Made by a program: the position numbers and the translations under genes
Shown here: piece by piece, positions 1 through 64,000 of the stretch
How positions within the stretch are numbered: position 1 is the first letter of the stretch
How the letters are laid out: every line of letters begins with the position of its first letter
From: Flavobacterium sp. Root935
GTDB lineage: Bacteria; Bacteroidota; Bacteroidia; Flavobacteriales; Flavobacteriaceae
DNA length: 64,000 bases
NCBI RefSeq assembly: GCF_001429295.1
Contig: NZ_LMJL01000012.1
Span: forward strand, 173,511-237,510
Reading direction: 5' to 3'
Notes under the pieces: model-generated
What the model was told of the DNA's origin: nothing
Seen by the model: the letters and a program-made list of their open reading frames with translations, nothing else
The model's database searches: none

Positions 1-304
1 CGGTAATTTGGTTTGCACCGCTTTCAAAAGCAATTCTCAAATCGTCATCCGATTTTAATCCGCCTCCAAAATCGATCTTTAGACTCGTTTGCGTTGCAAT
101 TTGTTCTAATATCTTGTAATTAACAATTTTACTCGATTTTGCGCCATCAAGATCCACTAAATGCAAGTATTCAATTCCGTGTGCTTCAAATGATTTCGCC
201 ACTTCAAGCGGATTCTCATTGTAAATTATTTTCGTATCATAATCGCCTTTGGACAAACGAACACATTTTCCGTCAATGATATCTATGGCTGGTATTATTC
301 TCAT
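1..304 (-). CDS. hisA: HisA, phosphoribosylformimino-AICAR ribotide isomerase (5' part; cut by window edge)
   Basis: Isomerase of histidine biosynthesis: opens the ribose of ProFAR to give PRFAR, the substrate of HisF/HisH. About 101 codons are visible from an ATG at 304. The protein begins [20 protein letters not shown], the typical HisA start with the catalytic Asp in PAIDI, and continues with HLVDLDGAK and the phosphate-binding [12 protein letters not shown] of the (beta/alpha)8 barrel. It lies downstream of hisH in the same direction and is the last his gene in view; hisF and hisIE would be expected beyond the edge. The assignment is secure; the length is unknown because the gene is truncated by the window, not by mutation. 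Confidence 0.95.
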
Positions 305-421
305 TTTTATATTTTAGATTGTTGATTTTAGATTTTAGATTATTCAAAAAAGAGTATTGAATTAGTAATTTCTAAAATTGATGTTTTGATTGAAATTGAT
401 TTTAATATTGGAATTTGGAAT
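305..421. repeat. hisH-hisA spacer with TTTAGATT tandem words
   Basis: AT-rich spacer containing repeated TTTAGATT words between 311 and 341. The 31-bp block 311-341 recurs exactly, as reverse complement, at 55730-55760 in an unrelated spacer. No promoter or terminator was recognised. Confidence 0.7.
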
Positions 422-1015
422 TTAATCTTTGGATTTTAGTTTCAAAAAGTTTCCAAGAATCTTCTCTCCCACGTCCCCGCTTTTTTCTGGGTGAAATTGG
501 GTTCCGTAAAAATTATCTTTTTGCAAAGCCGATGCATATTCCACGTCATAATTCGTTGTAGCAATAGATTCTGAACAATTTGGCGCATAAAAACTATGAA
601 CTAAATACATGAACTCATTTTCAGAAATTCCGCTGAACAAATCGGTTTTTAAATCATAAATCTGATTCCATCCCATTTGTGGTACTTTTACATTGTTTGA
701 AAATTTCACGACATCAACATCAAAAATTCCTAAACCTTTGGTGTTTCCTTCTTCTGTCTGATTGCACATTAACTGCATTCCGAGACAAATGCCTAAAACA
801 GGTTGTTTTAATTCTGGAATTAAGCTTTCCAAACCACTTTCGCGAAGTTTAGCCATCGCCGAACTTGCCTCGCCCACACCAGGAAAAATCACTTTATCTG
901 CCGATTTAATTTCATCTGGATTATTACTCAAAACAGCCTTAAATCCCAATCTTTCAATAGCAAACATAATGCTCTGAATATTTCCTGCTCCGTAATTTAT
1001 AATTACTATTTTCAT
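422..1015 (-). CDS. hisH: HisH, glutamine amidotransferase subunit of imidazole glycerol phosphate synthase
   Basis: Releases ammonia from glutamine and channels it to HisF, which makes imidazole glycerol phosphate and AICAR from PRFAR. The 197-aa class I amidotransferase has the oxyanion-hole region FPGVGEA (residues 44-50), the nucleophile Cys77 in GICLGMQ, and the His175/Glu177 pair in FHPEKS near the C-terminus, so the triad is complete. Length is normal for bacterial HisH. It sits between hisB and hisA in the his operon, separated from both by repeat-rich spacers rather than by the tight junctions usual in his operons. Confidence 0.97.
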   Translation of the reverse strand: MKIVIINYGAGNIQSIMFAIERLGFKAVLSNNPDEIKSADKVIFPGVGEASSAMAKLRESGLESLIPELKQPVLGICLGMQLMCNQTEEGNTKGLGIFDVDVVKFSNNVKVPQMGWNQIYDLKTDLFSGISENEFMYLVHSFYAPNCSESIATTNYDVEYASALQKDNFYGTQFHPEKSGDVGEKILGNFLKLKSKD

Positions 1016-1082
1016 TAAAAAAGCTTTAAGCTTTAAGCCATAAGCTTTAGGCCTAATGCCTACAGCCTATGCTTATAGCGTT
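1016..1082. repeat. hisB-hisH spacer made of AAGCTTTAAGC-like words
   Basis: The whole 67-bp spacer consists of variants of AAGCTTTAAGC followed by inverted variants (AGGCCTAATGCCT, GCCTATGCTTATAG), so it is strongly self-complementary. The same word family fills the hisG-hisD spacer at 4826-4927. Confidence 0.7.
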
Positions 1083-2219
1083 TTACAACATTCCTTTCGT
1101 CGAAGGCAAAATCATTTTCTCAGTATCTCTTTTTACGGCAACTTTTATCGCTTTCGCGAAAGCTTTAAAAATTGCTTCGATTTTATGATGTTCGTTGATT
1201 CCTTCTGCTTTGATATTTAAGTTGGCTTTTGCACCGTCTGTAAATGATTTGAAGAAATGATAGAACATTTCGGTTGGCATTTTACCGACCATTTCACGTT
1301 TGAATTCGGTTTCCCAAATCAACCAGTTTCTACCGCCGAAATCAATTGCTGCTTGTGCTAAACAATCGTCCATTGGCAAACAGAATCCGTAACGCTCGAT
1401 TCCTAGTTTATTTCCCAATGCTTTTGCGAAAACTTCCCCTAAAGCAATTGCTGTGTCTTCAATTGTGTGGTGCTCATCGACTTCTAAATCGCCTTTTACA
1501 AGAATTTCTAAGTCCATTTGACCGTGACGTGAAATTTGATCTAACATGTGATCGAAAAAGGCAATTCCAGTATCGATTTTGCTTTTTCCGGTTCCATCCA
1601 AGTTTAAATTGATATAAATATCCGTTTCATTTGTTTTACGAGTAATCGATGCCGAACGTGCTTCTAACTTTAAAAACTCATAGATTTTTTTCCAATCCAT
1701 GGTTTGCAAAACAATAGTTTCGTTCAATTCTTCCCGTTTTAATGAAATTTCGTTACTGCCAATTCCATCGATATCATTCATGTAGATCGCTTTTGCTCCC
1801 AGATTTTTAGCCAATTCAACATCGGTTAAACGATCTCCTAAAACGAAAGAATTTTCTAAATCATATTCTGGATTGTTCAAGTATTTGGTCAGCATTCCTG
1901 TTCTAGGTTTGCGTGTTGGCGCATTTTCTTCTGGAAAAGTTCTGTCAACAAAAATTTCATCAAAAACAACTCCTTCATTTTCAAAGGCTTTAAGTATAAA
2001 ATTCTGAGTTGGCCAAAAGGTATCTTCAGGAAAACTATCCGTTCCTAATCCGTCCTGATTGGTTACCATTGCTAATTCGTAGTCTAATTCGCTGGCAATT
2101 TTTGCTAGATATTGAAAAGCTTTTGGGTAAAATTCCAGTTTATCTAAGCTGTCTAATTGGTAATTTTCAGGTTCTAAAACGATCGTTCCGTCGCGATCTA
2201 TAAAAAGTACTTTTTTCAT
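1083..2219 (-). CDS. hisB: HisB, bifunctional histidinol-phosphatase / imidazoleglycerol-phosphate dehydratase
   Basis: Catalyses two non-consecutive steps of histidine synthesis. Residues 1-170 are a HAD-family phosphatase: the nucleophile and acid/base Asp8/Asp10 lie in FIDRDGT, and a later [15 protein letters not shown] gives the conserved metal-binding aspartate. From about 190 an IGP dehydratase domain follows, with the His/Glu-rich manganese sites [18 protein letters not shown] and [14 protein letters not shown]. At 378 aa it is close to the enterobacterial bifunctional HisB. The gene lies between hisC and hisH. The fusion is common in Bacteroidota, so it is not evidence of transfer. 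Confidence 0.97.
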
Positions 2220-2364
2220 CTTTTATTTTTTGAGAATAAAGAGTATAGAAAATAGAGTAAAGAGGATAGACTTTTGATCCTATTTCTAAAGTTCTTACAT
2301 TTTTTTCTTTCTTCTATATTCTTTCTTCTATATTCTTTACTCTATATTCTTTACTCTATTTTTT
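2220..2364. repeat. hisC-hisB spacer: inverted arms of ATTCTTTACTCTAT-like words
   Basis: A purine-rich arm (2231-2270) and a pyrimidine-rich arm (2311-2360) built of tandem variants of the same word. An exact 12-bp inverted match pairs AATAGAGTAAAG (2251-2262) with CTTTACTCTATT (2349-2360). The transcript can form a long imperfect hairpin. There is no U-run typical of an intrinsic terminator. Confidence 0.75.
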
Positions 2365-3411
2365 CTATTTCAATAACTTTAATTCTCTAATTAAAACAGC
2401 ATTTTCCTCTTCTGTTCCAATAGTAAAACGGAGACAATTTTCGCATAAAGGCTGAGTGGTTCTGTTACGAATTACAATTCCTTTTTCGATTAATTGATCG
2501 TATCTTTTGTTAGCATCATCTACTTTAACCAAAACAAAATTAGCTTCTGTAGGATAAATTTTTTCTACAAAATCTACCTCAAGTAACACTTTAAGTAATT
2601 CTTCTCTTTGCTTGATAATAGAAGCTATTTCCTGTTTTATCTTTTCAGAATCTTTTAAACGTTCAATAGCTCTTTGCTGTGTTAATTCGTTTACGTTATA
2701 AGGCGGTTTAATTTTATTCAAAACCGAAATAACAGCTTCAGATGCGTAACAAATTCCCAAACGAATTCCAGCCAAACCATATGCTTTTGAAAGCGTCTGA
2801 GTAATTACCAAATTTGGATATTCATCAATTTCCACAAGCCAGCTTTCTTTTTCTGAAAAGTCAATATAAGCTTCATCAATCACTACTAAACCTTTAAAGT
2901 TTTGAAGTAATTTCACAATGCTTTCGTCTGAAAAAGAATTTCCAGTCGGGTTATTGGGTGAGCATAAAAAGATGATTTTTGTATTTTCATCGACAGCTTC
3001 TAAAATTTTTTCTACTTGAGGCTGAAAATCATTTGTAAGCAGAATTTCTCTGTTTTCTACTGCGTTGATATTCGCTAAGACGCTGTACATTCCGTATGTA
3101 GGCGGCAACGTGATAATGTTATCTGTTTTTGGTTCACAGAAAGCTCTGAAAATCAAATCTAAAACTTCGTCACTTCCGTTTCCTAACAAAATCTGACTCT
3201 GTTTTGTATTGTTATTTTTGGCTAAAAGTGCTTTAACCGAATTCTGCTGTGGATCTGGATAACGATTTACTCCATTTTGAAACGGATTTTCATTTGCATC
3301 CAAAAAAATCATATCTGCAGTATCAAAATCTTCAAACTCATCTCTCGCCGAAGAATATGGTTTTAAAGATTTTACGTTTTCACGTGTAATTGTATTTATA
3401 TCGAATTTCAT
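2365..3411 (-). CDS. hisC: HisC, histidinol-phosphate aminotransferase
   Basis: PLP-dependent class I/II aminotransferase that converts imidazole acetol phosphate to histidinol phosphate. Visible motifs: LGNGSDEVLDLIFRAF, the Asn of CSPNNPTGN, IDEAYIDF, the PLP lysine in TLSKAYGLAGIRLG, and the substrate-binding Arg in LRFTIGT at the C-terminus. An in-frame ATG at 3465 would add 18 residues (MLEVYSLYSILYILKIKI), but those codons are translated spacer repeat. I choose the ATG at 3411 (MKFDINTITRENVKSL), which matches normal HisC N-termini and gives 348 aa. It lies between hisD and hisB. Confidence 0.95.
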   Translation of the reverse strand: MKFDINTITRENVKSLKPYSSARDEFEDFDTADMIFLDANENPFQNGVNRYPDPQQNSVKALLAKNNNTKQSQILLGNGSDEVLDLIFRAFCEPKTDNIITLPPTYGMYSVLANINAVENREILLTNDFQPQVEKILEAVDENTKIIFLCSPNNPTGNSFSDESIVKLLQNFKGLVVIDEAYIDFSEKESWLVEIDEYPNLVITQTLSKAYGLAGIRLGICYASEAVISVLNKIKPPYNVNELTQQRAIERLKDSEKIKQEIASIIKQREELLKVLLEVDFVEKIYPTEANFVLVKVDDANKRYDQLIEKGIVIRNRTTQPLCENCLRFTIGTEEENAVLIRELKLLK

Positions 3412-3541
3412 TATCTTAATTTTTAGAATATAGAGAATAGAATAAAGAGAATAAACTTCCAACATTATCTATTATTTTCTATTCTATGTTCTTTCTTCTA
3501 TTTTCTATATTCTGTGTTCTATATTCTGTGTTCTATATTCT
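3412..3541. repeat. hisD-hisC spacer: TTCTATATTCT tandem words with inverted arm
   Basis: Pyrimidine-rich tandem words of the TTCTATATTCTGTG type (3473-3545) face a purine-rich arm GAATATAGAGAATAGAATAA (3425-3444). The words are close relatives of those in the hisC-hisB spacer. Confidence 0.7.
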
Positions 3542-4825
3542 TTATTCTAAACTCTTCAGTCTTAAGGTAACAGCATTCTTATGCGCTTGCAAACCTTCCG
3601 CTTCAGCCATAAGCTCAATTGCTTTTCCAATATTTTGAATCCCTTTTTCTGAAATTTTTTGGAATGTCATCGATTTCATGAAACTATCTAAATTTACACC
3701 GCTGTAATTTTTAGCGTATCCGTTTGTTGGCAAGGTATGATTTGTTCCTGATGCATAATCTCCAGCACTTTCAGGAGTATAATTTCCAATAAAAACAGAA
3801 CCTGCATTTACGATTCCGTTGCAGTAAAAATCATCGTATTGAGAACAGATGATAAAGTGCTCTGGCCCGTATTCGTTGATTAAATCTAAAGCAATCTTAT
3901 CATTTTCCACATAAATCAATTTCGAATTTTCAATTGCTTTTTCTGCAATTGCTTTTCTGGGAAGAACTTCTATTTGAGATTGGATTTCCTTTTCTACTTC
4001 ATCAATTAATTTCTTTGAAGTCGAAACCAAAATTACCTGACTATCAGTTCCATGTTCTGCCTGAGACAATAAATCTGATGCTACAAATGCAGGAACCGCC
4101 GTATCATCAGCAACAATTAATAATTCTGAAGGACCAGCAGGCATGTCAATTGCAACACCAAATTGAGTTGCTAATTGCTTAGCTACGGTTACAAACTGAT
4201 TTCCAGGGCCGAAAATTTTATACACTTTTGGAATAGATTGTGTTCCAAATGTCATTCCGGCGATCGCCTGAATTCCGCCTACTTTTAAAATCTTAGTTAC
4301 ACCGCATAAATTTGCTGCATATAAAATTGCTGGATTAATTTTTCCTGATTTATCTGGCGGCGAACACAAAACAATTTCTTTGCAGCCCGCAATTTCAGCA
4401 GGAACAGCAAGCATTAAAACTGTTGAAAACAAAGGGGCTGTTCCTCCTGGAATATACAAACCAATTTTCTGAATTGGTCTTTTTTCCTGCCAGCAGTTTA
4501 CGCCTTCGATAGTATCTAGTTCAATTCTATCTGTTTTTTGAGCTTTGTGAAATTTATAAATATTGTCTTTTGCTAATTTGATTGCCTCTTTTAATTCGTT
4601 CGGAATCAGATTAATTGCTTCACTAATTTCTTCTTTAGAAACTTCATAATTATCTAAGGAAATTCCATCAAAGATTGAAGTGTATTTTGCAACTGCTTCA
4701 TCTCCTTTTTTCTGAACTTCTTTGAAGATTTCTTTTACCGTAACCTCAATATCATCAATGGTTTGAGTTGGTCTCTTTAATATTTCAGACCAGGTTTCTG
4801 GTTTTGGATTGTTTATCTTATTCAT
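3542..4825 (-). CDS. hisD: HisD, histidinol dehydrogenase
   Basis: Zinc-dependent NAD+ oxidoreductase for the last two steps, histidinol to histidine. The 427-aa protein carries the family blocks: RPIQKIGLYIPGGTAPLFSTVLM, KVYKIFGPGNQFVTVAKQ, IDMPAGPSELLIVAD, DLLSQAEHGTDSQ (zinc ligands Gln and His) and YGPEHFIICS (catalytic Glu-His). The C-terminal SAGDYASGTNHTLPTNGYA is diagnostic. Length is normal. It is the second structural gene of the operon, downstream of hisG. Confidence 0.97.
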   Translation of the reverse strand: MNKINNPKPETWSEILKRPTQTIDDIEVTVKEIFKEVQKKGDEAVAKYTSIFDGISLDNYEVSKEEISEAINLIPNELKEAIKLAKDNIYKFHKAQKTDRIELDTIEGVNCWQEKRPIQKIGLYIPGGTAPLFSTVLMLAVPAEIAGCKEIVLCSPPDKSGKINPAILYAANLCGVTKILKVGGIQAIAGMTFGTQSIPKVYKIFGPGNQFVTVAKQLATQFGVAIDMPAGPSELLIVADDTAVPAFVASDLLSQAEHGTDSQVILVSTSKKLIDEVEKEIQSQIEVLPRKAIAEKAIENSKLIYVENDKIALDLINEYGPEHFIICSQYDDFYCNGIVNAGSVFIGNYTPESAGDYASGTNHTLPTNGYAKNYSGVNLDSFMKSMTFQKISEKGIQNIGKAIELMAEAEGLQAHKNAVTLRLKSLE

Positions 4826-4927
4826 TATTTTTATGCTTTATGCTATAAGCTGTAGGCTTTAAGCTTTTTAAACTATCTTTAATTTCTTTGGCAAAAGCTT
4901 AAAGCCTATTGCCTAAAGCTTAAAGCT
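4826..4927. repeat. hisG-hisD spacer with a 15-bp perfect inverted repeat
   Basis: AGGCTTTAAGCTTTT (4854-4868) is repeated as its exact reverse complement AAAAGCTTAAAGCCT (4893-4907), with a 24-nt loop. Further AAGCTTTAAG variants flank both arms. It shares its word family with the hisB-hisH spacer. Confidence 0.85.
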
Positions 4928-5785
4928 TTAAAGAACCATTTTCTCAATTGGGCAAACCAAAATTCCTTCTGCTCCAACTTCTTTTAACTGGTCGATTACA
5001 TCCCAAAAAGTATCTTTATCGATTACCGAGTGCACACTGCTCCAGCCTTCCTGTGCCAATGGCAAAACGGTTAAACTTCTTAAAACCGGAAGAATTTTTC
5101 CAACAGCATCAATCTTGTCGTTTGGAACGTTCATTAAAATGTATTTTGAATTTCTAGCTCTTAAAACCGCCTGAATTCTGAATTTTAAAGTATCAATATG
5201 TTTTTGAATTTCTGGAGAAACTTTTGGAGAAACGGCTAAAACTGCTTCACTTTTCAAGATAACTTCAACTTCTTTTAAATTGTTCTTGAATAAAGTGCTT
5301 CCGCTTGAAACGATATCTACAATTGCATCTGCAAGACCAATGTTTGGAGCGATTTCTACAGAACCAGAAATTTGGTGAATGTCTACACTTAAACCAAATT
5401 TATTAAAATATTCGTTAACTGTATTGGGATAAGAAGTTGCAATACGCAATCCAGCTAAATCTTGTATTGAATTATATTCCAAAGTTTTAGGAACAGCAAC
5501 AGAAACTTTACATTTTGAGAATCCTAATTTTTGAACCACTTCGATTCCTTTTCCTTTTTCTACCAAAAGATTGTCGCCAACAATAGCGAGATCTACTACT
5601 CCATCAATTAAATATTGAGGAATATCTGAATTTCTAAGATACAAAACTTCAAGAGGAAAATTAGAAGCTTCGGCCTTTAGCTGGTCGATTCCGTTGTTGA
5701 TCGAAATACCGCAGTCTTTTAAGATTTGGATGCTGTCTTCGTTTAAACGACCTGATTTTTGAATTGCAATTTTTAAAGTACTCAT
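4928..5785 (-). CDS. hisG: HisG, ATP phosphoribosyltransferase (long form)
   Basis: First, committed enzyme of histidine synthesis: joins ATP and PRPP to phosphoribosyl-ATP. The 285-aa length is the long form with a C-terminal ACT-like regulatory domain (about 210-285, ending GVGAEGILVCPIEKMVL style), so no HisZ is needed and feedback inhibition by histidine is expected. Motifs: IAIQKSGRLNEDS at the N-terminus, VDLAIVGDNLL, RIATSYPNTVNEYF, and the PRPP loop IVDIVSSGSTLFKNNL. It directly follows the leader peptide and attenuator, as first gene of the operon. Confidence 0.97.
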   Translation of the reverse strand: MSTLKIAIQKSGRLNEDSIQILKDCGISINNGIDQLKAEASNFPLEVLYLRNSDIPQYLIDGVVDLAIVGDNLLVEKGKGIEVVQKLGFSKCKVSVAVPKTLEYNSIQDLAGLRIATSYPNTVNEYFNKFGLSVDIHQISGSVEIAPNIGLADAIVDIVSSGSTLFKNNLKEVEVILKSEAVLAVSPKVSPEIQKHIDTLKFRIQAVLRARNSKYILMNVPNDKIDAVGKILPVLRSLTVLPLAQEGWSSVHSVIDKDTFWDVIDQLKEVGAEGILVCPIEKMVL

Positions 5786-5834
5786 TTTTTTAGTTGTTTG
5801 TTGGGTTTATAGTTTGAGTACAAAGAGTTAGAAT

Positions 5835-5868
5835 AAAAAAACCCGTTTGATGTACTCAAACGGGTTTT
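5835..5868 (-). terminator. his operon attenuator (intrinsic terminator hairpin)
   Basis: On the minus strand a perfect 13-bp stem AAAACCCGTTTGA / TCAAACGGGTTTT with a 5-nt loop is followed by a T-run. It lies between the leader peptide stop (5896) and hisG (5785), which is where an attenuator must be. Ribosome stalling on the leader His codons would favour an alternative fold and read-through. Confidence 0.92.
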
Positions 5869-5895
5869 AAAATATGATGATTTACACGCATACCA

Positions 5896-5955
5896 TTAAC
5901 ACATCGCTTGAGAGCAATTATGTAGATGATGATGATGTAATTGAATTGAAATCAT
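5896..5955 (-). CDS. his operon leader peptide (19 aa)
   Basis: Short ORF MISIQLHHHHLHNCSQAMC between the his promoter and the attenuator. Five of its 19 codons are His (four in a row, then Leu-His), so translation stalls when charged tRNA-His is scarce. The ATG is at 5955 and the TAA at 5896-5898. It is too short for ordinary gene finding but is supported by the His run, the terminator 28 nt downstream and the first his gene after that. The mechanism (transcription attenuation as in the enterobacterial his operon) is inferred from the architecture. Confidence 0.93.
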   Translation of the reverse strand: MISIQLHHHHLHNCSQAMC

Positions 5956-5990
5956 GATTGGTTTTGTTTTTTACTTCTTTGATTCGGTTG

Positions 5991-6022
5991 CAAATATAAT
6001 AGATAAATTAATTAAAAAGCAA
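5991..6022 (-). promoter_or_regulatory. Promoter of the his operon
   Basis: Bacteroidota-type promoter: TATATTTG (-7 box, 5998-5991 on the minus strand) and TTG (6022-6020) with a 21-nt gap. It lies about 36 nt upstream of the leader peptide ATG. Confidence 0.65.
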
Positions 6023-6095
6023 TTTTTATTTTAACTTAACTATAGTTTATTGTTAAAAAACATTCTGAAGAGCTTTATAGTTAATTATTTTAAAA

Positions 6096-7496
6096 TTACT
6101 TTAACGGATCTTCATATTCCTCAAAAGTCAATAAGACCTGAGTTCCTTTGCCGATTTCACTTTCAATTTTAAATTTAATTTGAAGCAGATCTGTCATTCT
6201 TTTTACGATAAACAAACCTAAACCTGTTCCTTTAATTTCAGAATGATTTAAGGAATCTGATCTAAAAAACGGATTCAAAATGGATTCTAAATCTTCTTTC
6301 GCAATTCCAATTCCTTGATCTGAAATATTACAAATAATCTTGTGATTTTCTCTGGATAACGAAATTCTAATTTGACTATCATTATTAGAATATTTTACTG
6401 CATTCGAAATAATATTTCGGAGAATGGTTACTACTAAATAATTATCAGAATAGGTATAAAATTCTTCAGGAGCATCTAATATTACATTGATATTTCGAGA
6501 TTTAATTTTCTCTGCATTCAAAGTGAGAACATCTAAAATGACTGCATTTAAATACACATTTTCCCTATTGATATTTTGCTTTTGATTTTCAAAACGCGCC
6601 ATTAAAAGTAACTGATCCACAAGAGAATTTAAGTGATCTACTTCATTAATACAGTAATTAATTTTTTCTTCATATTCTTTACTGTCACGAGGTTTGCGTA
6701 CTAATACTTCAAGTGTTCCTTTAATAACTGTCAAAGGTGTTCTTAATTCGTGCGAGGCGTCTGATGTAAATTGTTTTTCTCGTTCGATTGCATCTTCAAT
6801 TCGGTCTAATAAATTGTTTATGGTTTTAGAAAGTGTGAATAGTTCGTCTCTAGTTTTCGGAAGCGGAATTCTTGTTTTTAGATTGTCTTTTGTAATAACT
6901 CTAGAAGTGTAAATAATGTCATTTATGGGTTTTATACTTCGTCCTGCAAAAAATCGAGCAAGAAAGAATAACAATAAAAGGATTATCGGAAAAGCAATCA
7001 GTAAGGTATCTAACAAATTTTCCAGCACTTTTGAAGAATCTGAAAGTGACATTGCAATAATTAAATAGCCTATTTTCTTAGTTTTTATGTGAAGTGGAAC
7101 TTGAATTTGACGAATTTTATTTCCTAATAATTTGGTGTCAAAAAGCTGAAAATGTTCTTTGTTTTCATGAAAAACTAATTTTTCATTCTTTAAATTAGGA
7201 GACTTTTCGATTATTTTTTTATTCAAATCCAAAAACTGAACAAAAACAGGATTTACATCAACAGAATTATGTTCTCTTTCCTCCCATTCTTCAGCATCCA
7301 TCAAAATCACTTTTTTGTTTTCAATTTTGATTTCTTTTAAGTGATCCTGAATTTCAATGTTCAAATTTTCATCAATATGGTTGTAAACAGTGAGTTTTAC
7401 AATAAAATAAATAGCTGAGAACGCAACCAGAACCAGCAGTCCTGTTGTTAAAATATAATTTAACGCAATTCTATTTTTAAAGGATAATGATGTCAT
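6096..7496 (-). CDS. Membrane sensor histidine kinase (HAMP, HisKA, HATPase)
   Basis: 466-aa two-component sensor. A membrane segment at about 12-33 and a second at about 165-183 enclose a periplasmic sensor of roughly 130 residues; a HAMP linker follows (FFAGRSIKPINDII). The H-box is FTSDASHELRTPLTVIKG, and the ATPase domain shows ISNAVKYS (N-box), DQGIGI (G1) and KGTGLGLFIVK (G2). The gene starts 3 nt after the stop of the OmpR-type regulator (7500-8162), so the two are a cognate pair in one transcript. The signal is unknown; CusS/ArlS-like sensors share this layout. Nothing is missing from the catalytic core. Confidence 0.93.
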   Translation of the reverse strand: MTSLSFKNRIALNYILTTGLLVLVAFSAIYFIVKLTVYNHIDENLNIEIQDHLKEIKIENKKVILMDAEEWEEREHNSVDVNPVFVQFLDLNKKIIEKSPNLKNEKLVFHENKEHFQLFDTKLLGNKIRQIQVPLHIKTKKIGYLIIAMSLSDSSKVLENLLDTLLIAFPIILLLLFFLARFFAGRSIKPINDIIYTSRVITKDNLKTRIPLPKTRDELFTLSKTINNLLDRIEDAIEREKQFTSDASHELRTPLTVIKGTLEVLVRKPRDSKEYEEKINYCINEVDHLNSLVDQLLLMARFENQKQNINRENVYLNAVILDVLTLNAEKIKSRNINVILDAPEEFYTYSDNYLVVTILRNIISNAVKYSNNDSQIRISLSRENHKIICNISDQGIGIAKEDLESILNPFFRSDSLNHSEIKGTGLGLFIVKRMTDLLQIKFKIESEIGKGTQVLLTFEEYEDPLK

Positions 7497-7499
7497 TTT

Positions 7500-8162
7500 T
7501 TAATCATTGGCTATATAACCAACGCCACGGATAGTTTTTATATAATCTTCTTCAATTTTAAGTTTCAGTTTTTTCCGAATGGCATTCATAAAAACATCAA
7601 TTACACCAGTGTCATATTCAAAATTTATATCCCATACATCCCTTAAAATCTGATTTCTTGTACAGACTTTTCCTTTATGCTGAATTAAATATGTTAATAA
7701 TTCGAATTCTCTCTGCGTTAACGAAATCTCTTCTTGATCTTTTAAAACAATATGCTTAGACAAATCCATGCGGATAGTTCCGAGAGTTAATATTTCGGTT
7801 TGTTTTTTATTTCTAAAATGAACTTTAATACGCTCTACCAATTCCTCAAAACTAAACGGCTTTTTGATATAGTCATTTGCTCCAGCTTTTAAACCTTCTA
7901 TTGTTTCCTGAACAGTATCTTTTGCGGTTAAAAAAATAATTGGCGTCGTTTGATCTTTAACCCTAATCGCTTTGCAGAGATCAAGTCCGTTAATTTTTGG
8001 AAGCATCCAATCTAAAAGAATCAAATCAAACTTTTGCTCATGAGCCAATTCGAAGCCCTTAGAACCATCATTTGCGGTCGTTACCTGATAACCTTCTTCT
8101 TGTAGGCCTTGTTTTAAAAACTGAACAATCCCTAATTCGTCTTCAACTATTAAAATATGCAT
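7500..8162 (-). CDS. OmpR/PhoB-family DNA-binding response regulator
   Basis: 220 aa. Receiver domain at 1-115 with acidic pocket VEDE (6-9), phosphoacceptor Asp51 in LILLDWMLPK, Thr in IIFLTAK and the lysine of YIKKPF. The winged-helix output domain (about 125-218) shows LTQREFELLTYL and the closing VIDVFMNAIRKKLK and IRGVGYIAND, which is standard for the OmpR class. It is the first gene of a pair with the kinase at 6096-7496. The pair is divergent from the LTA-synthase-like gene at 8363, a plausible target, but this is inference from position only. Confidence 0.94.
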   Translation of the reverse strand: MHILIVEDELGIVQFLKQGLQEEGYQVTTANDGSKGFELAHEQKFDLILLDWMLPKINGLDLCKAIRVKDQTTPIIFLTAKDTVQETIEGLKAGANDYIKKPFSFEELVERIKVHFRNKKQTEILTLGTIRMDLSKHIVLKDQEEISLTQREFELLTYLIQHKGKVCTRNQILRDVWDINFEYDTGVIDVFMNAIRKKLKLKIEEDYIKTIRGVGYIAND

Positions 8163-8339
8163 CTATCGTGTTTAATTTAAGATCCGAATTTAATTTTTCT
8201 ACATCAAAGATAGGATATTTCCAAATCAGAAATAAGCCAAAATGTCAAAGTATTAAGAAAACCAATATCTTAAGCGAACTTTAAGATAACGTTAAGTAAG
8301 GTAAAAGTCTAACTTAATCTGGCGTTAATCAATCGAAAG

Positions 8340-8347
8340 TAATTTTG
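8340..8347 (+). promoter_or_regulatory. -7 box upstream of the LTA-synthase-like gene
   Basis: TAATTTTG matches TAnnTTTG and ends 15 nt before the ATG at 8363. No clear TTG was found at the -33 position, so this may depend on an activator. Confidence 0.45.
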
Positions 8348-8362
8348 TAAAAAAATAATTAG

Positions 8363-10504
8363 ATGACTTTTTCCAAAAAACTTTCGCCTTTTTACAATCT
8401 TGCCGTATTGTACTTTATTGTAAGTTTGATACTCAGAATTGTCCTTTTTTTCCACCCAATTACACAAAGCTCTTTTACATTCGCTGAAAGCCTCAAAATC
8501 TTTACCTTAGGCTTAATTTCAGATTTTTTTGTATTTGTAATAGCTTCAATTTTCCTTTGGCTGTATCTTATTTTTATCTCCAATTCAAAATACAATAAAC
8601 CTTACGGATATTTTATTCTCGCGGGTTTCGCTTCTTTTTTAATTTATATAGCTTCTGGAAAAAGTATTTTTGATGAATACGGTGGCGCTCTGCCAAAAAT
8701 TGTTTTAATTTTTGTGGCAATTAAAACGACTTTATTTGCCCTGTTTTTATTCTTACCAAAATATCGCACCAAAATTAGATTCTGGCTTTTTACATTTGTA
8801 ATTTTTTTATACGTTTTATTGATCCTTCAAAATGCGATAAGTGAGTTTTTCTTTTGGAATGAATTTGGAGTTAAGTACAATTTTATTGCTGTTAATTACC
8901 TCATTTACACCAATGAAGTTATAGGTAACATTATGCAGTCTTATCCTGTAATTCCTATATTTTCGGGATTATTTATTATTACTGGAATTATTACATTTTT
9001 TATTATAAAGAATTCCCGAAATTATATTGATGAAATTCCAAACTTCACCGAAAAACTTAAAATTACAGCTATTTACGGAGCACTATTTGCAGCTTCTTTA
9101 TTTGCAATTCCAAGCCTAGCTAAAACGGAAAATTCAAAAAATGTATTTGTTAACGAGTTACAATCTAACGGGATTTATAAGTTTTACTTGGCTTTTCAGA
9201 ATAACAAACTTGATTATTTTAAATTTTATAAAACAATTTCGAACGAAAAAGCTTTTGCACTTTTAAAAGAACAATTTCCGACAATTACTGGAGAAAATAC
9301 TTTACGTGAAATCAATAATGATTCTATCGAAAAACATAAAAATGTAGTTTTAATTACGGTTGAAAGCTTAAGTGCTGATTTCATGAAAATGTACGGAAAC
9401 GAACAGAATATCACGCCATTTCTAGATAGCTTAGCACAGGAAAGTTTATTATTTACCAATGTATATGCTGCAGGAAACAGAACGGTACGAGGTCTTGAAG
9501 CTGTAACTTTATGCTTGCCTCCTACTGCTGGAGAGAGTGTTGTGAAAAGAGAAGACAATAAAAACAAATTTTCTACTGGTTCTGTTTTTCTTAAAAAAGG
9601 TTACAACGTAAAATTCATGTACGGCGGAGATGCTTTTTTCGATAATATGCAGGACTTCTATTCTGGAAACGGTTATCAGATTATTGATAAATCTAACTTT
9701 TCTGAAAATGAAATTACTTTTTCGAATGTATGGGGAGTCTGCGATGAAGACATGTATAACAAAGCTATAAAGATTATGAACGCTGAAGCACAGCAGAATA
9801 AACCTTTTTTCAATCATATCATGACGGTTAGTAATCACAGGCCGTTTACATATCCGAACAATAAAATTGATATTCCAGGAAATATAAAATCTCGCGACGG
9901 CGGCGTAAAATATACCGATTATGCGCTTCGCCAGTTTTTCAACAAAGCTAAAGAACAGCCTTGGTTCAACAATACTGTTTTTGTTATTGTTGCCGATCAT
10001 TGTGCTTCGAGTGCCGGAAAAACACAACTTCCGTTAGACAAATACAGAATTCCAGCTTTAATTTATTCTCCATATAGTAAACCTGAGAAATACACCAAAT
10101 TAATGTCTCAAATTGATATTATGCCAACATTATTTGGGCTGTTAAATTTTGATTATAAAAGTAAATTTTTCGGGCAGGATGTTTTAAAACCAGATTATCA
10201 GCCTAGGGCTTTTATTGCCACTTATCAAGATTTAGGTTTTATAAAAGATAATGTTTTGACAATTTTATCTCCAAAACAACAAATAAAACAATTTCAATTA
10301 AAACTTAACCCAAAAGCCGGCATTGCACCTGAATTTCAGATTCATTATGATGAAATCCCGCTAAAATCCGAAAATACGGAATTGACCAATGAAACGATTT
10401 CTTATTATCAATCTGCTTCTTACGTTTTAAAGAAAAAAGAGTACCAGCTTAAAGATTTAGGTTTAACTTTTAAGAATGCTAAATTATACGCAAAGGTTCG
10501 ATAA
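8363..10504 (+). CDS. LTA synthase family protein (membrane alkaline-phosphatase-fold enzyme)
   Basis: 713 aa. Five predicted membrane helices occupy about 1-230 and a soluble periplasmic sulfatase/alkaline-phosphatase-fold domain covers about 310-610. The domain start VVLITVESLSADFMKMYGNE supplies the first metal site; the Thr in AGNRTVRGLEAVTL is the expected nucleophile; NHIMTVSNHRPF and VIVADHCASSAGK supply the remaining metal ligands. Relatives transfer phosphoglycerol or phosphoethanolamine to teichoic acids, glucans or lipid A. A Gram-negative cell has no lipoteichoic acid, so the acceptor here is likely a periplasmic glycan or lipid, but this cannot be read from the sequence. It is divergent from the two-component pair. 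Confidence 0.88.
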   Translation: MTFSKKLSPFYNLAVLYFIVSLILRIVLFFHPITQSSFTFAESLKIFTLGLISDFFVFVIASIFLWLYLIFISNSKYNKPYGYFILAGFASFLIYIASGKSIFDEYGGALPKIVLIFVAIKTTLFALFLFLPKYRTKIRFWLFTFVIFLYVLLILQNAISEFFFWNEFGVKYNFIAVNYLIYTNEVIGNIMQSYPVIPIFSGLFIITGIITFFIIKNSRNYIDEIPNFTEKLKITAIYGALFAASLFAIPSLAKTENSKNVFVNELQSNGIYKFYLAFQNNKLDYFKFYKTISNEKAFALLKEQFPTITGENTLREINNDSIEKHKNVVLITVESLSADFMKMYGNEQNITPFLDSLAQESLLFTNVYAAGNRTVRGLEAVTLCLPPTAGESVVKREDNKNKFSTGSVFLKKGYNVKFMYGGDAFFDNMQDFYSGNGYQIIDKSNFSENEITFSNVWGVCDEDMYNKAIKIMNAEAQQNKPFFNHIMTVSNHRPFTYPNNKIDIPGNIKSRDGGVKYTDYALRQFFNKAKEQPWFNNTVFVIVADHCASSAGKTQLPLDKYRIPALIYSPYSKPEKYTKLMSQIDIMPTLFGLLNFDYKSKFFGQDVLKPDYQPRAFIATYQDLGFIKDNVLTILSPKQQIKQFQLKLNPKAGIAPEFQIHYDEIPLKSENTELTNETISYYQSASYVLKKKEYQLKDLGLTFKNAKLYAKVR

Positions 10505-10510
10505 ATACAT

Positions 10511-10547
10511 AAAAAAAGCCTCAAGTTCAACAACTTGAGGCTTTTTT
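10511..10547. terminator. Bidirectional intrinsic terminator
   Basis: GCCTCAAGTT / AACTTGAGGC stem with a 4-nt loop, flanked by an A-run on the left and a T-run on the right. It serves the convergent genes ending at 10504 (plus) and 10581 (minus). Confidence 0.93.
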
Positions 10548-10580
10548 AGTTTCGTTAAGCTTGAAACTATAAATCTTAAA

Positions 10581-11579
10581 TTAATCATTTTGGTTTTTCA
10601 ATCCAAAAAGATTTCCTTTTTGATATAGCTTTAAATCTTCTTGTAAAAATTGATAATTTCTTTGAGTAACTGCTGGTGAATCTAAATCACTCAAATCTGG
10701 TTTTCCAGCATCTACCCATGCAGTATACCAAAAACTTGCTGTTGCCTCAATCGCCTTTTTCATTTGACTTTCAACCATTCCGTTTAGCTGATCGTGTAGT
10801 TTTTTAGCATATTCATCTGCAAAAACAGCTGTATTATATTTACTTTTCAATACTTTTCCGTCAGCATCCATTTTAAAAACTTGGTTTTCTGGCGTAGCCG
10901 TTCTTAATTTTTTATCGATATCCAATAAAGGCTGTGCTAAACTGTGTGTATCATTTATCATATCCCAAATTGCTTTGTGAACATCATCATAATGATGCGC
11001 ATAAGGAACATTTAATTTATAATTCTTAGCAAATAACTCAGGAAGTCTGCTCTCCCAAAGAGAATGAATTCCTTTTTGATCGCTTAATTGCCCGTCATGA
11101 TTTGCAGAAGTATGCAATGGCATGTGCGCATCGCCAATGTAATGCCCCAAATCTGCTGCCAAAAATAAGATCTCAGCTCTATTTTTATCTTTAAAAGCTT
11201 TAGTCAATTTTGCCATCATATCTTCAATATACCAAGGTAAAATTCCGTTATCGCTTAAAAATTTAGCGTCATATTTTTTCTTTGCTTCTTCTAAAGTTTG
11301 TGGATAGCTATCAGCTGGACCAAAGTTTTCCATATCAAAATAATGTCTTGGACCTTCGTCTTTATAACTTAAAGCATATTTACGAATATCTGGAACTGAA
11401 GCTTCTTGTGTAATAAAATCAATGTGATTGTAAAAGAAAACCTGAAGTGGATGCGGCAATGCCATTACAGCTGCTTTGTTGATTCTTTCGTGACCTACAA
11501 TTCCCCAGGATAAAGTAAAAAACCCAATGATTAAAGCACAGAACGCAATTAATCTTGGTTTCGATTTGAAGTTTTTCAT
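10581..11579 (-). CDS. Secreted S1/P1-type zinc nuclease or phospholipase C fold protein
   Basis: 332 aa with an N-terminal signal/anchor (about 9-25, LIAFCALIIGFFTLSWG). The mature start WGIVGHERINKAA gives the N-terminal Trp and a His used as zinc ligands in the S1/P1 nuclease and zinc phospholipase C fold. Further ligand candidates are FLAADLGHYIGDAHMPLHTSANHDGQ (His, Asp, His) and GIHSLWESRLPE (His, Glu), so the trinuclear zinc site appears complete. Likely exported to degrade nucleic acids or phosphoesters for phosphate; substrate choice between nucleic acid and phospholipid is not clear. A TAAATTTG -7 box lies upstream and a shared terminator downstream. Confidence 0.85.
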   Translation of the reverse strand: MKNFKSKPRLIAFCALIIGFFTLSWGIVGHERINKAAVMALPHPLQVFFYNHIDFITQEASVPDIRKYALSYKDEGPRHYFDMENFGPADSYPQTLEEAKKKYDAKFLSDNGILPWYIEDMMAKLTKAFKDKNRAEILFLAADLGHYIGDAHMPLHTSANHDGQLSDQKGIHSLWESRLPELFAKNYKLNVPYAHHYDDVHKAIWDMINDTHSLAQPLLDIDKKLRTATPENQVFKMDADGKVLKSKYNTAVFADEYAKKLHDQLNGMVESQMKKAIEATASFWYTAWVDAGKPDLSDLDSPAVTQRNYQFLQEDLKLYQKGNLFGLKNQND

Positions 11580-11602
11580 TTTTGTTTTTGTATTTAGAGG
11601 TG

Positions 11603-11631
11603 CAAATTTACCTTATTTATGGATAATTCAA
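11603..11631 (-). promoter_or_regulatory. Promoter of the S1/P1-like nuclease gene
   Basis: TAAATTTG (11610-11603 on the minus strand) with TTG at 11631-11629, gap 18 nt. Ends 23 nt upstream of the ATG at 11579. Confidence 0.55.
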
Positions 11632-11722
11632 AGTATAACCGTCTAAGATTATGTAAATTTAATTTTTTGAAATTTTTACACCATATAACTAACATAAGTT
11701 CATGTATAAAGATTTTCTTTCG

Positions 11723-11730
11723 TAAGTTTG
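11723..11730 (+). promoter_or_regulatory. -7 box for the secreted protein gene at 11754
   Basis: TAAGTTTG matches TAnnTTTG and ends 23 nt before the ATG at 11754. It lies inside the upstream extension of the open frame, which argues for the later start. Confidence 0.45.
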
Positions 11731-11753
11731 TTAATGGACTAAACCTTAAAACC

Positions 11754-12704
11754 ATGCGCTTTACTTTTCTAAATATAATTTTCTTTTTATCGACTGTTTG
11801 CTTTGCTCAGGAGAACGAAATCAAACCAAAAAATGTTAGTGATAGTATCTTAAATTCAAAAAGAACAGTTAGATTTTCCGATCCTTTTAATGCGGAAAGA
11901 ATAATGCAAAAATTGTTTCCTGGTAAATTATATCATCTTAAAGAGAAAAATACATTTGTAAGCTGGACCTGCAAAACTTGTAAACCTGCTCCTTTTGTAG
12001 ATGTAAATGGTGTAGAAGGCGATCAAATGTTCCCCTATTCAAATGGCATAGCTACAAGACTTCTTGCTAATATTGACTATGCAGATTCTAAAGGAAATCA
12101 ATTTAAAATATTGGCTTTTAATCATTCTGTTCATGATGAAGATGGCTTACAAACTGGACGTTTTTCCGGCGGTTTGTTAGGTTTAGCAAAATTCGCTAAA
12201 AATGGTAACGTCTGGGAAATGAAATCTTTTCAGCCTGGTGTTGCTGCTTTTGGAGCTTTTGCACAATGTCCTACTCCAAAACTTTTACAAATTGGAGAAG
12301 ATCAATTTGCTTTTACCATTTCGCATATTAATGGCGGTGCCGGTGGCCCGTATGAAGGCTATCTGTATCTTGTGGCTGGCTTTGATGGTAAATATCAACC
12401 TATAATGGAAGTTAATGAGTATCAATTAACCAATGTTGCAAGCATAAAATGGACTGGTTCTTATAAAGTTGTTGATGATGTTGCTAAAAAACATTTTAGA
12501 GATATTATAGTAAAAACCAACGGTTCTTATAATAAAGACGCAAAAGCCGAAGATGAATTTGAAGCAACACTTCCTGTAGAAATAGCTGAAATGGCCAAAA
12601 CTAAAAAACAGTTTGATTTTGAAATTGAAAGACGTTTTTCTTTTAAAGGAAAATTTTATAAGATGATAGACAAACCAACTGTCAAATTTTCAAATGTAAA
12701 ATAG
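11754..12704 (+). CDS. Secreted protein of unknown function with a CxxC motif
   Basis: I do not recognise this family. The frame is open from 11619, but the ATG at 11754 gives a clean signal peptide (MRFTFLNIIFFLSTVCFAQ, cleavage before or after AQ) and a -7 box lies just upstream, so 316 aa is preferred. The mature part contains WTCKTCKPAP (a CxxC pair at about 78-81), a Gly-rich ISHINGGAGGPYEGYLY segment and FSGGLLGLAKF, then a beta-rich C-terminal half. No lipobox and no membrane segment beyond the signal, so it is probably periplasmic or secreted. Its stop is only 3 nt from the end of the convergent exporter gene at 12708, with no visible terminator between them. Confidence 0.75.
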   Translation: MRFTFLNIIFFLSTVCFAQENEIKPKNVSDSILNSKRTVRFSDPFNAERIMQKLFPGKLYHLKEKNTFVSWTCKTCKPAPFVDVNGVEGDQMFPYSNGIATRLLANIDYADSKGNQFKILAFNHSVHDEDGLQTGRFSGGLLGLAKFAKNGNVWEMKSFQPGVAAFGAFAQCPTPKLLQIGEDQFAFTISHINGGAGGPYEGYLYLVAGFDGKYQPIMEVNEYQLTNVASIKWTGSYKVVDDVAKKHFRDIIVKTNGSYNKDAKAEDEFEATLPVEIAEMAKTKKQFDFEIERRFSFKGKFYKMIDKPTVKFSNVK

Positions 12705-12707
12705 CTT

Positions 12708-13685
12708 TTAACTCAAGTAAATAATTGAGACTAAAGCTAAAACAGCTATAAAGATCCAAAGAAAAACTCCCTGTAATAAAGGCTTTACTCCTACTGCTTT
12801 TAAAGTAGAGAAATTTAGAGTTGCACCAATTAAGAATAAAGTAATTGTTAAACCAATTTTAGCTACGCCAACTATATGTGTGGTGAAAGTATTTGTAGAA
12901 GGCAAATATGTGTTTACAAGCATAGCCACAATAAATAACCCAATAAAATAAGGGATTTTTATTTTTGTCCCAAAGCTTCTGGATTGCTTATTAAAAACAA
13001 AAGCTGTTAAAAGTGATATTGGAATAATCCACAAAGCTCTTGCTAATTTTACTGTTGTTGCCACCTGTAAAGCTTCTGCTCCGTATTTATTAGCAGCCCC
13101 AACAACCGAACTGGTATCGTGAATTGCAATTGCACACCAAAGTCCGAAATCTTTTTGGGATAAATCTAATTGATGCCCAATAAATGGAAAAACAAATAAG
13201 GCAATTGAATTCAGTATAAAAACTACTCCCAAAGCAATTGAAGTCTGATTTTCGTTTGATTTAATTACTGGCGCAATAGCCGCGATTGCACTTCCTCCGC
13301 AAATTGCAGTTCCGCAAGAAATTAAATGGGATGTTTTCTTGTCTGTTTGCAGCCATTTACCAATTAAAAAACCAAAAATTAAAGTACTGAAAATTGAAAA
13401 AACGGTTAGAATAAAACCTTCTTTTCCTGCTGAAACTGCGCTATGGGCGTTCATTCCGAAACCTAAACCCACAACTGAAAACTGCAGTAAAAATGTGATT
13501 GCTTTATGATTGAATTGAACAAATGGATTTCCGAAAACATTTACAATTAGTACTCCTAATAAAAGTGCGATTGGCGGAGAAATGATTGAGAATAAACACA
13601 ACAAAATTACTAAAGCAAAAAGCGCCTGCTGTAATGAATGATTAATTTCGAATAATTGTGTTGCTGTATGTTGTTTTGTTTTCAA
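12708..13685 (-). CDS. YeiH-family putative sulfate exporter (UPF0324)
   Basis: 325 aa, about ten hydrophobic segments along the whole length. Family hallmarks: VVGLGFGMNAHSAVSAGKEG, LISCGTAICGGSAIAAIAPV, CAIAIHDTSSVVGAANKYG and the C-terminal KPLLQGVFLWIFIAVLAL. Members of this family are annotated as anion (sulfate/sulfite) exporters, but biochemical proof is thin. The upstream gene on the same strand, 75 bp away, is a LysR regulator, the arrangement seen for yeiE-yeiH in enterobacteria, so the regulator probably controls this gene. Confidence 0.88.
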   Translation of the reverse strand: MKTKQHTATQLFEINHSLQQALFALVILLCLFSIISPPIALLLGVLIVNVFGNPFVQFNHKAITFLLQFSVVGLGFGMNAHSAVSAGKEGFILTVFSIFSTLIFGFLIGKWLQTDKKTSHLISCGTAICGGSAIAAIAPVIKSNENQTSIALGVVFILNSIALFVFPFIGHQLDLSQKDFGLWCAIAIHDTSSVVGAANKYGAEALQVATTVKLARALWIIPISLLTAFVFNKQSRSFGTKIKIPYFIGLFIVAMLVNTYLPSTNTFTTHIVGVAKIGLTITLFLIGATLNFSTLKAVGVKPLLQGVFLWIFIAVLALVSIIYLS

Positions 13686-13759
13686 AATAAAGTAATTGAT
13701 GTTTATATTGCAAAGTTCTATTGTTTAACCCATAAATACCAATCGTAAATTGCAATTGA

Positions 13760-14656
13760 CTATAACTTTAAGTTATAGTGAGATGCAATATTTTGAATAA
13801 ACAATTCTGATAACGAATCTGATTTTCCAACTAAAGTAATGATATAAAAGAATCTTTCTATTGCTAATTTTTCGACATCTAGAACTATTAATTCTTTGTT
13901 TAGCAATTCTTTATTTACGGCATGAATCGACATAAATGCAAAGCAATCAGAGTTTAATAAATACGATTTTATACTTTCTGTACTTCCTAACTGCATTTCG
14001 ATTTGTAAATCTGAAAATTTCAAACCTGCTTTTTTCAATGCAAATTCTATAACTTCAAGTGTTCCAGATCCACGTTCGCGAGTTATAAATTTCATTGATT
14101 TTAAATCGTTTACTGAAATTTCATTTTGCTTCACTAACGGATTTTTACTATTGCAGACCAAAACCAATTCGTCTTTTAAAAACGGAATGTATTTTATGGT
14201 TTGATTTTTAGACTGCCCTTCAACAATTCCAATTTCAATTTCTTTATTGATTAGGGCGTTTTCGATTTGTTCAGTATTTCCATTCAGTAGATTGACTTTT
14301 ATATCTTTTTGCTTTTGATGAAAACTAGCTAAAATTGGAGAAATTATGTATTGCGAAATTGTCGTACTTGCTCCCAGCCTCAATAAACCTTGACGTTCTT
14401 TGTTGAATGAACTCATTTCAAAATCTATTTCTCGGTAAATATCAAAAATACTTTTAGTGTATTTTAATAGAGTTTTCCCAGCTGGTGTTAAGGCTATTTT
14501 AGAACCGTTTCGTTCAAAAAGTTTGGTTTTGTAGGTTTCTTCGAGTTCTTGAATATGTTTGGAAACTGCTGGCTGTGTAATATACAATTCTGTTGCCGCT
14601 TTAGTAAAATTAAGGCGGAGCGCAACGGTGTAGAAAACTTTTAGCCTGAAGTCCAT
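13760..14656 (-). CDS. LysR-family transcriptional regulator
   Basis: 298 aa. N-terminal winged helix-turn-helix (1-60): FYTVALRLNFTKAATELYITQPAVSKHIQELEE is split here as the usual LTKAA...QPAVS helix pair. A linker helix follows, then a periplasmic-binding-like effector domain (about 90-295) with LRLGASTTISQYI. Closest in style to the CysB/CysL/YeiE group that regulates sulfur or anion genes. It precedes the YeiH-type exporter on the same strand, which suggests local control. The effector is unknown. Confidence 0.9.
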   Translation of the reverse strand: MDFRLKVFYTVALRLNFTKAATELYITQPAVSKHIQELEETYKTKLFERNGSKIALTPAGKTLLKYTKSIFDIYREIDFEMSSFNKERQGLLRLGASTTISQYIISPILASFHQKQKDIKVNLLNGNTEQIENALINKEIEIGIVEGQSKNQTIKYIPFLKDELVLVCNSKNPLVKQNEISVNDLKSMKFITRERGSGTLEVIEFALKKAGLKFSDLQIEMQLGSTESIKSYLLNSDCFAFMSIHAVNKELLNKELIVLDVEKLAIERFFYIITLVGKSDSLSELFIQNIASHYNLKL

Positions 14657-14680
14657 TTCAAAAAAATTAAAGATAAATAA

Positions 14681-15049
14681 TTATTGCCAATCTATTGGAA
14701 ATGTTCCAGATTCGTTTAATAATAAAACTAAATTATACTTATCTATTTTTTTATCTTTTCTATAAATATAAACTTTTTTTGAAAATGCTTTTTTAACTAA
14801 ACTATCATCTTTTTTAATATCGATTTTGTAAGAATTAAAATTAGCAAATTTGAATTTCTTTTTCACACCATTTGCAGTAATGTAACCTTTTGCATTTTCA
14901 TTAATTTTAGTGATCACAAATTGATAGTCATTTCTATTTTCTTTTCTAGCATTTATATAAATCAAAGAAAAAATAGTACAAAAAAACAGACTAAAGAAAA
15001 TTAAAACTTTTTTAAAGGACACGATCAATTTAATTTTAAAGCAATCCAT
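14681..15049 (-). CDS. Small membrane-anchored protein of unknown function
   Basis: 122 aa with one hydrophobic segment (about 13-31, KKVLIFFSLFFCTIFSLIYI) and a Lys-rich, probably periplasmic remainder containing repeated short strands (ITKINENAKGYITANGVKKKFKF). No family recognised. The ATG lies 14 nt inside the end of the upstream vWA-like gene (15036-17063), so translation is probably coupled to it, and the two may act together at the membrane. Confidence 0.6.
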   Translation of the reverse strand: MDCFKIKLIVSFKKVLIFFSLFFCTIFSLIYINARKENRNDYQFVITKINENAKGYITANGVKKKFKFANFNSYKIDIKKDDSLVKKAFSKKVYIYRKDKKIDKYNLVLLLNESGTFPIDWQ

Positions 15050-17063
15050 TATACTTCCTTACAAACCATTCTGTAGTCAATAAAACGGCAATCAAAATTA
15101 ATAACCAAACCCAGTCAATAATTGGAGTTTTAGTTGAAACGTTTTTTTCTATTGATTTGTATTCGTTATTTTCTAAAAGTGTGTTAATCAAATTATCAGC
15201 TTGATTTTCAAAAAAGGCTTTTCCGCCGGTTTGTTGTGCTAATTGCTGTAACTTTTGAACATCTGGATTTACAAATTGTTTTTCGATATCAAAATCTAGA
15301 ATCTCGAAATGACTTGAATACGATGTATTTGAGTTTAATTCTTTTACCGTAAAATTATATTTTCCTGCTGGAAGTCCTTCTAAATTAGCTGAAAAAGAAT
15401 TACTTCCTTTCAATAAATCGTAGTTTTTTGTCTGTTTGGTCGCAGCATTTACAACACTTATTGTAAGTCTGGCTTTTTCGTCAAACTCATAATTTTTATT
15501 GAAATATTGCGCATTGATAATAATCTCTTCTCCAGAATTGTAAAAACTTTCGTGCGTTACAACCAAAGATTTCTTGGAAGTTGTTGAGGCTAAATATTGA
15601 ATTATTTTATCAATAAAAACATCATATTTTTCAAATGACTGATTATCGACATGACTTTGCAAACGCCATTTCCAGCTGTTTTCCCCTAAAAGAAAAGCTG
15701 TTCTTTTTCCTTGATTTTCGGCGAAAGCCAATAATGGTGCATTTGTAGAAACGTTTCTAATTTTTGATGAAAGTAAAACAGACACATTTCCGTTTGTACT
15801 AATATTTCCGAACAAATTCTGTAAAGGCGGAAAATTTTCAAAACCAATATTATCAATTGCAAATAAGTTAAAGTCTGGTTTGAATTCGCAGAGAAAATCT
15901 TCTCTTTGATTACTCATTTTAAAGATTAAATTATTCTGCTGCTGGTTTAAGAAATTAAAATCTGTGTTATTTCCTGTTATAATAAACGTGTTTGTTGATG
16001 CTAATTTATTATTATCAAAAATTGACTTAAAAGCCGTTGTTGGCTGATATAAAACCAAAACCGAAATGTCTTGTAACTCATTAATTTGATTTGGTTTAAC
16101 TAATATTACCTTACGTTGCGCATTAACCTCGAGCGAACGTTTTAATGATGCAATATCTGGATGATTTATAGCCGAAACAATTGCAATAGTTGACTTTTGA
16201 TCTATTATTTCGACTGCAAAATTTTTGATATTGTTGTAGCTATTTTTTTCTTTAACAGAAGATTGAATACTGGCTTTATAAATCTGTAATCCTACTTTAT
16301 CTGCTGGCAAAAGCAAGTTTAAAAAAGCTGTTTTTTTTGAAGGAGAAAATGAAAGTTTCTCTTTTGCTACAATTGTATTTCCCTGTGAAATGGTAAATTC
16401 CGCATTCGCAGCTTTGTTGCCTGCATACTGCAGAAAAACTTCGACAGGAAATTTATTTTTATGAAAAGCGTATTTGTTTACGTTAAGCTGATTGATTTTT
16501 AAATCAAAAAATGTAGTTGTATCTCCCACAACTAAAGGATAAACTTTATTAACAGGATCAAAACGATATACATAATCATTTCCTGTAGTTTGATTTCCGT
16601 CGGTAATTATAACCGTTGGGAAAATCAGATTTTTATTGATACTTTTTAAGTTCTTTGCTGCTTCGTCTAAATTGGTTTGATTTCCTTTAAAATCAAATTT
16701 ATCTGAAGTTTTAAAATCGTTATCAAATTGATAGGATTGAATTTCAAACTTTTCTTTTAATGCAGGGTTTGAAATTAATTTTTGATAAAGTTCAACCGCC
16801 TTTTTATCTGACTTTAAAGCTGCAATAGAACTCGAATTATCTACAACAATTGCTAAAGGCGTTTTTGTTATTTCCAGCGAACTCTTAGAAATTATTGGAT
16901 TTATGAGTAAAACCAATAGCCCAAAAATGGCAAGGAAACGTAAAAAAGCCAAAAGTATAACCACATTGGATTTACTTTTGGCTTTATAAAAATATTGAAA
17001 GTACGATAAACCACCAGCAATTACTAAAGAAAGCAATAATAAAAGAATCGTGTTTGTCGTCAT
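15036..17063 (-). CDS. Membrane protein with vWA-like domain (BatA-like)
   Basis: 675 aa. Membrane segments at about 5-22 and 38-59 at the N-terminus and one near the C-terminus (about 650-668, IIDWVWLLILIAVLL). After the second helix comes a von Willebrand A-like domain with a MIDAS-type DNSSS (LAIVVDNSSSIAAL) and TVIITDGNQT. The central part has a Rossmann-like segment (STIAIVSAINHPDIASLKR) reminiscent of the amidotransferase-like domain common in this Bacteroidota family, and LLGENSWKWRLQSH is typical of it. Function is not established; relatives sit near aerotolerance (Bat) genes. Here it is paired only with the overlapping 122-aa gene. Confidence 0.7.
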   Translation of the reverse strand: MTTNTILLLLLSLVIAGGLSYFQYFYKAKSKSNVVILLAFLRFLAIFGLLVLLINPIISKSSLEITKTPLAIVVDNSSSIAALKSDKKAVELYQKLISNPALKEKFEIQSYQFDNDFKTSDKFDFKGNQTNLDEAAKNLKSINKNLIFPTVIITDGNQTTGNDYVYRFDPVNKVYPLVVGDTTTFFDLKINQLNVNKYAFHKNKFPVEVFLQYAGNKAANAEFTISQGNTIVAKEKLSFSPSKKTAFLNLLLPADKVGLQIYKASIQSSVKEKNSYNNIKNFAVEIIDQKSTIAIVSAINHPDIASLKRSLEVNAQRKVILVKPNQINELQDISVLVLYQPTTAFKSIFDNNKLASTNTFIITGNNTDFNFLNQQQNNLIFKMSNQREDFLCEFKPDFNLFAIDNIGFENFPPLQNLFGNISTNGNVSVLLSSKIRNVSTNAPLLAFAENQGKRTAFLLGENSWKWRLQSHVDNQSFEKYDVFIDKIIQYLASTTSKKSLVVTHESFYNSGEEIIINAQYFNKNYEFDEKARLTISVVNAATKQTKNYDLLKGSNSFSANLEGLPAGKYNFTVKELNSNTSYSSHFEILDFDIEKQFVNPDVQKLQQLAQQTGGKAFFENQADNLINTLLENNEYKSIEKNVSTKTPIIDWVWLLILIAVLLTTEWFVRKYNGLL

Positions 17064-17215
17064 ATTTATTTAGTATTCAGTAACAGTTTACGGTCGTCAG
17101 ATTTAAAAAAGTCATTTTTTTTGACTAAAGTGTTCAGTATTATCCTAGAATCAGAATAGACTGAATACTAAAACCCTTGAACCTTTACAACTTAGTAACT
17201 TAGTAGCTCAGTACC
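17064..17215. repeat. fabG / vWA-gene spacer with perfect 13-bp inverted repeat
   Basis: TTTAGTATTCAGT (17069-17081) pairs exactly with ACTGAATACTAAA (17160-17172), and an AAAGTCA / TGACTTT-like small hairpin lies between them. Beyond the right arm are tandem CTTAGTAACTTAGTAGCTCAG words (17186 on). Confidence 0.7.
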
Positions 17216-17962
17216 TTAGGTTAACATTCCTCCGCAAACATTAAGAACTTGTCCAGTAATATAACCGCTCATGTCTGAAGCTAAGAAAAGACAAGCATTT
17301 GCTACATCTTCTGGGCTTCCTCCACGTTTCAACGGAATACCTTCTCTCCATCCTTTTACTACATCTTCAGATAATTTTGCAGTCATTTCAGTTTCAATAA
17401 ATCCTGGCGCGATTGCATTGCAACGAATGTTACGAGAACCTAATTCTAGAGCTACAGATTTAGTAAAACCAATTGCACCAGCTTTAGAAGCGGCATAATT
17501 TGTTTGTCCAGCGTTTCCAGAAACTCCAACTACAGAACTAATGTTGATGATTGAACCTGCTCTTTGTTTCAAGAAAGTTTTTTGAATCGCTTTTGTCATA
17601 TTAAAAACCGATTTCAAGTTTACATCAATTACTTGGTCGAAATCTGCCTCGGACATACGCATTAACAAATTGTCTTTTGTTATTCCGGCATTGTTGATTA
17701 AGATATCTACAGTTCCAAAATCTGCTAAAACAGCATCAACAAAAGTTTGAGCCTCATTAAAATCTGCTGCATTAGATTGATAACCTTTTGCTTTAACGCC
17801 TAAACTATTTAGTTCAGCTTCTAATGCTTCTGCAGAAGCTGCAGATGAGCTGTATGTAAAAGCAACGTTTGCTCCATGTTTAGCAAAAACTTCAGCAATT
17901 CCTTTTCCGATTCCACGGCTTGCACCAGTAATTATTGCAACTTTTCCTTCTAGTAATTTCAT
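17216..17962 (-). CDS. fabG: FabG, 3-oxoacyl-ACP reductase
   Basis: NADPH-dependent ketoreductase of fatty acid elongation, SDR family. With the ATG at 17962 the protein is 248 aa and begins MKLLEGKVAIITGASRGIGKG, with the cofactor loop TGASRGIG (12-19). NNAG, the catalytic Ser in INISSVVG and the YAASK active-site pair follow, then the FIETEMT substrate lid and C-terminal GYITGQVLNVCGGM. The frame is open to 18064, but a TATATTTG promoter box (17994-18001) falls inside that extension, so the shorter start is right. Other SDR enzymes can look similar; the FabG match is strong along the whole length. Confidence 0.94.
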   Translation of the reverse strand: MKLLEGKVAIITGASRGIGKGIAEVFAKHGANVAFTYSSSAASAEALEAELNSLGVKAKGYQSNAADFNEAQTFVDAVLADFGTVDILINNAGITKDNLLMRMSEADFDQVIDVNLKSVFNMTKAIQKTFLKQRAGSIINISSVVGVSGNAGQTNYAASKAGAIGFTKSVALELGSRNIRCNAIAPGFIETEMTAKLSEDVVKGWREGIPLKRGGSPEDVANACLFLASDMSGYITGQVLNVCGGMLT

Positions 17963-17993
17963 ATTAAGGTATTCGTTTTTATTTTTTGAAATA

Positions 17994-18001
17994 CAAATAT
18001 A
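17994..18001 (-). promoter_or_regulatory. -7 box of fabG
   Basis: TATATTTG on the minus strand, 31 nt upstream of the chosen fabG start. No convincing TTG at -33. Confidence 0.5.
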
Positions 18002-18068
18002 GAGTATTTGGGCGTTTAATAAAATTTGTAATACAAAAATTGGCTTAGATTTTTCTTTATTCATAAAA

Positions 18069-18097
18069 CAAAAAAACAGCTCAATAAATGAGCTGTT
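18069..18097 (-). terminator. Intrinsic terminator after the small membrane protein gene
   Basis: AACAGCTCA / TGAGCTGTT stem, 5-nt loop, followed on the minus strand by a T-run. Lies 32 nt downstream of the stop at 18129. Confidence 0.9.
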
Positions 18098-18128
18098 CTC
18101 CCAAAATAAAAAAATAAAACTAAAATTC

Positions 18129-18401
18129 TTATATATGATTTTGCTTTGTTATGGCGAACATAATTATAAGAACTACAGCCATAATCATCATTCTGTTTAC
18201 TGATTCTGAAAGCTTTTTAATTCTTTCAGCTTTATCATTTTTTCTTTGTTTACTAACATCCAATATAATGTATAGTGTAACCATTGCAATCGATAAATAA
18301 AGGTAAGATCTCACATAATCTCTAAAAAATCCTAAAATAGTGAGAAGTAAGATACCCCATAATAAAAAGATTATATTAAGATGTGAAATGTATTTTTTCA
18401 T
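18129..18401 (-). CDS. Small membrane protein of unknown function
   Basis: About 90 aa from the ATG at 18401 (MKKYISHLNIIFLLWG); an ATG at 18425 would add eight residues. Three hydrophobic stretches: about 8-28, 30-48 and 66-84, separated by a charged loop KQRKNDKAERIKKLSES. No family recognised. It is isolated from the uptake locus upstream by the terminator at 18466-18503 and has its own terminator, so it is probably transcribed alone. Confidence 0.55.
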   Translation of the reverse strand: MKKYISHLNIIFLLWGILLLTILGFFRDYVRSYLYLSIAMVTLYIILDVSKQRKNDKAERIKKLSESVNRMMIMAVVLIIMFAITKQNHI

Positions 18402-18465
18402 TATAAATCCAATATTTAAACTCATTAAACAAATAGTTTTTCGTTTCTCCTCTTTATGTTTTATT

Positions 18466-18503
18466 AAAAAAAAGCAGTCCAGTAAACTGGAACTGCTTTT
18501 TTT
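18466..18503 (-). terminator. Intrinsic terminator of the SusC/SusD locus
   Basis: GCAGTCCAGT / ACTGGAACTGC stem with one bulge, flanked by an A-run (T-run on the minus strand) and a T-run. It closes the operon that ends with the DUF4302 lipoprotein gene at 18519. Confidence 0.9.
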
Positions 18504-18518
18504 AACTACAATAAAATT

Positions 18519-19880
18519 TTATAATTGATAAGTTGTCATTCTAAAGTTACTAGCTGCACTTGTAAAAGTATAAATGGTATTAGAAAATGTAATTCTAAAA
18601 GTTTCTTTTTTAACATACAGACCTTTTGAATTGGTTAATTCATTATCTATATCTTTTAAGAAAGCATAATTTGCTGCTGTTGTATTCCAGCCATCATCAT
18701 TTAAAATTATAGTTTTATTAACTGCATCTTCTGTTGTAGTTAACCAATGAACAATTTGAGCTTTTCCTCCATTAAACTGATACTGAATATATGTCCCGTT
18801 GGGTACATTATTAAACACAATTTGAACTCTGGCAATAGATTGATTTGCAGGTAATGTAGCATTTACTTTATCTACAAGTGTTTTAAAATAAGATGAATTT
18901 GTTGGAGCTGTATACAAGTTTGCTGCAATGTATCCGAACACCATCTGTGGTTTTCCAACAACTAAGTTTTTATAGTCATCAGTAAGAACTAATGGTTTTG
19001 CACTATATTTAATAGAAGCGCTTACACCATTTGTTCCGGTTGCTGTAAAACTTCCGTCTGTACTATTGTATATAAAATCTGTTAATTTCTGACCACCTAC
19101 TTCTACAGCTGGGCTTACTACAATTCCTGTTGGAGTATATGCAATTCCCATATTGTTTGTAGCTGTAGATCCAGCTTCAATAGAATTTGCAGTTGCAAAT
19201 CTTGATCTCGTAGCAAAAGTAAAATCATATTGATGTGTAGTTGTTCCGTCATTTGTTTCAAATAATCTAAACAATGGTCTTGTATTTGCGCCAACAACGT
19301 TAGCAATCATATCAATGTTTTTAGGAAGATCTGTCCAATCCTGAGCAGTTGCTTTTACAAAACGAATTTCTTTAGATGTACCATCACCTGCAGTTCTGTT
19401 TGCTTTAAATATAAGCTGTCCATTTTCTTGTCCGTAATATAAAAACTGAAAATCTCCTAAATATCCTTTACCAAGCAAAGCTGGTGTTGGATTAGATTGT
19501 GGGCTTGAATCTGATAATAAATGAATTCTGTTTTTAGTTGTAAAAACCAAACTTACAGTACTTCCTAATTGAATATCGTATTCACTTGTGAATTTTGAAG
19601 TTGTAGTAGCATCAAAGTCAGATGCCATTTCAACTTTTCCATCAGGAGTAAATTTGAATAAATGAGTAAAGCCTCCAAGTTGTTTATCGTCTGTAAAATA
19701 AACCGCTTTCCAGCCATCTGGAGAAGTGAGCAAAACTTCTTGTAATTCGCTTTTTTGAGCATTTAAACGCTCTGTTGGAGTTTTGTCAAACTTTTGTTCA
19801 ACTTCTGTACTTGTACAAGCTGTCAGCTGCACTATAAGCAATGCAACAACTACATACTTGAATATATTTTTTATTTTCAT
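18519..19880 (-). CDS. DUF4302-type lipoprotein of the SusC/SusD locus
   Basis: 453-aa lipoprotein: signal peptide with lipobox LTAC (Cys22), then the N-terminal signature ERLNAQKSELQEVLLTSPDGWKAVYFTDDK typical of DUF4302 proteins. The rest is beta-rich without catalytic motifs that I recognise. Genes of this kind are regularly found with a SusC/SusD pair and a zinc-metallohydrolase lipoprotein, exactly as here, and are presumed to bind or hold the substrate at the cell surface. It is the last gene of the operon, 37 bp after the metallohydrolase gene, and is followed by an intrinsic terminator. Confidence 0.8.
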   Translation of the reverse strand: MKIKNIFKYVVVALLIVQLTACTSTEVEQKFDKTPTERLNAQKSELQEVLLTSPDGWKAVYFTDDKQLGGFTHLFKFTPDGKVEMASDFDATTTSKFTSEYDIQLGSTVSLVFTTKNRIHLLSDSSPQSNPTPALLGKGYLGDFQFLYYGQENGQLIFKANRTAGDGTSKEIRFVKATAQDWTDLPKNIDMIANVVGANTRPLFRLFETNDGTTTHQYDFTFATRSRFATANSIEAGSTATNNMGIAYTPTGIVVSPAVEVGGQKLTDFIYNSTDGSFTATGTNGVSASIKYSAKPLVLTDDYKNLVVGKPQMVFGYIAANLYTAPTNSSYFKTLVDKVNATLPANQSIARVQIVFNNVPNGTYIQYQFNGGKAQIVHWLTTTEDAVNKTIILNDDGWNTTAANYAFLKDIDNELTNSKGLYVKKETFRITFSNTIYTFTSAASNFRMTTYQL

Positions 19881-19917
19881 AATACCTTTTTTTAAGTTTT
19901 ATAATTGTTGAAACAAA

Positions 19918-20778
19918 TTAATTATTAATTACATAAGTGGTATTCTTTTCTGCTTCATCTCTTAATGCATAAAAGTCCATATTAAAAGCGTCTTTAAAAT
20001 ATTGAACTACAATTGCTTCTTTTCTTTGAATATCTGCTCTTGCTTTTGCACTTGTTATACCTGCTAATATTGCAGCGTATTCTGCTTTTGTACTAATTAA
20101 AATAATAGACGCAGTTTCTGCAAAATCTTCAACGACATTTGATCTAGCATAGCTTGTAATAAAACCTAACTCTCTAGATGCTGCAGTTGTCTCAAGATGC
20201 CACGTTGCAGTATATCCTGAAGGTGTAATTTTTCCCCAAGCCTGCTCATCAAAAGGTTTAGTCTGATTTAAAATATGAACGTATTCGTGTTGAATGGTAT
20301 GAATAAATTCGGCAACAATTGCACGGTTTTTCTTGTTGATATTATCAACTTCAAAAAGCGTTATTCTTTGCCCGCCTTCAGCAATACCAAGTGTTCTGGT
20401 GCCGTTTGAGTTTGAATTTACTCCACCTACCAAAACAATTTCTCGTGGTGCAATTTTTTTAACAAAATCTGCTCCTCCAATTGTTGCATAACTCTGCAGC
20501 CAAATTTGTTTAACAATTTCTAATGCCGGCTGTACTTTATCTATTGTTGGAGGAAATAGATATCTTGTATTATCAACCGTATTTTGATTCCATTTATACT
20601 GCGCATTAATATTATATGGAACAAGATAATTGGCATCAATCCATTTATCTAAATCTGTTTTAGCTGGCTGGTTGTAATCTAACTGGCTTTCTGTTGGCTG
20701 ATCTTCATGAGCACAAGCCGTTAAAGCTAAAACCCCAACAAATACTGCTATCTTTTTATATTTATTTACAAATTTCAT
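19918..20778 (-). CDS. Substrate import-associated zinc metallohydrolase lipoprotein
   Basis: 286 aa. Lipobox LTAC at 19-22 (Cys22), so membrane-anchored, probably surface exposed. A zinc-binding HEYVH motif (HExxH, residues 164-168) lies in EFIHTIQHEYVHILNQTKPF; a downstream acidic stretch VVEDFAETASIIL probably supplies the third ligand, as in gluzincin-like metallohydrolases (the EDFAE helix). It sits between susD and the DUF4302 gene, 18 bp after susD. This protein class is known only from association with SusC/SusD loci; the bond it cleaves is not known. Inferred to trim a peptide-like or other polymeric substrate before import. Confidence 0.82.
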   Translation of the reverse strand: MKFVNKYKKIAVFVGVLALTACAHEDQPTESQLDYNQPAKTDLDKWIDANYLVPYNINAQYKWNQNTVDNTRYLFPPTIDKVQPALEIVKQIWLQSYATIGGADFVKKIAPREIVLVGGVNSNSNGTRTLGIAEGGQRITLFEVDNINKKNRAIVAEFIHTIQHEYVHILNQTKPFDEQAWGKITPSGYTATWHLETTAASRELGFITSYARSNVVEDFAETASIILISTKAEYAAILAGITSAKARADIQRKEAIVVQYFKDAFNMDFYALRDEAEKNTTYVINN

Positions 20779-20796
20779 AATACTTTAAGTTTAGTT

Positions 20797-22275
20797 TTAT
20801 CTAGGATTTTTCTCTACTCCATTACTTGATGCACTTAGAGGAATTTGTATTGCTCTACGTTTATCATCTTTCTCTAATACATTTGTTGGCTTATTGAAAG
20901 TTTCATGTCTTACAACAATGTTGAAACGTTTTACGTCAAAATATCTAATTCCTTCGTGGATAAAATCTCTTCTTCTAGTTTCAGCAATTGCTTTCACGTA
21001 AGAAGTCTGAACTGGTGTCATCTCATAAAAAGGAGTATATTCATCTGCAATAACTGGATATTTGGCTACAACTTTTGCTTCTGTAAGTTTATCTGTTGCG
21101 GCATTATAACCTGTAGTTCTTGTGCCTAAGAAATATTCTAATTCTGTATTTGCTTCTGCAATTCTATTTTTCATTACAAGAGCTTCAATTCTATTTAAAT
21201 AAAATTCGTCGTAAGATAAAAGTACAGTTCCTAAATATGGCTCTCCAATGTTAGCCGTTAAGTTTGTATACTTAAAATACTCTTTAAACTTTGGCGAGAA
21301 AACTGTCATACTACTATTGTATGAATATGTTTTATAAAGCCAGAGTTTTCCATATATATTAGTTGCCTGTCCAAAAATGTCTGGACTTTTGTTCCCTGCT
21401 AAATAGAATCTATTTCTGCTTGATGCTCTCGCATAAATTGAATAAGCAGATACTACTAATAAGTTTGCTGGTTCTCCTGCTTTTGCATATTCGATAAATT
21501 GCACATTTGGATCTAAAGCTGTAAATGCTAAATAGTTTCTTAATTTTCCAACAGGCTTAGAACCTAATCCTTCAGAAACTTCAAGAACCTTGTCCCAATC
21601 TCCTTTTATCAAATAGAAACGGCTTGCAAAGGCATTTGCAGCTTCTTTAGTAAAGTGAAATTTTGGCTCAGAATAATTGTTTCCAACTAATTTAATTCCT
21701 TCTTCAAGGTCTTTTTGTATAAAATCGAAAACTTCTTTAACTGTATTTCTAGTATACTTTTTAATTAATACTTCTTCTGGTTCTGTAACATATGGAATTC
21801 CAAGATCTTTATCTGCTGTAGCTGGATTGTATCTTTGAGACCAAAATGAAACTAACATAAAGTGCGCATAAGCTCTAGCCAATAAAGCTTCTCCTTTTTG
21901 AGGATTTAAACTTGAAGGATTTCCTTGCTCACTTATTGCCTGAAGTGCTTTGTTTGCATGTGCGATTGCTCGGTAACAAGCATCCCAATAGTTTGCCTGA
22001 GTATCAACGTTTGTCTCATTCTGCATTTCCCAATTGTAGTTTTGCTCATTTTTAGGCAAAGTTTCAGCCAATTGCCCATCACCAACGTTATCAGTCATTG
22101 TTTCAGCAAAGTCCATATAGGTTCCTCCATTTGGATATGCGTTAACCAAAAGTTCCGATATTTTATCTGCAGTATCTATTTGCGTTCTATTATCTGGAGT
22201 TTCTGAAAGGAACTCATCACAGCTGCTAAGAGAAACTACTAATAATAATGAAAATGCTATTTTTATATTTTTCAT
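20797..22275 (-). CDS. SusD/RagB-family surface substrate-binding lipoprotein
   Basis: 492 aa. Signal peptide and lipobox LSSC (Cys19), then the N-terminal signature CDEFLSETPDNRTQI of the RagB/SusD family. TPR-like helices follow (for example YWDACYRAIAHANKALQAI and KGEALLARAYAHFMLVSFW), and the C-terminus shows AETRRRDFIHEGIRYFDVKRFNI, the conserved RagB/SusD end. It forms the lid of the SusC channel and captures the ligand. It lies 11 bp after susC and is co-transcribed. Sequence alone does not identify the ligand. Confidence 0.94.
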   Translation of the reverse strand: MKNIKIAFSLLLVVSLSSCDEFLSETPDNRTQIDTADKISELLVNAYPNGGTYMDFAETMTDNVGDGQLAETLPKNEQNYNWEMQNETNVDTQANYWDACYRAIAHANKALQAISEQGNPSSLNPQKGEALLARAYAHFMLVSFWSQRYNPATADKDLGIPYVTEPEEVLIKKYTRNTVKEVFDFIQKDLEEGIKLVGNNYSEPKFHFTKEAANAFASRFYLIKGDWDKVLEVSEGLGSKPVGKLRNYLAFTALDPNVQFIEYAKAGEPANLLVVSAYSIYARASSRNRFYLAGNKSPDIFGQATNIYGKLWLYKTYSYNSSMTVFSPKFKEYFKYTNLTANIGEPYLGTVLLSYDEFYLNRIEALVMKNRIAEANTELEYFLGTRTTGYNAATDKLTEAKVVAKYPVIADEYTPFYEMTPVQTSYVKAIAETRRRDFIHEGIRYFDVKRFNIVVRHETFNKPTNVLEKDDKRRAIQIPLSASSNGVEKNPR

Positions 22276-22286
22276 AATTAACTTAA

Positions 22287-25200
22287 TTATAATGAAACAT
22301 TTAAAGTGAATGTATACTGAGAAGTGATTGGAAATGCAACTCCTCCTGTATTACGGAATTCAGGATCTTGGCCGTTTAATTTTTTATCAGAATAAATCAA
22401 CCAAGGATTAACTGCTGAACCTTTTAATGTAAAAGTGCTTACTCCTAACTTACTCTTTAATTCTTTTGGAAACTCCCAACTCAATGAGATATTTTTCAAT
22501 CTTACAAAATCACCATCAGCAATTCTAACATCAGAATAATTATAAGTGTTATAGGCTCTTTGTAACATATTTTGTCCACCATAATCTGTAATTAACCTTT
22601 TATCTGCAATAACTGGTACATTTGTATAATTTTCGTCACCTGGATTAATCCAACGATTCGTGAAATCTTTTGTAAATACAGTTAAATCATCATACTGGCT
22701 GTCATAAATTGGATTTAAACGAACTTTATTTCCTCCTGATCCAACGATGAAAACATATAATGACCAGTTTTTATAAGTAAATGTATTTGCTAAACCAACT
22801 GATTTGTTTGGCTCTATAGATCCTTCGTATTTCAAGTAATTGGTAACATTATCATTATCTTGAAAATTAGCTCCTGTAATGTTATCTGTTTCACCTGGTG
22901 CCATAACAAATGTTGGAAGACCTTGGTTATTTAAACCTGTAAATTGATACGAATAAATAGAGTTTCTTGGGTGGCCAATTGCATTCCCTCCGTTACCATC
23001 AACTAAATCAAAAGCTGTTGGTTTATTTTCTAATTTGGTAATTTCTTGATTGAAAACTGAGAAATTAAGTGTCGTTGACCATTTAAAATCACGAGAAACA
23101 ATGTTTTGAGTAGTTATACCAACTTCAAGACCTTTAGTCTCCATGTTTGCATTATTACCTTGTTTAATTCTTTGACCTCCAATACCTGAAGTAATTACGT
23201 AATCAACTAAATCAAATGCTTTACGACGGTAAACATCTGTTACAAACTGAACTCTATTATTAAACATACCTAAGTCAAGTCCAATGTTAGTTTCAAATTG
23301 TTTTTCCCAAGTTAAATCTGAATTTTGTAATTGATCGATTTCGATACCAGTTTCTCTGTCATCAAGATTTAAACGGTTAGAAATAAAGCTTTTATAAATA
23401 GCCAAAGAGTTTGTTGCTGGACCAGCAGTAGCAGTTAATCCATAAGAACCTCTTAAAGCTAAATTGTTAATCGCTTTTACATTTTTCATGAATTTTTCTT
23501 CAGAAACATTCCATTTTCCACTAAATGTGTAAGTTGGCAGCCAACGAGAAGAGTTACTATTTCCTTGTCTGTTAGAACCATCATAACGTCCTGTTACAGA
23601 AGCAGTATAACGACGATCGAATGTATAACCCACTTTTCCAAAGAAACCTACAGTACGCTCTCTTTCTTCATTAAATCCGTAATAAGAATTTCCTTCATTA
23701 ATGATTTTTTCAATTAATCTAGGATCAGTAAATGCTGTAAGACCTCTATCATATTGAAGTCCGGCTGCTGTAAAATTATCACTGTTCCTATCTACAGAAC
23801 GTAATTCTGTACCAAAGAAACCTTCTAATTCATGCTTTTCAGCAAAAGTATTTCTATAAGTAACACTGTTTCTAATGTTATAAGAAGTCATGTCATTTGT
23901 AAACTTTCTCAAGAAACCTCCGTTAGGTAAAACAGAAACCGCTGGAGCAGTTAAATCATTAGGATCTTTGTATAAAAAGATATTTGCATCTCTTACAATT
24001 GTTGTTTCCATTGCATTGTAAGCACCAACAACGTTAGATCCTTCTAAAATTTTATGCTCTCTGCTTGTGTTTGCATAACGAGCAGATCCTGTTAAGTTAT
24101 AAGTTAAATGCGGTGTAATTTTATAATCTAAATCTAATTGGAAACGAATATCTTTTACTTGAATATCTAAATAGTTAGTTTTCAATTCGTTGATAATATT
24201 CATTGGAGCCCAGTTATTTCTATAGTACTCTAAATTTCCATTTTCATCATAAGGTCTTAAAGTTCTGCTTGTATTTAAAACATAGCTAAAAGGGTTGATA
24301 TCGAAATCTCTAGTAACCTTACCAAATACTTGATCTTTTTGACTTTCATAAGTTCCAGGAGCTCCCTGATCTCTAATAGAAGCCAAAGTAGATAATGTCA
24401 GATTTAATCTGTCATTGATATAGAAAGTTCCTTTAATATTAGATGATAATTGTTTTACATCATCAGCAATAGTCCATCCTGGATCTGTATAGTATCCTAA
24501 AGAGGCATAAAATGTATTGTTTTTTCCACCTCCAGAAAAACTTAAAGAGTGATTTTGTGTAATAGATGGTCTAAATAAAACCTTAAACCAATCAGTATTG
24601 GCTAATTCATATTTTCTTAAGAAATTATTACGGCTTACAGGATCGTTATTTACTAAATATCCTCCAGTTTCTGGAACATAAGTATTAATTGCTCTTCCAA
24701 GAATATTGTAAACCCCGCCGTATCTTCCTTGAACAGTCGAAGGTAAATCTAAGAAACCTTTAGATTCCATTTCTTTAAAAATACTCATTGACTCTTGAGA
24801 ATTCAAAATATCATATTGCGTATAACTTGGCACACTTCTTACTGTCTGCTCTAAGCTATAAGCTACTTTTAATGGAGAATCTCTACGACCTTGTTTTGTA
24901 GTAACAACTACAACTCCGTTTAATGATCTTGAACCATAGATTGAAGTAGCGGATGCATCTTTAAGAATTTCAATACTTTGAATATCGTTTGCATTTAATC
25001 CTGCAACAGAAGAGCTTAATAAAGTTTCTGAATTTCCAGAAGCCAAATCAGCAAAAGTAATATTGATAATATCTTCTTGAACAACACCATCAATTACCCA
25101 TAAAGGTTTTGTATCTCCAAAAATTGAAGAAGATCCACGAACTGTAATTTTCGGAGCAGTACCAAAAGTACCTGTAACGTTTTGTACTGTAACCCCAGCA

Positions 25201-25991
25201 GCTTTTCCTTCAATCATTCTACTCACATCTACTACTCCATCAACTTTTAATTCAGCTCCAGAAATTTTACTGATCGCTCCAGTAAAAGTTCTTTTTGAAG
25301 TTTTTTCATATCCAGTTGTAATTACAACTTCTTGAAGATTTTGTCCTGCTTCTGTTAAAACAATAGTTGGTGTAGTATTTTCTATGCCAATCTCTTTAGT
25401 TTCCATTCCAACGTAAGAAATAACAATACGGTTTACATTTGCCGGCATTTCGATAACGAAATTTCCATCAAAATCAGTTAAAACTGCCGTTTTTGTTCCT
25501 TTAGCCATAACTGTAGCTCCAGGAAGCGGGCTGCCCGTTTGGTCTGTAACTTTTCCTTTAATAATTGGTCCAAAAGTCAAAAGTTCAAATAAAGAATCAT
25601 GATTATTTGCAGTTGAGAAAGAGCCAACAGAATTTTTCTGAAGCACAATTTGATTGCTTACTTCAGAAAAAGTAATATTAAATGGTACTAGTATTCTGCT
25701 TAGCACACTAGATAAAGTTTCTTGATTTGCCTCTACACTCACTTTTTGAGAAAGTTGAGGAAGTCTAGAATTATAAGAAAATTTTACATGAGCAGACTTT
25801 TCAATTTTAGATAAGGCATTGTCTAAAGTTAGATTTTCGACTGTAATTGTAACTTTAGTATCTAATTTTTTCTGCCCATTTACATTATTTGCCATCGTAA
25901 CACTTGAAAATATAAGTGCTAACACAAACTGAAACAGCGTTATTTTCATGATTTGGTGAAGTAATCGTTGCTTGACAACAGGTTTTTTCAT
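22287..25991 (-). CDS. SusC/RagA-family TonB-dependent transporter with STN signalling domain
   Basis: 1234-aa outer-membrane importer. After a signal peptide (about 1-40) comes a Secretin/TonB N-terminal (STN) domain at about 45-120 (TITVENLTLDNALSKIEKSA), then a carboxypeptidase-regulatory-like beta domain at about 145-225 (IIKGKVTDQTGSPLPGATVM), a plug (about 230-380, VLKDASATSIYGSRSLNGVV type motif ILKDASATSIYG) and a 22-strand barrel ending TSQYTFTLNVSL. The STN domain is the feature that talks to a FecR anti-sigma factor, which is encoded next door with its sigma factor. So import is coupled to transcription of the locus. Confidence 0.95.
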   Translation of the reverse strand: MKKPVVKQRLLHQIMKITLFQFVLALIFSSVTMANNVNGQKKLDTKVTITVENLTLDNALSKIEKSAHVKFSYNSRLPQLSQKVSVEANQETLSSVLSRILVPFNITFSEVSNQIVLQKNSVGSFSTANNHDSLFELLTFGPIIKGKVTDQTGSPLPGATVMAKGTKTAVLTDFDGNFVIEMPANVNRIVISYVGMETKEIGIENTTPTIVLTEAGQNLQEVVITTGYEKTSKRTFTGAISKISGAELKVDGVVDVSRMIEGKAAGVTVQNVTGTFGTAPKITVRGSSSIFGDTKPLWVIDGVVQEDIINITFADLASGNSETLLSSSVAGLNANDIQSIEILKDASATSIYGSRSLNGVVVVTTKQGRRDSPLKVAYSLEQTVRSVPSYTQYDILNSQESMSIFKEMESKGFLDLPSTVQGRYGGVYNILGRAINTYVPETGGYLVNNDPVSRNNFLRKYELANTDWFKVLFRPSITQNHSLSFSGGGKNNTFYASLGYYTDPGWTIADDVKQLSSNIKGTFYINDRLNLTLSTLASIRDQGAPGTYESQKDQVFGKVTRDFDINPFSYVLNTSRTLRPYDENGNLEYYRNNWAPMNIINELKTNYLDIQVKDIRFQLDLDYKITPHLTYNLTGSARYANTSREHKILEGSNVVGAYNAMETTIVRDANIFLYKDPNDLTAPAVSVLPNGGFLRKFTNDMTSYNIRNSVTYRNTFAEKHELEGFFGTELRSVDRNSDNFTAAGLQYDRGLTAFTDPRLIEKIINEGNSYYGFNEERERTVGFFGKVGYTFDRRYTASVTGRYDGSNRQGNSNSSRWLPTYTFSGKWNVSEEKFMKNVKAINNLALRGSYGLTATAGPATNSLAIYKSFISNRLNLDDRETGIEIDQLQNSDLTWEKQFETNIGLDLGMFNNRVQFVTDVYRRKAFDLVDYVITSGIGGQRIKQGNNANMETKGLEVGITTQNIVSRDFKWSTTLNFSVFNQEITKLENKPTAFDLVDGNGGNAIGHPRNSIYSYQFTGLNNQGLPTFVMAPGETDNITGANFQDNDNVTNYLKYEGSIEPNKSVGLANTFTYKNWSLYVFIVGSGGNKVRLNPIYDSQYDDLTVFTKDFTNRWINPGDENYTNVPVIADKRLITDYGGQNMLQRAYNTYNYSDVRIADGDFVRLKNISLSWEFPKELKSKLGVSTFTLKGSAVNPWLIYSDKKLNGQDPEFRNTGGVAFPITSQYTFTLNVSL

Positions 25992-26079
25992 AATTTTGGT
26001 TTGTTTTGATTAATACTATTCGAGTGTATTTTAAGAAACATCATAAATTACTCTTTACAGAGAGTGATTTACTTAATTT

Positions 26080-26118
26080 AAAGTGTCGACAATGTTACAG
26101 CATTTCGGCACTTTTTTT
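26080..26118. other. Hairpin in the fecR-susC spacer
   Basis: AAAGTG-T-CGA (26080-26089) pairs with TCG-G-CACTTT (26105-26114); the T-run lies on the plus-strand side, so as a terminator it would point away from susC. It may be an mRNA 5' structure or regulator site upstream of susC. The rest of the 229-bp spacer (25992-26220) is AT-rich with no clear -7 box; the susC promoter may be one read by the local ECF sigma factor. Confidence 0.35.
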
Positions 26119-26220
26119 ATGTATTTATTTTTTACATAGGCAGTTAAAGATTTTTTTTTAGTTTCGACAATCAGTTTATTTTGGTTTTTTCATCTATATT
26201 ATTAATTGGAATTCAACCTT

Positions 26221-27336
26221 CTAGTTACAGCCAGAAGTAGTAATCACAATTTGGTTTCCATTCATCTCGTAGTTAGTATCATTGCCAATACTTTTACAAA
26301 TAATTTTTAACTTTTCGGCTAACGGCTGATCACTTAACGAGGTTGTTAAACGGCAGTCTTTTAATTTATCTTGAGGAAAATCAATATCTACTAAATACGC
26401 CTGTTCAATTGTTTCTAAAATTTGAGCTACTGGAATATCAGTAAACTCAAAACTCAACTGTTCAATATTTGTAGCACTATTAACTAAAACTGGATCGGCA
26501 GTAATATTTGTAATCTTATTGAAAACAAAGTCTTTACGAGCAAAACGAACGGCTTGATTAGGAAGTAAAACAATTTCTTGATTTTCAGGAGCATGAACTA
26601 AATCATTTGATTTTACCCTTACTTTACCGGTGCGAACTAGAACTTCAACGTTTTGCTGATCTGGATAAGCCTTGATTCTAAAACTTGTACCGACAACTCG
26701 AGTCACAATTTCGTTAGCATAAACAAAAAAAGGCTTTTTAGGATTTTTACTAATTTCAAAGAAACCTTCGCCGGATAAATACACCTTTCTTTCGTTTCCG
26801 GTAAAGATTTTAGGGTAACTTAATTTACTATTTGGCTGTAGCAATACCGAACTTCCATCTGATAGCGTAATGGTTTGAGATTTTTCGGTATTATTAGTTT
26901 GTTCTACAAGACCTTCGCTATTCTCTTCTACTAATTCTTTATAAGTGATTTCATTATCATTTGACAAAACATCACTTTTAAAGAACCAAACAGAAAATAT
27001 ACCTGCTAAAATTGCTGCTGCGACACCGCTAAACCAGTATCGCTGAATTTTAAGTTTTCTAGTTTTTAGAGTATTTCGAGAAAGTTCTTCTCTTTGTTCA
27101 ATTTTAAACCAAGTTTTCTGTAAAGATTCATGGACCTGATGTGAAGATAATTTAGAATCTGGAACTTTCATTGCCAGCAGCAAAAGCCTTGCATCTTCAA
27201 CAAGTTTGGCTCTTTGGAGATTTTCTAAAGTCCATTCTTCCCAGCCTTGTTCATCAACTTTAGATAAAATCCATAATTGAAAAGATTCATCAGCTAAGAA
27301 GTCTTCTATTTCGGTATAATTGTTACGTTTTTGCAT
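26221..27336 (-). CDS. FecR-family anti-sigma factor
   Basis: 371 aa. Cytoplasmic N-terminal domain (1-100), a single membrane helix at about 101-119 (WFSGVAAAILAGIFSVWFF), a FecR periplasmic domain (about 155-270: TLSDGSSVLLQPNSKLSYP, VYLSGEGFFEISKNPKKPFFVYA, VVGTSFRIKAYPD) and a C-terminal DUF4974-type domain (about 290-371: LSFEFTDIPVAQILETIEQAYLVDI) that resembles the STN fold. It holds the upstream ECF sigma factor inactive until the SusC STN domain signals ligand. Gene order sigma, fecR, susC, susD on one strand fits cell-surface signalling. Confidence 0.94.
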   Translation of the reverse strand: MQKRNNYTEIEDFLADESFQLWILSKVDEQGWEEWTLENLQRAKLVEDARLLLLAMKVPDSKLSSHQVHESLQKTWFKIEQREELSRNTLKTRKLKIQRYWFSGVAAAILAGIFSVWFFKSDVLSNDNEITYKELVEENSEGLVEQTNNTEKSQTITLSDGSSVLLQPNSKLSYPKIFTGNERKVYLSGEGFFEISKNPKKPFFVYANEIVTRVVGTSFRIKAYPDQQNVEVLVRTGKVRVKSNDLVHAPENQEIVLLPNQAVRFARKDFVFNKITNITADPVLVNSATNIEQLSFEFTDIPVAQILETIEQAYLVDIDFPQDKLKDCRLTTSLSDQPLAEKLKIICKSIGNDTNYEMNGNQIVITTSGCN

Positions 27337-27426
27337 CTTACTATTAAGGTTACAAAAACATAGAGGACACTTTTTTTATTATATACTCACCTATTTAAGA
27401 TTTTTTTTTGATTTTCTGTTAAAAAA

Positions 27427-28032
27427 TTAAAAAAGCCCTGAGGATATAAGGACTAGAAGCGGAATACTTCCTTTCCATTCTTTACGAAGACTTAATAACC
27501 CGCGATGCAGTAAGTTATTTGCAGATTGATAATTAACATCCAGTAGATCTGCGATTTGATCGACACTCAATCCTTGATGATAACGAAGGTATAAGGCTTC
27601 TTTTTGGCGGCCAGGTAAATCGTTAAGCAATTTATTTAAATGCAAAACACGTTCAGCAGTAACTTCATCTTCTACTAAATCATTTTCTATAGAAAAATCA
27701 AAAAGGAATTCTAAAACATCTGTAGTAGTTGTTTTTCTAAAAACATGATCTCTCTCGTGCAAACGCGCAATTCTCTTTCTAACACTAGAAAGCAGATAAG
27801 CCTTTACTATTACATTATCTTGCAATGAATTACGATAAAGCCAAATATCAGCAAAAACATCTTGAATACAATCTTGTACTTTTTCTTCAAATGGACAAAG
27901 AGAATTTCCATAACCAATTAAATCTCTATAATATTTTTCAAAAAGTAAAGAGAATGATCTTTCATCACCATTTTTTAAATTATTCCAAAGAATAAAATCA
28001 TCTAACGCTTTGTTTTTTAAAATGTGGCTCAT
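27427..28032 (-). CDS. ECF-type RNA polymerase sigma factor
   Basis: 201 aa. Sigma region 2 at about 20-90 (SFSLLFEKYYRDLIGYG, VQDCIQDVFADIWLYRNSL, which is the core-binding and -10 recognition segment) and region 4 at about 130-190 (LNDLPGRQKEALYLRYHQGLSVDQIADLLDVNYQSANNLLHRGLLSLRK, read here as its helix-turn-helix). It lies 90 bp upstream of fecR on the same strand and heads the uptake locus. Expected to transcribe susC and the genes behind it when released from FecR. The C-terminal ISLLVLISSGLF-like hydrophobic tail is a small oddity often seen in this group. Confidence 0.93.
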   Translation of the reverse strand: MSHILKNKALDDFILWNNLKNGDERSFSLLFEKYYRDLIGYGNSLCPFEEKVQDCIQDVFADIWLYRNSLQDNVIVKAYLLSSVRKRIARLHERDHVFRKTTTTDVLEFLFDFSIENDLVEDEVTAERVLHLNKLLNDLPGRQKEALYLRYHQGLSVDQIADLLDVNYQSANNLLHRGLLSLRKEWKGSIPLLVLISSGLF

Positions 28033-28526
28033 ATTGCATAAAACTTTTGAGGCGTAAAAATCAAAATCATTTAAGAAGAGTAATTTTTCTTAAAATAAAA
28101 CGAATTAATACAAGGATTAAAGTTTTTAAAATTTTCAATTCTTTAAATAAAAATCTCCTAGAACAAACGCCCTTAGTTAACATAAATTAAACAAGAGTTT
28201 TACATTGAAATCATGATTTAATTCATACAAAAAAAATCAAATTTTAACATTATTTTTTGTTTTTGTGTGATAAATATAGAAAAGCAAATAATTAAAACCC
28301 AATAATTATCTAAAAAAAGAAGCTTTTTCTAAATTTATCAGTATTTGCGGTATTTTTTTTACTTAATCTTAAATTTACAGTAATTTAAATTTTAATTAAC
28401 CAAAACACACGCTGGAGTTTTTGGCTGAGTACCTGTTTGAAGCCATTTAAATTACTCTTACAAAATGAGCTATTAAAAATTGAAAATTAGCCAAAAATTA
28501 AAAACTGACTTTTTGTTTGATTCCAT
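28033..28526. other. Long gene-free spacer upstream of the ECF sigma gene
   Basis: About 490 bp of AT-rich sequence with stop codons in all frames. I found no ORF, tRNA or palindrome of note. It must hold the sigma-factor promoter (minus strand, right-hand side of the gene), but no TAnnTTTG box was identified with confidence. The patch at about 28400-28470 is less AT-rich than the rest and could be a small RNA or gene remnant; this is a guess. Confidence 0.3.
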
Positions 28527-28558
28527 AAAAAAAGCCTTACTACTTTTAGTAAGGCTTT
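28527..28558 (-). terminator. Intrinsic terminator after the 142-aa protein gene
   Basis: AAAGCCTTACTA / TAGTAAGGCTTT perfect 12-bp stem with a 4-nt loop, T-run on the minus strand. 27 nt downstream of the stop at 28585. Confidence 0.93.
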
Positions 28559-28584
28559 GAGCAATTTATTCTATTCTAAAAATC

Positions 28585-29013
28585 TTAGAATGCTACATTC
28601 CATCTTGGTAATTTAGCATTTTCGTCTAAGAAATTTTGCAAAACTTGACCTTCAACAGCAGTTGGAATTGCTTTTGCATCAGCATTAAAAGTTTCAAACC
28701 AAACAACTTCAAGAGCTTCAATGCTTTCTAATTTCATTTGAGCAGGCCAAGAATATTTTCTTCCTGTTTTTGCAAATTGATGACCGTTTACGATTTTATC
28801 GTATAGTCCACCATTTTTACTTTTTAAAGTTCCATCATTCTGAACAGTTCCTGTTGAACTAACCATAATTAGTTCTTTTGCATCTCCTTCAACAGCATAC
28901 ACAACAAAAACTCCAGCACTTCCTTCAGGAGCGTTACAAACTTGTTCTAAGCTATCTTCAATTGTAAAAGTAAAACTATCAGTTACTTTAAATTTTTCTA
29001 ATTCTTTACACAT
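28585..29013 (-). CDS. Conserved small protein of unknown function, GIY-YIG-like pattern
   Basis: 142 aa, soluble, no signal peptide. The order GVFVVYAVEGDAKELIMVSSTGTVQ (as a short beta hairpin), GLYDKIVNGHQF, then EALEVVWFET and a C-terminal VLQNFLDENAKLPRWNVAF resembles the layout of GIY-YIG nuclease domains, but the GIY and YIG catalytic tyrosines/glycines and the catalytic Arg are not convincingly present. If related it may be an inactive relative. It is downstream of sucD on the same strand, with a terminator on each side (29094-29125 and 28527-28558), so it is probably its own unit. Confidence 0.6.
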   Translation of the reverse strand: MCKELEKFKVTDSFTFTIEDSLEQVCNAPEGSAGVFVVYAVEGDAKELIMVSSTGTVQNDGTLKSKNGGLYDKIVNGHQFAKTGRKYSWPAQMKLESIEALEVVWFETFNADAKAIPTAVEGQVLQNFLDENAKLPRWNVAF

Positions 29014-29024
29014 ATTTCTTTTTT

Positions 29025-29083
29025 AAGCCTCTAAGATACTGAGGTTCTAAGATGCTAAGTTATTTCTATTTATACCTCAGTAT
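29025..29083. repeat. Spacer repeat with CTAAGATGCTAAG words and 10-bp inverted arms
   Basis: ATACTGAGGT (29036-29045) pairs exactly with ACCTCAGTAT (29074-29083); between them are CTAAGATGCTAAG words like those at 53985-54030 and 54150-54260. Confidence 0.65.
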
Positions 29084-29093
29084 TTTAAAATGT

Positions 29094-29125
29094 AAAAAAG
29101 TCTCAACAAAATATTGAGACTTTTT
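29094..29125 (-). terminator. Intrinsic terminator of sucD
   Basis: AAAAAGTCTCAA / TTGAGACTTTTT stem with a 7-nt loop. Just upstream (29141-29170) is a degenerate palindrome TCCCGTCCCGAAGTTTCAGGA between the sucD stop and this hairpin. Confidence 0.88.
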
Positions 29126-29175
29126 GGAATTTATTATTTTATCCCGTCCCGAAGTTTCAGGATCGAGATTGGATA

Positions 29176-30048
29176 TTATCCAAGTACTTCTTTTACTTTT
29201 TTACCAATTTCAGCTGGTGAATCAACAACGTGAATTCCGTTGTCTCTCATGATTTGTTTTTTAGCAGCAGCAGTATCATCAGAACCACCAACAATAGCAC
29301 CTGCGTGACCCATTGTTCTACCAGCAGGAGCAGTTTCTCCAGCGATAAATCCAATAACTGGTTTACGGTTACCATCAGCTTTTACCCATCTAGCAGCATC
29401 AGCTTCTAATTGACCTCCAATTTCACCAATCATAATAATTGCTTCAGTTTCTGGATCGTTCATTAATAATTCTACAGCTTCTTTGGTAGTAGTTCCAATA
29501 ATTGGATCTCCACCAATACCAATTGCTGTAGTGATTCCTAAACCTTGTTTTACAACTTGGTCAGCAGCTTCATAAGTTAAAGTTCCAGATTTAGAAACAA
29601 TACCAACAGTTCCTTTTTTGAAAACGAAACCTGGCATAATACCAACTTTAGCTTCACCTGGAGTAATTACACCTGGGCAGTTTGGACCAATTAATCTTGA
29701 ATTTCTTTCTTTAACATAATTATTTGCTTTAATCATATCTGCTACAGGAATTCCTTCTGTAATAGCAATAATTACTTTAATTCCAGCATCAGCAGCTTCC
29801 ATAATTGCATCAGCAGCAAAAGCCGGCGGAACAAAAATGATAGAAGTATCAGCACCAGCTTGATCAACAGCGTCTTTTACTGTATTAAAAACTGGACGGT
29901 CTAAATGGCTGGTACCACCTTTTCCTGGAGTAACACCTCCAACAACATTAGTACCATACTCAATCATTTGAGAAGCGTGGAAAGTTCCTTCGCTTCCTGT
30001 AAATCCCTGAACAATTATTTTGGAATCTTTATTAACTAAAACACTCAT
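29176..30048 (-). CDS. sucD: SucD, succinyl-CoA synthetase alpha subunit
   Basis: Alpha subunit of the TCA-cycle enzyme that makes ATP or GTP from succinyl-CoA. 290 aa: CoA-binding Rossmann part ([27 protein letters not shown]), [21 protein letters not shown], and the phosphohistidine loop [13 protein letters not shown] near the C-terminus. The normal partner sucC is not adjacent; no beta-subunit gene occurs anywhere in this window. A TATTTTTG box (30084-30091) lies upstream and a terminator downstream, so it appears monocistronic. Confidence 0.96.
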
Positions 30049-30083
30049 GATATATATTTTATGTAGTTTTTAAATTTGTGTTG

Positions 30084-30091
30084 CAAAAATA
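30084..30091 (-). promoter_or_regulatory. -7 box of sucD
   Basis: TATTTTTG on the minus strand, 35 nt upstream of the sucD ATG. No clear TTG at -33. Confidence 0.45.
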
Positions 30092-30134
30092 AGGTTTTGT
30101 AATGTATTTTGCCTCTTTTATTGTCAAAAAAATA

Positions 30135-30497
30135 TTAAGAAAATTGACTCATTTGATAACCTCTATAAAGTTTATCATCTTTAATCTGCCAAATTGTAGA
30201 AAAATGTGCTAAAAGCATTTCTTCTCTCGGATTCTCTATAGTTTTCACAAAATGAGAATAACGTACTGATACTAAATCATCTTCACTAATAATATGACTA
30301 ATTCTAACTTTAGATCGTACATATGCACGACTAAGCTCGTTGGCCATTTCTAGTATCGAATTATAATCCATCTCAATGAAACCTTTACTGCTGTTCCATT
30401 CAAGAATAACATCAGGATGCAGATATGTTTTTAAAATTTCGCTATCAATTAAGGCATCTGACTTATAAAATTTCTGAACAAATTCTTTAATAGACAT
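30135..30497 (-). CDS. SnoaL/NTF2-like small protein
   Basis: 120 aa, soluble. The N-terminal helices IKEFVQKFYKSDALIDSEILKTYLHPDVILEWNSS followed by strands ending SVRYSHFVKTIENPREEMLLAHFSTIWQIKDDKLYRGYQ (given here as family pattern) match the cone-shaped NTF2/SnoaL fold, used by small isomerases, hydrolases or binding proteins. Catalytic role is not readable. Its ATG follows the stop of the LpxD paralogue by one base, so the two are translationally linked. Confidence 0.65.
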   Translation of the reverse strand: MSIKEFVQKFYKSDALIDSEILKTYLHPDVILEWNSSKGFIEMDYNSILEMANELSRAYVRSKVRISHIISEDDLVSVRYSHFVKTIENPREEMLLAHFSTIWQIKDDKLYRGYQMSQFS

Positions 30498-30498
30498 A

Positions 30499-31428
30499 TT
30501 ACTTCAATTTACTTAAAATTTCAGGAATCTTCTTGATATTGGCTAATTGTTTCAATTTTTCTCTAGATTCTTCAATTGGAGTACCAAAATATGATTTTCC
30601 GCCTTCAACTGATTTAGTTACACCAGTCTGACCCATTACTACAGCTTTTGTACCAATTGTAATACCGCTAGTGGTTCCTACTTGCCCCCACAATGTTACT
30701 TCATCTTCAATAATAACACAACCTGCAATACCAGTTTGTGAGGCAATTAAACATTTTTTTCCGATAACAGTATCATGTCCAACATGTACTTGATTATCTA
30801 GTTTTGTTCCAGCTCCAATTGTTGTATCCCCTGTAACGCCTTTATCAATTGTACAAAGCGCACCAATACCAACATTATCTTCAATAACTACTCTTCCGCC
30901 AGAAACTAATTGATCAAAACCTTCTGGACGTTTTTTGTAATAAAAAGCATCAGCACCTAAAATAGTTCCTGCGTGAATAATCACGTTGTCACCAATAATG
31001 GTGTGATCGTAAATAGAAACATTAGAATGAATTAGGCAGTTTTTTCCAATTTTAACATAGTTTCCAACAAAGCTATTTGGTTGAATTATTGTCCCCTCTC
31101 CTATTTCTGCAGATGGTGCAATTGCCACATTTGCAAATTGAAAAGGCTTAAAATGTTTCGTTAAAATATTAAAATCTCTAAACGGATCATCAGAAATTAA
31201 AAGTGCTTTACCTTCTGGGCATTCTACTTCTTTGTTTATCAAAACAATTGTAGCTGCTGACTGCAAAGCTTTATCGTAATATTTTGGATGGTCAACAAAA
31301 ACTATATCACCAGGTTCTACAACATGTATTTCGTTCATGCCTAAAACTTGAAAGTCTTTGTCACCAATAAATTTGCAGTTAAGCAAATTTGCAATTTCTT
31401 GTAAAGAATGACTCTTTGGAAATTTCAT
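30499..31428 (-). CDS. LpxD-like acyltransferase, second paralogue
   Basis: 309 aa. N-terminal LpxD-like domain (1-100, SLQEIANLLNCKFIGDKDFQVLG as the start) and a left-handed beta-helix of hexapeptide repeats (about 105-280). The catalytic His region reads DNQVHVGHDTVIG, where canonical LpxD has DN..IAHNV.IG; the His is kept but neighbours differ. It is shorter than the true LpxD in this window (347 aa, 34455-35498) and lacks most of its C-terminal helix. It may acylate another UDP-sugar or act in the same pathway under different conditions. It lies downstream of efp, 1 nt ahead of the NTF2-like gene. Confidence 0.82.
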   Translation of the reverse strand: MKFPKSHSLQEIANLLNCKFIGDKDFQVLGMNEIHVVEPGDIVFVDHPKYYDKALQSAATIVLINKEVECPEGKALLISDDPFRDFNILTKHFKPFQFANVAIAPSAEIGEGTIIQPNSFVGNYVKIGKNCLIHSNVSIYDHTIIGDNVIIHAGTILGADAFYYKKRPEGFDQLVSGGRVVIEDNVGIGALCTIDKGVTGDTTIGAGTKLDNQVHVGHDTVIGKKCLIASQTGIAGCVIIEDEVTLWGQVGTTSGITIGTKAVVMGQTGVTKSVEGGKSYFGTPIEESREKLKQLANIKKIPEILSKLK

Positions 31429-31550
31429 ATATTATAATTAGAAAATTTGTCAATTAGAAAATGAGTCAATTAGAATATGAATATACAAAAATTATGTCGA
31501 TTCATAAATTATCTAATTGACTCATTGTCAAATTTATCTTAATTAAAAAA
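31429..31550. repeat. efp / lpxD-paralogue spacer with perfect 15-bp inverted repeat
   Basis: AATGAGTCAATTAGA (31460-31474) pairs exactly with TCTAATTGACTCATT (31512-31526). Additional CAATTAGAAAAT words flank both arms. Confidence 0.85.
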
Positions 31551-32117
31551 CTACTCTTTTACACGCTCCATGTATGAACCTGAAGCTGTATCGATTTTAA
31601 TTTTGTCACCTTCATTGATAAATAAAGGAACGTTGATGTTTGCACCTGTTTCTACAGTTGCAGATTTAGTTGCGTTTGTAGCCGTATTACCTTTTACACC
31701 TGGCTCAGCATAAGTAACTTCAAGAATTACAGATGTTGGCATATCAACAGACAAAGGTAAATCAGTTTCAGTATTAATCTGAACCATTACATTTGTTCCT
31801 TCTTTTAATAATCCAGGAGCATCTAAAATATTTTTGTTTAATGAAATCTGCTCAAAAGTTTCAGCATTCATAAAGTGAAATTCATCTCCTTCAGCATATA
31901 AAAATTGAAATGTATGTGTTTCTACACGAACATCTTCGATTTTATGACCTGCAGAAAATGTATTATCTAATACTTTTCCTGTTGTTAAACTTTTAAGTTT
32001 TGTTCTTACGAAAGCTGGACCTTTTCCAGGTTTTACGTGAAGAAATTCAATAATTTTATAAATATCGTGATTAAATTTAATACACAATCCGTTTCTAATA
32101 TCTGATGTAGATGCCAT
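31551..32117 (-). CDS. efp: Elongation factor P
   Basis: Translation factor that relieves ribosome stalling at proline runs. 188 aa, three beta-barrel domains. The N-terminus MASTSDIRNGLCI and the loop HVKPGKGPAFVRTKLK are typical; Lys32 at the tip of that loop is the residue expected to be modified or left bare. The C-terminal GDKIKIDTASGSYMERVKE is the conserved EF-P end. It lies between lpxA and the LpxD paralogue on the minus strand. Confidence 0.97.
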   Translation of the reverse strand: MASTSDIRNGLCIKFNHDIYKIIEFLHVKPGKGPAFVRTKLKSLTTGKVLDNTFSAGHKIEDVRVETHTFQFLYAEGDEFHFMNAETFEQISLNKNILDAPGLLKEGTNVMVQINTETDLPLSVDMPTSVILEVTYAEPGVKGNTATNATKSATVETGANINVPLFINEGDKIKIDTASGSYMERVKE

Positions 32118-32213
32118 TTGTTTTTATTTTATTTATTTTTTGTTGAATCGTTAAACCGTTTAACTGTTTTTTCGATTAAACGATTAAACAAATAAACAAT
32201 TAAACTTTTTATT
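32118..32213. repeat. lpxA-efp spacer with GATTAAAC tandem words
   Basis: GTTAAACCGTTTAAC (near-palindrome, about 32151-32165) followed by tandem CGATTAAAC, GATTAAAC, AATAAAC, AATTAAAC words. Imperfectly self-complementary. Confidence 0.6.
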
Positions 32214-32999
32214 TTAATAGTTACCTGAATAACCCTTCATAATTCCTCGAGACGAATTTCTGATAAAATCAAGAATTTCATCTCTTTCAGGAGTCGCTTC
32301 CATTTCAGCTTCAATAATACTCAAAGCTTGCGTTGTATTGTAATTCTTTTGATATAAAATTCTATAGATTTCCTGAATTTCTCTAATTTTTTCAGTAGTA
32401 AAACCTCTTCTTCTTAAACCAACCGAGTTAATTCCAACATATGACAAAGGCTCTTTTGCTGCTTTTGTAAAAGGCGGAACGTCTTTTCTAACCAATGATC
32501 CTCCAGAAATCATTGCGTGATCTCCAATATGAATAAATTGATGAATCGCTGCAAGACCTCCAATAACAGCATGATTACCAACAACTACGTGACCAGCCAA
32601 AGCAACACCATTAACAATAATAGCATTGTTTCCAATTTCGCAGTCGTGAGCAATATGCGCATAAGCCATTACTAAACAATTGTTTCCAAGTACTGTTTGA
32701 CCAGATGCAATTGTTCCTCTATTTATAGTTACACATTCTCTAATAGTACAATTATCTCCGATAATTGCAAGAGAATCTTCTCCTCCAAATTTTAAATCTT
32801 GTGGCACTGCAGAAATTACAGCTCCTGGAAAAATATTGCAATTTTTACCAATTCGAGCGCCTTCCATAATGGTCACATTTGAACCAATCCAAGTACCATC
32901 ACCAATAACAACATTATTGTGAATTGTTGTAAATGGCTCTATTACAACGTTTTTAGCGATTTTCGCGCCAGGATGAACATATGCTAATGGTTGATTCAT
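32214..32999 (-). CDS. lpxA: LpxA, UDP-N-acetylglucosamine acyltransferase
   Basis: First enzyme of lipid A synthesis, adds a 3-hydroxyacyl chain to UDP-GlcNAc. 261 aa with a left-handed beta-helix of hexapeptide repeats (about 1-190) and a helical C-terminus. The catalytic His lies in AHIAHDCEIGNNAI, and HQFIHIGDHAMISGGSLVRKDVPPFTKA is the family block. Directly downstream of lpxC-fabZ on the same strand, with efp next, so it belongs to the lipid A operon lpxD, lpxC-fabZ, lpxA. Confidence 0.96.
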   Translation of the reverse strand: MNQPLAYVHPGAKIAKNVVIEPFTTIHNNVVIGDGTWIGSNVTIMEGARIGKNCNIFPGAVISAVPQDLKFGGEDSLAIIGDNCTIRECVTINRGTIASGQTVLGNNCLVMAYAHIAHDCEIGNNAIIVNGVALAGHVVVGNHAVIGGLAAIHQFIHIGDHAMISGGSLVRKDVPPFTKAAKEPLSYVGINSVGLRRRGFTTEKIREIQEIYRILYQKNYNTTQALSIIEAEMEATPERDEILDFIRNSSRGIMKGYSGNY

Positions 33000-33073
33000 C
33001 TGTATGTTTTATATTTTTAATTAAAATATTCTAATTTCAGGCAACAAACCTAAACAATAAATTTGATAATTTA

Positions 33074-34462
33074 TTATTGTTTTCTTGCTATTTGTGCCAT
33101 TAATTCTGCCTCAGTTACTAATTTACCATTTGCATAAGCATTTGCCTGCATATGACAAATTCCTCTTCTGATTGGAGAAATCAATTCACATTTAAAAATT
33201 AAGGTATCACCCGGCAACACTTTGTGCTTAAATTTAACGTTATCAATTTTCATGAAATAAGTTAAATAATTCTCAGGATCCGGAACGGTGCTTAATACCA
33301 AAATACCACCTGTTTGTGCCATTGCTTCAACAATTAAAACTCCTGGCATTACTGGAGCTTCTGGAAAATGCCCTACGAAGAAATTTTCGTTCATAGTAAC
33401 ATTTTTCAATCCAACCACATGACGATCAGACATTTCTATAATTCTGTCAATTAATAAAAATGGAGGTCTGTGAGGAAGCATTGACATGATTTTATGAATA
33501 TCCATCAATGGTTCTTGATGTAAATCATAAGTTGGAACATGATTTCTTTGTTCTATTTTGATAATTTTAGCCAGTTTTTTAGCAAACTGAGTGTTTACGA
33601 AGTGACCTGGTTTATTAGCTATAATTTTTCCTTGAATACGCACGCCAATAAGAGATAAATCTCCAATAACATCAAGCAGTTTGTGTCTTGCTGCCTCATT
33701 TGGGTAATGTAAAGTAAGGTTATCTAAAACTCCATTTGGTTTTACAGATATTTCATCCTTACCAAAGGCTTTCTTTAAATTCTCCATTGTAGACTCAGAA
33801 ATCTCTTTATCTACGTAAACAATTGCGTTATTTAAATCGCCTCCTTTAATAAGTCCGTTTTCTAACAATGATTCTAATTCATGTAAAAAACTAAAAGTTC
33901 TAGAACTTGCAATTTCTTGTTTAAAATCTGATAAACTTTTAAGTGTAGCATTTTGAGTTCCTAAAACTTTTGTACCAAAATCTACCATTGTAGTTACTTG
34001 GTACTCATCGCTAGGCATAACAAGAATTTCGCTTCCTGTTGCTTCATCTGTAAATGAGATAACTTCTTTTACAACATAAACATTACGGCTTGCATCTTGT
34101 TCTTCAATTCCTGCTTTTTCTATTGCTTCAACAAAATATTTTGATGAACCATCCATAATTGGAAGTTCAGAGGCATTCAATTCAATAATAATATTATCCA
34201 AATCGCATCCAACAACTGCCGCTAAAACATGCTCTGGTGTTTGAATTTTTACTCCAAGTTTTTCAAGATTTGTACCTCTTTGAGTATTAACAACATAATT
34301 AGCATCAGCCTCAATAACTGGTTGACCTTGCAAATCTACTCTTACAAAAGTGAAACCATTATTAACAGGAGCAGGTTTAAAAGTCATTGTAACTTCTTTT
34401 CCAGTATGTAATCCAACTCCTGTTAGCGAAATTTCATTCTTGATGGTCTTCTGTTTAACCAT
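33074..34462 (-). CDS. lpxC-fabZ: LpxC-FabZ fusion: UDP-3-O-acyl-GlcNAc deacetylase / 3-hydroxyacyl-ACP dehydratase
   Basis: Residues 1 to about 300 are LpxC ([23 protein letters not shown]; zinc ligands in [11 protein letters not shown] and in [17 protein letters not shown]), the committed step of lipid A synthesis. About 315-462 is FabZ ([21 protein letters not shown]; catalytic His in [20 protein letters not shown]), which dehydrates hydroxyacyl-ACP in fatty acid synthesis. The fusion joins the two pathways competing for hydroxyacyl-ACP and is common in Bacteroidota. I choose the ATG at 34462 (MVKQK); an upstream ATG at 34471 adds three residues. The start overlaps the end of lpxD by 8 bp. 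Confidence 0.95.
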
Positions 34463-35498
34463 TATTTCCATTTTTTGGGTTTATTATTTGTTTCTTTAAT
34501 TCTTCAACTTCGGACACAATTTTAGGCAGATTCTTAAAATGAACATACGATTTATTAAAATCTGTGTATCCAAGAGATGGTGTTCCTTGCAGAGTTTCAT
34601 CATCTTTAATGTTCCTTGCAACTCCAGACTGCGCCTGAAGTCTCACATTATTACCTATAATTAAGTGGCCTGCAATACCAACTTGCCCGCCAATCATACA
34701 GCCTTCTCCAATCTTTGTAGAACCTGCAACACCACTTTGAGCAGCAATTACAGTATTTTTACCGATTTCGACATTATGGGCGATCTGTATCTGATTGTCT
34801 AGTTTAACTCCTTGTCTAATTATTGTAGAACCAAGAGTTGCTCTATCTATTGTAGTGTTGGCACCAATATCAACATTATCTTCGATAATAACGTTTCCTA
34901 TCTGAGGTACTTTACTATAAATACCTTCTTCATTTGGTACAAAACCAAAACCATCTGCACCAATAATAGTTCCAGAATGAATGGTACAATTATTACCAAT
35001 TACTGTTTCTGAGTAAATTTTTGCTCCAGCGAAAATGAATACATTGTCACCAATAACAACGTTATCACCAATAAAACTGTTCGGATAAATTTTTACATTA
35101 TTACCTAAAACCACATTCTGTCCTACATAGCTGAAGCTTCCTAAATATAAGTTTTCACCATATTTAGTTCCTTCAGACATAAAGGACTGAGGTTCGATAC
35201 CTGTTTTATTTAATTTTACTTGATTATAGAAATGCAAAAGCTTAGAAAACGCCGCATAAGCATCTTCTACCTTTATTAGTGTAGTCGTAATTTCCTGCTC
35301 CGGAACAAAAGTGTCGTTAACAATTGTAACTGTCGCTTTTGTTGTATATATATAGTTGATATACTTTGGATTAGCCAAAAAAGTAAGCGATCCTTCTTCG
35401 CCTTCTTCGATTTTAGAAAGTTTAGAAACTTCTGCATTGGGATTCCCAACAACTTCTCCTTCTAAAATTCCTGCTATTTGTTCTGCTGTAAATTTCAT
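34455..35498 (-). CDS. lpxD: LpxD, UDP-3-O-(3-hydroxyacyl)glucosamine N-acyltransferase
   Basis: Third step of lipid A synthesis. 347 aa, normal length: uridine-binding N-terminal domain (1-100, [23 protein letters not shown]), beta-helix of hexapeptide repeats (about 105-310) and a C-terminal helix ([20 protein letters not shown]). The catalytic His sits in [16 protein letters not shown]. It overlaps the start of lpxC-fabZ by 8 bp, so the two are translationally coupled. A shorter paralogue exists at 30499-31428. Confidence 0.96.
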
Positions 35499-35537
35499 CG
35501 CGACAAAAATATAAAAAATAGATTTTAAATGTTAATT

Positions 35538-36767
35538 TTAGATAAGTTGTTTTGGGAAACAGATATAATATTTTGTTACCAATTTAGATAACGATTTCAA
35601 ATTCAGCTGATCAGAAGCTTCAACAACATCCTCAATTGTTTTATCTTTTTTCAAAATTCTAATAGGTTCGGCTTCTTTACTGTAGGCTTGGTTTTTAATT
35701 TTTCCTCTAAAAATAAAATAACCAGCCTCTAATTGTGTAATATGGTGCAAGTTGGCAAATTGTTCTTTCAAAGATTGTGATTCTTCCATTGAAATTTTTT
35801 CTGCACTTAACTTTATTTTCAATAAATCTCTATTAATGATCATCTTGCTTAATGTACTTAACACAAAATCATCTTGTCTCTGCCAAGCTTTCAACGCACT
35901 AATGATATCAAAATCATCAAGCTGCGAAAACAAATCTAACTTTTCAGCATCAAAATCATCCAGAGTAACCTTATTATGCATAAAATATGAAAGCGGTTCA
36001 CTGCAAGGTAGGTTAATTCCTTTCAATGTCAACTCTTTAGCTCTCTTTAATGTTTTCATTAAAATTAATTCGGCAACCAAACTGGTTTTATGCAGATAAG
36101 CCTGCCAATACATTAATCTTCTAGAAAGCAAGAATTTTTCTACCGAATAAATTCCTTTTTCTTCAATAACCAAAACATCATTTTCAACATTCATCATCTG
36201 AATCAATCGTTCAGAATTTACATTTCCTTCTGCAACTCCAGTATAAAAACTGTCACGTTTTAGATAATCCATTCGATCCATATCCAACTGACTTGAAATC
36301 AATTGCAGCATGAATTTTCTATGATATTCTCCTTTAAAAACCTGAATTGCCAAACTCAATCTCCCACCAAACTCTTCATTCAACTGATTCATAAACAATA
36401 ATGAAATCGCTTCATGATGCACATCTTCAACAATACTTCTTTCCATTGCATGAGAAAATGGCCCATGTCCGATATCATGAAGTAAAATAGCAATTAATAA
36501 GGCATTTTCTTCTTCTGCAGATATCACAACATCTTTAAAACGAAGTGTATCAATTGCCTTCTGCATTAAATGCATGCATCCTAACGCATGATGAAAACGC
36601 GTATGATTTGCTCCCGGATACACCAAATATGACAATCCCATTTGAGAGATACGACGAAGACGCTGAAAATAGGGATGTTGGATTAAATCATAAATCAGCT
36701 CGTTTGGAATCGTAATAAAGCCATAGATAGGATCGTTGAATATTTTTAATTTGTTGATCTGAGTCAC
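35538..36767 (-). CDS. HD-domain phosphohydrolase (SAMHD1/dGTPase-like)
   Basis: 409 aa. The HD metal-binding set is complete: RFHHALGCMHLM (His59/His60), LLHDIGHGPFSHAME (His97, Asp98, His101) and a later Asp in QLDMDRMDYLKRDSFYTG. This pattern belongs to the SAMHD1-like dNTP triphosphohydrolase group, present in most Bacteroidota. Start is GTG at 36767 (protein MTQINKLKIFNDP); no in-frame ATG fits better. It heads the group lpxD, lpxC-fabZ, lpxA on the minus strand, but the spacing (39 bp) does not prove co-transcription. Confidence 0.9.
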   Translation of the reverse strand: MTQINKLKIFNDPIYGFITIPNELIYDLIQHPYFQRLRRISQMGLSYLVYPGANHTRFHHALGCMHLMQKAIDTLRFKDVVISAEEENALLIAILLHDIGHGPFSHAMERSIVEDVHHEAISLLFMNQLNEEFGGRLSLAIQVFKGEYHRKFMLQLISSQLDMDRMDYLKRDSFYTGVAEGNVNSERLIQMMNVENDVLVIEEKGIYSVEKFLLSRRLMYWQAYLHKTSLVAELILMKTLKRAKELTLKGINLPCSEPLSYFMHNKVTLDDFDAEKLDLFSQLDDFDIISALKAWQRQDDFVLSTLSKMIINRDLLKIKLSAEKISMEESQSLKEQFANLHHITQLEAGYFIFRGKIKNQAYSKEAEPIRILKKDKTIEDVVEASDQLNLKSLSKLVTKYYICFPKQLI

Positions 36768-36790
36768 AATCGGGTTATTTTTTTGGTCAA

Positions 36791-36798
36791 CAAATATA
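36791..36798 (-). promoter_or_regulatory. -7 box of the HD-domain gene
   Basis: TATATTTG on the minus strand, 23 nt upstream of the GTG start at 36767. No TTG was seen at -33. Confidence 0.5.
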
Positions 36799-36979
36799 AG
36801 TAAATAAGAATAAAGAGTTTGGAGTTTTTTATTTAAAAATCAATATTAAAATTATAATGATTGTCAGACAACTATATTTAAAAATGTAAAAAATCAACAT
36901 AAAATCGTTGTTTATCTTTGATAATTTTATACTATTTTTAATACTTTTTAAGTTCTATAACTTTAAATTGCAGTAAAAA

Positions 36980-36987
36980 TAAATTTG
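36980..36987 (+). promoter_or_regulatory. -7 box directly at the porX start
   Basis: TAAATTTG ends only 4 nt before the ATG at 36992. Transcription in Bacteroidota begins a few bases after this box, so the porX mRNA may be leaderless or nearly so. Confidence 0.5.
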
Positions 36988-36991
36988 TTTT

Positions 36992-38545
36992 ATGGATAAG
37001 ATCAAAATACTTTGGGTCGATGATGAAATCGATCTTTTAAAGCCCCATATATTGTTTCTAGAAAAAAAGAATTACGAAGTTACGACTTGTAACAACGGAC
37101 TTGATGCTATTGCATTGTTTGAAGAAGATAATTTTGACATTGTTTTTTTGGATGAAAACATGCCTGGAATGAGCGGTTTAGAAACGCTTTCTGAAATGAA
37201 AGAAAAAAAATCAGCCATACCAATGATTATGATTACAAAGAGCGAAGAAGAGTACATTATGGAAGAAGCCATAGGTTCTAAAATCGCCGACTACTTGATA
37301 AAACCTGTAAATCCGAACCAGATTTTATTGAGTTTGAAAAAGAATCTAGATCACTCAAGACTGATCTCTGAAAAGACAACTTTGGATTATCAAAAGGAAT
37401 TCAGAAAAATTGCAATGGAATTGGCAATGGTGAATTCGTATGAAGACTGGGTTGAATTATATAAAAAATTACTTTTCTGGGAATTAGAGCTTGAAAACAT
37501 TAATGATCAGGCGATGATCGAAATTTTAGAATCTCAAAAAGTTGAAGCCAATTCACAATTCGGAAAATATATTGAACGAAATTATGAAGATTGGTTTGCT
37601 CCAAAAGCAGACAAACCTATTCAATCTCATACTTTATTTAAAGAATTAGTTGTTCCAGAATTAAAAAAGAAAGACAAACCTGTTTTATTTGTTGTAATCG
37701 ACAACCTTCGTTACGACCAATGGAAATCTTTTGAAACTGTAATTGCAAATTATTACAAATTAGAAAAAGAGGTTCCTTATTTTTCTATTCTTCCAACAGC
37801 AACTCAATATGCTAGAAATGCTATTTTCTCTGGTTTAATGCCTTTGGATATGGAAAAACAATTTCCTGAATATTGGAAAAACGACGTTGAAGATGGAGGG
37901 AAAAATCTTTACGAAGCTGAATTTTTATCGGCTCAATTGAAAAGATTAGGCTTAAATATTAAGGAAGATTATTTCAAAATTACCAATTATGCCGGCGGTA
38001 AAAAGCTTGCAGAGAACTTCAAAGCTCTAAAAGGCAATGACTTAGTTACTGTTGTTTACAATTTCGTAGATATGCTTTCGCACGCTAAGACAGAAATGGA
38101 AGTAGTAAAAGAATTAGCTTCAGATGATAAAGCATACCGCTCATTAACACTAAGTTGGTTTAAAAACTCTCCTTTATTAGAAATCATCCAGCAGGCACAG
38201 GTTTTAGGATTCAAATTAATCTTAACCACAGATCACGGAACAATTAATGTAAAAAATCCGTCGAAAGTTGTGGGAGATAAAAATACAAGTCTAAATTTGC
38301 GTTACAAAACTGGTCGTAGTTTAACCTACGAACAAAAAGACGTGTATGTAGTAAAAGAACCTAAAACAATTGGTTTACCAGCTATAAACATGAGCAGTTC
38401 GTTTATTTTTGCCAAAAATGATTTCTTTTTGGCTTATGTAAACAACTACAATCATTATGTGAGTTATTACAAAAATACATATCAGCACGGCGGAATCTCG
38501 TTAGAAGAAATGATTATTCCGTTTTTGGTATTTAACCCGAAATAA
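36992..38545 (+). CDS. porX: PorX, response regulator with alkaline-phosphatase/PglZ-type output domain
   Basis: Regulator of type IX secretion in Bacteroidota, partner of the kinase PorY. 517 aa. Receiver domain at 1-120: VDDE (9-12), phosphoacceptor Asp54 in IVFLDENMPGM, Thr82 and Lys104 in YLIKP. A helical linker follows, then a PglZ/alkaline-phosphatase-superfamily domain (about 215-515) with LFVVIDNLRYDQWKS, the Thr nucleophile region LPTATQYARNAIFSGL, and metal ligands in LTTDHGTIN and QHGGISLEEM. Published work on this family reports phosphodiesterase activity and binding to the T9SS sigma factor SigP. There is no kinase gene beside it; tsaE follows. Confidence 0.93.
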   Translation: MDKIKILWVDDEIDLLKPHILFLEKKNYEVTTCNNGLDAIALFEEDNFDIVFLDENMPGMSGLETLSEMKEKKSAIPMIMITKSEEEYIMEEAIGSKIADYLIKPVNPNQILLSLKKNLDHSRLISEKTTLDYQKEFRKIAMELAMVNSYEDWVELYKKLLFWELELENINDQAMIEILESQKVEANSQFGKYIERNYEDWFAPKADKPIQSHTLFKELVVPELKKKDKPVLFVVIDNLRYDQWKSFETVIANYYKLEKEVPYFSILPTATQYARNAIFSGLMPLDMEKQFPEYWKNDVEDGGKNLYEAEFLSAQLKRLGLNIKEDYFKITNYAGGKKLAENFKALKGNDLVTVVYNFVDMLSHAKTEMEVVKELASDDKAYRSLTLSWFKNSPLLEIIQQAQVLGFKLILTTDHGTINVKNPSKVVGDKNTSLNLRYKTGRSLTYEQKDVYVVKEPKTIGLPAINMSSSFIFAKNDFFLAYVNNYNHYVSYYKNTYQHGGISLEEMIIPFLVFNPK

Positions 38546-38628
38546 AAAAGTTTTCAGTCGCAGTCTCAGTTTTCAGTTTCTAACTGAGACTTTAAACTGA
38601 GACTGAGACCAAATAAATAGACATAACA
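38546..38628. repeat. porX-tsaE spacer with perfect 12-bp inverted repeat
   Basis: CAGTCTCAGTTT (38561-38572) pairs exactly with AAACTGAGACTG (38594-38605). Nested AACTGAGAC and TTCAGT words extend the fold over most of the spacer. No U-run. Confidence 0.8.
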
Positions 38629-39036
38629 ATGAATATCGTTTTTTCATTAGATCAAATTCAAGAAGTTGCAGAGCAGATTTTAGCATCAAATCCTAAAAAA
38701 ATTATTCTTTTTAATGGAGAAATGGGGGTTGGAAAAACCACTCTAATAAAGCAATTATGCAAAAGTTTAGGTGTTCAGGACGCTACCAGCAGCCCAACAT
38801 TTTCTTTGGTTAACGAATATAATGCAGCAAATAATCAAATTGTTTATCATTTTGATTTTTACAGATTAAATAAAGAAACTGAAGCGCTTGATATGGGCGT
38901 CGATGATTATTTGTACTCTGGAAACTGGTGTTTTATTGAATGGTCTGAAAAAATTGAAAATCTTCTTCCAGAGGAAACTTCAACTATTAATATTGAATTA
39001 CTTGCAGACGGAAAAAGAGAACTAAAATTAGTATAA
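38629..39036 (+). CDS. tsaE: TsaE, ATPase of tRNA t6A synthesis
   Basis: Small P-loop ATPase that works with TsaB and TsaD to place threonylcarbamoyl on A37 of ANN-decoding tRNAs. 135 aa, with Walker A GEMGVGKTT (30-38), switch-like SSPTFSLVNEY, and Walker B-like FDFYRL, followed by FIEWSEKIENLLP. Length is normal. A partner of this pathway, the Sua5/YrdC gene, lies in the same window at 50894-51514 but on the other strand. Confidence 0.95.
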   Translation: MNIVFSLDQIQEVAEQILASNPKKIILFNGEMGVGKTTLIKQLCKSLGVQDATSSPTFSLVNEYNAANNQIVYHFDFYRLNKETEALDMGVDDYLYSGNWCFIEWSEKIENLLPEETSTINIELLADGKRELKLV

Positions 39037-39178
39037 AAACTTTACAAATCTTCACGACAAAGAGTAAAAAACTTAAGAGAAAATTTCTTAACATTCACAC
39101 CTTATAGTATTAGCAGAATTTTTGCACTAATTTTAAATCTTTTTACGTAATTTGTACTCTTAATTTTTTGCACCACCC

Positions 39179-40378
39179 ATGTCAATCACGTTAACTCCAT
39201 TTACAAAACAACAATTAATACCACAAGAAGAAAAACTTGAGGTTGGTCGTTTTAAAAGAGAACTTTTTATAGGAATCCCCAAAGAAACAAGCTATCAGGA
39301 ACGTCGTATATGCCTTACTCCCGATGCTGTAAATTCCTTAACTTATGCGGGTCACCGTGTCATGATTGAATCTGGAGCTGGGGAAAGTTCGAGTTATACC
39401 GATAAAGAATATGCCGATGCGGGCGCAGAAATTACAAAAGATACCAAAAGAGTTTTTGGCTGTCCGTTTTTACTAAAAGTGGAGCCGCCGACTTTAGCCG
39501 AAATACAAATGATAAATCCTGAAACGGTAATCATTTCGGCTATTCAACTCAAAACCAAAAAGAAAGAATACTTTGAAGCTTTAGCTCAAAAGAAAATCAC
39601 AGCCTTAGCTTTTGAATATATCAAAGATGAGGACGGCTCGTATCCAGCAGTAAAATCTTTAAGCGAAATTGCAGGAACAGCCTCAATTCTTATTGCTGCA
39701 GAATTAATGATTACGGATGAATTTGGAAAAGGCCTTTTATTTGGAAATATTACTGGCGTCCCTCCTACTGAAGTTGTTATTTTAGGTGCTGGAACCGTTG
39801 GAGAATTTGCTGCAAAAACAGCAATTGGATTAGGAGCAAATGTAAAAGTTTTCGATAATTCCATTACCAAATTACGCCGCTTGCAAAATAATTTGAATCA
39901 GCGAATTTTTACTTCGACTATTCAACAAAAAGGTTTACTAAAAGCTTTAAGACGTTGTGATGTCGCTATTGGCGCCATGCGCGGAAAAGAACGCTGTCCA
40001 ATTGTAGTTACAGAAACTATGGTAGAACACATGAAAAAAGGTGCTGTAATTGTTGATGTAAGCATTGACACTGGAGGCTGCTTCGAAACATCAGAAGTTA
40101 CTACCCACGAAAAACCAACCTTTATTAAGAGCAATGTTTTACACTATTGTGTACCAAATATCCCTTCTAGATATTCCAAAACCGCCTCATTATCAATTAG
40201 TAACATTCTAACACCTTATCTACATCAGATAGCCGAAGATGGTGGAATAGAAAGTGCTATTCGATGCAATAAAGGTCTTAAAAACGGTATTTATCTTTAT
40301 CACGGAATCCTAACAAACAAAGCTATTGGCGACTGGTTTGATTTGCCAGATAACGATATCAATTTACTTGTATTTTAA
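39179..40378 (+). CDS. ald: Alanine dehydrogenase
   Basis: NAD-dependent interconversion of alanine and pyruvate. 399 aa. The N-terminal domain shows IGIPKETSYQERRICLTPDAV (substrate Arg and the catalytic Lys region KVEPP), and the NAD domain has VVILGAGTVGEFAAKTAIGLGANV and a catalytic His-containing block before VIVDVSIDTGGCFETSEVTTH. Compared with typical Ald (about 370 aa) it has an N-terminal extension of some 25 residues (SITLTPFTKQQLIPQEEKLE). Related transhydrogenase alpha subunits share the fold, but the TPDAV and DVSIDTGG motifs favour Ald. Confidence 0.9.
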   Translation: MSITLTPFTKQQLIPQEEKLEVGRFKRELFIGIPKETSYQERRICLTPDAVNSLTYAGHRVMIESGAGESSSYTDKEYADAGAEITKDTKRVFGCPFLLKVEPPTLAEIQMINPETVIISAIQLKTKKKEYFEALAQKKITALAFEYIKDEDGSYPAVKSLSEIAGTASILIAAELMITDEFGKGLLFGNITGVPPTEVVILGAGTVGEFAAKTAIGLGANVKVFDNSITKLRRLQNNLNQRIFTSTIQQKGLLKALRRCDVAIGAMRGKERCPIVVTETMVEHMKKGAVIVDVSIDTGGCFETSEVTTHEKPTFIKSNVLHYCVPNIPSRYSKTASLSISNILTPYLHQIAEDGGIESAIRCNKGLKNGIYLYHGILTNKAIGDWFDLPDNDINLLVF

Positions 40379-40399
40379 GGGAACTTTAATGTACCTTTG
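40368..40399 (+). promoter_or_regulatory. Promoter of the 124-aa gene
   Basis: TTG (40368-40370) and TACCTTTG (40392-40399), gap 21 nt. It overlaps the end of ald and lies 15 nt upstream of the ATG at 40415. Confidence 0.6.
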
Positions 40400-40414
40400 C
40401 AAAAATTTTATTTC

Positions 40415-40789
40415 ATGAAGTTCGTACACCGTTTTGCATATTATCTAATCGGCCTAATTATGGGCTGTTTTTTTGTAGCTCTTGTTTTTAGTGGAAAAGA
40501 TACTCGCTGCAATTATTTTCCAAATGCCCGAGTTCTTAATAATCTTCGAACAAAACCTTTTCAATATTCAGATAAAGCAATTCAGACTTTAAATGAAAAA
40601 TGGGTTGACACTGCAGACATTAAAAACACATTGACTTACGGAGATGTTGATTTTGACCAAAGTAATGTTCCGTTCAATAAAGGTAAACTTTATATCATTG
40701 AAGGTAAAACAGTTAAAAATCAAGAAATTATTCTAAAAGTTACAAACTACGAAAACAAAGCTGTTTTAGAAGAAATTATCAAAAAATAA
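40415..40789 (+). CDS. Small membrane-anchored protein (DUF4258-like)
   Basis: 124 aa from the ATG at 40415 (MKFVHRFAYYLIGLIMG); a start at 40397 would add six residues but overlaps the promoter. One hydrophobic segment at about 7-26, then a small periplasmic or cytoplasmic domain with TLTYGDVDFDQSNVPFNKGKLYIIEG and VKNQEIILKVTNYENKAVL. The GDVDF...Y.IEG pattern resembles DUF4258 proteins of Bacteroidota; the function is unknown. Directly downstream of ald but with its own promoter. Confidence 0.65.
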   Translation: MKFVHRFAYYLIGLIMGCFFVALVFSGKDTRCNYFPNARVLNNLRTKPFQYSDKAIQTLNEKWVDTADIKNTLTYGDVDFDQSNVPFNKGKLYIIEGKTVKNQEIILKVTNYENKAVLEEIIKK

Positions 40790-40800
40790 CTCAAATTAAA

Positions 40801-40856
40801 TCTTTTGTTTCTCGCTCCCGATAGCTATCGAGATTGCAGATTCAAAAGATTTTTTA
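40801..40856 (+). terminator. Hairpin with inner palindrome and T-run after the 124-aa gene
   Basis: Outer arms TCTTTTG (40801-40807) and CAAAAGA (40843-40849) enclose the palindrome CGATAGCTATCG (40819-40830); a T-run follows at 40850. The inner palindrome CCCGATAGCTATCG is a word I associate with repeated palindromes of Flavobacterium genomes. Confidence 0.6.
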
Positions 40857-40934
40857 GTTAAAAATATTTCATGGAAAGTTACAAAGGCCCAAAGAAGCAA
40901 AGCTTTACCTTTGCAACTTTGTTACCTATAAAAT

Positions 40935-41600
40935 TTACCACTCAATTTCTTTCAATCCTTTCGATTTCAAGAAATCATTTGTCTGGCTAAAATGTTTATT
41001 TCCAAACCAAAATCCTCTATTTGCACTTAAAGGTGAAGGATGCCCTGATTTTAAGATCTGATGTTTGGAAGCATCAATCAACGCAGCTTTCTTTTGAGCA
41101 AAACCACCCCAAAGCAAGAATACTACATTTTCTTTTTCCGCAGAAATCTGTTTGATTACAGCATCCGTAAATTTTTCCCATCCTTTTCCCTGATGACTTC
41201 CTGCTTCAGATTGTCTCACAGTTAATGTGGCATTTAAAAGAAAAACACCTTGATCTGCCCAGCGCTCCAAATTCCCAGTTTTTGGTAAAGGTTTATTTAA
41301 ATCACTTTCGATTTCTCTAAAAATATTATATAAAGAAGGTGGAAACGGAATTCCATCGTTGACAGAAAAACACAAACCATTTGCCTGGTTTGGACCGTGA
41401 TAAGGATCCTGACCGATTATAACAACTTTCACTTCATCAAAATGACAATGGTCAAAAGCTGAAAAAATCTGACTGCCTTTTGGATAACAAACTTTTGTTG
41501 CGTATTCTGATTTTACAAATTCAATTAATTCTTTGAAATATGGTTTTTCGAATTCTTCATTCAAAACTGGTTTCCAAGAAGAATGCATTTTTACGTCCAT
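40935..41600 (-). CDS. ung: Uracil-DNA glycosylase
   Basis: Removes uracil from DNA. 221 aa, family 1: water-activating loop GQDPYHGPNQANGLCFSV (GQDPYHG 63-69, catalytic Asp65), Ser/Thr-rich LLNATLTVRQSEAGSHQGKGW, FLLWGGFAQKK, and the Leu-loop GHPSPLSANRGFWFG with catalytic His187. All active-site residues are present. Convergent with the plus-strand gene ending at 40789. Confidence 0.97.
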   Translation of the reverse strand: MDVKMHSSWKPVLNEEFEKPYFKELIEFVKSEYATKVCYPKGSQIFSAFDHCHFDEVKVVIIGQDPYHGPNQANGLCFSVNDGIPFPPSLYNIFREIESDLNKPLPKTGNLERWADQGVFLLNATLTVRQSEAGSHQGKGWEKFTDAVIKQISAEKENVVFLLWGGFAQKKAALIDASKHQILKSGHPSPLSANRGFWFGNKHFSQTNDFLKSKGLKEIEW

Positions 41601-41739
41601 AATTTTTTTTATGCGAATTTCAGAAATAATTACTTAAAATCATATTTACTAAAAAGAAAAATGTAAAAAATTGAAAATCAAAAGTTAGAAACGACAGCAA
41701 ATAAAAAAACTCATAATTCATAATTCATTATTGTTTTCG

Positions 41740-41747
41740 TACTTTTG
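41740..41747 (+). promoter_or_regulatory. -7 box of the MutS2-like gene
   Basis: TACTTTTG ends 24 nt before the ATG at 41772. Just upstream are CATAATTCATAATTCATTA tandem words (41711-41729). Confidence 0.45.
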
Positions 41748-41771
41748 CTTTTACTTTCATAAAGAGATTAA

Positions 41772-43937
41772 ATGATCAGTATTACCGAAAAAACATTACA
41801 AGACTTACAATTTCCAACAGTACTCGAAACCATTTCAGATGGATGCAACACCGATATTGGAAAGGAAAAGGCTTTACAAATAAAACCATTTAGAGATAAA
41901 GAAGAATTGATGCAGTCCTTGATGCAGACATCAGAATATGTATCTTCTTTTCAAAATAATAACGCGATTCCTAATCACGGATTCGATGCTATAACTCATG
42001 AAATTAAGTTTTTAGCAATTGAAGATAGTTTCTTGGAAGTTGGTAGTTTTAGAAAAATTGCCAATCTTTCTGCAACTACAAATGTCTTATTGAGTTTCCT
42101 CAAAAAATTTGACGACTATTATCCAAATCTTAACGCTAGGGCTTCCCGTGTCGAATTGACCAAAGATATCATTACGGCAATTGACGCCATTGTCGATAAA
42201 TATGGAGAAATTAAAGATAATGCTTCGCCGGCTTTATTGAGCATTCGCCAAAATATGAATTTGGTGCGCGGAAAAGTAAATCAAAGTTTTGGCGTTGCGC
42301 TTACACAATATAATGGTTTAGGATATTTGGATGATATTAAAGAAAGCTTTGTACAAAACCGCAGGGTTTTAGCAGTGCTAGCAATGTATCGCCGTAAAGT
42401 AAAAGGATCTATTTTAGGAAGTTCTAAAACGGGAAGCATCGCTTACATCGAACCAGAAGCTACTCTAAAATATTCAAGAGAGTTAGCAAATTTAGAATAT
42501 GAGGAGAAGGAAGAAATTACTAGAATTTTAAAAAATCTGTCAAACGTAATTCGCCCTTACTTACCATTACTAATTGAATATCAAGACTTTTTAAGTGATA
42601 TTGACGTTGTTGCGGGAAAGGCAAAATACGCCAATCGCATCAACGGAATCTTACCTGCAATTACAGAAGAAAGAAGATTATTCTTTAGAGAAGCCTATCA
42701 CCCGATTTTGTATTTGAATAACAAACAAAAAAAAGAAGTTACGCATCCGCAGACCATTGAGCTAAAACAAGAAAATAGAATTATTGTAATTTCTGGACCA
42801 AATGCAGGCGGAAAAACTATTTCTCTAAAAACAGTTGGTTTATTACAGTTGATGTTGCAATCTGGCATTTTAATTCCAGTTCACGAAAGAAGCGAAACTT
42901 TTTTATTTGATAGAATTTTAACTGACATTGGAGATAATCAATCTATTGAAAATCATTTAAGTACTTATAGCTACAGATTAAAAAACATGAATTATTTCTT
43001 GAAGAAATGCAACAAGAAAACGATGTTTTTAATTGACGAATTTGGCACAGGTTCTGATCCTGAATTGGGAGGCGCTTTGGCTGAAATTTTCTTGGAAGAA
43101 TTTTATCATCGAGAAGCATTTGGAATTATAACAACGCACTACTCTAATTTGAAAATTTTGGCAAACGAATTACCATATGCCACAAATGCAAATATGATGT
43201 TCGACGAAAAGTCTCTCGAACCAATGTATAAATTAGCTTTAGGTCAGGCAGGAAGCTCGTTTACATTTGAAGTTGCACAAAAAAATGGAATTCCGTTTGG
43301 ATTGATCAATCGTGCGAAAAAGAAAATCGAAGTTGGAAAAGTTCGTTTTGATAAAACCATTGCGACTCTTCAAAAAGAAAGGTCAAAGCTTGAAAAAACT
43401 TCTTTGAATTTAAAAGAAGAAGAAACTCGTGCACGGGAAGAAAGTAAAAAGATGGAAAACATCAATACTAGAATCCAGCAAAAATTGGAAAGCTATCAAG
43501 AATTATACGACAGCAACCAGAAGATTATTTACATTGGACAAAAAATTGATGACATTGCTGAAAAATATTTCAACAACAAAAATAAAAAAGAACTTATTGG
43601 CGAATTTTTAAAAATAGTTGAAATTGAAAATTCAAAACGAAAAAAAGCAACTCCAAAAGAAACCAAAGCAAAAGTTGAAAAACAAAAAGAAATTATTGCT
43701 GAAGTTCAGGTAAAAGTTGAAGAAATTCGAAAAGAAAAAAAAGAGAAAAAATTAAAACCTGTTGTAGAAAAACCAAGACCAATTTTAAAAGTGGGCGACC
43801 GAGTACGAATGATGGATGGAAGATCTGTGGGAAGTATCGATTCTATCGAAAAAAATAAAGCAACAGTTAATTACGGAATTTTTACATCGAAAGTAAGTTT
43901 AGACGAATTGGAGTTAGTTGAGGCTGTTAAAAAATAA
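41772..43937 (+). CDS. MutS2-family ATPase lacking the Smr domain
   Basis: 721 aa. Helical clamp/core domain (about 1-310), MutS-type ABC ATPase (about 320-510: Walker A GPNAGGKTISLKT, LTDIGDNQSIENHLSTY signature region, Walker B FLIDEFGTGSDPELGGAL, ITTHYSNLK), a long charged coiled coil (about 520-675), and a C-terminal KOW-like part (ILKVGDRVRMMDGRSVGSIDSIE). Canonical MutS2 (about 780 aa) ends in an Smr nuclease/ribosome-quality domain; here the protein stops after the KOW part, with a normal TAA and no continuation in another frame. So it lacks the nuclease. Roles known for the family are suppression of recombination and splitting of collided ribosomes. Confidence 0.88.
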   Translation: MISITEKTLQDLQFPTVLETISDGCNTDIGKEKALQIKPFRDKEELMQSLMQTSEYVSSFQNNNAIPNHGFDAITHEIKFLAIEDSFLEVGSFRKIANLSATTNVLLSFLKKFDDYYPNLNARASRVELTKDIITAIDAIVDKYGEIKDNASPALLSIRQNMNLVRGKVNQSFGVALTQYNGLGYLDDIKESFVQNRRVLAVLAMYRRKVKGSILGSSKTGSIAYIEPEATLKYSRELANLEYEEKEEITRILKNLSNVIRPYLPLLIEYQDFLSDIDVVAGKAKYANRINGILPAITEERRLFFREAYHPILYLNNKQKKEVTHPQTIELKQENRIIVISGPNAGGKTISLKTVGLLQLMLQSGILIPVHERSETFLFDRILTDIGDNQSIENHLSTYSYRLKNMNYFLKKCNKKTMFLIDEFGTGSDPELGGALAEIFLEEFYHREAFGIITTHYSNLKILANELPYATNANMMFDEKSLEPMYKLALGQAGSSFTFEVAQKNGIPFGLINRAKKKIEVGKVRFDKTIATLQKERSKLEKTSLNLKEEETRAREESKKMENINTRIQQKLESYQELYDSNQKIIYIGQKIDDIAEKYFNNKNKKELIGEFLKIVEIENSKRKKATPKETKAKVEKQKEIIAEVQVKVEEIRKEKKEKKLKPVVEKPRPILKVGDRVRMMDGRSVGSIDSIEKNKATVNYGIFTSKVSLDELELVEAVKK

Positions 43938-44218
43938 AGTTTTCAATCACAGTCATGTTTTTAAGCTTATAAATGCTAAAAAAATAGGTAAAATTAAAAT
44001 AAAGCGATTTAAGAATTGATCTTTAAAAATACAATAAAAGTGGTCGCTATATTTTTTAAATTAATCTAAGATCAAATATTAAAGCCGTTTTTAATAATTA
44101 AAATTTATTAAAATTTAAAAATACATAGATTTAATAAATATACCTAATTAACTCATAAGTATACAATTTAAAAATCTATTGCGTTTTTAGAATAGTAGAA
44201 AAACTTGACCTTACAATA
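43938..44218. other. AT-rich spacer without recognisable features
   Basis: 281 bp with stops in all frames; no hairpin with a T-run, no convincing -7 box. It holds the 3' end of the MutS2-like transcript and the promoter of the DCC-family gene. Confidence 0.4.
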
Positions 44219-44632
44219 ATGGAAGATCTTCCAATGAATAAAAAAATAATCCTTTTTGACGGAGTTTGTAATCTCTGCAATTCTGCTGTACAATTTATTA
44301 TAAAAAAAGACAAAAAAGATATTTTTAGATTTGTCGCATTGCAGTCAGAATTAGGTATTTCAATTTGTAAACATCTGGGAATTAGTTTTTCAAAAATGGA
44401 CAGCATTATTTTATACGATCCAGGAACAGCTTATTTTTATAAATCTTCGGCAGCAATTGAAATAGGAAAAAACTTTGGTGGTTTTTGGAAATTAATTCCG
44501 ATTTTTAGAATTGTTCCAATTTTTATAAGCGATTTCATTTACGACTACATTGCCAAAAACCGATACAATTGGTATGGCAAAAAAGAAAGCTGCATGATTC
44601 CTACTCCAGAATTGAAATCGAAATTTCTTTAA
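44219..44632 (+). CDS. DCC-family thiol-disulfide oxidoreductase (DUF393)
   Basis: 137 aa. Starts [27 protein letters not shown]: the DGVCNLCN motif carries the DxxCxxC redox site of the family. The middle block [10 protein letters not shown] (position after [11 protein letters not shown]) and the C-terminal [23 protein letters not shown]-type block (read here as [12 protein letters not shown]) are also diagnostic. Function is not characterised. An in-frame ATG at 44234 is a possible alternative; related proteins often keep the extra residues, so 44219 is used. Confidence 0.85.
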   Translation: [137 protein letters not shown]

Positions 44633-44691
44633 AAAGAAACTCCAATAGAAAAATTACAAATTCCAATTTTATACATAACAAGAATCCAATC

Positions 44692-44756
44692 TTTGTTGAG
44701 TTTCTCGCGAAGATTTCTCTACCGAAGCCTCGGGATCGAAAATGACAAACTAGACA
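44692..44756. repeat. Dispersed Flavobacterium spacer repeat (REP-like)
   Basis: On the minus strand this reads TTTGTCATTTTCGATCCCGA, GGCTTCGGTAGAGAAATCTT, CGCGAGAAACTCAACAAAGA in sequence: a sequence family I know from many Flavobacterium spacers, with an inner GA-rich palindrome CCGAAGCCTCGG. It lies between convergent genes. Identification rests on memory; genome-wide copy number is unchecked. Confidence 0.55.
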
Positions 44757-44771
44757 CAGTGCAAAAAAATA

Positions 44772-44809
44772 AAAATCCCAAATTCACTATAATTGGAATT
44801 TGGGATTTT
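44772..44809. terminator. Bidirectional intrinsic terminator
   Basis: AAAATCCCAAATTC / GAATTTGGGATTTT stem of 14 bp with a 10-nt loop, between the DCC gene (plus) and ettA (minus). Confidence 0.92.
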
Positions 44810-44832
44810 CTATTTGGAATTTATTAGAAAAA

Positions 44833-46524
44833 TTATCTAATTAATTTCCTGTATTTCAAACGTTTTGGAGTTAAGTCACCGCCAAGACGTTTCTTTTTGT
44901 TTTCTTCATAATCAGAGAAACTTCCTTCGAAAAAGTAAACTTCAGAGTCTCCTTCGAAAGCTAAAATGTGTGTACAAATTCTATCTAAGAACCATCTGTC
45001 GTGAGAAATAATTACGGCACAACCTGCAAAATTCTCCAAACCTTCTTCAAGTGCACGAAGTGTATTCACATCAAGATCATTCGTAGGCTCATCCAGTAAA
45101 AGTACGTTTCCTTCTTCTTTCAATGTCATTGCCAAATGCAAACGGTTACGTTCTCCACCAGAAAGCATTGACACTTTTTTGTTTTGCTCGCCGCCACCAA
45201 AGTTGAAACGAGATAAGTAAGCTCTAGAATTAACTTGCTTTCCTCCCATCATAATCAATTCCTGACCATCTGCGAAATTCTCCCAGATCGATTTGTTCGG
45301 ATCGATATTAGAGTGAGACTGATCTACATAAGCAATTTTTACAGTTTCACCAACTGAAAATTCTCCGCTGTCTGTAGCTTGCTCTCCCATAATCATTTTG
45401 AAAATGGTAGATTTACCAGCACCGTTTGGTCCGATAATTCCAACAATTCCTGCTTGCGGCAACGTAAAGTTTAAATTATCGTACAATAATTTATCACCAA
45501 AAGCTTTAGCAACATTTTTCGCTTCGATAACATTTGTCCCTAAACGCGGACCGTTCGGGATATAGATTTCTAGATTTTCATCTAGTTGTTTTTGATCTTC
45601 GTTTAATAATTTGTCGTAGTTCTGTAAACGAGCTTTTTGTTTGGTCTGACGACCTTTTGCTCCTTGGCGAACCCACTCCAACTCACGCTCTAAAGTTTTT
45701 CTACGTTTAGAAGCCACTTTTTCTTCCTGAGCCATACGGTTTGATTTTTGGTCTAACCAAGAAGAATAATTTCCTTTCCAAGGAATACCTTCTCCTCTAT
45801 CCAACTCTAAAATCCATCCAGCAACATTATCTAAGAAATAACGATCGTGCGTTACAGCAATAACAGTTCCTGAATATTGTGCTAAATGCTGCTCTAACCA
45901 AAGAACTGACTCAGCATCCAGGTGGTTGGTAGGCTCATCTAATAACAGTACATCCGGCTGCTGCAGTAACAAACGGCATAAAGCTACACGACGACGCTCA
46001 CCTCCAGAAAGATTTTTAATAGGCGTATCTCCTTCTGGAGTGCGCAATGCATCCATCGCGATTTCTAATTTTGTATCGATTTCCCAAGCCCCAAGAGCAT
46101 CAATTTTATCTTGTAATGCTGCTTGACGGTCCATCAATTTATCCATTTTATCTGGATCTGAATAATTCTCTTCAAGACCGAATAAATCGTTTATCTGATT
46201 GTACTCTTCTAAAACCGCCATCGTTTCTGCTGCTCCTTCACGAACAATTTCAATAACTGTTTTAGAATCATCAAGAATTGGTTCTTGCTCTAAATACCCA
46301 ACAGTATAACCTGGCTGAAAAACCACATCTCCTTGATAGTTCTTATCTACTCCAGCAATAATCTTTAAAAGTGAAGATTTTCCAGAACCGTTAAGTCCTA
46401 AAATACCAATTTTTGCTCCGTAAAAGAAACTCAAGTAAATATTTTTAAGAACAGGTTTATCTGCTCCCTGATAGGTTTTACTCAATTTCTGCATTGAGAA
46501 AATTACTTTCTTATCGTCTGACAT
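44833..46524 (-). CDS. ettA: EttA, energy-dependent translational throttle ABC-F protein
   Basis: ABC-F ATPase that binds the ribosomal E site and gates early elongation according to ADP/ATP. With the ATG at 46524 (MSDDKKVIFSMQKLSKTYQ) it is 563 aa. Two ABC domains: Walker A GLNGSGKSS and GPNGAGKST, signatures LSGGERRRVALCRL and LSGGERNRLHLAM, Walker B/E in LLLDEPTNHLDAES and LLLDEPTNDLD. The arm and the linker rich in KRRKTLERELEWVRQ are typical. The open frame reaches 46593 but those 23 residues are spacer. The upstream neighbour is the four-helix-bundle gene, overlapping that extension. Confidence 0.93.
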   Translation of the reverse strand: MSDDKKVIFSMQKLSKTYQGADKPVLKNIYLSFFYGAKIGILGLNGSGKSSLLKIIAGVDKNYQGDVVFQPGYTVGYLEQEPILDDSKTVIEIVREGAAETMAVLEEYNQINDLFGLEENYSDPDKMDKLMDRQAALQDKIDALGAWEIDTKLEIAMDALRTPEGDTPIKNLSGGERRRVALCRLLLQQPDVLLLDEPTNHLDAESVLWLEQHLAQYSGTVIAVTHDRYFLDNVAGWILELDRGEGIPWKGNYSSWLDQKSNRMAQEEKVASKRRKTLERELEWVRQGAKGRQTKQKARLQNYDKLLNEDQKQLDENLEIYIPNGPRLGTNVIEAKNVAKAFGDKLLYDNLNFTLPQAGIVGIIGPNGAGKSTIFKMIMGEQATDSGEFSVGETVKIAYVDQSHSNIDPNKSIWENFADGQELIMMGGKQVNSRAYLSRFNFGGGEQNKKVSMLSGGERNRLHLAMTLKEEGNVLLLDEPTNDLDVNTLRALEEGLENFAGCAVIISHDRWFLDRICTHILAFEGDSEVYFFEGSFSDYEENKKKRLGGDLTPKRLKYRKLIR

Positions 46525-46564
46525 ATTTATGTTAATTATTTTTAGTTTATTGTTTTTTGTTGAA

Positions 46565-46954
46565 TTACTTAAATTTAAGTCCTTTGAACTCACAGTTCCT
46601 TAAATAATTCATCATCGCTCCTATTTTATTTTTTTCTATTTCAGTCATTTCATTTAATTTCAGATGTTGCTCTTCTGAAATCAATTTTTTGTCAAAAGCT
46701 CTGTAAGATTGCGATTTTACTTCTCCAGCTGAACCTTTTGCAATACTCAAGAATTGTATAAATTCTCTATTTCCATTTCTTTCAAAACCTTCTGCAATAT
46801 TATCCATTATAGATCCTGAACTTCTATCGATTTGATCTTTGAGTGAATAATTTGTTTTTAAAGTTGTTGTCTGGATTAATAACTCAACATATTGACATAA
46901 TTCTCTAGCTTTTTGCCAAATTTCTAAATCTTCAAATTTATTTATTTTTGCCAT
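46565..46954 (-). CDS. Four-helix-bundle protein (S23/IVS-type)
   Basis: 129 aa. The sequence FEDLEIWQKARELCQYVELLI, then IDRSSGSIMDNIAEGFERNG and REFIQFLSIAKGSAGEVKSQ, is the signature of the S23 family first found in intervening sequences of 23S rRNA and also related to diversity-generating retroelement accessory proteins. No rRNA, reverse transcriptase or variable repeat is in this window, so this is a stand-alone gene. Such proteins are common single genes in Bacteroidota; the function is unknown. It precedes ettA on the same strand. Confidence 0.85.
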   Translation of the reverse strand: MAKINKFEDLEIWQKARELCQYVELLIQTTTLKTNYSLKDQIDRSSGSIMDNIAEGFERNGNREFIQFLSIAKGSAGEVKSQSYRAFDKKLISEEQHLKLNEMTEIEKNKIGAMMNYLRNCEFKGLKFK

Positions 46955-46957
46955 AAC

Positions 46958-47013
46958 AACAAATTATAAGCAACAAACTATAAGCAACAAACTATAAGCA
47001 ACAAACTACAAAC
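46958..47013. repeat. Four tandem copies of a 14-bp unit
   Basis: AACAAACTATAAGC repeated at 46958-46971, 46972-46985, 46986-46999 and 47000-47013; copies 2 and 3 are identical, 1 and 4 carry one to three changes. It sits directly before the start of the four-helix-bundle gene and after the stop of the small membrane protein gene. Confidence 0.85.
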
Positions 47014-47196
47014 TTAAACTCTACCTTTTAAAGCATTGAATACCCATGCATTAGCCAAAAATCCAACCCCAACAGCAGCAAATCCCCAGCCTGATACTTC
47101 ACTGTATCTAAAAACACCAAGACCTATAAGTAACAATCCCATAAGTACCATTATAAAAGTAGCCCATCCTAAAACGGTATTTTTATTCATTCCCAT
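47014..47196 (-). CDS. Small membrane protein, CAL67264 type
   Basis: 60 aa: MGMNKNTVLGWATFIMVLMG, with two membrane helices (about 8-27 and 33-52) joined by the short turn RYSEVSGWG. The sequence matches a tiny protein family described only from Flavobacteria and known as CAL67264. No function is known. It is followed downstream by the 14-bp tandem repeat and then the four-helix-bundle gene. Confidence 0.75.
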   Translation of the reverse strand: MGMNKNTVLGWATFIMVLMGLLLIGLGVFRYSEVSGWGFAAVGVGFLANAWVFNALKGRV

Positions 47197-47261
47197 AATT
47201 GTGTAATTATTTTTTAAGTAGCAAAATTTTTAGAAACGCAAATATCGTGAATTTTACTGGC

Positions 47262-48266
47262 TTAATTAAATATTTTATACAGCATTTCTTTCAGCAAATC
47301 GGATTGTGGTAAAGCGTTGGCTCCCACACCTTTACTTTTAATATCAATATCTCGTAAAGCGCCAACTATCTGGCTAACTTTTCGCATTGGATAATTTTTT
47401 ACAGCCAAATCATATTCTTTCAAGAAATATGGATTTACTCCAATTGCGGCAGCCACATTTTTTGGATTTTTATCTTTTAGTCCGTGATATTTTAGAAGCT
47501 GTATAAAAAAGCCGAATACCAATCCTGTCGTCATAACCAAAGGATATTCTTTAGGGTTATGAGCAAAATTTTCTGCTATCTTATATGCTCTTAGCTGATT
47601 GCGTTCACCAATTGCTTTTCGAAGTTCGAAAACATTGTAGTCTTTACTAAAACCAATATTTTCTTCAATATGCTCAGGCATAATCATAGTTCCCTGCGGC
47701 AAAATGATTTGAAGTTTTTCGAGTTCATTATTAATTTTACTTAAATCTGTTCCTAAAAACTCGACAAGCATAGCATTAGCCTTAGGATCAATCGTATATT
47801 TTTTCCCAGCCAAAACACGCTTTATCCAGTCGCCAACTTGATTTTCGTATAATTTTTTGCTTTCGTAAACAACACCTTTTTGTGCTAAAAGTTTAGTGAC
47901 CTTTTTACGTTTATCGAGTGTTTTATATTTATAACAGAAAACCAACACTGTGGTTTCCATCGGATTCTCTACATAAGATTCTATTTTATCTATTGTACGA
48001 GACAAATCCTGAGCCTCTTTCACAATAACAACCTGACGATCAGCCATCATAGGATAGCGTTTAGCTGTTGAAACAATATCATCAATAGAAACATCTCTTC
48101 CGTACAAAACTGTCTGATTAAAGCCTTTCTCTTCTTCAGCCAAAACATTCTGCTCAATATATTCAGACAATTTATCTATATAATAAGGTTCTTCACCCAT
48201 TAAAAAATAAATTGGTTTAATATTTCCGGCTTTTATATCGTTAACAATTTTTACTACTTCGTCCAT
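47262..48266 (-). CDS. holA: HolA, DNA polymerase III delta subunit
   Basis: Clamp-loader subunit that opens the sliding clamp. 334 aa, AAA+ fold without a Walker A: IYFLMGEEPYYIDKLSEYIEQ at the N-terminus, GFNQTVLYGRDVSIDDIVSTAKRYPMMADRQVVIVKEAQ, then the middle domain (LVEFLGTDLSKINNELEKL) and helical collar with NPYFLKEYDLAVKNY. Length and motif order are typical. Divergent from the restriction-nuclease-like gene at 48364. Confidence 0.93.
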   Translation of the reverse strand: MDEVVKIVNDIKAGNIKPIYFLMGEEPYYIDKLSEYIEQNVLAEEEKGFNQTVLYGRDVSIDDIVSTAKRYPMMADRQVVIVKEAQDLSRTIDKIESYVENPMETTVLVFCYKYKTLDKRKKVTKLLAQKGVVYESKKLYENQVGDWIKRVLAGKKYTIDPKANAMLVEFLGTDLSKINNELEKLQIILPQGTMIMPEHIEENIGFSKDYNVFELRKAIGERNQLRAYKIAENFAHNPKEYPLVMTTGLVFGFFIQLLKYHGLKDKNPKNVAAAIGVNPYFLKEYDLAVKNYPMRKVSQIVGALRDIDIKSKGVGANALPQSDLLKEMLYKIFN

Positions 48267-48351
48267 TAAATTAAGTTTTCAGTGTTCAGGCTCAGTTTTC
48301 AGTTTCAAAAATAAATAATTAACTAATTTTCAAATTGACTAATTTTCAAAT
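48267..48351. repeat. holA / nuclease-gene spacer with tandem words
   Basis: GTTTTCAGTGTTCAGGCTCAG and TTTTCAGTTTC words (48273-48308, similar to the porX-tsaE spacer) followed by two near-copies of ACTAATTTTCAAATT (about 48322-48353). Confidence 0.6.
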
Positions 48352-48359
48352 TATATTTG
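48352..48359 (+). promoter_or_regulatory. -7 box next to the nuclease-like gene start
   Basis: TATATTTG ends 4 nt before the ATG at 48364, again suggesting a leaderless transcript. Confidence 0.5.
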
Positions 48360-48363
48360 CTTT

Positions 48364-48816
48364 ATGTTAAAACTTAATTTCCCTGCTTACACTTTCCGAT
48401 TCAAAAATAGCGAAAATAAAGTGTCTATTTTTGATGAAATCAGGAAAAAATTTATAATTCTCACACCAGAAGAATGGGTTCGCCAGCACGTTGTTCATTT
48501 TTTAATGTACGAAAAAAAATATCCCAAATCACTTATAAATGTAGAGAAAGTTTTAACCGTCAACGGATTACGAAAACGCTATGATGTTGTGGTTTTCAAT
48601 TCAGATGGTACTATACATATATTAGTAGAATGTAAAGCACCAGAAGTTAAAATCTCTCAGGCAACTTTTGACCAAATTGCCCGTTATAATATGACGATGC
48701 AGGCACGGTTTTTGAATGTCACAAACGGACTAAACCATTTTTATTGTCAAATGGATTTTGAAAACGAAAAATATGAGTTTTTGAGAAACCTGCCTGATTA
48801 TAAAGAAAACCATTAA
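48364..48816 (+). CDS. Stand-alone PD-(D/E)XK nuclease domain (HSDR_N_2 type)
   Basis: 150 aa, the size of one isolated nuclease domain. It resembles the N-terminal domain of type I restriction enzyme R subunits: PEEWVRQHVVHFLM, then Glu61 (NVEKVL), Asp74 in RYDVVVF, Glu89-Cys-Lys91 in ILVECKAPEV, and Gln104 in FDQIARYN. So the acidic pair and Lys of the active site are all present. No helicase, methylase or specificity gene is nearby. It is a single conserved gene in Flavobacteria, next to a glycosyltransferase and holA; function unknown. Confidence 0.8.
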   Translation: MLKLNFPAYTFRFKNSENKVSIFDEIRKKFIILTPEEWVRQHVVHFLMYEKKYPKSLINVEKVLTVNGLRKRYDVVVFNSDGTIHILVECKAPEVKISQATFDQIARYNMTMQARFLNVTNGLNHFYCQMDFENEKYEFLRNLPDYKENH

Positions 48817-48836
48817 AAATAAATAATTAAGTACTT

Positions 48837-49856
48837 TTGGATAAAATAGCAGTTGTAATTTTAAATTGGAACGGAGTAAAATTGCTTGAGCAGTTTTTAC
48901 CATCTGTTATTCAATTTTCAGAAGGCGCGGCAATCTATGTTGCTGATAACGATTCTACAGATAATTCTATCGAGTTCGTTAAAGAAAACTTTCCTACCGT
49001 AAAGATTGTCAAAAACTCAGGAAATCACGGCTTTGCAAAAGGTTATAATGATGCATTAAAACATATTGATGCAGAAATTTATGCATTGGTCAATTCTGAT
49101 ATCGAAGTTACAGAAAACTGGCTTAAGCCAATTCTCGAAACTTTTGATACTGAAAAACAAACCGCTATTATTCAGCCTAAAATCCTCGATTTTAAAAACA
49201 AAGAATATTTTGAATATGCTGGTGCTGCGGGTGGTTTTATTGACAAATATGGTTTTCCATTTTGTAGAGGAAGGATTTTTGATACAGTAGAAAAAGATAA
49301 CGGACAATATGATGAAAATATTGAACTGTTCTGGGCTTCAGGCGCTTGCTTTTTCATTAGAAAGAATGTATTTTATGAATTAGGAGGTTTTGATGAAAGT
49401 TTTTTTGCTCATCAAGAAGAAATTGATTTATGCTGGAGAGCTGCAAACGACGGACATATTATTAAGTATAATTATCAATCTCTCGTTTATCATGTTGGTG
49501 GTGCAACATTACAACAGGGAAATCCTAAAAAGACCTATTTGAATTTTAGAAATTCATTATTAATGCTTGTCAAAAATCTGCCAAAAAGGGGATTATTTTT
49601 TGTGATTTTTTTCCGTATGATTTTAGACGGCATTGCAGGTATCCGTTTTCTTACACAAGGGAAATTCGGGCACACTTTTGCTATTTTAAAGGCACATTTT
49701 TCATTTTATTGCTTATCTTTAAAATATCTCGGAAAACGAAAAGATTTTCAGATACAGCAATACTATATGGTTAAAAGCATCGTTTTCCTTTATTATATCA
49801 GGAAAATGACCTTATTTAAAGAAATCTTTAACAGTATTCAAAATATTAAAAACTAA
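48837..49856 (+). CDS. Family 2 glycosyltransferase (TTG start)
   Basis: 339 aa GT-A glycosyltransferase: VVILNWNGVKLLEQFLPSV, DNDSTDNSIEFV, GNHGFAKGYNDAL, ALVNSDIEVTENWL (the DxD-type site), and FWASGACFFIRKNVFYELGGFDESFFAHQEEIDLCWRA. This order is typical of rhamnosyl- and other sugar transferases of surface polysaccharide synthesis. A hydrophobic stretch near the C-terminus (about 250-275) may anchor it. The start is TTG at 48837, 20 nt after the previous stop; no ATG fits before the conserved first strand. Confidence 0.85.
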   Translation: MDKIAVVILNWNGVKLLEQFLPSVIQFSEGAAIYVADNDSTDNSIEFVKENFPTVKIVKNSGNHGFAKGYNDALKHIDAEIYALVNSDIEVTENWLKPILETFDTEKQTAIIQPKILDFKNKEYFEYAGAAGGFIDKYGFPFCRGRIFDTVEKDNGQYDENIELFWASGACFFIRKNVFYELGGFDESFFAHQEEIDLCWRAANDGHIIKYNYQSLVYHVGGATLQQGNPKKTYLNFRNSLLMLVKNLPKRGLFFVIFFRMILDGIAGIRFLTQGKFGHTFAILKAHFSFYCLSLKYLGKRKDFQIQQYYMVKSIVFLYYIRKMTLFKEIFNSIQNIKN

Positions 49857-49861
49857 ATTTG
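49854..49861 (+). promoter_or_regulatory. -7 box of the OmpA-like lipoprotein gene
   Basis: TAAATTTG overlaps the last codon of the glycosyltransferase and ends 27 nt before the ATG at 49889. Confidence 0.5.
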
Positions 49862-49888
49862 TAATCAAGTCTAATTAAAATTAAATTT

Positions 49889-50722
49889 ATGAGAAAAATA
49901 GTTATCGCACTATCAGTATTAATGGCTTTAACATCATGTGTTTCTAAAAAGAAATATGCTGAGTTGGAAGCTAAGAACAAAGAGACTCAAGATTTGTTAA
50001 ACTCATGTACTGTAAAATTAAATTCGTGCTTAGAAGAAAAAGCTGGATTAGCTGCAACAGCTGAAAGCTACAAACAACATAATCAAGATTTAATCAACAG
50101 CTCTAAAGATTTAACTATCTTAACTACTAAAGGTGCTGAGAATCTTGAAAAATCTCTTGAAAGCTTAAAAGAAAAAGATTTAAAAATTTCTAGACTTCAA
50201 GACGCTTTAACTAAAAAAGACAGTGTTACTTTAGCATTAGTTACTAGTTTAAAAGGTGCAGTTGGAATCAACGATCCAGATATCGAAATCAATGTTGAAA
50301 AAGGAGTTGTATTTATCTCTATCGCTGATAAATTATTATTCAAAAGCGGAAGCTACGAAGTAACTGATGCAGCAAAAGGTGTATTAGCAAAAGTTGCAAA
50401 AGTAGTTAACGACAAACCAGATTTCGAATGTATGGTTGAAGGACACACAGATAATGTTCCTTACAAAAGCAACGGAATTATCTTAGACAACTGGGATTTA
50501 AGTGTGAAACGTTCTACTTCTATCGTTCGTGTTTTAACAAACGATCTTGGTGTTAACCCAGCTAAATTAATTGCTGCAGGTAGAAGTTCTTATGTACCAT
50601 TAGTTGCTAATGATACTGCTGAAAACAAAGCTCGTAACAGAAGAACTCGTATTGTAGTTATGCCAAAAATCGATCAATTCTATGATATGATTGAAAAAGA
50701 AATGAAAAAACAAGCTAAATAA
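49889..50722 (+). CDS. OmpA-family peptidoglycan-binding lipoprotein
   Basis: 277 aa. Lipobox LTSC (Cys17), then a coiled-coil of about 20-115 (KKKYAELEAKNKETQDLLNS) and an OmpA-like domain at about 140-265 with MVEGHTDNVPYKS and NRRTRIVV, the peptidoglycan-binding residues. So it tethers the outer membrane, or a surface machine, to the cell wall. Codon choice is more restricted than in neighbours, suggesting high expression. Own -7 box upstream and an intrinsic terminator downstream. Confidence 0.93.
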   Translation: MRKIVIALSVLMALTSCVSKKKYAELEAKNKETQDLLNSCTVKLNSCLEEKAGLAATAESYKQHNQDLINSSKDLTILTTKGAENLEKSLESLKEKDLKISRLQDALTKKDSVTLALVTSLKGAVGINDPDIEINVEKGVVFISIADKLLFKSGSYEVTDAAKGVLAKVAKVVNDKPDFECMVEGHTDNVPYKSNGIILDNWDLSVKRSTSIVRVLTNDLGVNPAKLIAAGRSSYVPLVANDTAENKARNRRTRIVVMPKIDQFYDMIEKEMKKQAK

Positions 50723-50750
50723 TTCTTGTTTTAAATTTTTATAAAAACAG

Positions 50751-50779
50751 AAAAAGCAGGTCGATTGACCTGCTTTTTT
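50751..50779 (+). terminator. Intrinsic terminator of the OmpA-like gene
   Basis: AAAAAGCAGGTC / GACCTGCTTTTTT stem with a 4-nt loop, 28 nt after the stop. Confidence 0.94.
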
Positions 50780-50893
50780 GTATTCTTAATTTTGGCTAAT
50801 CAAGAATAGCATTATTTTTAAATAACTAACTAAATTTTAACTGTACTAAAGTTAGGTATTATTTTTAAACTTTTATACAATTAAAGTATTTAT

Positions 50894-51514
50894 TTACAAA
50901 ATATCAATTTCACCTTTTCCTTCTCTTACAATAACTGGTTCATGTTCAGATAAATCTATAATTGTTGAACCAACATTATCTCCATATCCTCCATCAATTA
51001 CTAGGTCTACAAGGTTTTGCCATTTCTCAAAGATCAATTCAGGATCTGTTGTATATTCAATCACATCATCTTCATCACGAATAGAAGTTGAGACTACTGG
51101 ATTTCCTAACTGACGTACAATTTCTAAAATAATATTATTGTCAGGAACACGAATACCAACTGTAGTTTTCTTTTTAAATTCTTTTGGAAGATTATTATTT
51201 CCAGGTAAAATAAAAGTATAAGGTCCTGGCAAAGCTCTTTTTAATATTTTAAAAGTCGAAGTATCAATCTGACGCACATAATCTGATAAATTACTAAGGT
51301 CATGACAAATAAATGAAAAATTGGCTTTCTCCAATTTAACTCCTTTTATCTTAGCAATTTTTTCTAATGCTCTCGAATTGGTAATATCACAACCTAAACC
51401 GTAAACAGTATCTGTTGGATAAATCACCAATCCACCATTTTGAAGCACTTTTACAACTTTTGCAATTGCAGCTTCACTAGGTTTATCTGGATATATTTTT
51501 ATAAATTCGGCCAT
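50894..51514 (-). CDS. Sua5/YciO/YrdC-family threonylcarbamoyl-AMP synthase
   Basis: 206 aa, short (YrdC-only) form. Shows LQNGGLVIYPTDTVYGLGCDITN (the substrate loop), RALPGPYTFIL, KKTTVGIRVPDN and PVVSTSIR, all of the family. It makes threonylcarbamoyl-AMP, which TsaBDE transfer to tRNA (TsaE is at 38629). YciO-type paralogues with another role cannot be excluded. Next to the UvrD/PcrA helicase gene on the same strand. Confidence 0.9.
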   Translation of the reverse strand: MAEFIKIYPDKPSEAAIAKVVKVLQNGGLVIYPTDTVYGLGCDITNSRALEKIAKIKGVKLEKANFSFICHDLSNLSDYVRQIDTSTFKILKRALPGPYTFILPGNNNLPKEFKKKTTVGIRVPDNNIILEIVRQLGNPVVSTSIRDEDDVIEYTTDPELIFEKWQNLVDLVIDGGYGDNVGSTIIDLSEHEPVIVREGKGEIDIL

Positions 51515-51534
51515 AATTTTTTTAGTTTTTTTAT

Positions 51535-51595
51535 TTCAGGTTTTAGGCTGCAAGTTGTTTTTCATAACTTGAAACATGAAACTTGAAACATTTTT
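51535..51595. repeat. Spacer with ACTTGAAAC tandem words
   Basis: CAAGTTG (about 51551) faces AACTTGAAACATGAAACTTG (51568-51587), giving a small inverted repeat plus direct repeats. Confidence 0.55.
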
Positions 51596-53929
51596 TTATC
51601 CTACCACATCTAATTTAGCAAATCTCAGCAAGAGTTTCTTAATTCCTCCCACTTCAAATTTGATTTCTGCTTTTTTATCAGCGCCAACACCTTCTAGGTT
51701 AATCACTTCTCCTTTACCAAAACGTTCGTGCATTACAACATTTCCAACAGTCAATTTACTGTCAAATAAATTTGGTGCACTTGCATTCGGATTAGTTCCT
51801 ACTGGCTTTAACTTTCTGATATTCAGATCCGGTTTCGGATTATTATCTGTAATATGTTTTGGAGGTGTTCCTCCCACCGGTTTTGCCAATCTTAGTTTAG
51901 ACTTATCAACATCACCAAAAATATCACCATCAATTGGTGATTTATAGCGATAATTCGTTTCTGCAGGAGTTAGATATTCTAAATATTGACCATCAATTTC
52001 TTCAATAAATCTTGAAGGTTCACTATCTGTCAGTTTTCCCCAGCGATAACGAGATTGCGCATAAGTCAAATACGCCTGATGTTCTGCACGAGTTAAAGCT
52101 ACGTAAAATAAACGACGTTCTTCTTCCAATTCACTTCTAGTACTCATACTCATCGCACTCGGGAACAAATCTTCTTCCATACCCACCACAAAAACGTGCG
52201 GGAATTCAAGTCCCTTCGCTAAGTGAATCGTCATTAAAGCTACACGATCTTCATCATTGGTATCTTTGTCTAAATCTGTTGCCAAAGCCACATCTTCCAT
52301 AAATTCAGAAAGCGCGCCTCTTGCTCCATCAATTTCTCGCTGCCCTTCGGTAAAATCTTTAATACCGTTTAAAAGCTCTTCTATATTCTGAATCTTCGCC
52401 ATTCCTTCCGGCGTAGCATCTTTCTTCAATTCCTGAACCAAACCAGTTTTTTTTGCAACATGGTCTGTAATATAAAAAGCATCCTGATTCTGATCTATAA
52501 CCTGAAAACTCTGAATCATCGTCACAAAATCTTTCAGTTTGTTTTTTGTTCCAGTATTCAGTTTTAAATCTATTTTATCAATGTTAACCATTACTTCCCA
52601 AATCGATCGTTTGTAATGATTGGCTGCAATTGTCAATTTCTCTACCGTTGTATCTCCAATTCCACGTGCAGGATAATTAATCACACGAATCAAAGCCTCT
52701 TCATCTTTTGGATTCAGAACCAAGCGTAAATAACATAAAACGTCTTTAATCTCCTTACGTTGGTAGAACGACAATCCGCCGTAAATTCTATACGGAATAT
52801 CACGTTTTCTCAAAGCATCCTCCATCGCACGTGACTGAGCATTAGTACGATACAAAATTGCAAAAGCACCATTATGCAATTGATTTTGCATTTTCTGCTC
52901 AAAAATCGTACTGGCAACAAAACGACCTTCTTCGGCATCAGTCAAACTTCTGTGAACTTTAATTTTAGGACCAAATTCATTCGCAGTCCAAACCACTTTA
53001 TCTAGTTTGGTCTTATTATGTTCCATTACAGTATTTGCCGCTTCAACAATATTTCTTGTCGAACGGTAATTCTGCTCTAAACGAAACATTACTACACCTT
53101 CATAATCCTTTTGGAAATTCAAAATGTTATTAATATTTGCACCACGGAAAGCATAAATACTCTGCGCATCATCTCCAACCACACAAATATTCTGAAACCT
53201 ATCAGATAAAGCCCTAACAATCAAATACTGAGAGTGATTTGTATCTTGGTACTCATCAACCAAGATATAACGAAAACGATCTTGATATTTAGCCAGAACT
53301 TCTGGAAAACGAGTTAGCAATTCGTTGGTTTTCAACAGTAAATCATCAAAATCCATTGCGCCGGCTTTAAAACAGCGCTCCACATACTGCTGATATATTT
53401 CTCCCAATCTTGGTCTTTTAGCCATTGCATCCGCCTCAACCAATTCTGGATTATTAAAATAGGCTTTTACCGTAATCAAGCTGTTTTTGTAACTAGATAT
53501 ACGTCCTAAAATTTGTTTTGGTTTGTAAATATCACGATCCAGCTGCATTTCTTTAATAATCGAAGAAATTAATCTAGCCGAATCCTGAGAATCATATATG
53601 GTAAAATTGGAAGGATAACCCAAATGATCAGATTCTGCACGCAGGATACGCGCAAAAATAGAGTGAAACGTTCCCATCCAAAGGTTCTTTGCCTCGCTCG
53701 CCCCCACAATATCCGAAATCCTGTGTTTCATCTCGCGGGCCGCTTTATTGGTAAAAGTCAGCGACAAAATATTGAAGGCATCAACGCCCTGCGCCATCAA
53801 ATAAGCAATTCTAATTGTTAAAACTCGGGTCTTTCCCGAACCTGCACCAGCAATAATAATCATTGGCCCATCTTTTTTAAGAACGGGCTGTCTTTGCGCT
53901 TCGTTGAGCTGGTCAATATATTTCTGCAT
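51596..53929 (-). CDS. UvrD/PcrA-type superfamily 1 DNA helicase
   Basis: 777 aa, 3' to 5' helicase of repair and replication. Motifs: Walker A AGAGSGKTRVL, motif Ia TFTNKAAREM, Walker B VDEYQDTN, motif III GDDAQSIYAFRGA, motif IV QNYRST, motif V MTIHLAKGLEFPHVFVVGMEE, motif VI YVALTRAEHQAYLTY. The C-terminus (VGNVVMHERFGKGEVINLEGVG) is the PcrA-like Tudor domain that contacts RNA polymerase. Length is normal; choice between uvrD and pcrA names is a convention. Confidence 0.95.
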   Translation of the reverse strand: MQKYIDQLNEAQRQPVLKKDGPMIIIAGAGSGKTRVLTIRIAYLMAQGVDAFNILSLTFTNKAAREMKHRISDIVGASEAKNLWMGTFHSIFARILRAESDHLGYPSNFTIYDSQDSARLISSIIKEMQLDRDIYKPKQILGRISSYKNSLITVKAYFNNPELVEADAMAKRPRLGEIYQQYVERCFKAGAMDFDDLLLKTNELLTRFPEVLAKYQDRFRYILVDEYQDTNHSQYLIVRALSDRFQNICVVGDDAQSIYAFRGANINNILNFQKDYEGVVMFRLEQNYRSTRNIVEAANTVMEHNKTKLDKVVWTANEFGPKIKVHRSLTDAEEGRFVASTIFEQKMQNQLHNGAFAILYRTNAQSRAMEDALRKRDIPYRIYGGLSFYQRKEIKDVLCYLRLVLNPKDEEALIRVINYPARGIGDTTVEKLTIAANHYKRSIWEVMVNIDKIDLKLNTGTKNKLKDFVTMIQSFQVIDQNQDAFYITDHVAKKTGLVQELKKDATPEGMAKIQNIEELLNGIKDFTEGQREIDGARGALSEFMEDVALATDLDKDTNDEDRVALMTIHLAKGLEFPHVFVVGMEEDLFPSAMSMSTRSELEEERRLFYVALTRAEHQAYLTYAQSRYRWGKLTDSEPSRFIEEIDGQYLEYLTPAETNYRYKSPIDGDIFGDVDKSKLRLAKPVGGTPPKHITDNNPKPDLNIRKLKPVGTNPNASAPNLFDSKLTVGNVVMHERFGKGEVINLEGVGADKKAEIKFEVGGIKKLLLRFAKLDVVG

Positions 53930-54269
53930 GTAATTTTCTCCTTTTAGGCAAAATTAAGAATTTAAAAAGAAAGTTCCTAAGAAGCTTTTGAAAGGTTCTA
54001 AGTTGCTAAGCTTCTAAGATGCTAAGTTTTTTTTTGAAGCCAAACAAAAGGCATATTTTTCGGCATGGTTTCCCGCTTTCGGCTTTATCTCTTCATTTCA
54101 TTACGAGGATATCGCCTCAATCGGGGCTAGATTCAAACAATCTTTTTTAAAGGTTCTGAGACGCTAAGATTCTAAGGCGCTAGGTTTCTTTTTCTTTAAT
54201 TACTTAAGAACTTCGATATTCAAAGTCTCAACTCCTTAGAATTCCAGAACCTTAGAACCTAGAAAAAAC
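53930..54269. repeat. Repeat-filled spacer between the helicase and permease genes
   Basis: 340 bp without a gene. Two clusters of GGTTCTAAGTTGCTAAGCTT-like words (53990-54030 and 54148-54195) and an inverted cluster (54215-54262, CTTAGAATTCCAGAACCTTAG) flank a different element at about 54050-54135 (TTTCCCGCTTTCGGC ... AATCGGGGCTAG) that I associate with dispersed Flavobacterium spacer elements. Confidence 0.6.
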
Positions 54270-55037
54270 TTACTTAAAAAAAACATCATAACCAAAGCGA
54301 ATCAAAGTTCCAACAACCACAATTAAAAAGAAAATCCGAATAAAACCGTTTCCTTTATTGATAGCCAGTTTTGCACCCAGCCAGCCTCCAAGTCCGTTGC
54401 TTACTGCCATCGGAATTGCAATTGTCCAGATAATTTTTCCTTTAATCATAAATAAGCAAATCGAACCAAAGTTCGTCGCCAAGTTTACCATTTTAGCATT
54501 CGCGGAAGCGTGGAGAAAATCAAAACCTAAAAGCGCTATAAATGCTACTACAAAGAAACTTCCTGTTCCAGGTCCGATAAATCCGTCATAGAAACCAACG
54601 ATTATGCTAATAACAACCGCATAAATTATTTGTGTTGCAGCAGAATGATCTTTCGCAGCATGTTGTCCGAAATTTTTCTTAGCGTAGGTATAAATAAAAA
54701 GTAAAGATAAAACTACCAGTAAAAGCGGTTTCATAAAATCGTTGCTCACCATCGTCAAAATCGTAGAACCCAAAAATGCCGAAGGAACCGCCAAACACAT
54801 CATAATGAGCAGTAATTTCCATTGAATAACAACCTTTTTTAAATACTGAAAAGCTGCAAAAGCTGTTCCGCTGAAAGCTGGAATTTTTAATGTTCCCACA
54901 ACTGTAGAAACTGGCAAATTAGGTAATAAAATTAATCCCATTGGAGTTTGTATCAATCCGCCGCCGCCAACAATGGCATCAATAAATCCAGCAGCAAAAG
55001 CTGCTAAACAAAGAAAAAATATTATATACGAATCCAT
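54270..55037 (-). CDS. TauE/SafE-family membrane transporter (TSUP)
   Basis: 255 aa from the ATG at 55037 (MDSYIIFFLCLAAFAAGFID); an ATG at 55070 would add 11 residues with no support. About eight hydrophobic segments. The paired TSUP motifs are present: GFIDAIVGGGGLIQTP in the N-terminal half and GFYDGFIGPGTGSFFVV in the C-terminal half. Members move sulfite, sulfoacetate or other organic anions; substrate not readable. No sulfur metabolism genes are beside it. Confidence 0.88.
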   Translation of the reverse strand: MDSYIIFFLCLAAFAAGFIDAIVGGGGLIQTPMGLILLPNLPVSTVVGTLKIPAFSGTAFAAFQYLKKVVIQWKLLLIMMCLAVPSAFLGSTILTMVSNDFMKPLLLVVLSLLFIYTYAKKNFGQHAAKDHSAATQIIYAVVISIIVGFYDGFIGPGTGSFFVVAFIALLGFDFLHASANAKMVNLATNFGSICLFMIKGKIIWTIAIPMAVSNGLGGWLGAKLAINKGNGFIRIFFLIVVVGTLIRFGYDVFFK

Positions 55038-55138
55038 TAAAAACTGTATTTCAGACACATTAAAAAACAAGTTGCAAAAGTACAGCTTCCTTTTTGTTTA
55101 TTACCACAAATTTAAAGTGGATTTTTCCTCAAAAAGTA

Positions 55139-55146
55139 TATTTTTG
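55139..55146 (+). promoter_or_regulatory. -7 box of the 173-aa gene
   Basis: TATTTTTG ends 16 nt before the ATG at 55163 and lies inside the longer open frame from 55094, supporting the later start. Confidence 0.45.
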
Positions 55147-55162
55147 CTTAAAAATTATTCAA

Positions 55163-55684
55163 ATGGATTTTAATAAAATTATAGAACTTGCGAGTTATAC
55201 TCTGCCGGCATTAGTTACAGGAGTTGTAGCTTATCGTTTCTTTGAACTGCACATTAAAAACAATGATCGAAAACGCGCTTTTTTATTAAATAAAGAATAT
55301 CAAAAACAATCTCTGCCAATACGTTTGCAGGCTTATGAGCGTATGACTTTATTTTTAGAGCGCATTAATTTGACTAAATTATTAATCAGGATTTCTCCAA
55401 TTTCTCAAGATAAACACGATTATGAAAATTTTGTAATCGAACAAATCGAACAAGAATTTGAACATAATTTGACACAGCAGATTTACATGTCAGACGAATG
55501 CTGGACAATTATTACAACTGCAAAAAATGCAACCATTCAAATGATTCGTAAAGCCGCAATGAGCGATAAAGTAGATAATGCAGACAAATTACGCGAAGTA
55601 ATTTTGAACGATTTACTAGAAAAACAATCTCCTAGTAATGCTGCTTTGGGTTATATTAAAAATGAAGTAGCTGATCTTTGGTAA
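55163..55684 (+). CDS. Membrane-anchored conserved protein of unknown function
   Basis: 173 aa from the ATG at 55163 (MDFNKIIELASYTLPALVTG). One N-terminal membrane helix (about 9-27), then a helical soluble part with RKRAFLLNKEYQKQSLPIRL, LQAYERMTLFLERINLTKLL and a C-terminal AALGYIKNEVADLW. The pattern occurs across Flavobacteria, but no function is known to me. Its stop is followed by a repeat hairpin and the convergent patatin gene. Confidence 0.65.
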   Translation: MDFNKIIELASYTLPALVTGVVAYRFFELHIKNNDRKRAFLLNKEYQKQSLPIRLQAYERMTLFLERINLTKLLIRISPISQDKHDYENFVIEQIEQEFEHNLTQQIYMSDECWTIITTAKNATIQMIRKAAMSDKVDNADKLREVILNDLLEKQSPSNAALGYIKNEVADLW

Positions 55685-55760
55685 AAATATTTTAGAATTC
55701 AGATTTTAGATTTTAGATTGAGTTTTCATAATCTAAAATCTAAAATCAACAATCTAAAAT
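55685..55760. repeat. Hairpin spacer of GATTTTAGATT words between convergent genes
   Basis: AGATTTTAGATTTTAGATT (55701-55719) faces AATCTAAAATCTAAAAT (55730-55746), a near-perfect hairpin with a 10-nt loop. The block 55730-55760 is the exact reverse complement of 311-341 in the his operon. Confidence 0.9.
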
Positions 55761-56659
55761 TATTTATTGTCACTCATAACCTCAGACTTATTCTGAGCAT
55801 ATTCATAACCTTGTTCCCACCAACCTTTCATTACATCTTTATTAAAAATCAAAGCATTGTCGGTCAATTTAATTGGCGTGTAATATAAGTTAAGTTTTAC
55901 ATCTTTATTGTTTGCCATAAGTTTTCCTATAGCAATATCATGTTTTTCAACTTGATCTAAAGCAATTCGGAACAAGTCAATCATCAAAGAAAAAGGATTT
56001 TTACCAATAACTGTTTTGGTTGTGTTGACCTCGGTTTCTAAAACAATTACATCTATTTCTGTTGCACCTCTATTAATTGCTTCGCGAATTGGAACCAAAC
56101 TTGAGAATCCGCCATCGCCATATTCACAATTGTTTTTCTCAACCAAGCTCATAAACGGAACATAATTACTAGAAATCCAAGACCATTCGCAAAATTCTTC
56201 ATACGTACAATCCTTTACAGATTTATATTCTGATTCGTTTGTTGTAAAATTGGTAACCGTAACTATGACATCAGTCTTTAGTTTTTTAAGATTATTGAAG
56301 TCGGACAATGAAAAGTTATTCTGAATATATTTTTTCAAACCTTTACTTTCTCCAAAAGTTCGTTTTCCTTTAAAAAACTGACGTATGACATTAAAGTGAT
56401 TAATAGTCACAATATCAACACCATCTTTATTTTTAACAACAAATGGACAAATATTAAAAATACTTGCCATAGTCACATTAGTATAAACTGAATGAATTTT
56501 TTTAATGTGGCCGAGAGCTAAATGCGGAATTAACAAACTTCCTGTTGAAGTTCCTAAAAACAAATCGTATTCGTGTCTTTTTTCTTCTATTAAATACTGG
56601 GCAACACCGCCGGCAAATGCGCCTTTACTGCCTCCACCAGAAATAACCAATGCTCTCAT
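55760..56659 (-). CDS. Patatin-like phospholipase
   Basis: 299 aa serine lipid acyl hydrolase with a Ser-Asp dyad: oxyanion hole SGGGSKGAFAGG (7-18), nucleophile Ser38 in LGTSTGS, and catalytic Asp in CEYGDGGFSS. No signal peptide or membrane segment, so it is cytoplasmic or exported by another route. Substrate not readable. It sits convergent to the 173-aa gene and upstream of the M1 peptidase on the same strand. Confidence 0.9.
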   Translation of the reverse strand: MRALVISGGGSKGAFAGGVAQYLIEEKRHEYDLFLGTSTGSLLIPHLALGHIKKIHSVYTNVTMASIFNICPFVVKNKDGVDIVTINHFNVIRQFFKGKRTFGESKGLKKYIQNNFSLSDFNNLKKLKTDVIVTVTNFTTNESEYKSVKDCTYEEFCEWSWISSNYVPFMSLVEKNNCEYGDGGFSSLVPIREAINRGATEIDVIVLETEVNTTKTVIGKNPFSLMIDLFRIALDQVEKHDIAIGKLMANNKDVKLNLYYTPIKLTDNALIFNKDVMKGWWEQGYEYAQNKSEVMSDNK

Positions 56660-56806
56660 GTGCGTTTTAAAGTTATGTTATGAGTTATGGAATTTAAAAG
56701 TTTCTCAACCTTACATCTCATTCCTCTTTATTGTATATTCTAATAAATCAATGATTTACAACTTAAATTTTGGTTTTCAAAACGCATAACCTATAACATA
56801 AAACCT
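56660..56806. repeat. Patatin / M1 peptidase spacer with inverted TTATGTTATG words
   Basis: TTATGTTATGAGTTATG (56673-56689) is matched with two changes by the reverse complement of 56786-56802. The arms sit at the two ends of the spacer. Confidence 0.6.
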
Positions 56807-58873
56807 TTAACTTTTTTCAATCAATAAACGATTCAATTGAAACTGTTCATCGGGGGTCAAATTAGGTAAAATTCTATTAAATGAAGCACGCATTTCTGGA
56901 TTTTTTAAAAGAATACGAATATTATCTCTGCCAAACTTAGAAAATTGCCACATATGATGGGTAGTTGCGCTAACTAAATTACTCAAAACCTGATCGTTAA
57001 TAATTTTAAAAGCAATCAGTTTTTCTAAAGCGTTTTGTCGTGTAGTGGCTTCATATTTTGTAGATGAAAATGCAATGAGTTCATTAATCATAGATTCTTG
57101 ATCATTGCTGTAATTTGGTGTAGATAAAACTAGCGAAAGCCATAAAGTACGCAGATTATAATCGTTAAAACCAATCCAGTTTTTAGATTTATCCAAATAT
57201 TCTGTTCTATGTTCTGGGAAATTCCTCCACAGCCAATACAATGCTATTTCTTGTGTTTGATAAGATTTATCATCAAGCAGCGTTTCGTAATGCAATCTAA
57301 AATCTTCAGGGATTTTGGTCAGCGTTTGAGCAACATCTTGACGAACTTCAATATTGTTGGTCTGCAATGCCAAAAGCAAAAGCGGTTTCTTAGCTTCGTA
57401 ATTTTCATTTTCTAGCTGATCAACAACAGCTTCTTTTACTGATTGATACACATTAGATTCTAAAGTACTCTTTAAAATGTCTATTTTTTCGGCTAATGAA
57501 GTTTTCTTTAACTTATCAATTTCCAATCGTTTCTGAATCGTTTTATTTTTACTCAACAAAGCATTTGCAGTCGGTGTATCAAAAGCAGTCGATTCTAACC
57601 AAGTTTTCTGGAATTTTTCCAAATCGAAATTTGAAACTTTCTTAATCTCGTCGAAGAAGTTTTGCGTGTTTACAGTTTGATAAGCATATTTATTCAGATA
57701 ACTTTTTATCGCTTTTTTAAAGGCTTTATCACCAATCGATTCGTGCAGCACAAATAATGTCCAGGCTCCTTTTTCGTAAAATGTGAGCGAACTGGCTTTG
57801 GCATTTAAAACTGGAATTGTATCGGTTCTAGAAGCAAATTTTATCTGCTGTGCGGTGTCGTATAATTTGGAATAAAAATAGTCTTCTCCATAAATATCTT
57901 TTTCTGCCAGAAGAGCAAAATACGTTGCAAATCCTTCTTGAAGCCAATGATGTGTACTATTTTCGGCTGTAATCAAATCTCCAAACCAGTGATGTGCCAA
58001 TTCATGAGCGTCAACATTGGTATAGTTTCGGTCGCAAAAACCAATTGAATCTACCACATAACGAGTTGCAAATAAAGTCGTTGTTGTGTTTTCCATTCCC
58101 GCATACAAAAAATCTCTAACTGGAATTTGTCTGTTAATCTGCCAAGGGTATTTTACACCGATTTCTTTCTCCAGAAAATCAAAAATTCGTTTCGAATAGC
58201 GGTAAGTCGGCTCAAAACGATCGGCATCCTTCGATTCATAATAATACTCTAACGAAATTTTACTTTTAGATTTAAATTCTTTTTTATCGAATTTTCCAAT
58301 CGCCAGCATTAATAAATAAGAACTCATTGGTTTTTCCATTTGATACTGCCAATGAACTAAGTTACCGTTTGGCGTTTTTTGTTTTAAAACTCCATTCGAA
58401 ACAACCTGATAAGCTGCGTCATAAGAAATTCCTAAATTGAAAATTAGTTTTTCATTTACATCGTCAAAACTCGGAAACCAATTACTGGTATATCTGCCCT
58501 GCCCCTGCGTCCAGATCTGCACTTCATCGTTTTCTATATCAACAAAATACAAGGCTTGTTTTGGTTTTACCGTATAATTAAAAGTTAAGTGATTCTGACT
58601 TTTTGTAAAAGGAAAAACAATTTTTAATTGCTTAGTAGTATTTATAAAAATGACTTCTCTATCATTAATTTTCACATTCGAAAATTCCATGTTTTTAGCG
58701 TCAAGCGAAATGGTATCACAATCTTTCAAGACCTCAAACTGGAAATCTACGGCACCTGAAACTGTTTTTTCTTTTGAATTTAACAACAATTGTCCTGAAA
58801 CTAACTTAAAATCAACGTTTTGGGTTTGCTGCGCGAATATAAATCCGGTAAATAATAAAAAGATGTATTTCAT
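56807..58873 (-). CDS. M1-family zinc aminopeptidase
   Basis: 688 aa. Signal peptide MKYIFLLFTGFIFAQQ, so exported. Exopeptidase motif AGMEN (variant of GAMEN), zinc site HELAHHWFGD with the third ligand Glu in LQEGFATYF, and the catalytic Tyr region LTFYEKGAWTLF. The C-terminal third is made of HEAT-like helices (LLLALQTNNIEVRQDVAQ). Cleaves N-terminal residues from peptides in the periplasm or outside the cell. Confidence 0.93.
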   Translation of the reverse strand: MKYIFLLFTGFIFAQQTQNVDFKLVSGQLLLNSKEKTVSGAVDFQFEVLKDCDTISLDAKNMEFSNVKINDREVIFINTTKQLKIVFPFTKSQNHLTFNYTVKPKQALYFVDIENDEVQIWTQGQGRYTSNWFPSFDDVNEKLIFNLGISYDAAYQVVSNGVLKQKTPNGNLVHWQYQMEKPMSSYLLMLAIGKFDKKEFKSKSKISLEYYYESKDADRFEPTYRYSKRIFDFLEKEIGVKYPWQINRQIPVRDFLYAGMENTTTTLFATRYVVDSIGFCDRNYTNVDAHELAHHWFGDLITAENSTHHWLQEGFATYFALLAEKDIYGEDYFYSKLYDTAQQIKFASRTDTIPVLNAKASSLTFYEKGAWTLFVLHESIGDKAFKKAIKSYLNKYAYQTVNTQNFFDEIKKVSNFDLEKFQKTWLESTAFDTPTANALLSKNKTIQKRLEIDKLKKTSLAEKIDILKSTLESNVYQSVKEAVVDQLENENYEAKKPLLLLALQTNNIEVRQDVAQTLTKIPEDFRLHYETLLDDKSYQTQEIALYWLWRNFPEHRTEYLDKSKNWIGFNDYNLRTLWLSLVLSTPNYSNDQESMINELIAFSSTKYEATTRQNALEKLIAFKIINDQVLSNLVSATTHHMWQFSKFGRDNIRILLKNPEMRASFNRILPNLTPDEQFQLNRLLIEKS

Positions 58874-58966
58874 TGAAATGAATTTGAAGGCAAAATCCCA
58901 AAGTTACAAACCTTTCACAAACAAATAGAATGAAATTTGTAAGTTTACAGCATAAAATACCAAATC

Positions 58967-59710
58967 GTGTCTGTACCTCAAAAAGCCTTATTTAATTGGA
59001 GCAGCGGAAAAGATTCTGCTCTTGCGTTGTATAAAATACTTCAAAATCCTGATTTTAAAATTGAATGTTTATTAACAAGCGTAAACAAACAATATCAGCG
59101 CATTTCTATGCATGGCGTTCGTGTTGAATTATTACAGGCTCAGGCGGAAAGCATTGGTATTCCTCTGAAAATTATGGAAATTCCAGAAATGCCGACTATG
59201 GAGGTTTATGAAAATGTAATGACTGAGACTTTAGCAGAATTAAAAAATAAAGGCATTACTCATTCTATTTTTGGAGATATTTTTCTAGAAGATTTACGTC
59301 AATATCGCGAAAATCAATTAGCTAGAATTGGTTTTAACGGAATTTTTCCAATTTGGAAAATTCCAACTCAAGAATTGATTCAAGAATTTATATCGCTTGG
59401 GTTTAAAACAATTGTGGTTTGTGTGAATGAAAAATACTTGGACAAAAGTTTTGTCGGCAGAATTATCGATCAGGATTTCATAAATGATTTACCTGAAAAT
59501 GTTGATGTATGCGGCGAAAATGGTGAATTTCATACCTTTACTTTTGACGGACCAATGTTTTCTCAACCAATTGATTTTGAAATTGGTGAAATTGTTTACC
59601 GAAAATATGAAAAACCAGCAAATCAGAACTCCTCAAATGATGCTTGTGATACAAATGATGAAACAGCTTTTGATTTTGGATTTTGGTATTGTGATTTAAT
59701 TCCTAAATAA
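58967..59710 (+). CDS. Dph6-like ATP pyrophosphatase (diphthine-ammonia ligase family)
   Basis: 247 aa with a PP-loop SGKDSALALYK (residues 13-23) and the family blocks ISMHGVRVELLQAQAESIGIPL, HSIFGDIFLEDLRQYRENQ and CGENGEFHTFTFDGPMF. Eukaryotic Dph6 finishes diphthamide on EF-2; bacteria have no diphthamide, so the bacterial members must act on another substrate. The start is GTG at 58967 (MSVPQKALFNWSSGKDS); no ATG lies before the PP-loop in frame. The DUF1697 gene is convergent. Confidence 0.87.
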   Translation: MSVPQKALFNWSSGKDSALALYKILQNPDFKIECLLTSVNKQYQRISMHGVRVELLQAQAESIGIPLKIMEIPEMPTMEVYENVMTETLAELKNKGITHSIFGDIFLEDLRQYRENQLARIGFNGIFPIWKIPTQELIQEFISLGFKTIVVCVNEKYLDKSFVGRIIDQDFINDLPENVDVCGENGEFHTFTFDGPMFSQPIDFEIGEIVYRKYEKPANQNSSNDACDTNDETAFDFGFWYCDLIPK

Positions 59711-59723
59711 TATTTCAAAAAAA

Positions 59724-60263
59724 CTATTCGCCATACATTGCCAGCAAATTGGTAACTGTATTCCAGTTTCTAATAGTTGCTGTTACATTCAATTTTTTCT
59801 CAATATATTTTTGATCAAAACGAGTTTTTCCTGCTCCAACGGCATATTTTATAAAAATTCGATTTTCATCAATGCTTGCTTCATCAGGTTTAAACTGACT
59901 GATTTTCAAATCATTTATATTTTCTTTTTTAAGAGCGATCGAAACAAATGCAACGTAAAGCTTTTTGACATCAGCATCTTTCTCTTTTAAAAACGGATTA
60001 TTAGCAAAACAAGATTTTAGATCTTCTTTTGTAATTACAACAACTGGAACTTCATGACCGAAAACTTTAAAGATTTCCTGCTTAATCATAAAACCTACTT
60101 TTGAGGCCTCTTCTTCACTATCAATAAAAACATTTCCAGATTGTAAATAGGTTCGAACATTTTGGAAACCGATATTTTCAAGCATTGTTTTCAAAGCTTC
60201 CATTTTCATCATGTTATGGCCCGAAACGTTTATTCCGCGCAAAAGTGCTAAGTGTGTCGTCAT
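59724..60263 (-). CDS. DUF1697 protein
   Basis: 179 aa, cytoplasmic. Starts MTTHLALLRGINVSGHNMMKMEAL, with FQNVRTYLQSGNVFI and the C-terminal ATIRNWNTVTNLLAM; all are hallmarks of DUF1697. No function is known. Ends 14 bp from the end of the convergent Dph6-like gene. Confidence 0.9.
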   Translation of the reverse strand: MTTHLALLRGINVSGHNMMKMEALKTMLENIGFQNVRTYLQSGNVFIDSEEEASKVGFMIKQEIFKVFGHEVPVVVITKEDLKSCFANNPFLKEKDADVKKLYVAFVSIALKKENINDLKISQFKPDEASIDENRIFIKYAVGAGKTRFDQKYIEKKLNVTATIRNWNTVTNLLAMYGE

Positions 60264-60341
60264 TTTCTAAATATTAAAAAAAGAAAAAAGTATTCAATTT
60301 AATATTGAATACTTTTAATATCTTGAACAAACTTACGGTTT

Positions 60342-60767
60342 TTATTTTTCTTTTTCGTAGGTAGATGCTGCATCACACATTCTGGCGCTATTTTCTAAAT
60401 AACCATTGTAGATATATAGAAGCTCACTTGTTCCTCCAACTCCAGAGGTACAATTGTAAATTAAATTTGTAGCTGCAGAATAAGTTAATTTAAAATTTGG
60501 TCTATTATCATCAGTGAAAACTTCAAAAGTCCCTGTTGCAGTAGTAGTTCCATCTATAGTTGTTCTGGATTTTACAAATGTGTTGTTGGCGTTGAAAACA
60601 TAGTATTCAGTCCATACATAAGGACTATTTATATCCTTAACTTCGTGAATGTTTATCCATTTTCCATGATAATCTGTTACGGTAAGTTTAGCATTATCGT
60701 TTGAATCATCATTTGAACAAGAAATAAGCGACACAAACATTATAATTAAAAGTCCAATTTTTTTCAT
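60342..60767 (-). CDS. Small lipocalin-like lipoprotein
   Basis: 141 aa with lipobox LISC (Cys17) and acidic CSNDDSNDN after it, then a beta-rich domain with GKWINIHEVKD and FNANNTFVKSRTTIDGTTTATGTFEV, the pattern of lipocalin-like lipoproteins of Bacteroidota. Two Cys (about 117 and 133) may form a disulfide. Function unknown. Confidence 0.7.
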   Translation of the reverse strand: MKKIGLLIIMFVSLISCSNDDSNDNAKLTVTDYHGKWINIHEVKDINSPYVWTEYYVFNANNTFVKSRTTIDGTTTATGTFEVFTDDNRPNFKLTYSAATNLIYNCTSGVGGTSELLYIYNGYLENSARMCDAASTYEKEK

Positions 60768-61003
60768 TTTATTTAAGGTTTTTAAGGTTAACTATTAATA
60801 AGATATTCCTTTCTTAAAATGGTTGCGTCTTTTTTAAAAACTTTCTTATAAATTAATATTCAAAACTTGAAAACAACAATACACTTTCAAATTTCCTAAT
60901 TAAGATTTATCTTCGCCTTTTCAAGATAAACGAAAATAGAATAAAGAATACAGTTGTATTTATTCTTAACTCTATTTCTAAAATCTAAATCTAAAATAAT
61001 TTA
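60768..61003. other. Spacer upstream of recG
   Basis: 236 bp, AT-rich. A GAATAAAGAATACAG word (60942-60956) and TCTAAAATCTAAATCTAAAAT (about 60978-60998) belong to the word families of the his spacers and the 55685-55760 spacer. No ORF. Confidence 0.5.
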
Positions 61004-63112
61004 ATGTCTAATAATCTCCTAGAAACTCCAATAGAATACTTAAAAGGCGTTGGCCCGAGTCGCGGCCAGCTGCTTCGTAAGGAATTGGGAATTCATAAAT
61101 ATGGAGATTTAGTCAATTTTTTTCCAAATCGATATATTGACAGAACACGTTATTATAAGATTAACGAACTACAGAATACGGGTTCTGAAGTTCAGATTAT
61201 TGGAAAAATAATTCACCTCAAAACGGTTGAATTTGCTAAAAACAAAAAGCGACTTGTAGCAACTTTTGTTGACGATACAGGGCAAATTGATCTCAACTGG
61301 TTTCAAGGTCATAAATGGATTCGTGAAACTTTAAAGCTAAATGAACCAATTGTTATTTTCGGAAAATGTTCTTTATACGGAAGCCAATTCAGTATGGCGC
61401 ATCCCGAAATTGAATTGCTGAGTGAACACGAAAGAAGTCTGCGATCGGCAATGCAGCCGGTTTATCCTTCAACAGAAGCTTTAACTAATAAAGGAATTTC
61501 AAACCGTACCATTAATAAATTGATGGAGCAGCTTTTTTTGGAAACCCAGGCTTTGTTTACTGAAACTTTTCCACCTTTTTTGATTGAAGAATTAAAATTA
61601 ATTCCGAAGAGAGCAGCGCTATTTAATATTCATTTTCCAAAAAGTGCGGACATTTTAGCGAAAGCACAATTTAGATTAAAATTTGAGGAATTATTCTTTA
61701 TTCAGCTTCAATTAATTACCAAAAATCTTATTCGGAAGCATAAAATTAAAGGACATCCTTTTACAAAAGTTGGTGAATTTTTTAATGATTTCTATCAAAA
61801 TCATCTGCCTTTTGATTTGACCAATGCTCAAAAAAGAGTAATAAAAGAAATCCGTACAGACATGGGTAGCAACGCTCAAATGAATCGTCTGCTTCAAGGT
61901 GATGTTGGTTCTGGAAAAACAATTGTTGCTTTTATGAGTATGCTTCTCGCTATCGATAATGGCTTTCAAGCTTGTTTAATGGCTCCGACTGAGATTTTGG
62001 CCAATCAGCATTTTATTGGTTTGTCTGAATTTGCGAATACTTTAAACATCAATATCAGGATATTAACAGGTTCCACCAAAACTTCTGAAAGAAGAATTAT
62101 TCATGAAGAACTTGAAAACGGAAGTCTTAAAATTTTAATTGGAACACATGCTTTGTTAGAAGATAAAGTGAAATTCCAAAATTTAGGTTTGGCTGTGATT
62201 GATGAACAGCATCGTTTTGGTGTGGAGCAGCGTTCTAAATTGTGGAAGAAAAATGATATTCCGCCGCATGTTCTGGTAATGACTGCAACGCCAATTCCGA
62301 GAACATTGGCGATGAGTTTATATGGTGATTTGGATATTTCTGTTATTGATGAATTACCGCCAGGAAGAAAACCGATTCAAACGGTGCATCGTTTTGATAC
62401 TAATCGTTTGAAAGTATGGAAATTTCTTCGGGATGAAATTGCCAAAGGAAGACAAATTTATATTGTTTATCCGTTGATTCAGGAATCTGAAAAAATGGAC
62501 TATAAGGATTTAATGGATGGTTACGAAAGTATTTCCCGTGATTTTCCTCTTCCGCAATATTCCATTTCCATTCTGCACGGAAAAATGAAACCTGCCGATA
62601 AAGATGCCGAAATGAAACGCTTCTCAGAAGGAAAAACCAATATCATGGTTGCTACAACGGTAATCGAAGTTGGTGTTAATGTCCCAAATGCGAGTGTTAT
62701 GATTATCGAAAGCGCTGAAAGATTTGGACTTTCACAGCTGCACCAGCTCCGTGGACGTGTTGGCCGTGGCGCTGAACAAAGTTATTGTATCTTAATGACA
62801 GGACATAAACTAAGTTCTGACAGTAAAACCAGAATGGAAACCATGGTGCAGACCAATGATGGTTTCGAAATTGCCGAAGTTGACCTTAAACTTCGCGGTC
62901 CCGGCGATTTAATGGGAACGCAGCAAAGTGGTGTTTTAAACCTTCAAATTGCAGATATCGTGAAAGATAGAGATATTTTATCTCTGGCTCGAAATTATGC
63001 CATGAAAATCTTAAAAGAAGATTCTGCTTTACAAAAACCAGAACATGCTGTGTTAAGGGCGATCTTTATTGAGTTAACTAAAAAGAAAAATATTTGGAAT
63101 TACATTAGCTAA
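61004..63112 (+). CDS. recG: RecG, ATP-dependent branch-migration helicase
   Basis: Reverses stalled forks and migrates Holliday junctions. 702 aa. OB-fold wedge domain (about 55-160), then SF2 helicase: Walker A GDVGSGKT, motif Ia PTEILANQH, motif II DEQHRFG, motif III TATPIPRT, motif V VATTVIEVGVNVPNA, motif VI QLRGRVGRG. The C-terminal TRG-type helical hook is present. Length is normal. Confidence 0.97.
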   Translation: MSNNLLETPIEYLKGVGPSRGQLLRKELGIHKYGDLVNFFPNRYIDRTRYYKINELQNTGSEVQIIGKIIHLKTVEFAKNKKRLVATFVDDTGQIDLNWFQGHKWIRETLKLNEPIVIFGKCSLYGSQFSMAHPEIELLSEHERSLRSAMQPVYPSTEALTNKGISNRTINKLMEQLFLETQALFTETFPPFLIEELKLIPKRAALFNIHFPKSADILAKAQFRLKFEELFFIQLQLITKNLIRKHKIKGHPFTKVGEFFNDFYQNHLPFDLTNAQKRVIKEIRTDMGSNAQMNRLLQGDVGSGKTIVAFMSMLLAIDNGFQACLMAPTEILANQHFIGLSEFANTLNINIRILTGSTKTSERRIIHEELENGSLKILIGTHALLEDKVKFQNLGLAVIDEQHRFGVEQRSKLWKKNDIPPHVLVMTATPIPRTLAMSLYGDLDISVIDELPPGRKPIQTVHRFDTNRLKVWKFLRDEIAKGRQIYIVYPLIQESEKMDYKDLMDGYESISRDFPLPQYSISILHGKMKPADKDAEMKRFSEGKTNIMVATTVIEVGVNVPNASVMIIESAERFGLSQLHQLRGRVGRGAEQSYCILMTGHKLSSDSKTRMETMVQTNDGFEIAEVDLKLRGPGDLMGTQQSGVLNLQIADIVKDRDILSLARNYAMKILKEDSALQKPEHAVLRAIFIELTKKKNIWNYIS

Positions 63113-63193
63113 AAAAATGCTAACAAAATAACGCACTTTATTACTATTTTTTAACTTTTTAACTTAAAAGATAGTTTTTTTATTCCAAAATCT

Positions 63194-63201
63194 TACATTT
63201 G
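63194..63201 (+). promoter_or_regulatory. -7 box of the secreted protein gene
   Basis: TACATTTG, 38 nt upstream of the ATG at 63240. No clear TTG. Confidence 0.5.
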
Positions 63202-63239
63202 CTAAACCCACAAAAGCAAATCCTAATCAACGTTAACTG

Positions 63240-64000
63240 ATGAGTAAATATTACCCTATTTTATTCTTTTTTTTAATAATTAGTTCAATTAATGCTCAGA
63301 CAGGATGCTTTAATTCTGATTTTTCTAATGCAGATTTTGAAGGATGGAGACCTTCATACGGTCCAAGAAGTAATCCAAATTTAAATAAAGGTGCAGATTT
63401 CGGGCATCATTTCATTACCAATGTGGAAGTTGTGGATAGTGTTGCAACAGCATGTGGAGGAGAATTATTTATGGTTCCACCTGGAGAAGTACATGCGGCT
63501 CGATTAGGCAATAACAGAGGAGGTACAGAAGCTGATCGACTAATTTATGATGTAGATGTGGTAACTCAGGATAATAACTTGTTCATTTATAAATATGCTG
63601 TTGTACTTCAAGATGGAGGGCATGATAAAGAGTCCCAGCCTAATTTTAGCGTCAGAATATTAGATGCTCAGGGAAACGAAATCGATCCTTATTGCGGTGT
63701 CTATAATGTGAGTTCGGGAGAACCAAATCAAAATGCTTATACGTGTGGTGATATCTATTGGACACAATGGAATACTATAGGAATTAATCTTTCTAATTAC
63801 CTTGGTAAAAAAGTTTCTATCGAATTTACTACAAGAGATTGTAGCTTTGTTCAACATTTTGGGTATGCATACATTTCTGCAAAATGCAGTAAACTAAAAG
63901 TAAATATAGCAGTCTGCAGTGGTGGAAATAATTTTACATTGACTGCGCCCGTGGGATTTATAGGATACTCATGGACCTATAAAGGTCAAGTTGTCGGCAC
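63240..64000 (+). CDS. Large secreted protein, 5' part (T9SS/gliding-motility type; cut by window edge)
   Basis: 253 codons open to the right edge. Signal peptide MSKYYPILFFFLIISSINAQ, then CFNSDFSNADFEGWRPSYG, a jelly-roll-like block found at the start of large Bacteroidota surface proteins, and at the end LTAPVGFIGYSWTYKGQVVG, a PKD/Ig-like repeat start. Proteins of this design usually carry a C-terminal T9SS sorting or gliding-motility domain; that end lies outside the window, so secretion by T9SS is inferred. Confidence 0.75.
   Translation, partial: MSKYYPILFFFLIISSINAQTGCFNSDFSNADFEGWRPSYGPRSNPNLNKGADFGHHFITNVEVVDSVATACGGELFMVPPGEVHAARLGNNRGGTEADRLIYDVDVVTQDNNLFIYKYAVVLQDGGHDKESQPNFSVRILDAQGNEIDPYCGVYNVSSGEPNQNAYTCGDIYWTQWNTIGINLSNYLGKKVSIEFTTRDCSFVQHFGYAYISAKCSKLKVNIAVCSGGNNFTLTAPVGFIGYSWTYKGQVVG

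Follow-up and report, generated by a model that had tools for sequence, protein, structure and literature searches.

Short-period tandem arrays in the histidine operon junctions of Flavobacterium sp. Root935

What kind of sequence fills the junctions between the his genes of Flavobacterium sp. Root935, and how could it have come to lie there? We addressed this question in a window of 64,000 nt (GCF_001429295.1, NZ_LMJL01000012.1, positions 173,511−237,510, forward strand), in which all coordinates below are counted. NCBIfam models placed hisG (4928−5785), hisD (3542−4825), hisC (2365−3411), the bifunctional hisB (1083−2219), hisH (422−1015) and hisA (up to 304, truncated by the window edge) on the minus strand. 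Upstream of hisG, the same strand codes for a putative his leader peptide, MISIQLHHHHLHNCSQAMC (5896−5955). Behind it, direct reading of the sequence revealed a terminator-like hairpin with a T run (minus strand, 5835−5868), a candidate attenuator whose T run lies at −56 relative to hisG. A sub-threshold match to the Rfam His_leader family (35.9 bits against a gate of 49, E = 0.0002) covered 5833−5938. The whole his operon is likely to be controlled via this predicted leader peptide.

Repeat arrays and folds of the his spacers

The sequence-only reading of this locus had described tandem words in all five his junctions in the window (67−145 nt), and Tandem Repeats Finder (TRF) indeed returned period-7 arrays in each of them (305−341, 408−423, 1021−1049, 2312−2359, 3468−3549, 4830−4867 and 4894−4933), 7 nt being the common pitch of the words. 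Identity at lag 7 reached 0.56−0.72 in four his spacers, as opposed to 0.24−0.33 at lags 6 and 8 (computed on 3466−3541 for hisD-hisC), and the hisH-hisA spacer, taken alone, passed the period-7 threshold.

All five spacers are described on the minus strand. The 102-nt hisG-hisD spacer (4826−4927) consists of two facing heptamer arrays, which read GCTTTAA GCTTTAG GCAATAG before the loop and TTAAAGC CTACAGC TTATAGC ATAAAGC after it in the sense direction; TRF, the fold and a six-species alignment all delineate it. TRF and folding together defined the next three. A 10-unit AGAA-type heptamer array faces a TTCT-type arm in the 130-nt hisD-hisC spacer (3412−3541), and facing arms of the same AGAA/TTCT family recur in the 145-nt hisC-hisB spacer (2220−2364). 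The 67-nt hisB-hisH spacer (1016−1082) forms a mismatched palindrome of eight GC-nn-TA-r units, one of them 6 nt long, and its consensus fold in four species is made of 5-bp helices with 2x2 internal loops between them. The 117-nt hisH-hisA spacer (305−421) carries, according to TRF, an AATCTAA array (305−341) and an AATTCCA pair (408−421). By eye, AAGC/TAA-type words are common to hisG-hisD and hisB-hisH, and AGAA-type words to hisD-hisC and hisC-hisB, the same pairing that had been proposed before.

Folding of the sense strand against 200 dinucleotide shuffles gave z-scores of −6.3 (hisG-hisD), −4.7, −3.6, −2.8 and −2.5 for the five spacers. The facing arrays form strong predicted hairpins in four of them, and the weak fold of hisH-hisA (−7.3 kcal/mol; antisense z −0.8) agrees with the earlier observation of inverted clusters in four of five. 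Two his junctions just beyond the window are also filled, hisA-hisF with 8-nt words. Thus, 7 of 7 his junctions bear arrays; among the remaining same-strand gaps of a 1.26-Mb genome sample, 47 of 494 have them (a post hoc comparison, P = 1.2e-7), and this latter count also shows that the repeats are no his-specific feature.

A genome-wide class of 7- and 8-nt arrays

In the 1.26-Mb sample, with gaps delimited by a simple ORF caller that accepts ATG starts only (minimum 80 aa) and arrays called strictly at a score of at least 13, 79 of 743 gaps were array-bearing, which extrapolates to ~320 per genome. Period 7 was found in 58 gaps versus 3.3 per shuffled set and period 8 in 26 versus 2.3; across the scanned periods of 4−18, enrichment was confined to 7, 8 and their doubles, other periods reaching 1−4 gaps. 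The arrays were scarce in genes, with only 3 of 1,091 ORFs reaching the period-7 threshold. They were also scarce in divergent, promoter-bearing gaps (3/132), compared with 54/501 same-strand and 22/110 convergent gaps (Fisher 1.5e-4). A small control of 50 kb from E. coli yielded arrays in 0 of 31 gaps.

About a dozen distinct words coexist within the one genome. Among the members in the window are inverted TTTTAGA/AATCTAA heptamer arrays in a gap between convergent genes (55685−55759, TRF), an 8-nt member built of GTTTAATC and GATTAAAC (32118−32213, minus strand), and a TTTCAAG-word array in a same-strand gap (51515−51595, minus strand), which meets a looser threshold only. The words are common to loci and species, yet patchy in distribution: GTTTCANGTTTCANGTTTCA has 98 copies in Root935, as against 0 for the reversed control, and is present in 30 of 61 genomes of the genus, with 220 copies in one of them (control, 9). 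Stems accompanied the arrays in 13/22 own same-strand, 9/10 convergent and 25/60 relatives' same-strand gaps. The many same-strand arrays without a stem at the threshold used (9/22 own, 35/60 in relatives) indicate that the hairpin is no constant part of the class.

Two further candidates were rejected. A general clustering of arrays in operons did not hold: 13 adjacent array-gap pairs were counted versus 8.3 expected with his included (p = 0.05), and 6 versus 6.9 without it, so that the saturation is peculiar to his within the sample. The provision of stop codons in all frames, as a cause of the non-triplet pitch, failed as well. Sense stops were raised in 106 same-strand arrays (529 versus 465 ± 25 in units with permuted columns); antisense stops, however, were equally raised (486 versus 414 ± 22) and those of 24 convergent arrays were not (90 versus 92), leaving no strand-specific stop-codon signal.

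Relatives and the columns of the repeat units

Relatives' his loci were taken as the best 80 of at least 591 matches, 12 of the 80 being from Flavobacterium. Repeat-built spacers are also found in the nearest relatives within Flavobacterium, and a single junction can bear different words in sister species. Some relatives among these 80 loci have most or all five junctions tight or overlapping (L015, L053, L061, L063, L070 and L079). Side by side with the repeat-filled nearest relatives, such junctions make it plausible that repeats opened the operon, perhaps by insertion. In the 68 non-Flavobacterium loci of the same set, hisB-hisH was array-bearing in 8/26 cases versus 3/67 at the four other his junctions, the non-his gap set of the relatives' loci still including hisA-hisF and hisF-hisIE. 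This recurrence of hisB-hisH as a host junction may reflect selection or a hot spot. The strict caller overlooks visible arrays in the nearest relatives (0/7 called at hisC-hisB, 1/7 at hisD-hisC), where the AGAA word can be seen by eye in L002 and L004 at hisC-hisB and in L003, L006 and L007 at hisD-hisC. Orthologous arrays differed by one 7-nt unit at hisC-hisB, where L002 and L004 have a right arm one unit shorter than that of Root935; a gap of 7 nt was seen at hisH-hisA, the other gaps noted being irregular.

Inside a unit, some columns are constant and others vary freely, both within arrays and between species. The variation was concentrated in columns at p < 0.05 in 49 of 86 arrays and at p < 0.01 in 34 of 86; these p-values presuppose random mutation with no spreading of variant units, and unit shuffling could therefore mimic part of the column conservation. 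Between species, 12 of 132 columns fixed within arrays varied, versus 44 of 85 free columns, in seven segments with hand-chosen rows that left out L007 and L008 at hisH-hisA (related words). Three or four letters were seen in 37 of 90 free columns, which fits point mutation with the other columns constrained better than the spreading of a single variant. In stems with at least three mismatches, these tended to lie one unit apart, with 212 at lag 7 versus 121 ± 9 after shuffling. The idea that the free column avoids pairing was rejected: by eye, ~8 of 21 free positions were paired in 8 of the 11 GTTTCA elements, near chance.

Origin of the arrays, rival explanations and known systems

The best explanation, to which we give a probability of roughly 0.55, is that the his spacers are members of a self-renewing class of short-period (7/8-nt) intergenic satellites in transcribed gaps. 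A member consists of several to many degenerate 7- or 8-nt units, often as two facing arrays able to form a hairpin. It would most likely grow and renew itself by unit-length duplication and deletion, aided by slipped annealing within or between the arms, and word families may spread among loci via some copying route, because the same word sits at many loci. Arrays would persist where they are cheapest, in the gaps behind stop codons, and the observed column pattern could arise if the columns required for arm-to-arm annealing were held fixed and the rest drifted. Over time, tight his junctions would have been replaced by spacers of 67−145 nt, any influence on the expression of individual his genes being a by-product. 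Counting against the satellite reading, passive slippage explains neither why the pitch is always 7 or 8 nt nor why a single operon is saturated. The variety of letters in the free columns, the recurrence of hisB-hisH as a host junction and the same-strand arrays without a stem weigh on this side too.

Alternatively, and tentatively, the hairpins may be selected as RNA elements of the his mRNA that block 3′-to-5′ decay, mark processing or separate the translation of neighbours, dosage being set junction by junction. This would agree with the finding that four of the five spacers fold strongly, the location of arrays in same-strand and convergent gaps, and the leader attenuator, which suggests a single long mRNA. 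The hisG-hisD arms, conserved over six species, changed on both sides with pairing kept at 2 of 25 pairs; such changes were absent from hisD-hisC (0/20) and from hisB-hisH (0/18, fold of four species) in the species alignments. Stem mismatches in same-strand gaps of the own genome (first 457-kb sample) favoured G-U (23 GU to 14 AC), whereas those of relatives, in lineages that are not independent, favoured A-C (34 GU to 59 AC). The mRNA strand showed no folding advantage over the complementary strand (21 vs 29; 17 vs 36), close species swap words and entire spacers, and some relatives lack the spacers. The suggestion that these structures tune gene dosage is left unproven, because the tests for mRNA-strand optimisation gave no support. 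Rather doubtful is a reading in which the architecture, and not the word, is recognised: ~5-bp helices with free 2- or 3-nt internal loops, at pitches of 7 and 8 only, would make an undescribed kind of ladder hairpin in Flavobacteriaceae, of interchangeable sequence, read or written by some factor that senses structure, and retained at junctions within operons, hisB-hisH among them. It was in the hisB-hisH fold that a clean ladder was seen; for 8-nt words the mismatch pitch alone agrees.

It is unlikely that the fixed columns are repeated sites for a protein contacting one 7−8-nt unit per subunit, with Csp, S1, CsrA or TRAP-like proteins as candidate binders. Column-specific conservation within arrays and across species would suit such a protein. 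B. subtilis CspB is reported to bind heptamer repeats, one protein per heptamer, and the Csp, S1 or CsrA families have been suggested as binders of TAACTGA repeats (PMC4679880). However, a single sequence-specific binder can hardly serve the dozen or so words of one genome. REP/BIME palindromes, which accompany RAYT transposases in E. coli and Pseudomonas, are dispersed and intergenic as are the arrays here, whose arms also face each other, and a loop sequence is common to two pairs among the 11 GTTTCA elements. In a REP survey, two Flavobacterium genomes are each or together credited with thousands of REP-like sequences, and the present hairpins may be among them (PMC12306157). We nevertheless regard mobilisation by a RAYT (Y1 transposase) as very improbable: the genome has just two Y1_Tnp genes, and the gaps beside both contain other repeats and no 7-/8-nt array (best score 10, with 13 needed). 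The arms here further differ from REP/BIME palindromes in being tandem arrays of many word families. The AT-richness of the gaps raises the question of chance periodicity in low-complexity sequence, which the shuffle counts (3.3 versus 58, from Markov shuffles of the same gaps) and the unenriched neighbouring periods refute.

The arrays are best read as kin of heptamer repeats known from Xanthomonas, Nostoc and Beggiatoaceae, sharing with the Xanthomonas/Nostoc kind 7-nt tandem units, partly variable columns and a genome-wide intergenic location. In the sections of Rehm et al. 2015 drawn on here (PMC4692102), the mostly intergenic, genome-wide GGGAATC heptamers of Xanthomonas follow a GGGANTN pattern of fixed and variable columns, form two facing arrays in 70−75 cases, and vary in length and sequence at the same gene pair in close species, all of which resembles the present arrays. 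In contrast to that single G-rich, G-quadruplex-forming word, many AT-rich words without G runs are found here (GGG occurs in none of the consensus units listed), together with an additional 8-nt period, one operon completely filled and words replaced at a junction. TAACTGA, directly repeated in Beggiatoaceae, Cyanobacteria and five Bacteroidetes, is likewise an intergenic heptamer, whose repeats often end beside a start codon; the portions of MacGregor 2015 used here (PMC4679880) propose translational control, count one inverted set of 170 in the main genome, and place other heptamer direct repeats in the same gaps as TAACTGA in Gramella forsetii and A. sublithincola. Unlike that single, fixed, direct word, which in any rotation or strand is absent from the array consensus units listed, the Flavobacterium words are many and often face each other. 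A similar bacterial bias is the over-representation of heptameric simple sequence repeats in prokaryotes (Mrazek et al. 2007, as cited in passages of PMC4692102 and PMC4679880), for which polymerase slippage is the hypothesis offered there.

The arrays of this genome are estimated to number a few hundred, combine many words with two pitches and with facing arms, and lie at gene pairs where sister species either have words in common or exchange them; counts can therefore tell slippage, annealing drive and structural selection apart. With all seven junctions filled and a predicted attenuator with a leader peptide in front of them, the his operon offers a compact system in which to ask whether such spacers alter gene dosage. 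Intergenic repeats of this kind, seen in relatives too, may reshape operons.

Repeat-built spacers of the his operon

The his genes of this 5.08-Mb, Flavobacterium-type genome lie on the minus strand in the order hisG-hisD-hisC-hisB (bifunctional)-hisH-hisA-hisF-hisIE, with all eight names backed by NCBIfam and hisF and hisIE located just beyond the window edge. Among the HisB matches listed, the closest named relatives were Flavobacterium notoginsengisoli and F. johnsoniae CI04, accompanied by unnamed species. The hisG-hisD, hisD-hisC, hisC-hisB, hisB-hisH and hisH-hisA spacers measure 102, 130, 145, 67 and 117 nt, respectively. All five carry period-7 tandem words, and in four spacers the identity at lag 7 was 0.56–0.72 versus 0.24–0.33 at lags 6 and 8. 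Strong hairpins were found on both strands of four spacers (sense z of −6.3, −4.7, −3.6 and −2.8; antisense −4.8, −4.3, −3.4 and −2.6), and the hisH-hisA fold was weak (z −2.5 sense, −0.8 antisense). This bore out the sequence-only reading, which had described the spacers as repeat-built and had also correctly paired the words of hisG-hisD with those of hisB-hisH, and of hisD-hisC with hisC-hisB.

A His-rich leader peptide with an HHHH run, MISIQLHHHHLHNCSQAMC, followed by a terminator hairpin, occupies window positions 5835–5955 on the minus strand, 5′ of hisG; therefore, a single mRNA probably spans all the his spacers. Of 77 regions covered, from the window and relatives' loci L002–L081, 70 had a short ORF encoding a run of three or more His within 420 nt upstream of hisG, a count made without a chance control; by eye, many of these ORFs end in a QA-(R/S/N/K) motif. 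The Rfam His_leader model scored 35.9 bits in the window (E 0.0002), under its 49-bit gate, and an unrelated Streptococcus sRNA model was nearly as good (E 0.0005). A Flavobacterium psychrophilum transcriptome study reports clues to leader-peptide attenuation ahead of amino-acid operons (PMC9723704).

A genome-wide class of arrays with 7- and 8-nt pitch

We sampled 1,257,510 bp of the genome (contigs C10:1–1037510 and C1:1–220000), comprising 743 inter-ORF gaps of 30–600 nt. Above a fixed score threshold, period 7 was detected in 58 gaps (3.3 in Markov shuffles) and period 8 in 26 (2.3 in shuffles), with echoes at period 14 (30 gaps) and period 16 (19 gaps); periods 4–6, 9–13, 15, 17 and 18 gave just 1–4 gaps each. 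Altogether 79 of the 743 gaps bore arrays of either period, which extrapolates to ~320 per genome. Arrays were distributed unevenly among same-strand (54/501), convergent (22/110) and divergent (3/132) gaps (Fisher 1.5e-4), and 3 of 1,091 ORFs reached the threshold at each period. By eye, the heptamer words include TTTCARG, TTTTAGA, TTTGGAA, TTTAAGC, AGAATAT, ATGTGAA, TTATAAC and CCATCAA, and the octamers AACCTTAG, AACCTTTG, GTTTAATC and AATTATCT. The top-scoring array fills a 442-nt gap (C10:520646–521087) with ~50 heptamer units in facing arms GTTAATG / ATAAACT. At window positions 46953–47008, a clean 14-nt tandem repeat, ATAAGCAACAAACT, in 4 copies with 95% matches can be read as two alternating 7-nt words.

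Relatives were represented by the best 80 of at least 591 HisB matches, scored with a different threshold (17/21 positions). Same-strand gaps with period 7 numbered 18 of 109 in 12 Flavobacterium loci (0.3 in shuffles) and 21 of 376 in the other 68 loci (0.0 in shuffles); period 8 showed no clear enrichment in these gaps (3 vs 1.0 and 2 vs 0.3, respectively). Among array-bearing gaps, facing-arm stems above threshold occurred in 13 of 22 same-strand ones from a 457-kb part of our genome, in 25 of 60 from the relatives, and in 9 of 10 convergent ones.

Within this class, the his operon is an exception: arrays occupied 7/7 his junctions versus 47/494 other same-strand gaps (P 1.2e-7), or versus 24/219 gaps of 60–150 nt (P 4.8e-7), both comparisons being post hoc. 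Copies of the 8-nt word AATTATCT fill the hisA-hisF spacer; by eye, this word can also be seen there in relatives L003, L004, L006 and L007, and the strict caller accepts it in L004 and L007. Another long array lies in the convergent gap 3′ of hisIE. With his set aside, arrays did not cluster in neighbouring gaps (6 pairs vs 6.9 expected). In the seven nearest relatives listed, the strict caller found arrays at hisG-hisD in 5/7, hisD-hisC in 1/7, hisC-hisB in 0/7, hisB-hisH in 5/6 and hisH-hisA in 4/7. In the 68 loci outside Flavobacterium, among the same best 80 of at least 591 matches, arrays were called in 8 of 26 hisB-hisH spacers of 45–180 nt, in 3 of 67 spacers at the four other his junctions, and in 6 of 139 remaining same-strand gaps, a set still containing hisA-hisF and hisF-hisIE.

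Word turnover and other repeats

Comparison by eye of eight genomes (the window and L002–L008) showed that words at a given his junction are often common to species and sometimes replaced. An AAGC/TAA word was present at hisG-hisD in six of the eight and at hisB-hisH in four, where the alternatives were a TTTCAAG word in L003 and, over a longer interval, L006, and a GTC-TAAA-like word in L004; some more distant genera carry GCTAAAA or ACCAACA there. The AGAA word at hisC-hisB was seen in 3/8 genomes; in the others, its place is taken by either a palindrome or repeats of greater length. Tight or overlapping his junctions (−1, −4, −8, −11) also occur among the relatives. The word pattern GTTTCANGTTTCANGTTTCA has 98 copies in our genome, against 0 for its reversed control; 30 of 61 genus genomes contain it, one of them (3.7 Mb) in 220 copies (control, 9).

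In four relatives, the heptamer array 5′ of hisB is replaced by a longer, structured-looking element, TTTGCGTGAGGGAT ... (L005 6873, L008 6897, L009 6815, L010 6845), which had no Rfam match in the three scanned (L005, L008, L010). Short palindromes of the AACCTG..CAGGTT and AACCTTGTAGG types, another REP-like class, replace heptamer arrays at his junctions of some relatives, in L003 (6947–7000) and in the hisB-hisH spacer of L013. Both Y1 transposase genes of our genome (L142, L143) lie amid other repeats (GCTCCGCTGGAGC; GTTCCGTTAGGAAC ... TTGGTAGAAA), possibly forming REP/RAYT pairs. REP-like sequences are tabulated by the thousands for two Flavobacterium genomes in PMC12306157, and this set may include hairpins of the array class. 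We found no description of the class for Flavobacterium in the titles, abstract openings and passages covered from the Flavobacterium/Bacteroidetes heptamer-repeat, REP and hairpin literature, in which subscription journals were largely unrepresented.

Fixed and free columns, and tests for selection on RNA

If an mRNA hairpin were selected, the mismatches tolerated in the transcribed strand should favor G-U over A-C. A scoring scheme symmetric for the two strands gave 23 GU and 14 AC in our own same-strand gaps, 34 GU and 59 AC in the non-independent relatives, and 12 GU and 11 AC in convergent gaps, where the strand is arbitrary. The mRNA strand was the better folder in 21 and the worse in 29 of 51 own gaps; among 53 gaps of the relatives it was better in 17 and worse in 36 (p 0.03, opposite to the expectation); in 240 control gaps it folded better in 126 and worse in 111. 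Two-sided changes that keep a pair numbered 2/25 pairs at hisG-hisD, 0/20 at hisD-hisC and 0/18 at hisB-hisH, weak evidence either way because few compensations are expected at such distance. Taken together, these results do not support selection on array RNA, although the potential to fold into hairpins is genuine.

Mismatches concentrated in certain unit columns beyond random placement in 49 of 86 arrays at p<0.05 and in 34 at p<0.01 (each array having ≥5 units and ≥4 mismatches). Between species, columns invariant within an array varied in 12/132 cases versus 44/85 for free columns (P 3e-12) over the five his junctions, counted in 6, 4, 5, 4 and 3 of eight genomes, word-sharing ones that we chose ourselves; at hisH-hisA, L007 and L008, which have related words, were omitted. 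The hisB DNA of the compared genomes diverges by 12–17%. The hisB-hisH consensus fold is a ladder in which 2x2 internal loops set apart three 5-bp helices, and a 3-bp helix lies outermost. A hand count placed variable columns at 7 of the 15 unpaired positions and at 3 of the 36 paired ones; less regular versions of the ladder form at hisG-hisD and hisD-hisC. Mismatches in 78 period-7 stems with at least three mismatches coincided at lag 7 (212 vs 121 ± 9, z 10.5), and z did not exceed 2.3 for any of the remaining lags between 3 and 12; 23 period-8 stems gave 56 vs 42 ± 5 at lag 8. Unit shuffling alone would partly yield both the between-species contrast and the lag pattern. Free columns carried three or four letters in 37 of 90 cases (35 one-arm cores), and this many letters argues for point mutation with protected columns. 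PMC4692102 likewise describes fixed and variable columns, in the Xanthomonas unit GGGANTN.

Restricted pitch, frequent facing arms, gap bias, word dispersal and replacement, and fixed and free columns are established for this class of arrays. As for their origin, the arrays may grow via slipped annealing and their words may be copied from locus to locus, with molecular drive holding the annealing columns fixed.
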